From: a virus
Length of the DNA: 38,794 nucleotides
Reading direction: 5' to 3' (one strand)
Virus record (IMG/VR): IMGVR_UViG_3300032213_001192
Span: 1-38,794 of that record
Shown here: piece by piece, positions 1 through 38,794 of the stretch
Layout of the letters: the number at the start of each line of letters is the position of its first letter
Position numbering within the stretch: position 1 is the first letter of the stretch
Program-made: the position numbers and the translations under genes
Notes under the pieces: generated by a model
Database searches by the model: none
The model's input: the letters and a program-made list of their open reading frames with translations, nothing else
Told to the model about the DNA's origin: nothing

Positions 1-123
1 ACCTAGACCCACTCACAGTCAGCGACGGCCCACTGCGGTGGACACCCGCTCGTGAACGGGAGCCCGGCGTCGGGGTGACCCCCAACCCTTTCCCCTAGGA
101 GCCCAGCAATGGCAGCCCCCGAT
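1..123. repeat. Direct terminal repeat, left copy (contig closure overlap)
   Basis: Bases 1-123 are identical to bases 38672-38794. The repeat contains the capsid Shine-Dalgarno and the first five capsid codons. A physical T7-type terminal repeat would be expected near the early genes, not across the capsid start, so an assembler k-mer overlap of a circular or permuted genome is the simplest reading. Confidence 0.95.
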
Positions 124-1092
124 TTTACCGCTTCACGTCTTGGCCTTGTTAACGCTGCAGGTGGTGGCACCTGGGCCGGTGACAACGCCCTCTTTCTCCA
201 GGTCTGGGCCGGTGAGGTTCTCACCGCGTTCCGCAAGGCCACCATCTTTGAATCCCTTCACACCGTCCGGACCATCAGCTCCGGCAAATCCGCTTCGTTC
301 CCCATCGTGGGTCTGAACTCCGCTGCGTACCACACCCCCGGCACCATGCTGACGGGTACCGCAGTGAAGAACGCTGAGGCCGTCGTCAAGATCGACGACA
401 AGCTCGTCTCCAACGTGTTCATCGCCGACATCGACGAGGCCAAGAACCACTGGGATGTTCGGAGTCCGTACTCCGCTGAGATGGGCAACGCCCTGGCTTA
501 CCGCTTCGACCAAAACATCGCAGCGACTATTGCTAAGGCAGCTCGTACCGCCACCCACTTCAACACCGACCTGCCCGGCGGCACTCGGATCAAGATCATC
601 GCCACCAGCAAGGCTGCCATTACTGGTTCCCAGCTGGCTGCTGCTCTGTTCTCCGCTGCCCAGCGGATGGACGAGAACAACTTGCCCGAGAACGACCGGT
701 ACTGCGTGCTGGCCCCGGCCGAGTATTACAAGCTCGTCCAGACCACCGACGTGATCAACCGGGATTGGGGCGGTGCTGGTGCTTACGCCGACGGCACCGT
801 GCTGAAGGTTGCTGGCATCACCATCCTGAAGTCGAACCAGCTGCCTACCACCAACCGCTCTGCGGTGACCGGTGAGCAGAACGACTACGCCGCCAACTTC
901 ACAGACTCCGTCGCCCTTGCCTTCAACAAGCAAGCCGTCGGCACCGTGAAGTTGATGGATCTCAAGATGGAGCAGACCGGCGCTGACGTGCACGCTCTGT
1001 GGCAAGGCACCTTCATGGTTGCCTCCATGGCACTGGGCACCGCCGTCCTTCGCCCCGACTGCGCAATCGAGATCTATACCGCTACCAGCTGA
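109..1092 (+). CDS. Major capsid protein, T7 gp10A-like
   Basis: This 327-residue protein forms the icosahedral shell. The N-terminal half (LFLQVWAGEVLTAFRKATIF and the following TGTAVKNAEAVVKIDDKL region) has the look of T7-like capsid proteins, and length is close to T7 gp10A (345). The start is set by AGGAG at 97-101, seven bases before ATG, one of the clearest Shine-Dalgarno sites in the window. It is followed at once by a strong terminator, as T7 gene 10 is followed by T-phi, and the gene after it is tail tube A, also as in T7. No gp10B-type frameshift extension was seen. High copy number of this product would fit the good ribosome site and the terminator. Confidence 0.95.
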   Translation: MAAPDFTASRLGLVNAAGGGTWAGDNALFLQVWAGEVLTAFRKATIFESLHTVRTISSGKSASFPIVGLNSAAYHTPGTMLTGTAVKNAEAVVKIDDKLVSNVFIADIDEAKNHWDVRSPYSAEMGNALAYRFDQNIAATIAKAARTATHFNTDLPGGTRIKIIATSKAAITGSQLAAALFSAAQRMDENNLPENDRYCVLAPAEYYKLVQTTDVINRDWGGAGAYADGTVLKVAGITILKSNQLPTTNRSAVTGEQNDYAANFTDSVALAFNKQAVGTVKLMDLKMEQTGADVHALWQGTFMVASMALGTAVLRPDCAIEIYTATS

Positions 1093-1105
1093 TCGCGGCC
1101 AATAT

Positions 1106-1136
1106 GGGGGGAGCTTCGGTTCCCCCCTTTTTCTTT
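1106..1136 (+). terminator. Intrinsic terminator after the capsid gene
   Basis: Nine-pair stem (six G-C pairs, A-U, G-U, C-G) closing a UUCG tetraloop at 1115-1118, followed by TTTTTCTTT at 1128-1136. It sits between capsid and tail tube A, the position of T-phi in T7, so it probably lowers tail gene transcription relative to capsid. Confidence 0.9.
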
Positions 1137-1147
1137 GGGCTTTTGCC

Positions 1148-1756
1148 ATGACGCTTGCACGCACCACGTTTCTGGAAGCTGTGAACCGGGTGCTGCAGAT
1201 GCTCGGTGAGGCACCAATCAATAGCCTTGACGGGCAGTTTGGCCTGGCGCAACAGGCACAAGATTCAATCAACGACGTCTCCCGCAAGATCCAGACAGAA
1301 GGCTGGTCGTTCAACACCGACTACGAACGGCTGTTGATGCGGGACGCCGTGACCAACGAGATCACCGTCGGCACCAATGTCAGCCGAGTCAAGATTGAGC
1401 CGTACTCGTACCCAGACCTGGACGTCGTCCAGCGTGGGTCCAGGTTGTACGACCGCAGGGCTGGCAGCTACCAGTTCACCGAGGACCTGTACGCCGACGT
1501 CACCTACATCCTGGAGTGGGATGAGGTGCCGGAGTACGCCCACCAATACTTCATGATCAAGGCTGGCCGCCAGTTGCAAGAAGCGATCCTGGGCTCAGCG
1601 GATCTGTCGAGGATCAACATTGCCGCTGAGGCTGAGGCCCGCAGCCAGTTCCTCGAGGAAGAAACGACCCGGGGCGAACACAGCTGGCTGCGTGGCAATC
1701 CAAACCACACGGATGTTTTCATGACGTACAAGCCCGCCTGGGCCCTGCGCCGCTAA
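1148..1756 (+). CDS. Tail tubular protein A, T7 gp11-like
   Basis: Adaptor-ring protein linking the portal to the nozzle. It has 202 residues from ATG 1148, close to T7 gp11 (196). The N-terminus (MTLARTTFLEAVNRVLQMLGEAP) is the usual opening of this family, followed by a helix-rich body and the LYDRRAGSYQF segment. An upstream in-frame ATG at 1019 would put the start inside the capsid gene and read through the terminator, so it was not used. The stop is three bases before tail tube B, a typical late-operon junction. Confidence 0.93.
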   Translation: MTLARTTFLEAVNRVLQMLGEAPINSLDGQFGLAQQAQDSINDVSRKIQTEGWSFNTDYERLLMRDAVTNEITVGTNVSRVKIEPYSYPDLDVVQRGSRLYDRRAGSYQFTEDLYADVTYILEWDEVPEYAHQYFMIKAGRQLQEAILGSADLSRINIAAEAEARSQFLEEETTRGEHSWLRGNPNHTDVFMTYKPAWALRR

Positions 1757-1759
1757 GCC

Positions 1760-4411
1760 ATGCCACTGATCAGTAGCTCCATCCCGAACCTGATCAATGG
1801 GGTCAGCCAGCAACCAGCGGCGTTGCGGCTGGCGTCGCAGTGCGAGCAGATGGTCAACTGCATGCCCAGCCCGGTGGAGGGGCTGAAGAAACGACCACCA
1901 GCACAGCACGTGGCCAAGCTGTTCTCTGGTTCAGCTGGTGCCGGTCGTCCGTTCACGACCATCGTGGATCGGGACGGGTCCATCAAATACCTGGTCCTGA
2001 TCCAGGACAACGACATCAAGGTCTTTGGCCTGGATGGCTCCGTCAAGACAGTGAGCAAGCCTGACGGCACGTCGTACCTCGACATCACCGGTGAGCCCAG
2101 CTCCACGTTCAGGACGGCATCGGTGGCGGACTACACGTTCATCGTGAACCGGGAAAAGACAGCGGCCATGGCGGCCACGACGTCGCCTGACTGGGGCACC
2201 AAGTCGATGGTGTTCATCCGGTCGGCTGAGTACGCCACCACGTACAGCATCACCATTAACTCCACCACGGTCTCGTACAAGACCCTGCCGGCTGGTGGCC
2301 TGCGCCTGTCTGCCAGCTACAGCAGGAGTTCTAACACAGTCACGGTGACAGCAACGGCCCACGGTTTGCTTACCGGGGACAACGTTGACATGAGTTTCCA
2401 GAGTGGCTCTGGCACGGCTGGCACCTTCACGATCACTGTGACGGGAGCCAACACTTTTACGTACACAGACCCCGTTGGTGGCACGACGTCTGGCAACTGC
2501 ACCGTCGTCCATGAGCCGAACTACAGCCCAAGCACCGTTGAGATTGCAGCCGCGCTAAGGAATGGCTTGGCCACAGCTCTCCCCACCGGCTGGACTTTCA
2601 CCAATGGGACCGGTCAATACGTCGTGCGAATCACCAAGAACGACGGCACCGACTACGTCCTTGGCAGTTCAGACACCAAGACAGGCTTGGCCACCGTGCC
2701 AGTCAAGGAAGCCATTGACGCCATCAGCGACCTACCCGTCACCGCTGAGCACGGATTCATCGTCAAGGTCGTGGGCTCTGCTGCCACTGGGGCCGACGAT
2801 TACTACGTGAAGTTCATGGCCAATGCAGGCTCCGGCTTTGACCATGGTGTCTGGCAGGAAACCGTGGCCCCTGGCATCCAGTACCTGTTTGATGCGGCCA
2901 CCATGCCGCACGTGCTGATCCGCAACAACGACGGCACCTTCACGTTTCAAAAGTTCGCCTGGTCTGGCCGGGTGGCAGGTGATGCCATCACTGCACCGGT
3001 GCCCAGCTTTGTGGGCTCCAAGATCCAGAACGTCAACTTGTTTCGCAACAGGTTGGTATTCCTGGCTGACGAGAACGTCATCACGTCTGCTGCTGATGCC
3101 TACGACAGGTTCTGGCCCGAGTCCGTGCAGACCGTGGTCGACTCCGATCCCATTGACCTGAGTGCCGGCAGCCGCAGGATCAACTTCCTGATGTCGAGCC
3201 TGGCATTTGCCGACGTGTTGCTGATCTTCAGCCGCCACGGCCAGTTCCGCCTGAGCAGTGGCCTGTCGACGTCCGGGTCCCTGACACCCAAGACAGCTGC
3301 CATCACCCAGGTCACAGCCTTTGAGATGGGCGACGTCGTGGACCCTGTGATCGTGGGTCGCACCATGTACTTTGCTGTGCCCAAGGGCGAGTACAACGGG
3401 CTTCGGGAGTTCTTCTTGCCGGATGCCTCAGGCCCGGTGCCGACATCGGAGGAGGTGACATCCGCTGTGCCTCGGTTCCTGCCCAGCAACCTGTGCAACC
3501 TGGTGGCCACGGCTGCAGAGGAGGCGGTCTTTGCGGTGAGCAAGGACCAGCCCCGCCGGATCTACGTCTACAAATTCCTGTTTCAGGGCGACAACAAGCT
3601 GCAGAGCGCCTGGGGGTACTGGGAAACCAATGGTGGCAAGAGCGTCATTGGTGTGGACCTAGTCGACAGCGACCTGTACGCCGTGGTCCAGTATTCCGAT
3701 GGCGTCTACCTCGAGAAAGTTGTGACGCATCCCGAGACCGTGGATGCAGGCACGACGGTGGAGATGCTGGTGGATCGCAAGGTGACGGAGGCCAGTTGCT
3801 CCGTGGCTCTGACGACACCGTCAGGCCTCGACGTCCAGAGCACCATCACCCTGCCGTATCCCATCAACACCAGCTTGAGCAACATGGCTGTCGTTGGTCG
3901 GTTTTTTGCCGGCAACACCTTGGCCCACGGCCAGGTGGTTCAGATCCTGTCGTCGACCGCTGCTGGTGGGGCTGGCGGCAACGGCACCCTTACGGTTCGA
4001 GGCGACTTGACTGCCGCCAAGTTTTTTGTGGGTGAGCTGTACGACATGCTGTACGAGTTCAGCACCCAGTACCTGAAGGAGCAGCCCCCTGGTGGCGGCA
4101 TGGCCGTGATTGCAGGGCCCAAGCTGCAGCTCCGCACCTGGACCATGCTGTTCGACAAGACGTCGTCGTTCAGCATCAAGGTCACCCCCCGTGGCCGGGA
4201 CACCATGACGTACCCGTACACCGGGTTTGAACTTGGGGACCAGGAGGTGGCCCTGGGTGAGTTGGCCGTCCGGACCTCCAAGTTCCGGGTGCCGGTGATG
4301 GCCCAGAACATCGAGACCAAGGTCGAGGTGACCAGCTCCTCACCTCTGCCCTGTCGCCTCCAGTCCGCAGAATGGGAAGGTTGGTACCACACCCGAGCTG
4401 CACGACTGTGA
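1760..4411 (+). CDS. Tail tubular protein B (nozzle), T7 gp12-like
   Basis: The 883-residue nozzle protein has a typical N-terminus (SSIPNLINGVSQQPAALRLA) and a mid-protein segment with NRLVFLADENVITSAADAYDRFWP, as in T7 gp12. T7 gp12 is 794 residues; much of the extra length can be placed at about residues 182-250, a Thr/Gly/Val-rich beta segment (VTVTATAHGLLTGDNVDMSF ... NTFTYTD) that looks like an inserted small beta-sandwich. The start follows the tail tube A stop by three bases with no clear Shine-Dalgarno, so translation is probably coupled. The end overlaps the next gene by GTGA. Confidence 0.95.
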   Translation: MPLISSSIPNLINGVSQQPAALRLASQCEQMVNCMPSPVEGLKKRPPAQHVAKLFSGSAGAGRPFTTIVDRDGSIKYLVLIQDNDIKVFGLDGSVKTVSKPDGTSYLDITGEPSSTFRTASVADYTFIVNREKTAAMAATTSPDWGTKSMVFIRSAEYATTYSITINSTTVSYKTLPAGGLRLSASYSRSSNTVTVTATAHGLLTGDNVDMSFQSGSGTAGTFTITVTGANTFTYTDPVGGTTSGNCTVVHEPNYSPSTVEIAAALRNGLATALPTGWTFTNGTGQYVVRITKNDGTDYVLGSSDTKTGLATVPVKEAIDAISDLPVTAEHGFIVKVVGSAATGADDYYVKFMANAGSGFDHGVWQETVAPGIQYLFDAATMPHVLIRNNDGTFTFQKFAWSGRVAGDAITAPVPSFVGSKIQNVNLFRNRLVFLADENVITSAADAYDRFWPESVQTVVDSDPIDLSAGSRRINFLMSSLAFADVLLIFSRHGQFRLSSGLSTSGSLTPKTAAITQVTAFEMGDVVDPVIVGRTMYFAVPKGEYNGLREFFLPDASGPVPTSEEVTSAVPRFLPSNLCNLVATAAEEAVFAVSKDQPRRIYVYKFLFQGDNKLQSAWGYWETNGGKSVIGVDLVDSDLYAVVQYSDGVYLEKVVTHPETVDAGTTVEMLVDRKVTEASCSVALTTPSGLDVQSTITLPYPINTSLSNMAVVGRFFAGNTLAHGQVVQILSSTAAGGAGGNGTLTVRGDLTAAKFFVGELYDMLYEFSTQYLKEQPPGGGMAVIAGPKLQLRTWTMLFDKTSSFSIKVTPRGRDTMTYPYTGFELGDQEVALGELAVRTSKFRVPVMAQNIETKVEVTSSSPLPCRLQSAEWEGWYHTRAARL

Positions 4412-4875
4412 CGTCTGCGTACACCCGGCCCACCAGGGTCGCTGATATCCCGTATGTGGCGGAGTTCATGCGGGAGGAGGACGTCGCAGAAGTACGTGCG
4501 TACTCAGGCAACACGCCACAGGAGTCATTGCTCCACAGTTTTTTCCAAGGGGATCCCTGCATGACCATGATCGGCAGGGACGGCAGGCCGATGGGCATGT
4601 GGGGGGTCGTGCCACAGGACAAGGGCCTCGGCACCATCTGGATGCTGTGCACCGACGACCTGGTCCGTGATCGACTCAACTCCATGCGGTTCCTGAGAGA
4701 AGCTCGGACCCATCTCGATCGGGTCCAGCTCCGCTACAAGGTCCTTTTCAATCTCGCAGATGCCCGTAACGTGGTACATATCAAATGGTTGCGGTGGATG
4801 GGGTTTACCTTCATCTCGTCGCACCCCAATTTCGGAACAGAAGGTCGGCTGTTCCATGAGTTTGTGAGGATCTAA
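4408..4875 (+). CDS. Internal virion protein A, T7 gp13-like (DUF2833 / GNAT-like)
   Basis: A protein of 155 residues when read from GTG 4408. That start overlaps the TGA of tail tube B (GTGA). An in-frame ATG at 4372 lies deeper in gene 12 and would add 12 residues. The run ADIPYVAEFMREEDVAEVRA and the C-terminal WLRWMGFTFISSHPNFG match the acyltransferase-like gp13/DUF2833 family, which T7 needs for virion assembly. Position between gp12 and gp14 homologues supports the call. Acetyltransferase activity itself is not established. Confidence 0.85.
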   Translation: MTSAYTRPTRVADIPYVAEFMREEDVAEVRAYSGNTPQESLLHSFFQGDPCMTMIGRDGRPMGMWGVVPQDKGLGTIWMLCTDDLVRDRLNSMRFLREARTHLDRVQLRYKVLFNLADARNVVHIKWLRWMGFTFISSHPNFGTEGRLFHEFVRI

Positions 4876-4878
4876 GCC

Positions 4879-5661
4879 ATGTGCGAGCCGGTCTCCATCG
4901 TGATGGGCATTGTCAGTGCCGGCCTTGGCATCGGTCAGGCGGTGGCTGGTGCTCAGGCGGCTCAGCAGCAGGTCAGTTTTGCCAACGCCCAGGCCCAGCA
5001 AGGCTTCGCGTTCCAGCAGATGCAGGCCAGCTCTGCCCGGAACTTTGAGCAGATGAAGGCCAACCAGCAGGAAGAGATGATGCGGATGAACCGCATGATG
5101 GCCGACAACTCATACAGCGATGAGATTGCACAGCTCAACCTCAGGTTGATGCAAGAGCAGGCTGCAACCAGCCAGCAACAGCAGCAGAACGCAACAGCAG
5201 GAGCCAAGGCCCGGGGCGAGGTGCTGGCATCTGGCCGCCTTGGCAACACAGTGGACAACCTGATGGCTGACTTCTACCGACAGCAGGCCCAGTTCGATTA
5301 CTACAGCAGCCAGAACCTGGCGTTCACCGGCCAGCAGATCCAGATGGAGAAGCGTGGGTCCGCTGCCCAACGTGGATCCCGGATCGCCAGCCAGCAGGCG
5401 TACATCAAGCAACCGGTACTGGATCCACTGGAGCCCATTTACCAGTCGAAGCCCAGCATGTTGCCGTTCATCTTGCAGGGCGCAGGTGCCGTCGTCAGTG
5501 GTGTCAGCACTGGCTTGAGCACTAAGGCGTCCATGGACAAAATCAAGACCGGCAAGCCACCTCCGGTTCCACCGCCTGGTGGCGGCACTGGCGGAAATTA
5601 TTCCGGTGGCGTTGCCGCCCCGAGCCTCCCGGGCAACCCATACACCTACAGGCGCTCTTAA
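4879..5661 (+). CDS. Internal virion protein B, T7 gp14-like
   Basis: The 260-residue protein has a hydrophobic N-terminus (IVMGIVSAGLGIGQAVAGAQ) followed by a long Gln/Ala/Met-rich helical region (about residues 30-170) and a Pro/Gly-rich C-terminus. T7 gp14 (196 residues) is ejected first and forms the outer-membrane pore; the hydrophobic start and the helical body are compatible with that. It lies three bases after the gp13-like stop, within a TAAGCCATG junction seen at two other gene starts. Confidence 0.85.
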   Translation: MCEPVSIVMGIVSAGLGIGQAVAGAQAAQQQVSFANAQAQQGFAFQQMQASSARNFEQMKANQQEEMMRMNRMMADNSYSDEIAQLNLRLMQEQAATSQQQQQNATAGAKARGEVLASGRLGNTVDNLMADFYRQQAQFDYYSSQNLAFTGQQIQMEKRGSAAQRGSRIASQQAYIKQPVLDPLEPIYQSKPSMLPFILQGAGAVVSGVSTGLSTKASMDKIKTGKPPPVPPPGGGTGGNYSGGVAAPSLPGNPYTYRRS

Positions 5662-5667
5662 CGACCC

Positions 5668-8361
5668 ATGGCACGTCTCTCCACCGGTCAGGCCTACGGC
5701 GACACGAATCGCAGCACAGCGGCACAGCTCCTGGGCGGCATCCCGGTCGACGTGTCTGGTGGCGCCATAGCCCAGGGCTCGATCAACGAACCAGCTCTGC
5801 AGCCCCAGGCCCGGCCCGTGTCCACGTTTCAGCAGGTTGGGGCCCCGACACTGGGTGGAGCACCCAAGTTTTTTCCGTTGCCGGATCTGCCGACACCGAG
5901 CCAAGACTTGGCGCGGCTTGCCACAGCACTCGGGAACTTCAACCCGGTCCTGACGACCCTCGGCGAGACGTACATCCAGCAGCAGAAGAACATCGACGCC
6001 AAGGCCCAGGCTGTTGGCCAGGCCGCGGCCATGCGACTGCAGCAATCTGCACCTGGCCAGGACTTCATCCAGGCCCGGGACAACCTGTGGCGCCAGGCTC
6101 AGGCGGGTGACGCTGGCGCTGCTGCTGCGTACCAGCAGATGCAGGCCTTAAGCCCCCTGCAACAGGCTTACGCGGCCAGGTACGCAGGCCAGGCTGTGCT
6201 CCGCGAAGACATTGGCACGGCCGTCGAACGGTTCAAGAACATCACTGAGATCGGTGGCACCTCAGTCGACCAGATTCCACCAGGCGACCCACGTATCAGC
6301 GCAGCCAAGGCGGCCCTGTATCGTCTCCCGACCAACGACCCAGCTGGTTTTGCTGAACTGATGCCGTTGGTGGCCGCCAAGAACGGTGAGATCGACAGGC
6401 TGCACATGGGCATGCACCTGAATCGCAAGGTCAATGAAGCAAGGGCCAGTGGCCAGGCAAACACGGTCAGCGCCTTCACGCAGCCAGAATTTGATGTAGC
6501 CCGAACGGTCGCCAACCACACTCAAATGTTGACCAAGGCCAGGCAAGACCTTGGCGTTGAGGAGTACCAGAAGCACATCCAGGAATACCCCGACTGGCTG
6601 GCCGCTGGCGTGCTTGCAGGCAGCATGGGCACAAACGGCAAAGCGAATCCGGAGCGGTACAGATACCTGATGGGCATGGCGATTGAAGTGCTCACCAATG
6701 TCCAGGCTGGCCCCAATGGACAGCTGCTGCTCACGACACTGGGCGCCAAGGGCGGCACAGCTGCGCAACTGGCGTTGACCCAGAAGATGATGTCTCAGCT
6801 GAAAACATTCAACGAGTCGGTCAACTCGTTCAATGGGGCCATCGGCGAAGACAAGGGAAGCGAGATCCTGTCGGTCACCAAGGCCGATGATCCGAACCTG
6901 ACGCCAGCCCAGCGGGATGCTGCCTTTGTGCAGGCCGACCTGATGGTCCAGTCACTGCCGGAGGATCAACGACAGGGCGCATGGGAGAAGGTCAATAAAG
7001 CCAGGAGCCAGGCCAATACGTCCTGGACCAAGCCCATGCAGGACAAGATGGAGCGCGAGATGTCGTTCAGCTACGACAAGGATCCAGGCACGGAGATCGC
7101 CAAGTTCGAGCAACTGAAGCTCAACGGCATGATTGACCCCAGGACCGCTGATCGACAGATCGCTAACTACCGACAACTGCAATCAGCGGACATGCAGCCA
7201 TATCGCGTTGCTGGCGCACGAGCCATCAAGGATGTCATGACGGAGGAGATAGCAGCCATGAAGCTGCCCGGCTCCGATGGCGACGCGGTCATCACCCAAA
7301 AGGAGCAAGCGTACTTGCTCAATCGCCAGGCTGAGCTATCGAATGGCCTCGAGACGATCCGTCGCAAGAGCATGGCCGACGGCACCGGTTCGGTTGGGTT
7401 CAGCGAAAAAATACAGGTCTGGGCGAAAGGTCTTAAGTCACAGGCCCCCAAGCCCGCCAACCCGGACATGAAGCCCTTGATGCCGCAGGGGCCAGAAGCC
7501 TGGGCCCAAAGCCTTGGCCTTCGCCAACTGGGACCCGGCAACAGGGCATCCAATTACGAGCTTCGCCGACGAGTCGACAACGGTGTCGTGATGCCGCGGG
7601 AGCAGTTCTTCAAGAACTACGACCAATACGTCGAGACCGGGCGCCTGTCGGACTCCATGAAGCTGTTGATCAAACGCAGCGGGTACGGTGCCACGCCATC
7701 CCAGTTCTTCTTCAAGCAATGGGACAAGATGGCCCCTAAGGGCGCCAAGATCAATCCGGCCGACGTCGAGGCCCTGAAGGCGCTGGACCAACAGAAGATC
7801 AGCTTTGCCCAGCCGGCGGCCGCGGCCAACCCGTATGCGCAGACGGCCATGAATATCCAAAGCATGATCCGCAACGCATCAATGGGGGCCATGAATGCCT
7901 TTGTGCCACCGGCAGCGGCAGCCGACATGTCGTCGATGCGTGGACAGCCGGCAACCGGCACGCAGAGGACCGGTTGGAACAGCATCGTTGCTGCAGCACG
8001 CGCCAAGGGCGCCAAGTTCCCAGAATTGGTTGCAGCTCAATGGGCCTTGGAATCCGACTGGGGTCGTTCCGTCAGCGGTCGCAACAACTTCTTCGGGCAG
8101 AAGGGTCCCGGCACCAGCAGGGCAACATGGGAGGTGGTCAATGGCCGCCGGGTCAACACCACGGCCAGCTTCAGGGACTTCGCCACCCCCGGCGACAGCG
8201 TCAATTTCTTGATTGGCAAGTGGTACAAGGGCAAGGGTGGCGCCAATAATGCCCGGACGGTTGCAGAGGCTGCGCAAATCCTCAAGCAACAGGGCTACGC
8301 AACCGACCCTCAGTACGTGAGCAAATTGCTCAGCATTGTCAATAGCAATAAGGGGTCTTGA
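5668..8361 (+). CDS. Internal virion protein C, gp15-like, with C-terminal GH73-type glucosaminidase domain
   Basis: The 897-residue protein is longer than T7 gp15 (747). Residues 1 to about 750 are Gln/Ala-rich and helical, as expected for an ejected core protein. From about residue 765 the sequence reads as a GH73/FlgJ-like peptidoglycan hydrolase: PELVAAQWALESDWG with a candidate catalytic Glu at 795, then NNFFGQKG, SFRDFATPGDSVNFLIGKW and QGYATDPQYVSKL. In T7 the wall-cutting activity is a transglycosylase at the gp16 N-terminus; here it is another fold at the gp15 C-terminus. It probably opens the cell wall locally during DNA ejection. Confidence 0.88.
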   Translation: MARLSTGQAYGDTNRSTAAQLLGGIPVDVSGGAIAQGSINEPALQPQARPVSTFQQVGAPTLGGAPKFFPLPDLPTPSQDLARLATALGNFNPVLTTLGETYIQQQKNIDAKAQAVGQAAAMRLQQSAPGQDFIQARDNLWRQAQAGDAGAAAAYQQMQALSPLQQAYAARYAGQAVLREDIGTAVERFKNITEIGGTSVDQIPPGDPRISAAKAALYRLPTNDPAGFAELMPLVAAKNGEIDRLHMGMHLNRKVNEARASGQANTVSAFTQPEFDVARTVANHTQMLTKARQDLGVEEYQKHIQEYPDWLAAGVLAGSMGTNGKANPERYRYLMGMAIEVLTNVQAGPNGQLLLTTLGAKGGTAAQLALTQKMMSQLKTFNESVNSFNGAIGEDKGSEILSVTKADDPNLTPAQRDAAFVQADLMVQSLPEDQRQGAWEKVNKARSQANTSWTKPMQDKMEREMSFSYDKDPGTEIAKFEQLKLNGMIDPRTADRQIANYRQLQSADMQPYRVAGARAIKDVMTEEIAAMKLPGSDGDAVITQKEQAYLLNRQAELSNGLETIRRKSMADGTGSVGFSEKIQVWAKGLKSQAPKPANPDMKPLMPQGPEAWAQSLGLRQLGPGNRASNYELRRRVDNGVVMPREQFFKNYDQYVETGRLSDSMKLLIKRSGYGATPSQFFFKQWDKMAPKGAKINPADVEALKALDQQKISFAQPAAAANPYAQTAMNIQSMIRNASMGAMNAFVPPAAAADMSSMRGQPATGTQRTGWNSIVAAARAKGAKFPELVAAQWALESDWGRSVSGRNNFFGQKGPGTSRATWEVVNGRRVNTTASFRDFATPGDSVNFLIGKWYKGKGGANNARTVAEAAQILKQQGYATDPQYVSKLLSIVNSNKGS

Positions 8362-8404
8362 CCAAGTTCAGGCGGTAACGTCTTTGCATACAGGTCGCTA
8401 AGCC

Positions 8405-11400
8405 ATGCCTTCCCAATTTGTTACCCGCCCCGACGGCACAGTCGAGCACGTGCGGACGGGAGGTAAGGCCATAGATCCGGCCAGCGTCCAGAAGACTGAC
8501 AACTCGCCACGCATGGTGCCTGGCGTCTTTGGGGACCTGCAAGCAGCAGGACTCTCTGGACTGGTGTCTGCTGGTCAGACACTGATGAAGACTGGCGACA
8601 TCGGCAAAGCGATCGGCGCTTATTACACGGGCGGCGCACAAGACATCAGCAAGAACGCATCACCGACGACCAGGCTGATTGTTGCTCCGGCCCGGAACCT
8701 GGCCCAAAGCGCACTCGGCAACATGCCGGCCGACGTCGTCAGCGAAAAGATGGGTCGCCCCCGCAAGGTTGGAGCCCCAGACGCCAAGTTGCTTGGTGTG
8801 GCACCAGCATTGCCAAAGATCCAATACCAGAACCCAACGGAAGAGTTGCTGGGTGGATTCGTCCAAGGAGCCATGGGCTTTTTCTTGGCGTCCAGGGGCC
8901 TAAAGGGAGCCAGCGGTGCAGCTATGCGTGTGCCTGCGGTTGCAGGTGCGGCCAAGGCGGTACAGCCGTTGACCCAAGCCGCCAAGGCCGTGGGCTCTTT
9001 TGCTAAAGGGGCACCTGGTGTCACCGGTGTCGCAGCAAGGACCGCGATTGGCGCCGGCTCCATCGTTGCCCAAGGTGCTGCGCCTGGCTTCATCGTCGAT
9101 TACGCGGGCTTTGACGCAGGCTCGACGCTGACGGATCAGGTCTTGACCTGGGTCGAGAAGCAGCGCGGCACGCCGATCCACGCCCCATTGCTCGACCTGG
9201 TGCGCTCTGCGCCTGGCGACACTGCTGCCGATGCACGGTGGAAGTCTGGCGTCGAAGGCATGTTCTTCGTTGGCCCAGCAGCAAGTGCAACCATCGAAGG
9301 CCTCGGCCGGGTGGCCAAGTCAATCATCAACTTGGCCAACGCTCGCCAAGCCAGCAGGGGTGCTGACCCCAACATCCCGCCTGAACCGCCGGCATCTGGG
9401 CAAACAGTCGACGTCACCGCTGCTCCCGTCGGTCCCAACGCCAAGGTCGCCACTGCGCCCAACGCTGGTCCTGGCGTCACCCAGGCCGCACCCAAGAGCA
9501 AGCCTTCTGCACCTGACGTCGCCAAGGCGTACATGGACATGCGGCCCCGGACGCCGCTGTGGGAGAAGCAAGGCGTTGAGACCCAGGGTCGTCTTGATGA
9601 CCCCCGGGCCGATGTGCAGGCCGCAACCAAGGACTTCGTCGAAGCAACGACGCTTGCCGACACTGCAGTGGCCCGGGCATCCAGCACGGTGCCCGATGAA
9701 GCTGGCCCGGTGGCAACGGTGGATCGCGGCAACGCCATGCCGAGCTATTCCCAGGTGCGGGAAACGCCTGTCGCTGAAATCGACACCGATCCCACCCGAC
9801 TGCAGTTCAAAGCCGCCGGCCAGGGCAAAGGCAAACGTGGCGTCTCCGGGTCCCTGAAGGACGCAAAGTCCTATGACCCGTTGTTCGGCAAGATCGTCAG
9901 CGTCTGGCGTGACCCAGAAACCGGGCGCCTACTGGTCGTCAATGGTCACAACCGCCTGGACCTGGCCCGTCGTTCTGGCGTCAAGAGCATCTTGACCTGG
10001 GAGATCGATGCCCCCAATGCCGACATGGCTCGGGCCATTGGCGCAATGGAAAACATTGCCGAAGGCCAGGGCACAGCCTGGGACGCCGCCAAGATCATGC
10101 GCGACATGGGCATCGACGGCGAGGAGATGGCCCGTCGCAACATCGACGTCACCAAAGGTGTGGCAGAAAAAGGTGTGGCCCTGTCCCGCCTGCCGCAAGA
10201 GATCTTTGAGCAAGGCGCCACCGGCAAGTTGAGCCTGGAGAAAGCTGTGGCCCTGGGCAGCGTGAAGCTCGACGACGTCGTGGTTCGGGACGTGGCAGCT
10301 GCTGCAGCGAAGGGCAACTGGTCGGCCGACAAGATCATGCAGGCCATGCAGGAGGCCAAGTTTGCCCAGACAGCTGAGGCCACCGGCGGTGGTGTGCTGC
10401 CCGGGTTCGAGTCGATGTTCAGGACCAGCAACTTCGAGCAGCTGCTGGACATCAGGACCGAGGCCTTCAAGGCCCTGCGGGAAGAGATGGTTGCGTTGAC
10501 GTCCGTGGCCCGGGAAGGTCGCCGCGGGATCCTCGAGGCTGCTGGCAATGTCGTCGACGTCGCCGGGTCACAAGCTGCAAGGGGCCAGGCGGCTATCGCT
10601 GTTGAGATCTTCGACCGGGTCACCGGGTACACCGGGCCAGTGCGGGACCTGCTGAATGAAATGGCGGGCCAGGTGAACGCCAAGCGCTCGGCCAAGGCCA
10701 TCGTCACCGAGAACCTTGAGCGGCTCCGGGCTGCGATTGAAGCGGAAGGTGGCAAGCCACGGCTGCCGCTTGAGCAACCACCGGCTCAAGCCGTGGCCCC
10801 GAGTGTCCCAAGTGCGGGAACTCCGCCACCTGCGGACGTAGGCCAAAGACTCCAGACCGCAAAGCTGTACCTCTCCGGCGATCCGGCCGAGGGAATTCAG
10901 GTCAACACCGAGGGAGGTCGGTCATTGTTCTTGGAGCACCCCTCCGCAGGGGCAAAGGGCTCCATTGGGGTGTCGGCCAAGCAAGAGGAGCAAGCAGCGC
11001 GCAGCGCCCTCGAGGCGGCCGGAGTCACGCCAGAGGAAGCCAAGGCTTACTGGACGTCCAAGGTCAATGCACTTGAGCCACCCGCGGCCCCACGCACAGC
11101 AGTCCAGCCCATGGGCAACGTGGCTGCTGCCGCCATTGAGCCACCTGCCGCTGCCGCCTTCACGGACCCCCTGTCGGCCGAGAACCTGGCGGACGCCCGC
11201 TTGACCCTGGGCCTGCCCGGCACCGCCAATCTCGAGGCCATCACCAAGGCAGCCCGGGAGCAGGGTTACGACGGCATCGAGTGGACCGGCACTGCCGGCA
11301 CCCCCGGCGGCAAAGGTGGTCGGATCGACCTGCGGTCCGACATGGAGTCGCGGAGCCAGCTGCCGCTGGGCGAACAACCCCTCGCCGGAATGCCGGCCAA

Positions 11401-14400
11401 GTGGCTCGTCCCCGAGGACGTGGCAAATGAGACCAAGGCCCTGGTCACTGACGTCGTCCGACGAGTTGTCGGCGATGACATTGCCCTCAGGTTCTACGAC
11501 AGCATTGTCATCAAGAAAGGGACCAAGGCCCACGGCACGGCAGACAAAAACGTAGAGATCGGCGGTTCCTACAACCCCTATGCCAACTCTGGCTTTGGCG
11601 GCCGTGGCGAAGTGTTCATGGACCCGATCGCAGAAGCGATCAGTTTCACCCGGATGCGGCTGAAGGTCACAGCAACCAAAAAACACTTCAAGGACTTGCT
11701 GAACTATCGGGCCGACAAGCTGGAGACCGCGTTCCATGAAGCCTTCCATGCCGTCCAGCAGCGGTACCTGACCTTGAAGGAAATCAATGTCATGAACTCC
11801 GGCATTGCCAAGGCCCGCCTTTGGTTCGCTGATTCAAATGCAGCCCGCAGGGGGCGCATCATCGAGCGAGCCAAGGAACTTGGCAAAAAGCCAGAGTTCC
11901 AAATGCCATCTGAGACCCAGGCCCAAGGCTTTGAGGTCTACGGCCCTGCCATGGAAGCTGGTGTCTCGCCCGCTGCCGCGTTGCTTGGGTTCCCCATCGA
12001 GGACCTGAAGGCTCTGTACTCCGTCAAGGGCCTGACTGGTTCCCGTTGGGCCGACGGCATCCTGAAGGGCGTTGTCGCCGCCACCAACGTCATCAACAAG
12101 TTGATCGACACCGTCGAGAAGATCGGCAACGCAGCCCAGTTCAGGGGCTGGACGTCGATCGAGGATCTCTATCGCAAGGCGTACACCGGCAAATTGCGGC
12201 TCAGGGGCAAGGCGTTCGGTATGCAGCCAGCATTTGGCCCGCTTGAGCGATACGACCCAGGCGTCGAACCGAGCCTGGCCCTCAAGACACCGGAGCAGCT
12301 TGACACCATGGCGGCCGAACAACTGATGCGCGGCATCGCGTTACTTGAGCAACGGGGTGAATACGACTTGGCCAAGAGCTGGCGCGACGCATTGGCGGCC
12401 GATCAGGCCAGCAACACAGAGGTTGGTCGCATCAACGGTGAGCAAGCATCGGAAGTGCCACCACCCCGGAAACCGGTGGAGCCTGGCCCCGGCCCCGAGA
12501 ACAGCGACGACTGGGTGCGTCGGTTCGCCCAGCAACTTGGGATGACCAAGGAGCAGCTGTTGAGCGGAGAGCTCACCTACGACGACCTGCTGGCCAACAG
12601 CTTCCAGAAGACCCAGAGCCCCTCCGGCCAAACGATCTACACCGCCACCAAGGAGAACCTGGTCGACGGTTACAACGCCATGTCACGGGTGCTGCCTGAT
12701 CGCGAAGGACTCTCTGGCATTCCGTCGTTCACCCGGGAGGAGGTCCGGGCCCTCAGCCAAGACTGGTTGTCGCGTCACGGCGAAGACGGCGAAGCAATCA
12801 TGCGGGGCTTGACCCCCTTGATCGCTGGCTTTGAGGAGTACCAGTTGGGTGCCTTGAACCGTGCCATGTGGCTGGCCGACAAGAAGCAGGTCGAGGCCTC
12901 GATGGAAGCTGCCATGTGGCTGAACTCGGCCAGCGTCGAGGGCCTGAACCAGTCCGAACGGCTGGCCAGGTTGATCACTGCGGCCGAGTCGGCTCGGGCC
13001 ACCCATGAGGCCGTGATGCGTGTCACCAGGCCCTGGGGTCAGCTGGGCGTCGAGATGCAGGTGCCCCGCAACTACGACGCACCACCAGCCACACAGGTCG
13101 CTGAGGAGGCTGCTGCTGTGCCTGCTGCCGAGACCATCGACATCGAGGAAGCCATCACCAAGGAGCTCGAGATTGAAGGGGCCCGCCCGATCGAGGAGAC
13201 CATCACCGGCAAGATCGACGAAGAACTGGTGGACGCTGCCAACGGTGGCGAGATCACGCCTAAGGCTCAGGCCGCGGCCGACGCATTGGCCCAGGCCCTG
13301 GTCAGCGCCGGCGCCGAGCCCGCCATGCGCAACAGGTGGTGGCGTCGTTTTGATGATCCGGCCCTGCAAAACATGGGCCCCAACGGGTTGCTGATGCTGC
13401 GGGTCAACAACCTGATCAGCAGTGGCGTCACTGCAACCACCAACCTGGGCAACGGGTTGCTGAACCTGGCCCGGTTCCCACTGCAACAAGCAGGTGGCGC
13501 CTTGGCCCAGGGCGAGATGAAGCGCGCCATGTACTCGATGATGATGTTCCAGCAGTATTGGATGAATCTGAGCAACGCCATGCGCGTCGCCGGTCACTCC
13601 TTGAAGGCTGGCCGGTCGCTGATGAACATGGACGTCAGCAGCCTCGACTGGTTGGACCGTGTCGCTCAACGTGACGCCCAAGGCGAATTGCTGTCCGGGC
13701 CAGATGCGCCGACGGGCTGGACCATCAACACGGTCAACATGAGCCAAGACATGGCCCAACGCCCCATCGGCCAAGCCATCAACAAGCTGTGGCAGATCGC
13801 CGGCACAGGTGCCAGCCGCCTGGCCATCGGCATTGACACCTTCAACTCCACGCTCGCTGGGTACGCCTACGAGCACGTGCGTCACCTGCCCCGGGGCATG
13901 GAGCTGGCGACGGAGCGTGGCATGAAGGAGTTCAGCTCAGAGGCTTGGAAGTTTGCGCAGCAATACGCAGATGCCAGGACCCAGGAAACGATGAAGTCAG
14001 CGGTGATCGATGGCAAGAACCTGGCCGACGTGGCCATGGAGAGCCCCCAAGCCCAGAACTTCATGAACGCCATCAACTTCACCGACAACGTGTGGGCTGA
14101 GCTTGAGACCAGAACCCTGTCGCAAGGTATCAGCATTGGCCAAACCAAGGGGCTAAGTGGCAACGAGTTGCAGGACTTTGCCCAGCGGTACGTCGAGGAA
14201 GGCCAGATGCAGCACCGCTTGGCCAACTTTGCCCTTAATCACCGGAACCTGGCCTTTGGTCGCATTGGTTCGCTGCCCGGCGAGGCAATGCAAACGCTTT
14301 CCAACGCTCGGGGGATTGGTCCGATCTTCAAGTTTCTTCAGCCGTTCCAGCGAGTGCCGTCGAACATCATCAAGTCCGCCATGCGCAACACGCCTGCCGC

Positions 14401-15691
14401 GATCTTCGTCGACACGTGGTGGCGGGACATCACCAGCGAGGACGCCTTTACCCGGGACCTGGCTGTGGGCGAGGTGGCGATTGGGTCCGCAGCACTGTCG
14501 CTCGTCGCCATGGCTTCGGGCCTTGGGTACATGAGGTTCAACGGTGGCGGCCCGATCGACCCTGCCGCCAAGGAGAAATGGACGACCATCGAGAAACGCA
14601 TGCCGTATTCGGTGCAGGTCTGGAACGACGCCGAGGGGGCCTGGTCTGTGCCGACCTCCATGCGGGCCCTTGAGCCATTTGCCACCCTCTTTGGGGCCAT
14701 CGGCGATTACACCGACATCGCCAACTCCCTGTCGACCGAGAGCCGCAACCGCTTGGGGTCAAGCCTGGTGTTGACCTTGGCCCAAATGTCGGCCATGGGG
14801 ATGCTTGGCAAGAGTTATTTCCAGGGCTTCAACGAGTTGTACCAAGCGGCCTTTGACCCGGGCCAAATCATTACCGGACCTTCGCAACGCAATCGGCTTT
14901 CTCGGCTTATGTCCAGGATCGTGGCCAGCATGGTGCCGTACAGCTCTGCTCTGCGGGCCGCACGACGTGAGACAGATCCCGTCAGCCGCACCGTGGACCC
15001 AAGCGACATTGGTGGCCTCATGGGCTTCTTCCAGGAGACCCTGGACGAGGTGCGCAACGCTGTGCCCGGGTGGTCGAACAACCTGCCGGCACGTCGTGAC
15101 TGGATCAACGGGGCCCCGATCCTGACCCAGGGCATCTTGGGTGCAGAGATCATCCCAGCTGACATGCCGTGGCTCCAGGCTGCCATGCAGTTCACCCCAT
15201 TCGCTGCGTTCCAGCAGGGCCGGGAGACCCTGGGCCCCGTCCACGAAGAGATGGGCCTGCTGTCTGGCAAGGGCACCAACTTCTCCGGGCCACGGGCCGC
15301 TGACTTCGGACCGGAGATGCGCTTGACCCCGAGCGAGCTCGAGGACTACGTCATGCGCTTTGCCACCGTCAAGGACGAGTACGGCCTGACATTCGAGCAG
15401 ACAGCCACCAAATTGATTGAATCGGCCCAGTACCAGTCCTGGCCTGTTGAAGGGCCATCAAGCCGCGACGTCAGTCTCCGTGCCGCTGCAATTCAGACCG
15501 AGATCCAACGGTTCAAGAAGTTGGCCAAGGAGGACTTCAAGGTCAGCACGGCCAAGGGCCAACTGATTGCCGCCGAAGAGGCTGCTGCTGAAGCCCGAAA
15601 GGCTGAAAAAACCTACATTCAACGGTACGGTATGGACAACAGTCCGCAGCCTGCGCAACTCGGCGCACCTTGGTCCCCAACCCCCCGCTAA
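8405..15691 (+). CDS. Giant internal virion protein D, gp16-position, polyvalent-type
   Basis: The 2,428-residue protein takes nearly one fifth of the genome (T7 gp16 has 1,318). Residues about 150-310 are Ala/Gly-rich and partly hydrophobic. Residues about 445-620 look ParB-like (LLVVNGHNRLDLARRSG at 509-525). Near 950-960 AREQGYDGIEW resembles a motif seen in ADP-ribosyltransferase-like parts of large polyvalent proteins (weak). HEAFH at 1111-1115 fits the HExxH zinc site of a metallopeptidase-like domain. The C-terminal third contains NNLISSGVTATTNLGNGLLN and, near 1975, FLQPFQRVPSNIIK, patterns common in giant ejected phage proteins. No transglycosylase was seen at the N-terminus. It is presumably packed in the capsid core and delivered with the DNA. 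The ATG lies in CGCTAAGCCATGCC, identical to the gp12 start. Confidence 0.85.
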   Translation: MPSQFVTRPDGTVEHVRTGGKAIDPASVQKTDNSPRMVPGVFGDLQAAGLSGLVSAGQTLMKTGDIGKAIGAYYTGGAQDISKNASPTTRLIVAPARNLAQSALGNMPADVVSEKMGRPRKVGAPDAKLLGVAPALPKIQYQNPTEELLGGFVQGAMGFFLASRGLKGASGAAMRVPAVAGAAKAVQPLTQAAKAVGSFAKGAPGVTGVAARTAIGAGSIVAQGAAPGFIVDYAGFDAGSTLTDQVLTWVEKQRGTPIHAPLLDLVRSAPGDTAADARWKSGVEGMFFVGPAASATIEGLGRVAKSIINLANARQASRGADPNIPPEPPASGQTVDVTAAPVGPNAKVATAPNAGPGVTQAAPKSKPSAPDVAKAYMDMRPRTPLWEKQGVETQGRLDDPRADVQAATKDFVEATTLADTAVARASSTVPDEAGPVATVDRGNAMPSYSQVRETPVAEIDTDPTRLQFKAAGQGKGKRGVSGSLKDAKSYDPLFGKIVSVWRDPETGRLLVVNGHNRLDLARRSGVKSILTWEIDAPNADMARAIGAMENIAEGQGTAWDAAKIMRDMGIDGEEMARRNIDVTKGVAEKGVALSRLPQEIFEQGATGKLSLEKAVALGSVKLDDVVVRDVAAAAAKGNWSADKIMQAMQEAKFAQTAEATGGGVLPGFESMFRTSNFEQLLDIRTEAFKALREEMVALTSVAREGRRGILEAAGNVVDVAGSQAARGQAAIAVEIFDRVTGYTGPVRDLLNEMAGQVNAKRSAKAIVTENLERLRAAIEAEGGKPRLPLEQPPAQAVAPSVPSAGTPPPADVGQRLQTAKLYLSGDPAEGIQVNTEGGRSLFLEHPSAGAKGSIGVSAKQEEQAARSALEAAGVTPEEAKAYWTSKVNALEPPAAPRTAVQPMGNVAAAAIEPPAAAAFTDPLSAENLADARLTLGLPGTANLEAITKAAREQGYDGIEWTGTAGTPGGKGGRIDLRSDMESRSQLPLGEQPLAGMPAKWLVPEDVANETKALVTDVVRRVVGDDIALRFYDSIVIKKGTKAHGTADKNVEIGGSYNPYANSGFGGRGEVFMDPIAEAISFTRMRLKVTATKKHFKDLLNYRADKLETAFHEAFHAVQQRYLTLKEINVMNSGIAKARLWFADSNAARRGRIIERAKELGKKPEFQMPSETQAQGFEVYGPAMEAGVSPAAALLGFPIEDLKALYSVKGLTGSRWADGILKGVVAATNVINKLIDTVEKIGNAAQFRGWTSIEDLYRKAYTGKLRLRGKAFGMQPAFGPLERYDPGVEPSLALKTPEQLDTMAAEQLMRGIALLEQRGEYDLAKSWRDALAADQASNTEVGRINGEQASEVPPPRKPVEPGPGPENSDDWVRRFAQQLGMTKEQLLSGELTYDDLLANSFQKTQSPSGQTIYTATKENLVDGYNAMSRVLPDREGLSGIPSFTREEVRALSQDWLSRHGEDGEAIMRGLTPLIAGFEEYQLGALNRAMWLADKKQVEASMEAAMWLNSASVEGLNQSERLARLITAAESARATHEAVMRVTRPWGQLGVEMQVPRNYDAPPATQVAEEAAAVPAAETIDIEEAITKELEIEGARPIEETITGKIDEELVDAANGGEITPKAQAAADALAQALVSAGAEPAMRNRWWRRFDDPALQNMGPNGLLMLRVNNLISSGVTATTNLGNGLLNLARFPLQQAGGALAQGEMKRAMYSMMMFQQYWMNLSNAMRVAGHSLKAGRSLMNMDVSSLDWLDRVAQRDAQGELLSGPDAPTGWTINTVNMSQDMAQRPIGQAINKLWQIAGTGASRLAIGIDTFNSTLAGYAYEHVRHLPRGMELATERGMKEFSSEAWKFAQQYADARTQETMKSAVIDGKNLADVAMESPQAQNFMNAINFTDNVWAELETRTLSQGISIGQTKGLSGNELQDFAQRYVEEGQMQHRLANFALNHRNLAFGRIGSLPGEAMQTLSNARGIGPIFKFLQPFQRVPSNIIKSAMRNTPAAIFVDTWWRDITSEDAFTRDLAVGEVAIGSAALSLVAMASGLGYMRFNGGGPIDPAAKEKWTTIEKRMPYSVQVWNDAEGAWSVPTSMRALEPFATLFGAIGDYTDIANSLSTESRNRLGSSLVLTLAQMSAMGMLGKSYFQGFNELYQAAFDPGQIITGPSQRNRLSRLMSRIVASMVPYSSALRAARRETDPVSRTVDPSDIGGLMGFFQETLDEVRNAVPGWSNNLPARRDWINGAPILTQGILGAEIIPADMPWLQAAMQFTPFAAFQQGRETLGPVHEEMGLLSGKGTNFSGPRAADFGPEMRLTPSELEDYVMRFATVKDEYGLTFEQTATKLIESAQYQSWPVEGPSSRDVSLRAAAIQTEIQRFKKLAKEDFKVSTAKGQLIAAEEAAAEARKAEKTYIQRYGMDNSPQPAQLGAPWSPTPR

Positions 15692-15697
15692 CCGCTG

Positions 15698-17494
15698 ATG
15701 GCTTACTCCTACACCACGTACACGGGCAACGGGTCGACCACCCAGTTTGCGGTTCCATTTGGCTACATCCGCCGGGAACACGTGGCCGTCACGGTCGCTG
15801 GTTCTGCCGCCACGTTCACGTGGGTCAATGGCAGCTTGATTCAAATGGATGCGGCCCCCGCTAATGGTGCGGCGGTAGTGGTGTACCGAACGACACCGCT
15901 CTCTGCGCCTTTGGTTAATTTCTCCGATGGGTCGACTTTGGTCGCTGCTGACCTCGACACAAACGCAACGCAGTCCATCTACACCCAGCAAGAGCTCGAC
16001 GACAGTGTGGTCGACGGCTTGGCAAACGTAATCCCAAACGGGGACAAGGGAGACATTACGACGTCGGTCGGAGGCACGGTTTGGACGATTGACAATGGAG
16101 TCGTTACCAGCGCCAAGATCGCAGATGGCGCCATTGTTAATGCTGATGTCAACGCATCAGCGGCAATCGCAGCAACCAAGCTTGCATTTACGCCATCTGG
16201 CAGCATTGCAGCAACCACCGTTGAAGCGGCCATCCAAGAATTAGATACAGAAAAAGCTCCACTTGCATCGCCAAGTTTTACTGGTTCGCTTGGTAGTGCA
16301 GGCACAGTTCGGGTAGGCAGTACTACAGCAGCTACAAGCGTTGACGTTTCACTGCCAGCTGCAAGTGCAACCATTGGCAACGTACGCGTTGCTCCATCTA
16401 CTGCTGGGCAAGCGCGTTACCACTTGTTCAATGGTGGGGCAACTGCTGAATGGTTGTTTGGTCAAAAAACCAGCACGGATCACGCTTTTAAGTTGTCTAA
16501 GTCTGTTGCTGGATCTGAAACTGATTACATACAGGTGGGAACAGATGGTTCGGTTGTCTTGGCAGGACCCGTGACCATTCCCGCCGGCTCTTCTGGCACA
16601 CCAGCAATTAACTTTGCGGGCGATACCAACACCGGATTTTACCTGGCTGGCACCGACCAGCTAGGCATTGCCACAGGAGGCACCGGCAGGGTATTTGTAA
16701 ATGCAGATGGAAGCGTCGGAATCGGCTCGCCCAACACTGGAACCGATAGGCTTTTTGTCGAAGGTGGCAATGTACGGTTTTTTGCTGGAGGTTCAGGCAC
16801 CGCTTTAGAAATTGGAACCGGAGCAACCGGTAACCAATTTGCCATTATTGACTTAGTTGGTGACACGACTTATTCCGATTACGCTCTTAGGTTAATTCGA
16901 GACAACGGTGGTGCAAATAGTACCGCCAGCATCAGGCATCGAGGGACTGGCATTTTCAGCATAGTGGCAGAAGACGCTGGCAAGGTTGCCCTAGGCACAT
17001 CCAACACCGGCCGATTATTTGTTACAGACAATGGCATTGGAATTGGAACCAATGCCCCTGGCTATCAATTAGCGTTAGCTACCGATTCCGCTGGTAAGCC
17101 ATCAACTAATACTTGGACGATTGCTTCCGATGAACGGCTCAAGGAAAACATTGAACTGGCCAACCTTGATCTTTGCTACTTAGCCGTCAAAACAATTCCC
17201 TTGAAGCGTTACAAGTGGAAAGATGAAATCTATTCGGAAACCCAAGTACCAGATCGACACAAGCTTGGCTGGATTGCTCAAGATGTTCAAGCCGTTTTTC
17301 CAAAAGCCGTTAATGTTCATGATTTCAAATACAATCAAGTATTTGAAGATGACCAGTTAATCAGCGAAGATGTGATTCAAGATTGTCTTGACTTGAATGC
17401 CGACCAGCTTTACGCTGCTATGTATGGCGCAATGCAAAAACTAATTGCTAAAGTTGAAACGCTTGAAGCTGAAATAGAACTATTAAAAGTTTAA
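15698..17494 (+). CDS. Tail fibre with T7 gp17-type N-terminus and C-terminal S74 chaperone
   Basis: The fibre has 598 residues. Residues 1 to about 150 match the virion-attachment domain of T7 gp17 (SYTTYTGNGSTTQFAVPFGY ... FSDGSTLVAADLDTNATQSI). The middle is a low-complexity Gly/Thr/Ser beta stalk with GIGIGTNAPG-type repeats. From about residue 475 it is an intramolecular chaperone of the Peptidase_S74 family: SDERLKENIE with Ser477, Asp478 and Lys482, GWIAQDVQAVFP, and a C-terminal coiled coil. The chaperone normally trimerises the fibre and cleaves itself off. From about 16150 to the end the DNA is visibly AT-richer, with different codon choices from the N-terminal part, suggesting the receptor-binding end was acquired horizontally. 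Confidence 0.93.
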   Translation: MAYSYTTYTGNGSTTQFAVPFGYIRREHVAVTVAGSAATFTWVNGSLIQMDAAPANGAAVVVYRTTPLSAPLVNFSDGSTLVAADLDTNATQSIYTQQELDDSVVDGLANVIPNGDKGDITTSVGGTVWTIDNGVVTSAKIADGAIVNADVNASAAIAATKLAFTPSGSIAATTVEAAIQELDTEKAPLASPSFTGSLGSAGTVRVGSTTAATSVDVSLPAASATIGNVRVAPSTAGQARYHLFNGGATAEWLFGQKTSTDHAFKLSKSVAGSETDYIQVGTDGSVVLAGPVTIPAGSSGTPAINFAGDTNTGFYLAGTDQLGIATGGTGRVFVNADGSVGIGSPNTGTDRLFVEGGNVRFFAGGSGTALEIGTGATGNQFAIIDLVGDTTYSDYALRLIRDNGGANSTASIRHRGTGIFSIVAEDAGKVALGTSNTGRLFVTDNGIGIGTNAPGYQLALATDSAGKPSTNTWTIASDERLKENIELANLDLCYLAVKTIPLKRYKWKDEIYSETQVPDRHKLGWIAQDVQAVFPKAVNVHDFKYNQVFEDDQLISEDVIQDCLDLNADQLYAAMYGAMQKLIAKVETLEAEIELLKV

Positions 17495-17602
17495 AGCGCT
17501 GCTGAGGGTTTTGGCGAGATCAAAGCCGCTTTTGGGGCCTGATGGTAGGCAGGACCGTTAAGGTGGGTTGCAGCAAGCCGCTGTAAAGCAACAGCCCCAA
17601 CG

Positions 17603-17782
17603 ATGGACCCAGCAACCGTGATTGCCGTCTTAGGCCTTGGCGGGGCTGGCGTCTCAGCCCTTTGGAAGATTGCCGGGGGCCTGGGTCGATTTGAGGCCAA
17701 GACCACCACGATCCTGGGCGCGATGCAAATCATGCTTCAGGACCACGAAGAACGCCTTCGGGCCATTGAGCGCAAGTATTGA
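17603..17782 (+). CDS. Small membrane protein, candidate holin (59 aa)
   Basis: ATG 17603 opens a 59-residue reading frame with one hydrophobic segment near the N-terminus (TVIAVLGLGGAGVSALW, about residues 5-21), then a charged helix ending HEERLRAIERKY. One membrane segment plus a charged tail just after the tail fibre is the position of the T7 gp17.5 class II holin, so holin is a reasonable guess, but no family was recognised. Its TGA overlaps the TTG start of the next gene. The 108 bases between the fibre stop and this start show no gene. Confidence 0.6.
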   Translation: MDPATVIAVLGLGGAGVSALWKIAGGLGRFEAKTTTILGAMQIMLQDHEERLRAIERKY

Positions 17783-18027
17783 ACTCCATCGAACCCAGCC
17801 TCGAGCTTGAGCTCAGCGAGGAGCGAGTCCAGCGGACGTTGCTGGAGCTGTACCAAGACGAGGATTGGTCAGGCCTGCTGGCCACAGCAGAGCTGTTGAA
17901 CACTGCTTGGCACCACGAAGTGATGGTGACCCGATGGCTGGCCCGGGAGGCCACTGACAACCTGGATCGCAAGTGGCAAGCTAAGGGCAACAACCCCACC
18001 CAGCCGACCCATGAGCCGGATTCCTGA
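17779..18027 (+). CDS. Hypothetical protein, 82 aa
   Basis: The frame starts at TTG 17779, overlapping the previous stop (TTGA). The protein is helical and acidic at the start (SLELELSEERVQRTLLELY), with Trp-containing helices and a TRWLAREATDNLDRKW C-terminal part. No family was recognised. Its place after a candidate holin would suit a small terminase in T7, but a much better small terminase candidate lies at 23048-23296. The rare start and tight overlap suggest coupled translation. Confidence 0.6.
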   Translation: MNSIEPSLELELSEERVQRTLLELYQDEDWSGLLATAELLNTAWHHEVMVTRWLAREATDNLDRKWQAKGNNPTQPTHEPDS

Positions 18028-18196
18028 GTACGTGACCGTCGTAGTGGCCATCCATGGCGCTGCGTTGGCCATCGTGAACCTGACGCCCACCCCTCGCGAC
18101 AACGAGACCCTTAGCAAGTACACCAGAATGGCGGTCAAGCTGTACCGGGCCATCGAGATCCTGGCCGGCGTCGTCACCCCGCTCGTAAAACGATGA
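18011..18196 (+). CDS. Small membrane protein, 61 aa
   Basis: The protein begins MSRIPEYVTVVVAIHGAALAIVNLTPTP, giving one hydrophobic segment at about residues 7-24, then a Tyr/Lys-rich amphipathic stretch (LSKYTRMAVKLYRAIEIL). Short proteins with this IPEYVT..VAxHGxALAIVNLTPTP opening are familiar to me from marine and cyanobacterial phages, without a known role. It overlaps the preceding frame by 17 bases and the following one by ATGA. A second lysis-related membrane protein or holin partner is possible but unproven. Confidence 0.7.
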   Translation: MSRIPEYVTVVVAIHGAALAIVNLTPTPRDNETLSKYTRMAVKLYRAIEILAGVVTPLVKR

Positions 18197-18354
18197 AAAA
18201 GCCCACCAAGGCGGACAAAAAGGTCTCCAAGGTCATGCGGGAGTTCAAGGCCGGCGGGCTCCACAGCGGCAAAGGTGGCCCGGTGGTCAAAAATCCCCGT
18301 CAGGCCTTGGCCATTGCGTTGTCACAGGCCGGCGTCAAGCGCAAAGGTCAGTAA
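18193..18354 (+). CDS. Short basic protein, DUF6496-like (53 aa)
   Basis: ATG 18193 overlaps the previous TGA (ATGA). The 53 residues contain KKVSKVMREFKAGGLHSGKG and NPRQALAIALSQAG, the pattern of the small phage family I know as DUF6496: a lysine-rich start, a Gly/Lys loop and an Ala-rich helix. The function is unknown. It is the last plus-strand gene of the late block and ends four bases before the stop of a convergent minus-strand ORF. Confidence 0.75.
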   Translation: MKKPTKADKKVSKVMREFKAGGLHSGKGGPVVKNPRQALAIALSQAGVKRKGQ

Positions 18355-18358
18355 CGCT

Positions 18359-18514
18359 TTACTTTTTTTTGGCGGTTTTGGCGGCCTGCTTGAAATCAGC
18401 GGCAGTAGGGGCGCCTTTGGCCCCTGGCTTGCGCATGCTCTCACCGGATCCCGCCTTGATCCGGTCGCGCTTCCGCTTGATGTTGATGTAAAGGCCTTCT
18501 CTGGGGTCAGCCAT
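18359..18514 (-). CDS. Short basic conserved phage protein, 51 aa
   Basis: Read on the minus strand from ATG at 18514-18512, this 51-residue ORF begins MADPREGLYINIKRKRDRIK and continues AGSGESMRKPGAKGAPTAAD before a lysine-rich end. Very similar short proteins (RIKAGSGExMRKPGxKGAPT) occur in many phages with unknown function; basic charge suggests nucleic acid or virion binding. Its start shares one base with the stop of the preceding tiny ORF (TGATG). It is the last gene of the minus-strand block and converges on 18193-18354. Confidence 0.75.
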   Translation of the reverse strand: MADPREGLYINIKRKRDRIKAGSGESMRKPGAKGAPTAADFKQAAKTAKKK

Positions 18515-18567
18515 CAGTAACCCTTCTTGCCGCCGCCGCCCTTGGTGCCCTTGCCGCCTTTTTTCAT
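18514..18567 (-). CDS. Tiny Gly/Lys-rich ORF, 17 aa (tentative)
   Basis: Minus-strand ATG at 18567 opens MKKGGKGTKGGGGKKGY and a TGA that shares a base with the next ATG. It starts ten bases after the endolysin stop, in line with the packing of this operon. Small Gly/Lys-rich peptides are sometimes annotated in phages. It may equally be a leader that couples translation of the 51-aa gene. Confidence 0.35.
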   Translation of the reverse strand: MKKGGKGTKGGGGKKGY

Positions 18568-18577
18568 GGGTCTGGTG

Positions 18578-19147
18578 TCAGTAGTTCCATCTTATGCGGG
18601 GTTTGCCGGTGCGCATTCCGATGTGGATGAACCCCTTGGGTGCCCCGTAGCCCAGGGAGTACGGCCACTCTTTGTCGGCCCAGTCCTGAAGGGTGTAGAC
18701 GGACTCCCCGTCGATGTAAAAGTCGACGGCACCGGTGTCTTTGGCGTTGTAGAGGTGCTCGGATTGACTGGCACCACCCACCTGGGCGTTGATCCTGGGG
18801 GGACGGTAGCCGCTGGTGATGATTGCAGGCAAACCGAAGTGATCCCTGGCCTTCTGGACGAACTGAGCCAGCACCAGGGCCGTGTCGCATTGGCGTTGAG
18901 CCACAAACCGGCGGGCTTCTGATTGCTGGGTGAACTCCCCGTACGTCACGTTGGGGGTCAGCTTGAAGGAAAACGGCGACCCGGGTTGAAACAGGCCTGT
19001 TTTGGGGTCCGGGGCCGCCCTGTACGCCTCTGCAAAGTCCTCGAGCTGCTTGGGGGTCAAGGTTTCCTGGAGTCCGTTCCAGGCCGCCAGTTGATGTGGG
19101 AGGCCGGCGTCGTGTTTAGCCGCGTTTGCGAGACGAATAGCCGACAT
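18578..19147 (-). CDS. Endolysin, peptidase M15 (D-Ala-D-Ala carboxypeptidase-like)
   Basis: The protein has 189 residues from ATG 19147. The N-terminal 90 residues are helical (KHDAGLPHQLAAWNGLQETL). The C-terminal half carries the M15A pattern: ITSGYRPPRINAQVGGA, SEHLYNAKDTGAVDFYI with the His and Asp zinc ligands, and GFIHIGM with the last zinc His. Such enzymes cut the peptide bridges of peptidoglycan at the end of infection. An in-frame start at 19294 would overlap the upstream gene far more. The start overlaps the preceding gene by 32 bases. T7 uses an amidase (gp3.5) instead; none is visible here. Confidence 0.88.
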   Translation of the reverse strand: MSAIRLANAAKHDAGLPHQLAAWNGLQETLTPKQLEDFAEAYRAAPDPKTGLFQPGSPFSFKLTPNVTYGEFTQQSEARRFVAQRQCDTALVLAQFVQKARDHFGLPAIITSGYRPPRINAQVGGASQSEHLYNAKDTGAVDFYIDGESVYTLQDWADKEWPYSLGYGAPKGFIHIGMRTGKPRIRWNY

Positions 19148-19337
19148 TTGCGCTGGTGAGGGGGGACTTGGGAAAGATTTGGACGTTGTCCACCTTCCAC
19201 GGGATACGTTCCCAAACATCGCAATCGGTTGCAACCTCCCAGGCCGCTTCCTCGGTCTCGGCCATGACGACAGTCTGGAAAGAGCCAGGCTCACTCGTGC
19301 CCCCGTACCCGATAAAGACGCCAGGAAGCCGAATCAC
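19116..19337 (-). CDS. Hypothetical protein, about 73 aa
   Basis: This frame lies between the large terminase stop and the endolysin. I chose GTG 19337 because no ATG exists between the terminase stop and IRLPGVFIGYGGTSEPGSFQ; the longer frame to 19568 would lie inside the terminase gene. The product has FQTVVMAETEEAAWEVATDC, suggesting an alpha/beta fold, and ends in a basic SSRKRG. No family was recognised. Start position is uncertain. Confidence 0.6.
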   Translation of the reverse strand: MIRLPGVFIGYGGTSEPGSFQTVVMAETEEAAWEVATDCDVWERIPWKVDNVQIFPKSPLTSANVGYSSRKRG

Positions 19338-19359
19338 CCAAGCCCTGACGTTGGTCTTC

Positions 19360-21090
19360 TTACGCTCTGCGCCGGATCCAGCCCGTGGTGGCCGGGGCCG
19401 CAGCAAGATCTGTAAGGCTCCCGCCCAAAAGGCTTCGGTCAAGAGCTCCTTCAAGGTCACCCATGTACGCCTGAAGCTCCAGGTCCCAGAGTTCCGATTG
19501 CCGTTCCCGGATGGCGCGGTCTTCATCGATGGCCAGCGATTCGTTCCAGTATTGAACCGCACCGGCAAGGGCGTCTAGACGGTCGTCGTGGGCCAAACAG
19601 CCACGGTCGACGGTGAGGTGGGTCAGCTGATGAAATAGCTGGTACGCCAGGCGCTTCTCGACGGCCTCGTCGTCCCGGGTCTTGGCGTCGCCCTCGATGA
19701 CCGACCGACTGACGATCAGCCGGTGTTGGTTCAGCACCGGCTCCAGGGCCGCGATGATGCGGCGCTCCTTCTGCACATTGGACCGGACGGTCTCGACGGT
19801 GCACGGATGCTGCACCTGCAGGTACGGCTTCAGGAGGCTCTCCAGCATGCCTTGGCCGAACTGGTCCTCCAGGAGGATCAAGTTGACCTTCTGGCGCTTT
19901 GCGGCCGCAGCTAGACCCTGGAGAACGAGCTCTGAGTACCCGTCCCGGAATGCACCGGACTCCAGCAAGAACAAATTGCCGTTGAGGTGGGCAACGATCG
20001 CGTAGGCCGTCTCATCCAGGCCCCGGCCAGAGGGGTCGATGAACATGACGCAGCCCTGGAACGGCAACCAGGTGCCGTGGATGTAAGCGGGCCGGTAGTA
20101 ATAATCGCCGCTGAACCCGACAGCAGGTAGGTCGCTGATCCGGTACTCGGCTCCAGAGCTCCACACGAGCTTCTCTGGGGCGTGATCCGACACCTCGAGG
20201 ACCATCAGGTCCGCCAGCTTCAACGGGAACCGCTGGGCGTCGCTGAGGCTTGTGTCGAGCTGGAACTGGAGCGCAAATGCCGACCGGCCGTACGACGTTT
20301 CCCTCTCCAACAGGTCCATTTCGCTGAAGCGACCGGGGTCCGTTGGTTGGTTGGTGAGCTCTGGACACCCATCCAGGATCACGGGGGCCAGGTGGTCGCC
20401 GTATTTGACGGGTTTTTCGGGGTACCGGGCCGGCCAGATGCGCACGTCGTAGGCGCGTTGGGCCAGCTTGTTGTAGATCGACTCCTCGGTCTGGGGCGTG
20501 CCCAGGAACATGATCTCGCCACCGGGCTTCAGGATGGCGTTGAACTCACCGACAGCGGCCAAAAGCTTCTCCCGGATACCGACGGACCACGACGTCGTCG
20601 GTGTCTCCACGTCATCGGACAGGATCAGGTCGGCTCTGGACCCGGTCAGCTGGCCAAAGATGCCGACTGCTTTGACGGATGGGCTCTGGTCCGGAATCGC
20701 GGGCCTGACGTCGAACCGGTTGACGGCTGAGCGCTGCTCCTCCCGGTCTGGCTCAAGTGCCTGCAGCAGCGGCATTTCTCGAATCAGCCGCATGCAAAAC
20801 ATGGTGAAGTCATCGGCCCGGGTCTTGGAGGCCGACACCACCATGATCTTGAGCTGTGGATCCCGACGCAGCAGCCACAACACATAGGCCGCGGCCATCC
20901 AGGACTTACCAACGCCTCGGAACGCCTCAACGATGCGGCGCTTGGAACCGTGTTGCATGTATCCAGCGATGTCGAGCTGGATGGGAGTTGGGTCCGGCAG
21001 GTTCAAATGGCGCCAGACCAGGACCAGAAAATACCGGAAATCAGAGGCCAGAGGTTCCGGCAACGCTTGCCAGCCTGTGGCTTGGGTCAT
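19360..21090 (-). CDS. Large terminase subunit (packaging ATPase/nuclease), T7 gp19-like
   Basis: The 576-residue packaging motor is about the length of T7 gp19 (586). Walker A is FRGVGKS at 57-63, and Walker B with the catalytic acid is LILSDDVE at 154-161. GTPQTEESIY (198-207) is the coupling region. The RNase H-like nuclease domain shows FIDPSGRGLDE (350-360), LLEDQFGQG (406-414) and HDDRLDALAGAVQYW (501-515), giving Asp/Glu metal ligands. It is encoded on the minus strand, unlike T7, where gene 19 is co-directional with the structural genes. There is a 60-base gap upstream containing a perfect inverted repeat. Confidence 0.95.
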   Translation of the reverse strand: MTQATGWQALPEPLASDFRYFLVLVWRHLNLPDPTPIQLDIAGYMQHGSKRRIVEAFRGVGKSWMAAAYVLWLLRRDPQLKIMVVSASKTRADDFTMFCMRLIREMPLLQALEPDREEQRSAVNRFDVRPAIPDQSPSVKAVGIFGQLTGSRADLILSDDVETPTTSWSVGIREKLLAAVGEFNAILKPGGEIMFLGTPQTEESIYNKLAQRAYDVRIWPARYPEKPVKYGDHLAPVILDGCPELTNQPTDPGRFSEMDLLERETSYGRSAFALQFQLDTSLSDAQRFPLKLADLMVLEVSDHAPEKLVWSSGAEYRISDLPAVGFSGDYYYRPAYIHGTWLPFQGCVMFIDPSGRGLDETAYAIVAHLNGNLFLLESGAFRDGYSELVLQGLAAAAKRQKVNLILLEDQFGQGMLESLLKPYLQVQHPCTVETVRSNVQKERRIIAALEPVLNQHRLIVSRSVIEGDAKTRDDEAVEKRLAYQLFHQLTHLTVDRGCLAHDDRLDALAGAVQYWNESLAIDEDRAIRERQSELWDLELQAYMGDLEGALDRSLLGGSLTDLAAAPATTGWIRRRA

Positions 21091-21121
21091 GGGGGGGGGA
21101 ATTGCGTCAGGCTCAGGACAA

Positions 21122-21140
21122 GCTAGAGACCGTATCTAGC
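21122..21140 (-). promoter_or_regulatory. Inverted repeat upstream of the large terminase
   Basis: GCTAGA at 21122-21127 and TCTAGC at 21135-21140 form a perfect six-base inverted repeat with a seven-base loop. It lies in the 60-base gap before the large terminase, the largest gap in the minus-strand block. No T-run follows, so an operator or RNA processing site is more likely than a terminator. Confidence 0.4.
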
Positions 21141-21150
21141 GCTGCCCATT

Positions 21151-21426
21151 TCAGATGTCCGGGGACGGAGCAGCAACGGGGACGGGTTCCTCAGCAACGG
21201 GGACATCCTCAACTACGGAGACGACGTAGGGTGAGCCATCTTGGTTGAACTGGGGCGGCGTGGGACCCGTGTAGTAGGGGCCGACCTTTAGGTCCTGACA
21301 CACCTTGGTGGCCATAGACGTTGCGTATTCCTCCACCACATCTTCAGGCGCTTTGCCTTCGAGGTTGGCGGTAGCGATGATGCCGGGGACGAGCGTGTCG
21401 TCGATTGAAATGTTGAAAGAAGCCAT
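21151..21426 (-). CDS. Hypothetical protein, 91 aa
   Basis: The protein begins MASFNISIDDTLVPGIIATA and includes a helical EDVVEEYATSMATKVCQDLK segment, then a Pro/Val/Glu-rich tail (VVEDVPVAEEPVPVAAPSPDI). It lies between a fibre-like gene and the large terminase in the minus operon, five bases after the fibre stop. Similar small proteins near tail genes of phages are known to me without function. A virion accessory role is a guess from context. Confidence 0.7.
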   Translation of the reverse strand: MASFNISIDDTLVPGIIATANLEGKAPEDVVEEYATSMATKVCQDLKVGPYYTGPTPPQFNQDGSPYVVSVVEDVPVAEEPVPVAAPSPDI

Positions 21427-21431
21427 GATGG

Positions 21432-22286
21432 TTAAGGAGCGATGAGGCCAAGGTTACGCATCCGAGCAAGGAGTGCGTTGAATTGAGTGATTACGTCTAC
21501 TGAAGTTGTAGCGTCAGCAACAGCAGCGGGTTGTACCACCGGGGTTTTGTTATAGAACCCCAGTTTCTGCGTGGTAGCAGTGCCGATCTTGGTGCCGGTA
21601 GTAGTGCCTACTTGGATATTTCCGGCGTCGGCAACCTGGAATATCCCTGTGCTGGTAAAACGGAACCGTTCGGTGGCCCCACCAGTGGTAAAAATTAAAT
21701 TGCCGGCTGCAAGTATAGTTGCGTCATTTGAACTAGATACATAAGCCGACAATCCCCAGAACCCTGTTGTATCGCGGAACGTAAGAAACTTATTGTTTTC
21801 AATAAAAACTGCTGGATTATTTAAGTCGGCAGCATTCCCGCCAACAACGTCTAGTTGGGCGCCAGGTGCTGTAGTACCAATCCCCACGCGGCCTGCCGCT
21901 GTAGTAACAACCCGACTCGTCCCATTCACCCGTAGATCCAGCAGGTTCCCGCCAAACGTACTTGCGGCATTAACACCAAGACCGGTGCCATTGGTGGACC
22001 AGCCCGTGCTCGTAGTGCCGGTGGGCTCGATCAGCAGGTGTGGCTTGGTCGTGGTGCTTGTGCCACCCGTGAACCAAGTGCCAGTGAAGGCTTTAGCTGG
22101 GCTCGATGCAACAGCGTTATAGCTATTGATAAACCGGCCAGCAGTCGTCAGCGTGCTGCCGTCATAGGTAAAAGTGCTGATGCCGCCAAAAGCGCCAGCG
22201 TTGTTGTACTGCACCTGCGTGGTAGAGCCGCCTGGGGTGCCTCCACCGCCTCCACCGCCACCAGAGCCTCCTATAAGCCGTTTCAT
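21432..22286 (-). CDS. Second fibre-like structural protein
   Basis: The 284-residue protein starts with a glycine-rich linker (residues about 6-20), then STTQVQYNNAGAFGGISTFTYDGSTL, a common opening of phage fibre/appendage proteins. A beta stalk follows with AAGRVGIGTTAPGAQLDVVG, the same motif type as the stalk of the main fibre. No S74 chaperone is present at its C-terminus, which ends in a short helix (DVITQFNALLARMRNLGLI). Parts of the gene are AT-richer than the flanks. It could be a second receptor-binding fibre, a fibre tip or a capsid fibre. GGAG about 12 bases before the ATG serves as ribosome site. Confidence 0.75.
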   Translation of the reverse strand: MKRLIGGSGGGGGGGGTPGGSTTQVQYNNAGAFGGISTFTYDGSTLTTAGRFINSYNAVASSPAKAFTGTWFTGGTSTTTKPHLLIEPTGTTSTGWSTNGTGLGVNAASTFGGNLLDLRVNGTSRVVTTAAGRVGIGTTAPGAQLDVVGGNAADLNNPAVFIENNKFLTFRDTTGFWGLSAYVSSSNDATILAAGNLIFTTGGATERFRFTSTGIFQVADAGNIQVGTTTGTKIGTATTQKLGFYNKTPVVQPAAVADATTSVDVITQFNALLARMRNLGLIAP

Positions 22287-22291
22287 GGGTC

Positions 22292-22621
22292 TTACTCCGC
22301 AGTAGAGAGGGCAACCTTAAACACGACGCTCGGCGAGCCCCCTGAGAGGCTCACCAGCCGCCCTCTGACGTACGACACAGGTGCTTGGCTGACGGAATAC
22401 GCCGTGGTGGCGTTGGCGGTCAACGTGGTGTCGGCTTCGATGGGGTCCAGGTTGAACCAGTTGGTGGCATCCAGGGACCCCTCGAGCCGAATCACGACGT
22501 TGGTGCCAATCGACGACACGGTGACTTGAAACACCAGGTTGTCTTGGGTGGCTAAAGCCTGAAAGCCGGTGGTGCCTGCCGACGTCAGAGTGCCAAGGGT
22601 GGTGACGATTGGTGCAGACAT
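22292..22621 (-). CDS. Hypothetical structural protein, 109 aa
   Basis: The 109-residue sequence alternates small and hydrophobic residues, as in an all-beta fold: FQVTVSSIGTNVVIRLEGSL, DATNWFNLDPIEAD, SYVRGRLVSLSGGSPSVVFK. The LEGSLDATNWFNL motif recalls small beta-sandwich proteins of phage tails and heads. Position between another beta protein and a fibre in one tight operon supports a virion role, perhaps as decoration or fibre base. No family was firmly recognised. Confidence 0.7.
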   Translation of the reverse strand: MSAPIVTTLGTLTSAGTTGFQALATQDNLVFQVTVSSIGTNVVIRLEGSLDATNWFNLDPIEADTTLTANATTAYSVSQAPVSYVRGRLVSLSGGSPSVVFKVALSTAE

Positions 22622-22627
22622 GGCGGG

Positions 22628-23041
22628 TTAAGCGGCAGTGGTGTCGATGACCACGAAGTTCAGGGTCACGGCTTCGGACAAGCTGCCACCGCTGGTGTTG
22701 ACCACGCGGAAGATGGCAGTACCAGCCCCTACGGAGACGCAGTGGGCCTGGTACGAACCAGCGGTGCCACCAGTGCCTTGGTTCACGGAGACGACGTCAG
22801 TGCCGGAGATGGCGCTGTTGGTCATCGTGAACTGGATGGCAGTGTTGGACGCCAAACTCGCGTTGTGCATGGTCACCACACCGGCCTTGGCGTTGACGAC
22901 GACGGTCGTGGATTTGCTGGTGCCTTGGGTGACGGTGCCGAACCCAGCCGGGCCAATGCCGATGGCAGGTGCAGCAGCCACCGTGTTGTTGGTGGCGGTC
23001 GAGATGTAAAACCCAGACGGGATGTCAGAAGGGTCAGGCAT
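22628..23041 (-). CDS. Hypothetical beta-rich structural protein, 137 aa
   Basis: The sequence is Thr/Val/Ala-rich (GFGTVTQGTSKSTTVVVNAK, AGVVTMHNASLASNTAIQFT, then DVVSVNQGTGGTAGSY) and reads as a single beta domain. The NAKAGVVTMHNASL motif with an SYQAHCVSVGAGTAIFRVVN segment recurs in phage and prophage structural regions I know, often annotated as decoration or fibre-associated. It lies seven bases after the small terminase stop, so packaging and accessory structural genes are expressed together here. Confidence 0.7.
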   Translation of the reverse strand: MPDPSDIPSGFYISTATNNTVAAAPAIGIGPAGFGTVTQGTSKSTTVVVNAKAGVVTMHNASLASNTAIQFTMTNSAISGTDVVSVNQGTGGTAGSYQAHCVSVGAGTAIFRVVNTSGGSLSEAVTLNFVVIDTTAA

Positions 23042-23047
23042 GGGGAT

Positions 23048-23296
23048 CTAGGCGACCTTGCGCCGGGGCATCTGCACAATCTTATCCATGTCTGGCAACG
23101 ACGCCACCAGGTCCCCAAAGCTGGTGCCGGCCACCGGTTGGGCTGAGATGCCGTTGTCCTTGAGGAACTGGCGGAGGATGTTGAGCTCAGCGGTGCTGAT
23201 TGAACCGTCATCCAGCCTGGACTTCAGGTGCCACGCCAGGTCGGTATGGAGGTCCGACAGGACCCTGGAGGCTTCGGAATCGTTAGGACGACTCAT
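23048..23296 (-). CDS. Small terminase subunit, T7 gp18-like
   Basis: The protein has 82 residues from ATG 23296, close to T7 gp18 (89). The core LSDLHTDLAWHLKSRLDDGS then STAELNILRQFLKDNGI matches T7-type small terminases, which end their helical core in LKDNGI. It recognises the concatemer and recruits the large subunit. A longer frame to 23440 would read into the control region, so ATG 23296 was preferred. It is the first gene of the minus-strand block, three genes of beta-rich proteins and a 91-aa gene away from the large subunit. Confidence 0.88.
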   Translation of the reverse strand: MSRPNDSEASRVLSDLHTDLAWHLKSRLDDGSISTAELNILRQFLKDNGISAQPVAGTSFGDLVASLPDMDKIVQMPRRKVA

Positions 23297-23385
23297 GGGG
23301 GTAAAGGACCAATGGGCCCAATGGTAGGGCCCATGGCCACCAAGGCTCCGCCTACTGGCTGCGCCAGAGCAGCGGAGTAGTACAT

Positions 23386-23408
23386 ATGTGTGCGTACGTA
23401 TAGAAGGG
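23386..23408 (+). promoter_or_regulatory. Candidate phage RNA polymerase promoter (SP6-like initiation region)
   Basis: The last ten bases, TATAGAAGGG at 23399-23408, are identical to the initiation region of the SP6 promoter, but the upstream recognition part matches only partly. The nine-mer TACGTATAG (23395-23403) recurs at 23743-23751 followed by GG. Two copies in the same orientation in the control region of a phage with its own polymerase are suggestive only. Confidence 0.3.
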
Positions 23409-23420
23409 GAATCCAGCCCC

Positions 23421-23450
23421 CTATGGTTAACTATGGTCACCTAAGGATAA
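23421..23450. repeat. Three 10-base tandem repeats, CTATGGTTAA type
   Basis: CTATGGTTAA, CTATGGTCAC and CTAAGGATAA follow one another at 23421-23450. Related ATGGTTAACC, ATGGTTGACCAT and ATGGTCATCCAT sites lie at 23498-23507, 23518-23529 and 23564-23575; the last two are inverted repeats. Period equals one helical turn, as for cooperative protein binding. Confidence 0.6.
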
Positions 23451-23453
23451 ATA

Positions 23454-23470
23454 GCTCTCCGAAGGAGAGC
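23454..23470. other. Perfect 7-bp hairpin
   Basis: GCTCTCC at 23454-23460 and GGAGAGC at 23464-23470 flank GAA. On the minus strand it is followed by TATTTAT, weakly terminator-like; on the plus strand no T-run follows. Confidence 0.5.
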
Positions 23471-23521
23471 GGTTAGGAGGAAAGGTAATACCGATACATG
23501 GTTAACCAAAGGGGAATATGG

Positions 23522-23552
23522 TTGACCATGTCTTGTTGTTATTGATGATAAT
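23522..23552 (+). promoter_or_regulatory. Candidate host sigma70-type promoter for early genes
   Basis: TTGACC at 23522-23527 and GATAAT at 23547-23552 are separated by 19 bases in an AT-rich stretch, pointing at the early genes. The -35 lies within one of the ATGGTTGACCAT palindromes, so a protein bound there could repress it. Spacing is longer than ideal. Confidence 0.3.
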
Positions 23553-23578
23553 GAAAGAAATACATGGTCATCCATAGA

Positions 23579-23608
23579 CACCTATATCCACCTATGCACA
23601 CCAGTATT
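23579..23608. repeat. Three 10-base direct repeats, CACCTATATC type
   Basis: CACCTATATC, CACCTATGCA and CACCAGTATT run head to tail at 23579-23608. CACCTA also occurs at 23438-23443 inside the first repeat tract, linking the two arrays. Confidence 0.5.
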
Positions 23609-23651
23609 GAATTATGGGAGACGTCGTCCGATGGGGGTGGGTAGAGGTGAC

Positions 23652-23744
23652 TTTTTGGCGGAAAAATGTGAGGTGCTTGAACAAGGGAGATTTTTGGTCC
23701 AAAAATTTGAGGGGCTTTTTTGGTGGAAAAATTTGAGACGCTTA
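23652..23744. repeat. Three AT-rich imperfect repeats with palindromic cores
   Basis: TTTTTGGnnnAAAAAT followed by a conserved TGAG..GCTT tail occurs at about 23652-23678, 23691-23717 and 23717-23744. The second copy has a perfect palindrome (TTTTTGG-T-CCAAAAA). They stand out in GC-rich DNA and would melt easily, as in an origin or a regulator-bound promoter. Confidence 0.65.
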
Positions 23745-23753
23745 CGTATAGGG
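23743..23753 (+). promoter_or_regulatory. Second TACGTATAG element, candidate phage promoter core
   Basis: TACGTATAG at 23743-23751 followed by GG repeats the core found at 23395-23403. It directly follows the third AT-rich repeat and points at the early genes about 340 bases downstream. Confidence 0.3.
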
Positions 23754-23798
23754 CGTCGGCGCGGTTCACCCCCCACGGGGGCACGCGCGCGCGGTATT

Positions 23799-23842
23799 GG
23801 TGTGTCCAGGGTGTGTCCAGGGTGTGTCCAGGGTGTGTCCAG
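23799..23842. repeat. Four perfect 11-base tandem repeats (iteron-like)
   Basis: GGTGTGTCCAG is repeated four times without change at 23799-23809, 23810-23820, 23821-23831 and 23832-23842. Eleven bases is close to one helical turn. They lie immediately downstream of the AT-rich repeats and a GC-alternating run. Confidence 0.9.
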
Positions 23843-24030
23843 TTTCTGGCCAACCCAGTCATACCAAGGGGTTTGGGGTCCATGCGTATCTGCATGGATG
23901 ACAGGTGCGCAAGGGCTGGACTGGGCCTGGGAGGGGGCTTTGGGAATGATTCTCATTCTCGGCCTGGTCCCTTGGATTTCACAGCGCCCCCCAAACTTCA
24001 CCTCAACCCACACAACTGCTGGCCCGTGGC

Positions 24031-24036
24031 TATACT
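24031..24036 (+). promoter_or_regulatory. Candidate -10 box before the first early gene
   Basis: TATACT lies about 56 bases before the first early ATG. No matching -35 is seen at the usual distance, so this is weak. Confidence 0.25.
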
Positions 24037-24091
24037 TCAGGGGCAGCAAGGGCGAAGCTCTAGTTCTGCAATTCATCCGCACCTCGACAAC

Positions 24092-24286
24092 ATGCACCTG
24101 ACCTACTCGGAGTCCGTCTTGGACTTCACGGATCACGATGGCAACCTGAGCCACGCGGACGCCGCCAAGCTGTTGGCCGATCACGGCTGCTGTTTGGACG
24201 ACGTCTACGCCGACAACCACGGGGTGAGCTGGCTCCATCTGGACGCCAGAAACGCCGAGGCCCTGCTGGCCTGGCTCGGGTACTAG
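24092..24286 (+). CDS. Early hypothetical protein, 64 aa
   Basis: ATG 24092 opens a 64-residue acidic protein (SESVLDFTDHDGNLSHADAA, then CCLDDVYADNHGVSWLHLDA). It is the first plus-strand gene after the control region, where T7-like phages put small host-takeover proteins; an acidic, DNA-mimic-like role is possible but only a guess. The same frame extends upstream to 23720 through the tandem repeats, which I regard as non-coding. No family was recognised. Confidence 0.65.
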   Translation: MHLTYSESVLDFTDHDGNLSHADAAKLLADHGCCLDDVYADNHGVSWLHLDARNAEALLAWLGY

Positions 24287-24288
24287 AT

Positions 24289-24332
24289 CCTTGCCCGGGG
24301 GGCTCCGGCCTCCCCTGCAGGGTTCACCTGCA
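24289..24332 (+). repeat. Early intergenic hairpin element, copy A
   Basis: Begins three bases after a stop codon. It shares CCTTGCCC..GGGG..CCGGCC..CTGCAGGG.TCACC with 25621-25665. The GGGG/CCCC arms at about 24297-24315 form an imperfect stem. No T-run follows, which argues for RNA processing or stability rather than termination. Confidence 0.6.
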
Positions 24333-24353
24333 TTCACAACCGCATCGACACTG

Positions 24354-24818
24354 ATGACAACTGCACCCGCAACACTGACCGGATCCGAGGCCAACGCTCG
24401 GGCCTGGGCTGAGGAGATTGCCGCATCGCACGAGGCCTGGCTTTTCTGCCGGGACGAAGGCGAGGGGCGGCACCTTTCACCCGAGGCCAAGGCGTGTCTC
24501 AGGTTTTACTGCTACGACGGCACAAATCGGGACGTGGTGGCTGACGAGATCGAGGAGAGCTGCCAGGAATCGGCGCTCGCTGTCGACGTGCGCAGCGGAT
24601 GGGGCACACCGGGCCAGCTAAAGCCCGAGGAGTTCCAGATCCTGTTGAGCACCGGCGGTCCTGCGCTCCGGATCATTGGGGACCTGGAAGACCAAAGCCC
24701 AGCGCACCCACGCCTCCAACATCAGGACTGGGGCACACCCTGGATCGACTGCCGCCGCCGCGAGCTTGATTACGAGGCCCTCGAGTGGTTCTGCTCCCTC
24801 TTCTACTTCGGGGGCTGA
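24354..24818 (+). CDS. Conserved early phage protein, 154 aa
   Basis: The protein starts at ATG 24354; the longer frame from 24291 would cover the hairpin element. The N-terminal half is acidic and helical (SEANARAWAEEIAASHEAWL, CLRFYCYDG). The C-terminal half has LLSTGGPALRIIGDL and QDWGTPWIDC ending FCSLFYFGG, a pattern I recognise from many phage and plasmid hypothetical proteins with unknown role. Its TGA shares a base with the next ATG (TGATG), so the two are translationally coupled. Confidence 0.75.
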   Translation: MTTAPATLTGSEANARAWAEEIAASHEAWLFCRDEGEGRHLSPEAKACLRFYCYDGTNRDVVADEIEESCQESALAVDVRSGWGTPGQLKPEEFQILLSTGGPALRIIGDLEDQSPAHPRLQHQDWGTPWIDCRRRELDYEALEWFCSLFYFGG

Positions 24819-24955
24819 TGAACCGCACCCTGTTTACTGCAGGGCTGGCGATGCTGGGGTCCGCTGTCCTCTGGATGGTGGCCCTGGCCCAGCTGGCTCA
24901 GCCCACGTATCAGATTCCCGATCGATCAACACTCACCGAATTCCCAGGACCATGA
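24818..24955 (+). CDS. Small membrane protein, 45 aa
   Basis: The 45-residue reading frame begins MNRTLFTAGLAMLGSAVLWM, one hydrophobic segment at about residues 5-26, followed by a polar tail. It is coupled at both ends: TGATG with the preceding gene and ATGA with the next. A membrane-acting early protein or a secretion-signal-like peptide are both possible. No family was recognised. Confidence 0.6.
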   Translation: MNRTLFTAGLAMLGSAVLWMVALAQLAQPTYQIPDRSTLTEFPGP

Positions 24956-25329
24956 GCACAGCAACCGCCCACGAGCACCGCCTACACACAATCGGAACCG
25001 ATGCCAAGCACCGGATCACAGTCCGGCAGGTCATCGACGCCATCGACGCCTGGGTTGAGTTCAATCTCAGGACTGAACACGGCCTAGCGATCAACGGCAG
25101 CGAGATCTACTGGCTGGACTACGCCGAAGACCAAAGCCACCAGGTGACGGCCCACACCGGGCCACTGCTACGGCTAGGGGTTCGCCCTGGTTCGAATGAG
25201 GGCTGGATCCTGGTGGCCTACGTCGAGGGGCAAAGGACCCCGATCCTGAGCGCTAAGCTCTGGACCCTGGATGCCGCCCAGCAGCTGATGGCTGCCCTGT
25301 CACGGGCTAGCGCCGACTGCATCGCTTGA
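24952..25329 (+). CDS. Early hypothetical protein, 125 aa
   Basis: The gene starts at ATG 24952, overlapping the preceding TGA by four bases. The product has a His-rich N-terminus (STATAHEHRLHTIGTDAKHR), an IDAIDAWVEFNLR helix, a beta-rich middle (GSEIYWLDYAEDQSHQVTAH) and a C-terminal helix (DAAQQLMAALSRASADCIA). No family was recognised. A hairpin with a 10-base-pair stem follows ten bases after its stop. Confidence 0.7.
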   Translation: MSTATAHEHRLHTIGTDAKHRITVRQVIDAIDAWVEFNLRTEHGLAINGSEIYWLDYAEDQSHQVTAHTGPLLRLGVRPGSNEGWILVAYVEGQRTPILSAKLWTLDAAQQLMAALSRASADCIA

Positions 25330-25338
25330 CGACAGCCC

Positions 25339-25361
25339 GGAGGGGAGCGCTGCTCCCTTCC
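25339..25361 (+). other. Early intergenic hairpin, 10-bp stem
   Basis: Arms 25339-25348 and 25352-25361 pair over ten bases with one G-U and a three-base loop. It lies between two early genes and has no T-run, as for the RNase III sites between T7 early genes. Confidence 0.65.
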
Positions 25362-25403
25362 CTGCTGCCCTTAGGCGCAGCAATTAACAGCGACACCACA
25401 GCC

Positions 25404-25619
25404 ATGGCCTTTCACGTCTACGCCCACGACCAGGGCAGCGTCGACTTCGTTTACAGCTACGACACCAGAGCCGAGGCCCGCGCCGCCGTCGAGCGGATGC
25501 AAGAGGACATCGAGGCCCACCCATCCTGTTGGGATCTGGTCTGTCCTTGGTTTGAGATCACCACCCAGCCACCGTATCGGGAGACGTACACGTTCCCCGA
25601 CATGTCAGGGATGGGTTGA
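25404..25619 (+). CDS. Early hypothetical protein, 71 aa
   Basis: The start is ATG 25404; the in-frame 25326 start would include the hairpin. The protein (MAFHVYAHDQGSVDFVYSYD, then AEARAAVERMQEDIEAHPSC) looks like a small alpha/beta domain. It resembles a class of short phage proteins carrying a YDTRAEARAAVERM helix, without a known role. The gene is flanked on both sides by GC hairpins. Confidence 0.65.
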   Translation: MAFHVYAHDQGSVDFVYSYDTRAEARAAVERMQEDIEAHPSCWDLVCPWFEITTQPPYRETYTFPDMSGMG

Positions 25620-25620
25620 C

Positions 25621-25670
25621 CCTTGCCCAGGGGCCACGCCGGCCCCTCTGCAGGGCTCACCGCACCTGCA
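25621..25670 (+). repeat. Early intergenic hairpin element, copy B
   Basis: Begins directly after a TGA. AGGGGCC at 25630-25636 and GGCCCCT at 25642-25648 form a perfect seven-pair stem, then CTGCAGGG.TCACC as in copy A at 24289-24332. Confidence 0.65.
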
Positions 25671-25698
25671 CCTAAACCCAACTCAACCACAACAAAAC

Positions 25699-25860
25699 GT
25701 GAACAACACCACAGAGCACAGCACCAAGGCGGACATCATTACCGCGGCACTCGAGATCACAGACACCCAATCCGCGGCCATTGACCGGTTGGAGCAGCGA
25801 CAGCTGGTCCTCTGGGCCCTGATCGGAGTCCTGACCGTGACCTTGGCCTTCAAAGGCTAA
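25699..25860 (+). CDS. Small membrane protein, 53 aa
   Basis: I chose GTG 25699 because no ATG lies nearby. The product has a polar helical N-terminal part (HSTKADIITAALEITDTQSA), an IDRLEQRQ stretch and a C-terminal membrane segment (LVLWALIGVLTVTLAF, about residues 36-51). This C-tail-anchor arrangement with a cytoplasmic helix is typical of small phage membrane proteins. Function is unknown. Hairpins flank the gene on both sides. Confidence 0.6.
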   Translation: MNNTTEHSTKADIITAALEITDTQSAAIDRLEQRQLVLWALIGVLTVTLAFKG

Positions 25861-25868
25861 TCACAAAC

Positions 25869-25888
25869 GGGCACCCTCACCGGTGCCC
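25869..25888 (+). other. Early intergenic hairpin, 7-bp stem
   Basis: GGGCACC (25869-25875) and GGTGCCC (25882-25888) are perfect arms around six bases. The left arm GGGCACCC also matches the core of the Syn5 cyanophage promoter as I remember it, so a promoter role is an alternative. Confidence 0.6.
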
Positions 25889-25912
25889 ACCACCTACCAC
25901 AACCCAAAGCAA

Positions 25913-26083
25913 ATGCCCACGACCTTTGAATTAATGGAGGCCTACCGATCCTGGTGGCGGGCCAGCTACAGCACGAACCCCAACGCCCAGGCCGTGACCC
26001 TCGCCGCAGCCTGGGCCCAGCACGTGCTCGAGATCTACCAAGCTGGGGCCCTTGATGCACCAACGGCCGAGCCAATCGAATGA
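25913..26083 (+). CDS. Early hypothetical protein, 56 aa
   Basis: The 56-residue acidic helical protein (PTTFELMEAYRSWWRASYST, then QAVTLAAAWAQHVLEIYQAG) starts at ATG 25913; an in-frame ATG at 25883 lies inside the hairpin and is less likely. The stop overlaps the next ATG (ATGA), so translation is coupled with the putative winged-helix gene. No family was recognised. Confidence 0.6.
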   Translation: MPTTFELMEAYRSWWRASYSTNPNAQAVTLAAAWAQHVLEIYQAGALDAPTAEPIE

Positions 26084-26385
26084 AACCTGAATCCATTGTG
26101 TTGGCACAGCTCCGCTCCGACTTGTTGGATGCGATGTGGCTGCAGTACCCACTGGCCCTGTCGTTGGACCAACTGGAGACCGCAGTCCACCACGCCTACC
26201 TGACACGGGAAGCAGCGTGGCTAACTGGCACCATCAGGGCCGAGCTCTCGACCCTGAACCAAGCCGAGCTGATTCGCCCTTGTTCCAAGGGCTACCTGTT
26301 GACCGAGAAGGGACGACGGGACCGGCAGCAGGCCGCTCGATTCCTGGGCACCAACGACCAACCCACACCACCAGAGGCCGCATGA
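26080..26385 (+). CDS. Putative winged-helix DNA-binding protein, 101 aa
   Basis: The pattern LSLDQLETAVHHAYLTREAA, TIRAELSTLNQAELIRP, then KGYLLTEKGRRDRQ is that of a small winged helix: helices followed by a hairpin in which YLLTEKGR fits the wing of many such regulators. It could bind one of the repeat arrays in the control region, but nothing in the sequence shows this. Both ends overlap neighbours by ATGA. Confidence 0.6.
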   Translation: MKPESIVLAQLRSDLLDAMWLQYPLALSLDQLETAVHHAYLTREAAWLTGTIRAELSTLNQAELIRPCSKGYLLTEKGRRDRQQAARFLGTNDQPTPPEAA

Positions 26386-26669
26386 CCACACGCATTGCAC
26401 AGTTTGATGAGGCGGCTGAGACCATTGGTCACGATCGTTACTCGGACTACGGCGACCCAGTCGAAAGTTTTAACCGCATCGCTTTGATGTGGTCTGCCAT
26501 TGCTGGTGCTGACATCGGTCCGCATCAAGTGGCACACATGATGATTGCCCTTAAACTCAGCCGATTGCAGGCTGACCCAACCCACCTGGACTCACTTGTT
26601 GACATCGTTGGCTATGCTAGGTGCGCTGTCCTTTGCGGCCCAAGGGAAGCAATGGTTAGCACTAAGTAA
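26382..26669 (+). CDS. DUF6378-like phage protein, 95 aa
   Basis: The gene starts at ATG 26382, coupled to the preceding stop. Residues DRYSDYGDPVESFNRIALMW and ALKLSRLQADPTHLDSLVDI match the all-helical family I know as DUF6378, common near phage replication genes. The acidic and His residues recall MazG-type nucleotide pyrophosphohydrolases, but activity is not established. DNA here is less GC-rich than the flanks. Confidence 0.75.
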   Translation: MTTRIAQFDEAAETIGHDRYSDYGDPVESFNRIALMWSAIAGADIGPHQVAHMMIALKLSRLQADPTHLDSLVDIVGYARCAVLCGPREAMVSTK

Positions 26670-26689
26670 TGCGCTTGACATGATTGGCT

Positions 26690-27205
26690 ATGGCTAAATG
26701 GATCAACCCATCAGGCACACCTACTTACATCGCTTGGCGCAACATGCGCAGTCGATGCACCAACCCATCGCACGCCGGCTGGCGTAACTATGGGGGAAGG
26801 GGTATCACCGTGTGTCCCGAATGGGATTCATACGACCAGTTCTTCGAAGACATGGGGCCAAAGCCCAGTGGCTTAACACTGGAACGACTGGATACCCGCA
26901 AGGGATACAGGCCGGGCAATTGCGCTTGGGTGACCATGCGCGACAACCTCAACAACCGACGCAACACAGCCAAGGTTGCCGGGATTCCGGTCACAGTTAT
27001 TGCCGAACGCACTGGCATCAAGCCAGACACCCTTCGCAAGCGACAGCAACGTGGGATCGACGACAGTCGAATCTTTCAACCAAGACTCAACCTTCCGCAA
27101 CCAGCAAACCATGGAACAAGACAGCGCTATGAGCGCGACGGATGCAGATGCACAGAATGCAAGGCATTCAACGCAGCCAGGGCCAGAGCATTTAGACATC
27201 GCTGA
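26690..27205 (+). CDS. Homing-endonuclease-like protein (HNH/AP2-type) with Cys-rich C-terminus
   Basis: The 171-residue protein has three parts. Residues 1 to about 90 (TYIAWRNMRSRCTNP, YGGRGITVCPEWDSYDQFFE, then ERLDTRKGYRPGNCAWV) match a widespread phage family annotated as HNH or AP2-like endonucleases. Residues about 90-115 (IPVTVIAERTGIKPDTLRKR) form a helix-turn-helix as in homing enzymes. The C-terminus (HGTRQRYERDGCRCTECKAF) is a basic Cys-rich tail known from other phage proteins. ATG 26690 was preferred over TTG 26684. It is probably a selfish insertion between early genes; no intron or split neighbour is visible. Confidence 0.75.
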   Translation: MAKWINPSGTPTYIAWRNMRSRCTNPSHAGWRNYGGRGITVCPEWDSYDQFFEDMGPKPSGLTLERLDTRKGYRPGNCAWVTMRDNLNNRRNTAKVAGIPVTVIAERTGIKPDTLRKRQQRGIDDSRIFQPRLNLPQPANHGTRQRYERDGCRCTECKAFNAARARAFRHR

Positions 27206-27251
27206 CTACGCACAGCTGGTGGCCAACAGGCTGGAGGGCACCAATGACTAA
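27111..27251 (+). CDS. Possible small ORF overlapping the endonuclease gene, 46 aa
   Basis: ATG 27111 lies inside the endonuclease gene in another frame; the product ends HLDIADYAQLVANRLEGTND and its TGA overlaps the next ATG (ATGA). The C-terminal helix and coupling look gene-like, but the first 95 bases are shared with a real gene. An internal ATG at 27129 is another start. Confidence 0.3.
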   Translation: MEQDSAMSATDADAQNARHSTQPGPEHLDIADYAQLVANRLEGTND

Positions 27252-27582
27252 CCAACACCCAATCACCCCACCGCCTGAGCTGGTCGAACAGTGGTCTACA
27301 AAATATATTGAAACTCCTATGTCATTTGCAGACCTTGTAAATGAGGCCGCCCGCTGGGGCGCCGACCAGGAGCTGGAGGCGTGTTGTGAGTGGTTGGTTA
27401 ACGCCCTCCACGATAGGGAAATGGGCGCTGAACTTCGCGACGTTCGCCGTCCCAAGCCGCCGAGCTTGAAGAAGCAGGCGCTACTGCAACTGGACACGCT
27501 CAATGCAGACCTAGCTATGCACGGCAGGGGATGCGACCTATCTCAAATCCGCCGCGCATTGGAGGCATTGCCCAATGACTGA
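27244..27582 (+). CDS. Conserved cyanophage-type hypothetical protein, 112 aa
   Basis: The sequence begins MTNQHPITPPPELVEQWSTK, has ARWGADQELEACCEWLVNAL in the middle and RRPKPPSLKKQALLQLDTL near the end. I recognise this architecture (TPPPELV..W, ACCEWL, RRPKPPSLK) from phages and prophages of unicellular cyanobacteria, where its role is unknown. It is one of the better hints at a cyanobacterial host. It ends eight bases inside the next gene. The 5' part is AT-richer than its neighbours. Confidence 0.75.
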   Translation: MTNQHPITPPPELVEQWSTKYIETPMSFADLVNEAARWGADQELEACCEWLVNALHDREMGAELRDVRRPKPPSLKKQALLQLDTLNADLAMHGRGCDLSQIRRALEALPND

Positions 27583-27829
27583 GCCGACTAACGACCAGGC
27601 CCCTGTCGTCATCGACTCGATGGAGACGCTCCCACTCCGCATGCTTGATGCGTTCTGGTGCCTGACCAACAACTCGATGACCATCACGAGCCCTGATCGG
27701 ATGCGAGAAGTGTTGAGACTGCTGGCCCGGGAGGTGGAGACATGGGCCCCGCCGTACGCCGAGCACAAGATCTGCCACCTGGCAGTGACCGAGGTGGCGC
27801 AACGCTTGAGAGCGGAGGCTGACCAATGA
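27575..27829 (+). CDS. Early hypothetical protein, 84 aa
   Basis: The 84-residue helical acidic protein (MLDAFWCLTNNSMTITSPDR, MREVLRLLAREVETW, HLAVTEVAQRLRAEADQ) overlaps the preceding gene by eight bases and the next by ATGA. No family was recognised. The close coupling suggests expression as one unit with the genes leading to RNA polymerase. Confidence 0.65.
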   Translation: MTEPTNDQAPVVIDSMETLPLRMLDAFWCLTNNSMTITSPDRMREVLRLLAREVETWAPPYAEHKICHLAVTEVAQRLRAEADQ

Positions 27830-28155
27830 GTGGGTTCGGCAGCACCGCAGCGGTTGAGAACTACCTGATGCTGTGGCGCGAAGAACATGGTGCAAACATA
27901 GGGGAGGGGGTGAGTAGAACTTCTGACCCCAATGCACACCTCTACGAAATAGTCGTGGAGTTTACCGGCATGAAACCGATGCGTGAATGGCTGCGTGCCA
28001 TGTCACGTGCCGAGGCTGCAAAGTTTGCGGCTAATCGTTACCCAAACTCTACCAAAATTACAATCGTCACCAAGGATTATGTCAAACAACCTGCCAGAAA
28101 ACGTGTTCCCAATCAGCTACTCACCGACCAAGGAGGCGGGCAACAGAAAGGGTGA
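27826..28155 (+). CDS. Hypothetical protein, 109 aa
   Basis: The protein reads MSGFGSTAAVENYLMLWREE, a glycine/serine-containing loop, then YEIVVEFTGMKPMREWLRAM and AEAAKFAANRYPNSTKITIV. This could be a small alpha/beta domain with a conserved NRYP turn. It overlaps the following gene by 77 bases in another frame, and the basic C-terminal 20 residues (KQPARKRVPNQLL) are in the overlap. No family was recognised. Confidence 0.6.
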   Translation: MSGFGSTAAVENYLMLWREEHGANIGEGVSRTSDPNAHLYEIVVEFTGMKPMREWLRAMSRAEAAKFAANRYPNSTKITIVTKDYVKQPARKRVPNQLLTDQGGGQQKG

Positions 28156-28399
28156 GATCCTTTGGTACGCCAACGGTCACGGGTGGTACATGAGTCAGTG
28201 GAACCTGGGCTACATGCCACAGACCAGCCATTGGACGTACATGCCTGAAGATCTGAACATACCATCCGAAGCAGAACTACTTAAGCAAGAGGCTTTCTCT
28301 ACTTGGCTCAAGGGCAATGTATCTTTCCTCATGAATGAGCAAGAGCGAGAGCTAGCTTGGCAAGCATTCAATGCAGGCCGGGAGCTTGGCCGACCTTGA
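28079..28399 (+). CDS. Hypothetical protein upstream of RNA polymerase, 106 aa
   Basis: Beginning at ATG 28079 inside the previous gene, the product has aromatic-rich segments (GEILWYANGHGWYMSQWNLG, TSHWTYMPEDLNIPS) and a helical C-terminus (MNEQERELAWQAFNAGRELG). The C-terminal pattern resembles small phage proteins of unknown role. It overlaps the RNA polymerase start by 29 bases. Base composition is less GC-rich than the polymerase. Confidence 0.6.
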   Translation: MSNNLPENVFPISYSPTKEAGNRKGEILWYANGHGWYMSQWNLGYMPQTSHWTYMPEDLNIPSEAELLKQEAFSTWLKGNVSFLMNEQERELAWQAFNAGRELGRP

Positions 28400-30776
28400 T
28401 CGCCAGCTTGCACTCGAGCGTGAGATGTTGCAGATCGGCGCCGACGCATTCGCCAGCCGGATGAACAAGCGCCGTGAGCAGGGCATGGAATCCCTGTCCA
28501 CCCATGGCGACGTGCTTGCTGCCATGGGTGTGGACCGGATCATCCGTGACCTGCGTCGGCACCGCCACGCCATGCGTGATGGCCGGGCTGGTCGTGGCTA
28601 CGCCCACATGGGTCCGTTGCTGCAGCTTGCACCCCACAAGATCGCAGCTGTGTCCATGCGGGTGGTCATTGATCAGTTGACCCAGTCCCCCAAGTTCCAG
28701 GCTTTGGCCTACGCCTTGGCTGAACGGTTGTGGCTGGAGACCATGCTCGCCCGGGCCTCTGAGTACGAGCTCAAGTCGCATCAACGCGTCCGTCGTCGGT
28801 TCAAGCAGAAGCGTGCGGATGCCATGCGCATGCGCAACACAGAGGTCTGGACCCCGCAAGAGAAGCTCAGCGTCGGCGTGTTCCTTGTCCACCTGGTCGA
28901 GCAGCACACCGGACTGATCGAGATCTATGCGGAGCGTGGTGCCATGCGTGCGGTAAAGCGTGTGCGTGGCACCCAAGCGGCCCTCGACTGGGTGCGTGGG
29001 GCAGAGGAGCAGCAACGCCTGCTGTGTCCCTTTGCTTTGCCGACCGTCATCCCACCCCGGGACTGGTCGGATCCCATGACCGGTGGCTACTGGACCGATG
29101 ATCTCCCGGGCAACACCCTCTTCAAGGAGAACAACGAACCCATCGCAGCCAGCTCCTCTGAGTTCGATGCGTACCTGGTGGCTGCCAACCACCAGCAAGG
29201 CGTCGGGTGGCGCATCAATGGCTGGATGCTGGACCAGGTCAACCATGCCTGGGACCGGAACCTAACCATTGGTGGGCTGCTGCCCCGCAGTGGCCACGTC
29301 ATACCGCCTTACCCCAAGGGCCTGCCTGACGACCACGACGACGTCGCAGCGTGGCGGATGGTGGCCCGTCGCATCCACGACCGCAACGACCGTGATGCTG
29401 GTCGAAGGTTTGCTACGGCCAAGCAGCTGTGGGTGGCACGTCGGCTCGTCAATGAACCAGTGCTGTACTTCCCGGTGCAGTGTGACTTCAGAGGTAGGTA
29501 TTACTACCGGCCCCCATTCCTCAATCCTCAAGCCAACGACGTGGGTCGGTCGTTGCTGCAGTTCGCTGCCGGCACACCGATCAACACCGAGGCCGAGGCT
29601 GACTGGCTCCGCATCCATGGGGCCAACACGTACGGCCACAACAAGTTGACGTGGAAGGGGCGGATCGACTGGGTGCATGAACACCAGCTGCAGATCGAGG
29701 CCACTGGCCGGGAGCCTTGGTGCAACCAGGAGTTCTGGGCTGGGGCCAAGGACCCTTGGCAATTCCTTGCCTTCTGCCGCACGTACCAACAGTTCAGCCA
29801 CCACGGGTACGGCTGGGTGTGCCACCACCCTGTCGTCCTGGACTGCACGTGCTCGGGGATCCAGCATTACTCGGCGCTGCTCAGGTCCGAGGAGATGGCA
29901 GCCCTCGTGAATCTCACCCCAAGCGAGACCCCTCGTGACATCTATGCCGTGGTGCTCGAGCGGGTGTTGGCCCTGGTGCGGGCTGACGCAGCAGGTGGCG
30001 ATGAGCATGCAGCCCGGTGGCTGCAGCTGAGCCCTGATCGCACGCTGGCTAAGCCTGTGGTCATGACGATCCCGTACTCGGCAACGAGGGAGGCCGTCGT
30101 CAACTTCTGCTGTGGCTGGGCCCAGGACCGGGCGCAGGAGGTGTTCGGTCGTGACAACTGGTGCTTCAAGAAGGGGGCAATGTCCAGCCACCACTACATG
30201 GCCACCATCCTGTACCGGGAGACGTCGGCCCTCATCGCACCGGCCAAGGCAGCGATGTCCTGGTTCCGCAAGGTGGGCAAGACAGCAGGGAAGCTGGGCC
30301 TGGCCCTGCGTTGGACGTCACCCTCCGGGGTGCCCGTGATCCAGGAGTATTGGGACTACAGCGGGGTGCGGGTTCGCCTGTACCACCTGTCGTCTGTGCC
30401 AATGGATCTGTTGACCAACCATCAACCGACTGAGCTCAACCCCAAGCGGATGGGCAATGGGCTCAGCCCTAATGTCATTCACAGTCTTGATGCCAGCCAC
30501 ATGGCTGCCGTCACCATCGAGGCTTTCGCCTCTGGCATCCGCAACCTCGGTGGAATCCACGACTGTTTCGCTACGACGCCAGCAGAGATGGCCACACTTC
30601 GGACCACAATCCGCAGTACCTTTGCTGGCATGTACGCCCGGGACTGGTTCACGCCCATCGCTGATGAGCTGACTGCCCAGTTCCCGCCGGATGTACAGGC
30701 CAAACTCCCGCCGCGGCCAAGCCTCGGTGGGTTCGACCCCCAACTTGTAAACAACGCTGACTACTTCGTCACATGA
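28371..30776 (+). CDS. Single-subunit DNA-directed RNA polymerase, T7 gp1-like
   Basis: The enzyme has 801 residues (T7: 883) and transcribes the middle and late genes from phage promoters. Catalytic landmarks: palm motif DCTCSGIQHYSALLRSE with metal-binding Asp491 (T7 D537); motif B with Lys561 and Tyr569, the same spacing as T7 K631/Y639; and HDCF with Asp731 (T7 D812). GRYYYRPPFLNPQANDVGRS corresponds to the T7 NPQGND region. The N-terminal domain is shorter and divergent, so promoter specificity need not resemble T7. The start overlaps the previous gene and lacks a strong Shine-Dalgarno. Its stop overlaps the SSB start. Confidence 0.96.
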   Translation: MQAGSLADLDRQLALEREMLQIGADAFASRMNKRREQGMESLSTHGDVLAAMGVDRIIRDLRRHRHAMRDGRAGRGYAHMGPLLQLAPHKIAAVSMRVVIDQLTQSPKFQALAYALAERLWLETMLARASEYELKSHQRVRRRFKQKRADAMRMRNTEVWTPQEKLSVGVFLVHLVEQHTGLIEIYAERGAMRAVKRVRGTQAALDWVRGAEEQQRLLCPFALPTVIPPRDWSDPMTGGYWTDDLPGNTLFKENNEPIAASSSEFDAYLVAANHQQGVGWRINGWMLDQVNHAWDRNLTIGGLLPRSGHVIPPYPKGLPDDHDDVAAWRMVARRIHDRNDRDAGRRFATAKQLWVARRLVNEPVLYFPVQCDFRGRYYYRPPFLNPQANDVGRSLLQFAAGTPINTEAEADWLRIHGANTYGHNKLTWKGRIDWVHEHQLQIEATGREPWCNQEFWAGAKDPWQFLAFCRTYQQFSHHGYGWVCHHPVVLDCTCSGIQHYSALLRSEEMAALVNLTPSETPRDIYAVVLERVLALVRADAAGGDEHAARWLQLSPDRTLAKPVVMTIPYSATREAVVNFCCGWAQDRAQEVFGRDNWCFKKGAMSSHHYMATILYRETSALIAPAKAAMSWFRKVGKTAGKLGLALRWTSPSGVPVIQEYWDYSGVRVRLYHLSSVPMDLLTNHQPTELNPKRMGNGLSPNVIHSLDASHMAAVTIEAFASGIRNLGGIHDCFATTPAEMATLRTTIRSTFAGMYARDWFTPIADELTAQFPPDVQAKLPPRPSLGGFDPQLVNNADYFVT

Positions 30777-31408
30777 ACTTCCAGTACATCGACAAGCTGC
30801 GCCTGACCACCCCGAAGGCGACGTTCAAGTACCCGAAGCTGATCGAACCCGAGACCAAGTTCACCCCTGAGGGCCACTACAAAGTGACAGCTGTGATTCT
30901 TGCCGACGAGGCTGGCGCCATGGCTGACCAGCTTGACGCCTTGTTCGAGGCCCATAAAGCCAGCCTCAAGGCACAGGCCCCTGGCCAAAAGTTCAAGGCC
31001 ATCGACCCGAGCTTTGGGTACGAGGACATCGACGGCAAGCCTTGCTTCACCATCAGCGTGAAGATGAAGGCCAAGGGCATCGACCGTGACGGTCGCTCCT
31101 GGTCTGCAGTGCCTGCACTCTTTGATGCAAGCGGTGCACCGGTCAAGGATCGCGACGCCCTGCGTGGCATGTGGTCTGGCACCACCGGTCGTGTGTCGTT
31201 CGAGGCCTGCCCCTTCTACCAACCTGCCCTTGGTGCCGGCATCACGCTGCGCCTGAAGGCTGTGCAAATCCTCAACCTGGTGGAATCTGGTGGATCAGCC
31301 GATAGCTTCGGGTTTCAAGAGGAAGCCGGCTGGGCGGCCAGCGAGGCGCAGGCCAGCGTCCCGTTCGACGCAACGGGAGCGGCAACAGACGAAGGGTTTG
31401 ACTTCTAG
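30773..31408 (+). CDS. Single-stranded DNA-binding protein, T7 gp2.5-like
   Basis: The 211-residue OB-fold protein (T7: 232) reads LTTPKATFKYPKLIEPETKF, GYEDIDGKPCFTISVKMKAK and SFEACPFYQPALGAGITLRL, patterns of gp2.5-type SSBs in T7-like phages. The C-terminus is acidic and ends in Phe (AATDEGFDF), the tail that in T7 contacts DNA polymerase and helicase. ATG 30773 overlaps the RNA polymerase stop by four bases. The retained tail is noteworthy because no phage polymerase is visible. Confidence 0.92.
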   Translation: MNFQYIDKLRLTTPKATFKYPKLIEPETKFTPEGHYKVTAVILADEAGAMADQLDALFEAHKASLKAQAPGQKFKAIDPSFGYEDIDGKPCFTISVKMKAKGIDRDGRSWSAVPALFDASGAPVKDRDALRGMWSGTTGRVSFEACPFYQPALGAGITLRLKAVQILNLVESGGSADSFGFQEEAGWAASEAQASVPFDATGAATDEGFDF

Positions 31409-31781
31409 CCGGTACCGATCCAGGTTCGAGGCATCAGTAGCAGCCAGTCTCAAGGCCCGTGGCCTGCAGTTCGGGTACGAGGTGCAGGCTCTGAGCTACA
31501 CGATCTCCGCGGTCTACACCCCGGACTTTGTGTTGCCGAACGGGGTCATCGTTGAGACCAAGGGGCTGTTCGACTCAGAGGACAGGCGCAAGATGGTGGC
31601 CGTCAAGGCACAGCATCCAGGCCTGGACATCAGGCTCTGCTTCATGAAAGCAGACGTCAAGCTGAGCCGGGCACCCCGGTCCCTCACGTACTGGCAGTGG
31701 GCCGAAAGGCACGGGTTCCTCTGGTGCGAAGGCAACATCCCGACCGCATGGGCCAATGGCATCCAAGTTCCTGAAGCATGA
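31398..31781 (+). CDS. Endonuclease I (Holliday junction resolvase), T7 gp3-like
   Basis: The active-site layout of T7 endonuclease I is present: Glu11, then TPDF with Asp43, and VETKG with Glu53 and Lys55 (numbered from TTG 31398). The Asp-Glu-Lys spacing equals T7 D55/E65/K67. The enzyme cuts branched DNA before packaging. The start is uncertain: TTG 31398 gives 127 residues with an 11-base SSB overlap; ATG 31290 gives 163 residues but overlaps SSB by about 120 bases with an Arg-rich extension. The end overlaps the primase-helicase start. Confidence 0.9.
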   Translation: MTSSRYRSRFEASVAASLKARGLQFGYEVQALSYTISAVYTPDFVLPNGVIVETKGLFDSEDRRKMVAVKAQHPGLDIRLCFMKADVKLSRAPRSLTYWQWAERHGFLWCEGNIPTAWANGIQVPEA

Positions 31782-33369
31782 GGCTTGCCCTGAGTGCAAG
31801 TCGAAGAACAACCTGGCCCGCTACGACGACGGTCATGCGACCTGTTTCGGATGCGGGTACCAGGAGCAACCAAAGAAAACAGACAAACCCGAACCCCGCA
31901 TGGAGCCATTACCACCACCGGTCACCCCGACGCTTGAGTTTGTCGAGGCTCGGGCGCTCCCAAAACGAGCGATAACCGAGGAGACCTGCGCCCTGTTCGG
32001 CTACGGGTCCTCCACCAACAACGGTCGCCCCGTCCAGGTGGCGCCGTACCGGAATCAATCCGGCAAGGTGGTGGCTCAGCACCTGCGTGGTGCAGACAAG
32101 CGCTTCAGCTGGCTGGGTGACACCTCCAACCTGCAGCTCTGGGGCCAGCACCTCTGGCGCCAGAACTTTGGCAAGGAGACCAACCTCTTCGTCACCGTGA
32201 CAGAAGGGGAGATCGACGCCATGTCGGTGTCCCAGGTCCAAGGCAATAAGTACCCCGTGGTGTCGCTCCCTAACGGGGCCCAGTCCGCAAAAAAGTACGT
32301 GGCTGCCAATGCCACATGGCTCAGCCAATTCGCACGCATCGTGCTGTGCTTCGACAACGACGAGCCGGGCGTCAAAGCTGCTGCTGAATGCGTGGCTGTG
32401 TTGCCCTTGGGCAAGGTGGCCGTGTGCCAGTTGCCCCGCAAGGACGCCAACGAGATGCTGGTGGCAGGCGAAGGCGACGTCCTTCGTGAGTTGCTCTGGA
32501 AGGCCACGCCAACCAGGCCCGACGGGATCGTCAACGCCAGCGATCTCTGGGAAGAGCTGATCAAGCCTGGTGCTTCATCAGCCTGCCCGTACCCCTGGCC
32601 ACAACTGGATGCCATGACCCGTGGCTTCAGGCGTGGCGAGCTAGTGACCCTGTGTGCTGGCTCAGGTGTCGGCAAGTCCAGCGTGTGCCGGGAGTGGGCC
32701 CATCACTTCCTTCGTGCTGGCCTCCGCGTTGGATACATCGCCCTCGAGGAGAGCACGCAGCGCACCATGCAGGGGATTGTCGGCATCGAGCTGAACAAAC
32801 CCATCCATTTGAACCCCAATGCGTACGACGAGAGTGAAATCCGAGATGGCTTTGACCGTGTGTTTGGCACTGGTCGGTGCTTTCTTTATGACCACTTTGG
32901 ATCGATGGATCCAGACCACCTCATCGCCAAGATCAGGTACCTGGCCGACGCAGAGAACGTCGACGTCGTCATCCTTGACCACCTCTCCATCGTCATCTCA
33001 GGACTGACGGACCTGGATGAACGCCGGACCATCGACGTGACCTGCACCAAGCTGCGCCAACTCATTGCGCAGACCGGCGTTGGCGTGGTGCTGGTGTCCC
33101 ACCTCAAGCGACCGGAAGGCCGCGGCCACGAGGAGGGGGCACAGACCAGCCTTGGCCACCTGCGTGGCAGCCACGCAATCGCCCAGCTCAGCGACCTGGT
33201 CATTGGCGTTGAGCGCAATCAACAAGGCGACGTTGCCGAGCGCAATGAACTGCAGCTGCGGATCCTGAAGAGTCGGCACGTTGGCACAACAGGACCCTGC
33301 GACAAGCTGCTCTATGACCAGGACACCGGCCGCCTTGTCGTGCCGATGGCCCATTACTTCGGAACCTAA
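31756..33369 (+). CDS. Primase-helicase, T7 gp4-like
   Basis: The 537-residue protein (T7: 566) has all parts: zinc ribbon Cys11/Cys14/Cys30/Cys33; TOPRIM primase with TEGEIDA (Glu149) and CFDNDEPG (Asp199, Asp201); RecA-type helicase with Walker A GSGVGKSS (301-308) and VVILDHLS (Asp407); and the sensor region VVLVSHLKRPEGRG. It ends at LLYDQDTGRLVVPMAHYFGT. T7 gp4 continues with an acidic tail ending in Phe that binds DNA polymerase gp5; that tail is absent. It is followed after 12 bases by a zinc-ribbon gene where gene 5 would be expected. Confidence 0.94.
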   Translation: MASKFLKHEACPECKSKNNLARYDDGHATCFGCGYQEQPKKTDKPEPRMEPLPPPVTPTLEFVEARALPKRAITEETCALFGYGSSTNNGRPVQVAPYRNQSGKVVAQHLRGADKRFSWLGDTSNLQLWGQHLWRQNFGKETNLFVTVTEGEIDAMSVSQVQGNKYPVVSLPNGAQSAKKYVAANATWLSQFARIVLCFDNDEPGVKAAAECVAVLPLGKVAVCQLPRKDANEMLVAGEGDVLRELLWKATPTRPDGIVNASDLWEELIKPGASSACPYPWPQLDAMTRGFRRGELVTLCAGSGVGKSSVCREWAHHFLRAGLRVGYIALEESTQRTMQGIVGIELNKPIHLNPNAYDESEIRDGFDRVFGTGRCFLYDHFGSMDPDHLIAKIRYLADAENVDVVILDHLSIVISGLTDLDERRTIDVTCTKLRQLIAQTGVGVVLVSHLKRPEGRGHEEGAQTSLGHLRGSHAIAQLSDLVIGVERNQQGDVAERNELQLRILKSRHVGTTGPCDKLLYDQDTGRLVVPMAHYFGT

Positions 33370-33381
33370 ACATCAAACCAA

Positions 33382-33630
33382 ATGCACTGCCCCAACTGCG
33401 ATACATCTGTTGAACGCAGCACCTGCCGCATCATCCAGACCCGTAGCGACACCGTTGAATCCAAGCTTCGCCAACGTCAATGCAGGATCTGTGACCACAA
33501 GTGGTGGACCTGCGAAACGGACCTGCCACCAGGCGCCGTCAAGTGGAGGCTCAACGACGATGACGTCGATCCCAATTCATTCACTGTGCCCAGGCGCGTG
33601 CCTGGTTTCCTGCGCGTCACCTACTCATGA
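33382..33630 (+). CDS. Small zinc-ribbon protein (NrdR-like ribbon), 82 aa
   Basis: The protein opens MHCPNCDTSVERSTCRIIQT and continues with RQRQCRICDHKWWTCET, a two-pair Cys zinc ribbon like that of NrdR-type regulators and small phage transcription factors. The C-terminal part (VKWRLNDDDVDPNSFTVPRR) is not recognised. It lies between primase-helicase and exonuclease, exactly where T7-like genomes carry the DNA polymerase. It is coupled to the exonuclease by a four-base overlap (ATGA). A role in binding DNA or a host replication protein is conceivable but unproven. Confidence 0.75.
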   Translation: MHCPNCDTSVERSTCRIIQTRSDTVESKLRQRQCRICDHKWWTCETDLPPGAVKWRLNDDDVDPNSFTVPRRVPGFLRVTYS

Positions 33631-34385
33631 CTTTGCTGATCGACGCCGACTGGCTGCTGTATGCAGCGTGCTCTGCCTGTGAGTACGACATTCGATGGGA
33701 TGAATGGATCCACACCCTGCACCTCGAACAATCGGATGCCAAGAGTTACATGACCCATCAGGTGAACAGGTGGCAAGAGGCGACCGGCCACAAGGAAGTG
33801 GTGATGTGCCTGTCGTCGTACCCAACGTTCAGGCACCAGCTGTCCCCTGCGTACAAGGCCAACCGGATGGGCAAGCGCAAGCCCTTGGGCCTGCGGGACA
33901 TGAGGACCTGGCTCGAGTCCGAGTACGACGTCAGGTGTCACCAGAACCTGGAGGCCGATGACGTCATGGGGATCCTGATGACCAACGGGTCGTACCGGGA
34001 CCCGATCATGGTGACCGCCGACAAGGACATGCGCACCGTGCCCGGCAAGTTGCTGCGCATGGACAAGATGGAGATCAACGACGTCGGCGATGCCAACAGA
34101 AACTGGATGACCCAGGCCCTGGTCGGCGACACCAGTGACAATTACCCCGGGTTGAAAGGCTTTGGACCAGTGAAGGCTGAGAAGCTTTTGGCTGAGCACC
34201 ACACCCTGCCAGCCATGTGGAACGCAGTGGTCGAGGCATACCGCAAAGGTGGTGAGACCTTTGGTGCTGCGTTGCTCAATGCACGCATGGCCCGGATCCT
34301 GCGACACGGGGACTATGACTTCAGCTCAACTACGGTGGAACTGTGGGACCCAGATCGTGACCCCGCAATGAAGATCGATGGATGA
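33627..34385 (+). CDS. 5'-3' exonuclease, T7 gp6-like (FEN/PIN family)
   Basis: The 252-residue nuclease shows the metal-binding acids of the family: LLIDADW (Asp6, Asp8), LEADDVMG (Glu109, Asp111, Asp112), TADKDMR (Asp132, Asp134) and GDTSDN (Asp168, Asp171), followed by the helix-hairpin-helix PGLKGFGPVKAEKLL. FRHQLSPAYKANR supplies the conserved basic arch region. In T7 it removes primers and degrades host DNA. It is shorter than T7 gp6 (300). Its stop lies inside the next small gene. Confidence 0.92.
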   Translation: MTLLIDADWLLYAACSACEYDIRWDEWIHTLHLEQSDAKSYMTHQVNRWQEATGHKEVVMCLSSYPTFRHQLSPAYKANRMGKRKPLGLRDMRTWLESEYDVRCHQNLEADDVMGILMTNGSYRDPIMVTADKDMRTVPGKLLRMDKMEINDVGDANRNWMTQALVGDTSDNYPGLKGFGPVKAEKLLAEHHTLPAMWNAVVEAYRKGGETFGAALLNARMARILRHGDYDFSSTTVELWDPDRDPAMKIDG

Positions 34386-34554
34386 CCTGTTCCCCCCAAT
34401 CGACGAAGCTTTGGTGAAGAAGCTCGACGAGGTTTACCCCGAGTCCAGTCCTGATCCAGCTGCGTCTGAACGTGAGATCTGGATGGCTGTAGGTGCACGC
34501 CAAGTGGTGCGCATGCTAAGAGCCGTTTATCTTGAGCAACAAAACGAGGACTGA
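34378..34554 (+). CDS. Small acidic conserved protein, 58 aa
   Basis: ATG 34378 overlaps the exonuclease stop by eight bases. The product (MDDLFPPIDEALVKKLDEVY, EREIWMAVGARQVVRMLRAV) is a short helical protein of a type I recognise between exonuclease and connector genes of marine T7-like phages; its function is unknown. It ends three bases before the next gene. Confidence 0.7.
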   Translation: MDDLFPPIDEALVKKLDEVYPESSPDPAASEREIWMAVGARQVVRMLRAVYLEQQNED

Positions 34555-34557
34555 TCC

Positions 34558-34896
34558 ATGTGCGGAGGAGGAGGGGCCAAGCGTCAACAGCAACAGCAGG
34601 CCGAAGCTGCTGCTGCTGCTCAAGAGCAGAGCCTTGCGCTCCAGCGTGAGCAGATGGCAATGCAGCAAGAGGCGGCAGCTGCTCAGCGGGCCCAGTACCA
34701 GGAGCAACTAGCCATCAGCAAGGCGCCACCTCCCCCTGCTCCTAACCCTGGGGCCATGGCTGCAGCGTCAGCCATCGAGACCGTTGACCAGGCCACCGCT
34801 CAATCCATTCGTGCTGGCACCGGTCGGAAGAAACTCCGGACCGACTTGCCGCAGATGTCCACGCTCGTGATTCCAGGCGCTGGGGGGTACGCATGA
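34558..34896 (+). CDS. Gln/Ala-rich tail assembly protein candidate, T7 gp7.3-position
   Basis: The 112-residue protein begins MCGGGGAKRQQQQQ, has a long Gln/Ala/Glu helical stretch (residues about 8-57), a Pro-rich link and a basic C-terminus (GRKKLRTDLPQMSTLVIPGA). T7 gp7.3, encoded just before the portal, also ends with a basic GRKK element and a hydrophobic tail and is a virion tail component needed for adsorption. The match is of layout rather than clear homology. The stop overlaps the next ATG. Confidence 0.65.
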   Translation: MCGGGGAKRQQQQQAEAAAAAQEQSLALQREQMAMQQEAAAAQRAQYQEQLAISKAPPPPAPNPGAMAAASAIETVDQATAQSIRAGTGRKKLRTDLPQMSTLVIPGAGGYA

Positions 34897-35312
34897 TGTG
34901 TAGCACAAGTGCTAATTACGCACGTGGTCGCGGAGCTGCTCCTCCGCCAGCTACCGAGGTTCGTGGCAAGGCGGTCGCCGCTGTTTCTGGATCACCAGTT
35001 ACTGAGATTCGTGGCAAGGCTGTTCGTTCACTTTCTGAACCAACTGTTGTTGCTGCTGCTGAACCAACTGCTGCTGCTGGCTCTGTTGCGCCGGAGTCAT
35101 CCTTGCCTTCGGAGCCGGTTTACCTCCCAAACCCTTACGGGCGCCGCGTCACGGTGACACAAGGGCCGTCGACTGATACACCAAACGCTGGTCGACAGGA
35201 CTCTGGCAAAGCAACCGATGAACTCCAAGTTCCTGCAGCCATGGCCAAGCGAAGCCGTGGTTCATATCGGACCACTGGTGTCAGCGGCCTCAGTATTCCC
35301 GGTGTTGCGTAA
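34893..35312 (+). CDS. Second virion accessory candidate with 16-residue repeats
   Basis: The 139-residue protein contains two tandem 16-residue units starting TEVRGKAV and TEIRGKAV (bases 34953-35000 and 35001-35048), an Ala/Pro/Val-rich linker and a C-terminus (AKRSRGSYRTTGVSGLSIPG) resembling that of the preceding gene (TLVIPGAGG). The two genes may be diverged paralogues. The start overlaps the previous TGA (ATGA; an ATG at 34896 is an alternative), and the stop shares a base with the portal ATG. A gp7.3-like tail role is plausible. Confidence 0.6.
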   Translation: MMCSTSANYARGRGAAPPPATEVRGKAVAAVSGSPVTEIRGKAVRSLSEPTVVAAAEPTAAAGSVAPESSLPSEPVYLPNPYGRRVTVTQGPSTDTPNAGRQDSGKATDELQVPAAMAKRSRGSYRTTGVSGLSIPGVA

Positions 35313-37075
35313 TGGAACTCAACTTGACCAGCAACGTTGACCGCCAAGCCAAGCCGTACGGGGAGGACGGCGGCACAGCTGCGGCCAGGTACGGCCAGCT
35401 GCAAACCAACCGTGACCCGTACCTGCAGCGGGCCCGGGACTGCAGCAAGGTCACGATCCCGGGGTTGATCCCTGATGCAGGGCAAGGGGACCGTGGTCGA
35501 CTGAAGACCCCGTACCAAAGCCTTGGGGCCCGGGGCGTGAACTATCTCGCCAGCAAGCTGCTGATCACGCTGTTCCCTCCGAACTCCAGTTTCTTCAAGC
35601 TTGAGATCGATGACTTGGCGCTCCGGGTTGCAGAGCAAGGGCCAGAGATCAAGACCGAACTCGACACCGCCTTGGTGCAGGTGGAGCGGGCCGGCATGTC
35701 TGCGTTCGAGGTGGCCAATGGCCGGGCCTCGATGCACGAAGCGTTCAAGCACCTGCTGGTGGGTGGCAACGTCCTGCTGTATGTGGCAGAAGACGGCATC
35801 AAGGTGATCCACCTCAACCGGTTCGTCGTGTGTCGTGACCCGATGGGGTCCGTCACCGAGATCGTGGTCGAGGAGGAGGTCTATCCCGACGCCCTGCCCA
35901 AGGGGCTGTACGACGACATCGACGAGGAGGACGGCGGATACGAGTCAGGCCGCAGCTCCAAGACGATCAAGCTTTACACCCACGTCGAGTACGAGGACGG
36001 CAAGGTCCATTGGTATCAAGAAGCCAAGGGCAAAGAGATCCCCGGGTCCCATGGCATGTGCGACCAAGACGTGAACCCCTGGATTCCTCTGCGCTTCAAC
36101 CGGGTGGACAGCGAGGAGTACGGGCGCTCATACATCGAGGAGTATTACGGGGACCTGCTGGCCCTCGAGAGCCTGTACCAGGCCATCATCGAAGGGGCTG
36201 CGGCCGCGGCCAAGGTTCTGTTCCTGGTCAACCCAAACGGCACGACCAGGCCACGCACCCTGGCCAACGCTGAAAACGGGGCCATCGTCCAAGGCAACGC
36301 TGCCGACGTCACGGTCATCCAGACCCAGAAGGCCCAGGATCTGAACATTGCCAACAGCACCATCGAGCGGATCGAGGCCCGGCTGCAGTTTGCGTTTCTC
36401 CTGAACACCGCCATCCAGCGACGAGGGGAGCGGGTCACCGCAGAGGAGATTCGTTACATGAGCCAGGAGCTGGAGGCTGGCATCGGTGGCCTGTACTCCA
36501 TCCTTACCCAGGAGCTCCAGCTGCCACTGGTGCGTCGGTTGCTGCACGTGCTGCGGAAACAACGCAAACTCTCGGCATTTCCTAAGGGCCAAGGTGGCGT
36601 GCCGTTGGTGAACCCAAGACCCGTGACTGGTCTGGAAGCGATCGGTCGTGGTGATGACCGGAACAAATTGATCCAGTTCATCACCACTGCCACCCAGACC
36701 CTGGGCCCTGAGGTGATTGCCAAGTTTGTGAATGTCGACGAGGCACTGCGTCGTCTGGCTGCAAGTGAATCGATCGACACAACAAACCTGGTCAAGTCTC
36801 AGGACCAGCTACAACAGGAGGCAGCTGCTGCTCAGTCCGAGCAACAGCAAGCCGCCCAACGTGAAATGCTGATGACTGGCCTCAAGTCACCAGCAATGGC
36901 ACAAGTGGCCAACAATTACACCCAAGAAGGAGCACCTTATGGCCCGCAGTTCCCAGAGGGGGTTGGACCTGGAGAACCAGGATCCCTCCCTAACGCCCTC
37001 CCAACCCCTCCAGACGGACCCGGTGTCGCTAGCGGGCCCTCCGGCCCAGGTGCAGCAATGGGGCCCAACGCCTGA
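35312..37075 (+). CDS. Portal (head-tail connector), T7 gp8-like
   Basis: The 587-residue dodecameric portal (T7: 536) has the family's landmarks: LKTPYQSLGARGVNYLASKL and ITLFPPNSSFFKLEID near the N-terminus, VCRDPMGSVTEIVVEEE in the middle, SIEEYYGD-type wing and stem helices (YGRSYIEEYYGDLLALESLY), and AEEIRYMSQELEAGIGGLYS late in the protein. The C-terminal 45 residues are Pro/Gly-rich and overlap another reading frame (36939-37172) that has its own strong ribosome site. The start shares one base with the previous stop (TAATG). Confidence 0.94.
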   Translation: MELNLTSNVDRQAKPYGEDGGTAAARYGQLQTNRDPYLQRARDCSKVTIPGLIPDAGQGDRGRLKTPYQSLGARGVNYLASKLLITLFPPNSSFFKLEIDDLALRVAEQGPEIKTELDTALVQVERAGMSAFEVANGRASMHEAFKHLLVGGNVLLYVAEDGIKVIHLNRFVVCRDPMGSVTEIVVEEEVYPDALPKGLYDDIDEEDGGYESGRSSKTIKLYTHVEYEDGKVHWYQEAKGKEIPGSHGMCDQDVNPWIPLRFNRVDSEEYGRSYIEEYYGDLLALESLYQAIIEGAAAAAKVLFLVNPNGTTRPRTLANAENGAIVQGNAADVTVIQTQKAQDLNIANSTIERIEARLQFAFLLNTAIQRRGERVTAEEIRYMSQELEAGIGGLYSILTQELQLPLVRRLLHVLRKQRKLSAFPKGQGGVPLVNPRPVTGLEAIGRGDDRNKLIQFITTATQTLGPEVIAKFVNVDEALRRLAASESIDTTNLVKSQDQLQQEAAAAQSEQQQAAQREMLMTGLKSPAMAQVANNYTQEGAPYGPQFPEGVGPGEPGSLPNALPTPPDGPGVASGPSGPGAAMGPNA

Positions 37076-37172
37076 CATGGTCATTGACCACGTAGAACCA
37101 AGCCGCGTAATGGAACCGGACCCAACACCTGTCGTGACGTTCGGCGACGACAGGACCATCACCATCAACTGA
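36939..37172 (+). CDS. Overlapping small protein between portal and scaffold, 77 aa
   Basis: The frame starts at ATG 36939 inside the portal gene, preceded by AAGGAG six bases upstream, one of the best Shine-Dalgarno sites in the window. It overlaps the portal by 137 bases and extends 97 bases past it. The product (MARSSQRGLDLENQDPSLTP ... PTPVVTFGDDRTITIN) is Pro/Asp-rich and probably disordered. The portal C-terminus in the overlap is low-complexity, so it tolerates dual coding. It may serve virion assembly; no family was recognised. Confidence 0.65.
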   Translation: MARSSQRGLDLENQDPSLTPSQPLQTDPVSLAGPPAQVQQWGPTPDMVIDHVEPSRVMEPDPTPVVTFGDDRTITIN

Positions 37173-37181
37173 CATCACCCC

Positions 37182-38018
37182 ATGCCTGAAGCAGTAACGA
37201 TCACCCAAGACGAAAGCTCAGCGCTGTCGCCCGAGAACCAGGAGATGCTTGCCGCCATGGCAGGCGAAGGCGACAAGGAAGGCGAACTCCTTGCCGGCAA
37301 GTACAAGTCCGTCGAGGACCTGGAGAAGGCCTACAAGGAGCTGCAGACCAAGCTCAGTCGAGGAGAGTCAGCCGACCCAGCACCCGAGGATTCCTCGGCA
37401 ACTGACGACGACGACGGTGAGTCCGAATCCGAGGAGGAGGACAAGCCAGAGGGCAATGCCCGTGAGCTGTACGGCGACTTCATTGGCGGCAAGTTCGAGG
37501 AGGCCGGCATCGACTTCCAGGACATGAATGTCCGCTGGCAACAGACGGGCACCCTTGAGTCCGGGGATTACGACCAGCTGGCTGAGGCTGGCTTCAACCG
37601 GGACATGGTCGATGCGTACCTTTCAGGGTTGCAATACAAGCAGACCCAGGACACAGCGCTGTCGGTCAAGGAGGTGGCATCCATCAAGGAATCCCTGGGT
37701 GGTGAGGCCGAGTACAACAAGATGATTCAGTGGGCCGGCACCAATCTGTCGGCCGATGAGATCGAGGGCTTCAACCAGATCATCAACACCCAGCCCATGG
37801 CTGCAGTGAAGATGGCGATCACTGGTCTCCATGCCCGGTACTCAGCCGTCGAAGGCCGTGAGCCCAAGCTCATTGGCGGTCGTGCCCCGAAAGGCAGCAC
37901 CGACAAGTTCGAGAGCACTGCCCAGCTGGTGGCCGCTATGTCGGATCCCAAGTACAGCACCGACCCTGCGTACCAGAGGAAGGTGCAAGAGAAGCTAAGC
38001 CGATCGAGTATCTTTTAA
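37182..38018 (+). CDS. Scaffolding (capsid assembly) protein, T7 gp9-like
   Basis: The 278-residue protein (T7: 307) guides prohead assembly and is lost on maturation. LAGKYKSVEDLEKAYKELQ near the N-terminus is the usual scaffold motif, followed by a very acidic stretch (residues about 60-90), LYGDFIGGKFEEAGIDFQDM, and a C-terminal basic helix (QRKVQEKLSRSSIF) that would contact the capsid protein. Gene order portal, scaffold, capsid is that of T7, interrupted here by a terminator and the methyltransferase. Confidence 0.92.
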   Translation: MPEAVTITQDESSALSPENQEMLAAMAGEGDKEGELLAGKYKSVEDLEKAYKELQTKLSRGESADPAPEDSSATDDDDGESESEEEDKPEGNARELYGDFIGGKFEEAGIDFQDMNVRWQQTGTLESGDYDQLAEAGFNRDMVDAYLSGLQYKQTQDTALSVKEVASIKESLGGEAEYNKMIQWAGTNLSADEIEGFNQIINTQPMAAVKMAITGLHARYSAVEGREPKLIGGRAPKGSTDKFESTAQLVAAMSDPKYSTDPAYQRKVQEKLSRSSIF

Positions 38019-38033
38019 GAGCAGTTGTCACTG

Positions 38034-38065
38034 AGCTCCCCTTTTTCGCGGAGGGGGGCTTTTTT
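38034..38065 (+). terminator. Intrinsic terminator after the scaffold gene
   Basis: AGCTCCCC (38034-38041) pairs with GGGGGGCT (38053-38060) over eight bases with one U-G, followed by a T-run at 38060-38065. The GTG start of the next gene follows directly. Confidence 0.85.
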
Positions 38066-38667
38066 GTGAAAGTCCTTGTTGCCTGTGAATACAGCGCCCG
38101 GGTGCGTGACGCCTTCAGGCTTTATGGCCACGACGCATGGAGCTGCGACCTGCTGGAGTGCGAAGGCGATCCACGCTGGCACATGCAGCGGCCGGTTGAG
38201 GAGGTGCTTGGCAATGGCTGGGACTTGATGGTGGCCCACCCACCCTGCACCCACCTAGCTACCAGTGGTAGCAGGCACTTTCATCGCAAGCAGCGCGAGC
38301 AAGCGGAGGCATTGGACTTCGTTCGGCTCCTGATGGATGCGCCGATCGACCGCTGGTGCATAGAGAACCCAGTCAGCGTCATCAGTTCAGCCATCACCCC
38401 CCCCAGCAGATCATCCAGCCGTGGCAATTCGGCCATGGCGAAGTCAAGGCCACATGCCTCTGGCTTAAGAACCTGCCCAAGCTGAAGCCGACGCAGGTCG
38501 TTGATGGCCGGGAAGCCAAGGTGCATTTGATGTCGCCAGGGCCAGATCGCTGGAAGAACCGAAGCCGCACGTACCAAGGGGTTGCTAATGCCATGGGTCA
38601 GCAATGGGGGAATGCTGTGTTGCCCGCTGTCGTCGATCAGCTGACCTTGCGCTCATTAGTACACTGA
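38066..38667 (+). pseudogene. C5 cytosine methyltransferase-like gene with a -1 frameshift at a C8 run
   Basis: The frame from GTG 38066 carries VLVACEYSARVRDAFRLYGH (motif I-like), AHPPCTHLATSG (motif IV PPC, residues 59-61) and WCIENPVS (motif VI ENP-like, 100-102), as in phage cytosine methyltransferases. At 38397-38404 there are eight Cs. The homologous continuation (IIQPWQFGHGEVKATCLWLK and RWKNRSRTYQGVANAMGQQW) is in the -1 frame to 38667. The 0 frame stops at 38485. One missing C, a sequencing error, real inactivation or -1 slippage at C CCC CCC would all explain it. An intact product would be about 200 residues. It lies between scaffold and capsid, unusual for T7-like phages. The only ribosome-site-like Gs are in the terminator stem. 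Confidence 0.75.
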
Positions 38668-38671
38668 GACT

Positions 38672-38794
38672 ACCTAGACCCACTCACAGTCAGCGACGGC
38701 CCACTGCGGTGGACACCCGCTCGTGAACGGGAGCCCGGCGTCGGGGTGACCCCCAACCCTTTCCCCTAGGAGCCCAGCAATGGCAGCCCCCGAT
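38672..38794. repeat. Direct terminal repeat, right copy
   Basis: Exact copy of bases 1-123. It joins the end of the methyltransferase region directly to the capsid gene, so the scaffold-to-capsid interval in the circular genome is about 0.77 kb (38019 to 38671, then 1 to 108). Confidence 0.95.

Follow-up and report, generated by a model that had tools for sequence, protein, structure and literature searches.

A closed, high-GC T7-like phage genome of the MPP-C lineage that lacks a recognizable DNA polymerase and the acidic tail of the primase-helicase

Which DNA polymerase copies a T7-like phage whose replication genes stand in T7 order but include no recognizable gene 5? This question arises from the window analyzed here, the whole 38,794-nt stretch of IMG/VR virus record IMGVR_UViG_3300032213_001192. 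It was also raised for the MPP-C cyanopodoviruses, a polymerase-less lineage described in 2022 (PMC9860041). The main content of the present observation was already published in that study, and what is new here is a high-GC member of the MPP-C lineage, whose phages are described as abundant. An earlier note on this DNA, made from the sequence alone, had cited as known that gene 5 is normally present in T7-like phages; this holds generally, the published MPP-C clade being the exception (PMC9860041).

A closed genome and a clade without a recognizable DNA polymerase

The two ends of the window share an exact 123-nt repeat (Table 1), and the window closes as a 38,671-bp circle. A truncated record was ruled out by this overlap, and no polymerase can therefore be hidden past the record ends. 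The single-subunit RNA polymerase and the T7 gene order fit a T7-like phage (Autographiviridae), and the window holds the whole genome of such a phage, a small one that belongs to a known polymerase-less lineage. The order RNA polymerase, single-stranded DNA-binding protein (SSB), endonuclease I, primase-helicase (gp4), and exonuclease, which the earlier note had read from the letters, agrees with the Pfam matches. The gp4 protein consists of Zn ribbon, Toprim, and RecA-type helicase domains, and its catalytic motifs are intact in the alignment. At the gene 5 position, between gp4 and the exonuclease, there is a gap of 257 nt (33370-33626) that holds only an 82-aa Cys-rich open reading frame (ORF). 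This ORF has 32 to 93% identity to its counterparts in some relatives, and many relatives lack it or carry other small ORFs. The portal gene downstream shows that no polymerase follows before the replication module ends.

Table 1. Positions of the main features in the window
Feature	Coordinates	Strand	Evidence
Terminal repeat, copy 1	1..123	.	Exact match to opposite end; closing overlap
Terminase large subunit	19360..21090	-	PF22530, phrog_38; 76% to P-SCSP1u
T7-type single-subunit RNA polymerase, 801 aa	28371..30776	+	PF00940 1.1e-77; aligned with 1aro
gp2.5-like ssDNA-binding protein, 211 aa	30773..31408	+	Weak PF10991/PF21265; 31% to P-SCSP1u gene 7; tail
gp3-like endonuclease I (Holliday junction resolvase)	31290..31781	+	PF05367 9.5e-35
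gp4-like primase-helicase, 537 aa	31756..33369	+	PF21268, PF13155, PF03796
82-aa Cys-rich ORF, zinc-ribbon-like	33382..33630	+	No significant family match
gp6-like 5′-3′ exonuclease, 252 aa	33627..34385	+	PF02739 1.3e-10, PF01367 4e-10
Portal protein (T7 gp8-like)	35312..37075	+	PF12236 5.8e-83; 66% to P-SCSP1u
Terminal repeat, copy 2	38672..38794	.	Second copy, end overlap

The six-frame profile search that the earlier note had proposed was carried out with a gp5 profile built from five proteins (T7, Pasto, CRP-125, HTVC025P, and S-CBP42) and run without filters at full sensitivity on all stop-to-stop pieces of at least 15 aa. There was no match in any piece of the window (best E 1.4), whereas every polymerase-bearing control phage was matched by the same profile with a best piece at E <1e-100, including P-RSP2 and P-SSP7, which are outside the profile. 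PF00476 and PF07733 gave no match in the window and their positive controls worked; PF03175 also gave none, but neither did its positive control. Likewise, no polymerase was revealed when Pfam was run on the large genes and on another 100 ORFs of either strand with lengths of about 100 aa and above. Thus, the claims that no frame on either strand shows polymerase motifs and that no unassigned gap is long enough for one were borne out. Such searches bear on known polymerase families, and an unknown family might escape them. A DNA polymerase of recognizable kind is absent from the closed genome.

Several other features of the window were observed. A DNA methyltransferase (phrog_757, 38066-38667) is split into overlapping frames at 38066-38485 and 38356-38667 that match successive stretches of the profile (15-140 and 137-223), which may reflect a frameshift, a sequencing error, or a programmed shift. 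The 2428-aa protein in the gp16 position (8405-15691) has, close to its end, a match to an internal virion protein family, and its residues 419-659 match portal-labeled and ParB-like families (phrog_21 and phrog_6218), possibly an extra enzymatic domain of this ejected protein. An 11-bp tandem repeat, GGTGTGTCCAG, is present in about 4 copies at 23799-23853, between the terS gene and the early region. Finally, the ORF at 26136-26669 matches phrog_474, annotated as phosphofructokinase, a name that is doubtful since a Pfam DUF6378 match probably belongs to the same ORF.

Searches with gp4 queries against IMG/VR and reference phages returned 174 polymerase-less sequences (window included), defined by an exonuclease adjoining gp4 and no polymerase, and 214 polymerase-bearing ones. 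The exonuclease gene followed gp4 after 0 to 923 nt (median, 3) in the former (n = 174) compared to 1826 to 4728 nt (median, 2667) in the latter. Comparison at this locus, another check that had been suggested, showed the gene-5-less junction type of the window in 173 other sequences of the clade and in isolates. Relocation of the polymerase to another part of the genome was considered and rejected, as the whole records of 22 polymerase-less phages had no match: PF00476 was found in 0 of 20 near-complete IMG/VR relatives and in neither of the cultured P-SCSP1u and P-SCSP2 genomes, compared to 9 of 9 polymerase-bearing contigs. The absence of a recognizable polymerase is clade-wide.

The placement of the window in MPP-C rests on a gp4 tree and on pairwise identities of other core genes. 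In the tree, calculated without the tail columns, the polymerase-less phages form one clade (support 100, 1 change) that contains the window, P-SCSP1u, and P-SCSP2, apart from the polymerase-bearing phages. The closest gp4 proteins in the phage collection were those of the MPP-C P-SCSP1 phages (58%). Identities of the window to P-SCSP1u were 76%, 70%, 66%, and 58% for terL, major capsid protein (MCP), portal, and gp4, respectively, compared to 46%, 32%, 43%, and 39% to P-SSP7. The MCP, tail tube A, nozzle, terL, terS, RNA polymerase, SSB, endonuclease I, gp4, portal, and scaffold were all nearer to P-SCSP1u than to P-SSP7 or P-RSP2; the exonuclease was slightly nearer to P-SCSP2, the tail fiber was about equal, and the protein in the gp15 position matched none.

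A difference from the MPP-C isolates is the GC content, 60% in the window compared to 34 to 39%. Across the polymerase-less set, GC ranged from about 34 to 64%, and the nearest relatives of the window (gp4 identity of at least 86%) had a median of 61%. The polymerase-less state therefore reaches from low-GC Prochlorococcus-like phages (34 to 42% GC) to a diverse branch at about 60% GC, which means that surveys using DNA polymerase as a marker miss those phages too. At 38.7 kb, the window is slightly above the MPP-C size of 37.3 to 37.9 kb. Pfam and PHROG scans of the window showed none of the auxiliary metabolic genes psbA, hli, talC, rnr, thyX, and MazG. MPP-C phages infect marine picocyanobacteria. 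The phage of the window probably infects picocyanobacteria, and its GC may point to a high-GC host. A search of bacterial genome contigs for the host gave only distant relatives (≤46% identity) in Alphaproteobacteria and others, and a DNA-level search gave no close GenBank relative.

The C-terminal tail of the primase-helicase

T7 gp4 carries acidic C-terminal tails that attach to basic patches on gp5; when 17 residues are removed, the processivity of the replisome falls to about 5 kb from the original 17 kb (PMC12593628). This acidic tail, which ends in Phe in T7, is missing from the gp4 of the window, whose last residues are TGRLVVPMAHYFGT. The same is true across the clade: an acidic Phe-bearing C terminus was found in 207 of 214 polymerase-bearing relatives compared to 0 of 174 polymerase-less ones, and in 48 of 49 compared to 0 of 15 after dereplication at 80% identity. 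Typical endings were NDTDF, DEDF, YDDF, STDF, and FDE in the polymerase-bearing phages and VVPMSHYFGT, MVAASDFFGEKL, and IVYENTFGDL in the polymerase-less ones. In the window's own branch, acidic residues are missing altogether from 60 of 70 tails, while 1 to 3 remain in the P-SCSP branches. The corresponding tail of SSB, on the other hand, is kept in both sets (156 of 170 polymerase-bearing and 133 of 135 polymerase-less), and the SSB of the window retains the C terminus TDEGFDF. The gp4 tail difference was not found described: searching the text of PMC9860041, on the MPP-C phages, gave no mention of it.

The loss of the gp4 tail supports the view that these phages have long operated without a T7-type polymerase. 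It may represent a natural counterpart of the T7 gp4 tail deletion, in which the docking tail disappeared together with gene 5 but SSB retained its own; gp4 would then act alongside a host polymerase, either uncoupled or held by another kind of contact. We put the odds of this reading at about even. It is also plausible, if on the doubtful side, that the polymerase is indeed absent but the tail was lost by lineage drift unrelated to the loss of the polymerase. Consistent with drift, other tails exist in some polymerase-bearing phages: in a more diverse sample of these, the strict gp4 motif was missing in 24 of 74, although most of the 24 were still acidic. Furthermore, the gp4 tree places both losses on one and the same branch, and a search of 78 more distant loci for independent polymerase losses that would replicate the correlation found none. 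The link is thus unreplicated in evolution and the coupling of the two losses is suggestive only. Drift is, however, harder to reconcile with a loss that is specific to gp4, with the contrast in the dereplicated set, and with the function of the tail in T7, which is to bind gp5 (PMC12593628). The only clamp-binding-like motif in gp4, QLRIL at residue 501, is within the helicase domain and is unconvincing. The tail difference offers a concrete, testable handle on the coupling of a T7-type helicase that has no docking tail to a foreign polymerase.

Candidates for the replicative polymerase

Taken together, the window is best read as a complete T7-like genome of the polymerase-less MPP-C lineage, its gp4 lacking the acidic Phe-bearing tail, in which a host polymerase would copy the forks opened by gp4 (probability of about 0.8). 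Transcription by the phage RNA polymerase would open the origin, where gp4 would then load, unwind, and prime. The primers would be extended by the host DNA polymerase and the single strands coated by the phage SSB, with gp6 removing primers and gp3 resolving junctions. As gp4 has no T7-type grip on gp5, its contact with the host enzyme must differ or be absent.

As for the host enzyme, the Pol III holoenzyme has, by analogy, a slightly better than even chance of copying the forks, and it is ranked somewhat above Pol I, which is possible but at well below even odds. Pol III is favored because phages without their own replicase mostly use it, as does the satellite phage P4, which combines its own primase-helicase with host Pol III. 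The latent period of MPP-C phages is 12 to 15 h compared to 6 to 8 h for MPP-B (PMC9860041). This is consistent with slower replication, though it may have other causes.

Three other explanations of the missing gene were weighed. First, the phage might encode a highly divergent DNA polymerase unseen by any profile, one of three options considered for MPP-C (PMC9860041). Novel polymerase families do exist, and the 897-aa and 2428-aa virion proteins of the window are largely unannotated. However, these two proteins occupy the gp15 and gp16 positions, the shorter has a glucosaminidase domain and the longer matches internal virion protein families, and their counterparts in P-SCSP1u and P-SCSP2 are poorly conserved, unlike what would be expected of an essential polymerase. 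The prior for a polymerase hidden among them is low. Because, in addition, the unassigned plus-strand ORFs of the early/replication region are all no longer than about 220 aa, a divergent polymerase is improbable. Second, the single-subunit RNA polymerase might double as a DNA polymerase. T7 RNA polymerase has family A polymerases among its relatives, and its selection is relaxed when the sugar-selecting Tyr is replaced by Phe. In the window, however, the catalytic Asp (LDCTCSGIQH), the Lys and sugar-selecting Tyr (AKPVVMTIPY), and the HD (HDCFAT) all align with T7 RNA polymerase (1aro), as expected of an ordinary RNA polymerase, and a double role is very unlikely. Third, loss of gene 5 in a sequenced deletion variant or in assembly, which the earlier note had entertained and which the gap lying exactly at the expected gene 5 site might suggest, can be dismissed, since the record forms a closed circle, a changed gp4 tail is seen throughout the clade, and the junction recurs in 173 other sequences from many samples, in independent metagenome assemblies as well as in the plaque-purified P-SCSP1 and P-SCSP2. 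With deletion rejected, use of a host polymerase, which the note had also put forward and which we infer here, is the best remaining reading.

Comparison with known phages

The closest known systems are the MPP-C phages P-SCSP1a-u and P-SCSP2 (OM416763-OM416780; PMC9860041), which have in common with the window the order RNA polymerase, SSB, endonuclease I, gp4, exonuclease, and portal. They are also alike in having no DNA polymerase, a size of 37 to 40 kb, no auxiliary metabolic genes seen, and a gp4 without the acidic Phe-ended tail, and P-SCSP1u shares with the window a terL on the minus strand. They differ in that gp4 and exonuclease abut in the P-SCSP genomes, with no counterpart of the intervening Cys-rich ORF, and in that the gp4 of the window is only 58% and 52% identical to those of P-SCSP1 and P-SCSP2, respectively, besides the difference in GC. 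P-SCSP2 is described as having no recognizable endonuclease (PMC9860041); at 5218-5620 it has an intact, unannotated endonuclease I ORF that overlaps the end of the SSB gene and is 42% identical to that of the window (E 6e-34). Another similar case is Jalkavirus, uncultured phage MedDCM-OCT-S08-C159 (GU943031), where the gp4 gene shares 4 nt with that of the exonuclease and, as in the window, no gene 5 is present, but this is a 10.3-kb fragment only and closer to P-SCSP2.

The MPP-A/MPP-B phages (S-CBP42 and P-SSP7) and P-RSP2 share the T7-like layout and have cyanobacterial hosts; unlike the window, S-CBP42, P-SSP7, and P-RSP2 encode a family A polymerase and a gp4 with an acidic Phe tail. 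P4 differs in its unrelated helicase and genome, and its alpha protein also binds the origin. Finally, the window shares with the T7 replisome a gp4-type primase-helicase, a gp2.5-type SSB, gp3, and gp6, and differs from it in being without gp5 and without the gp5-binding tail of gp4, while the acidic Phe tail of SSB is kept.
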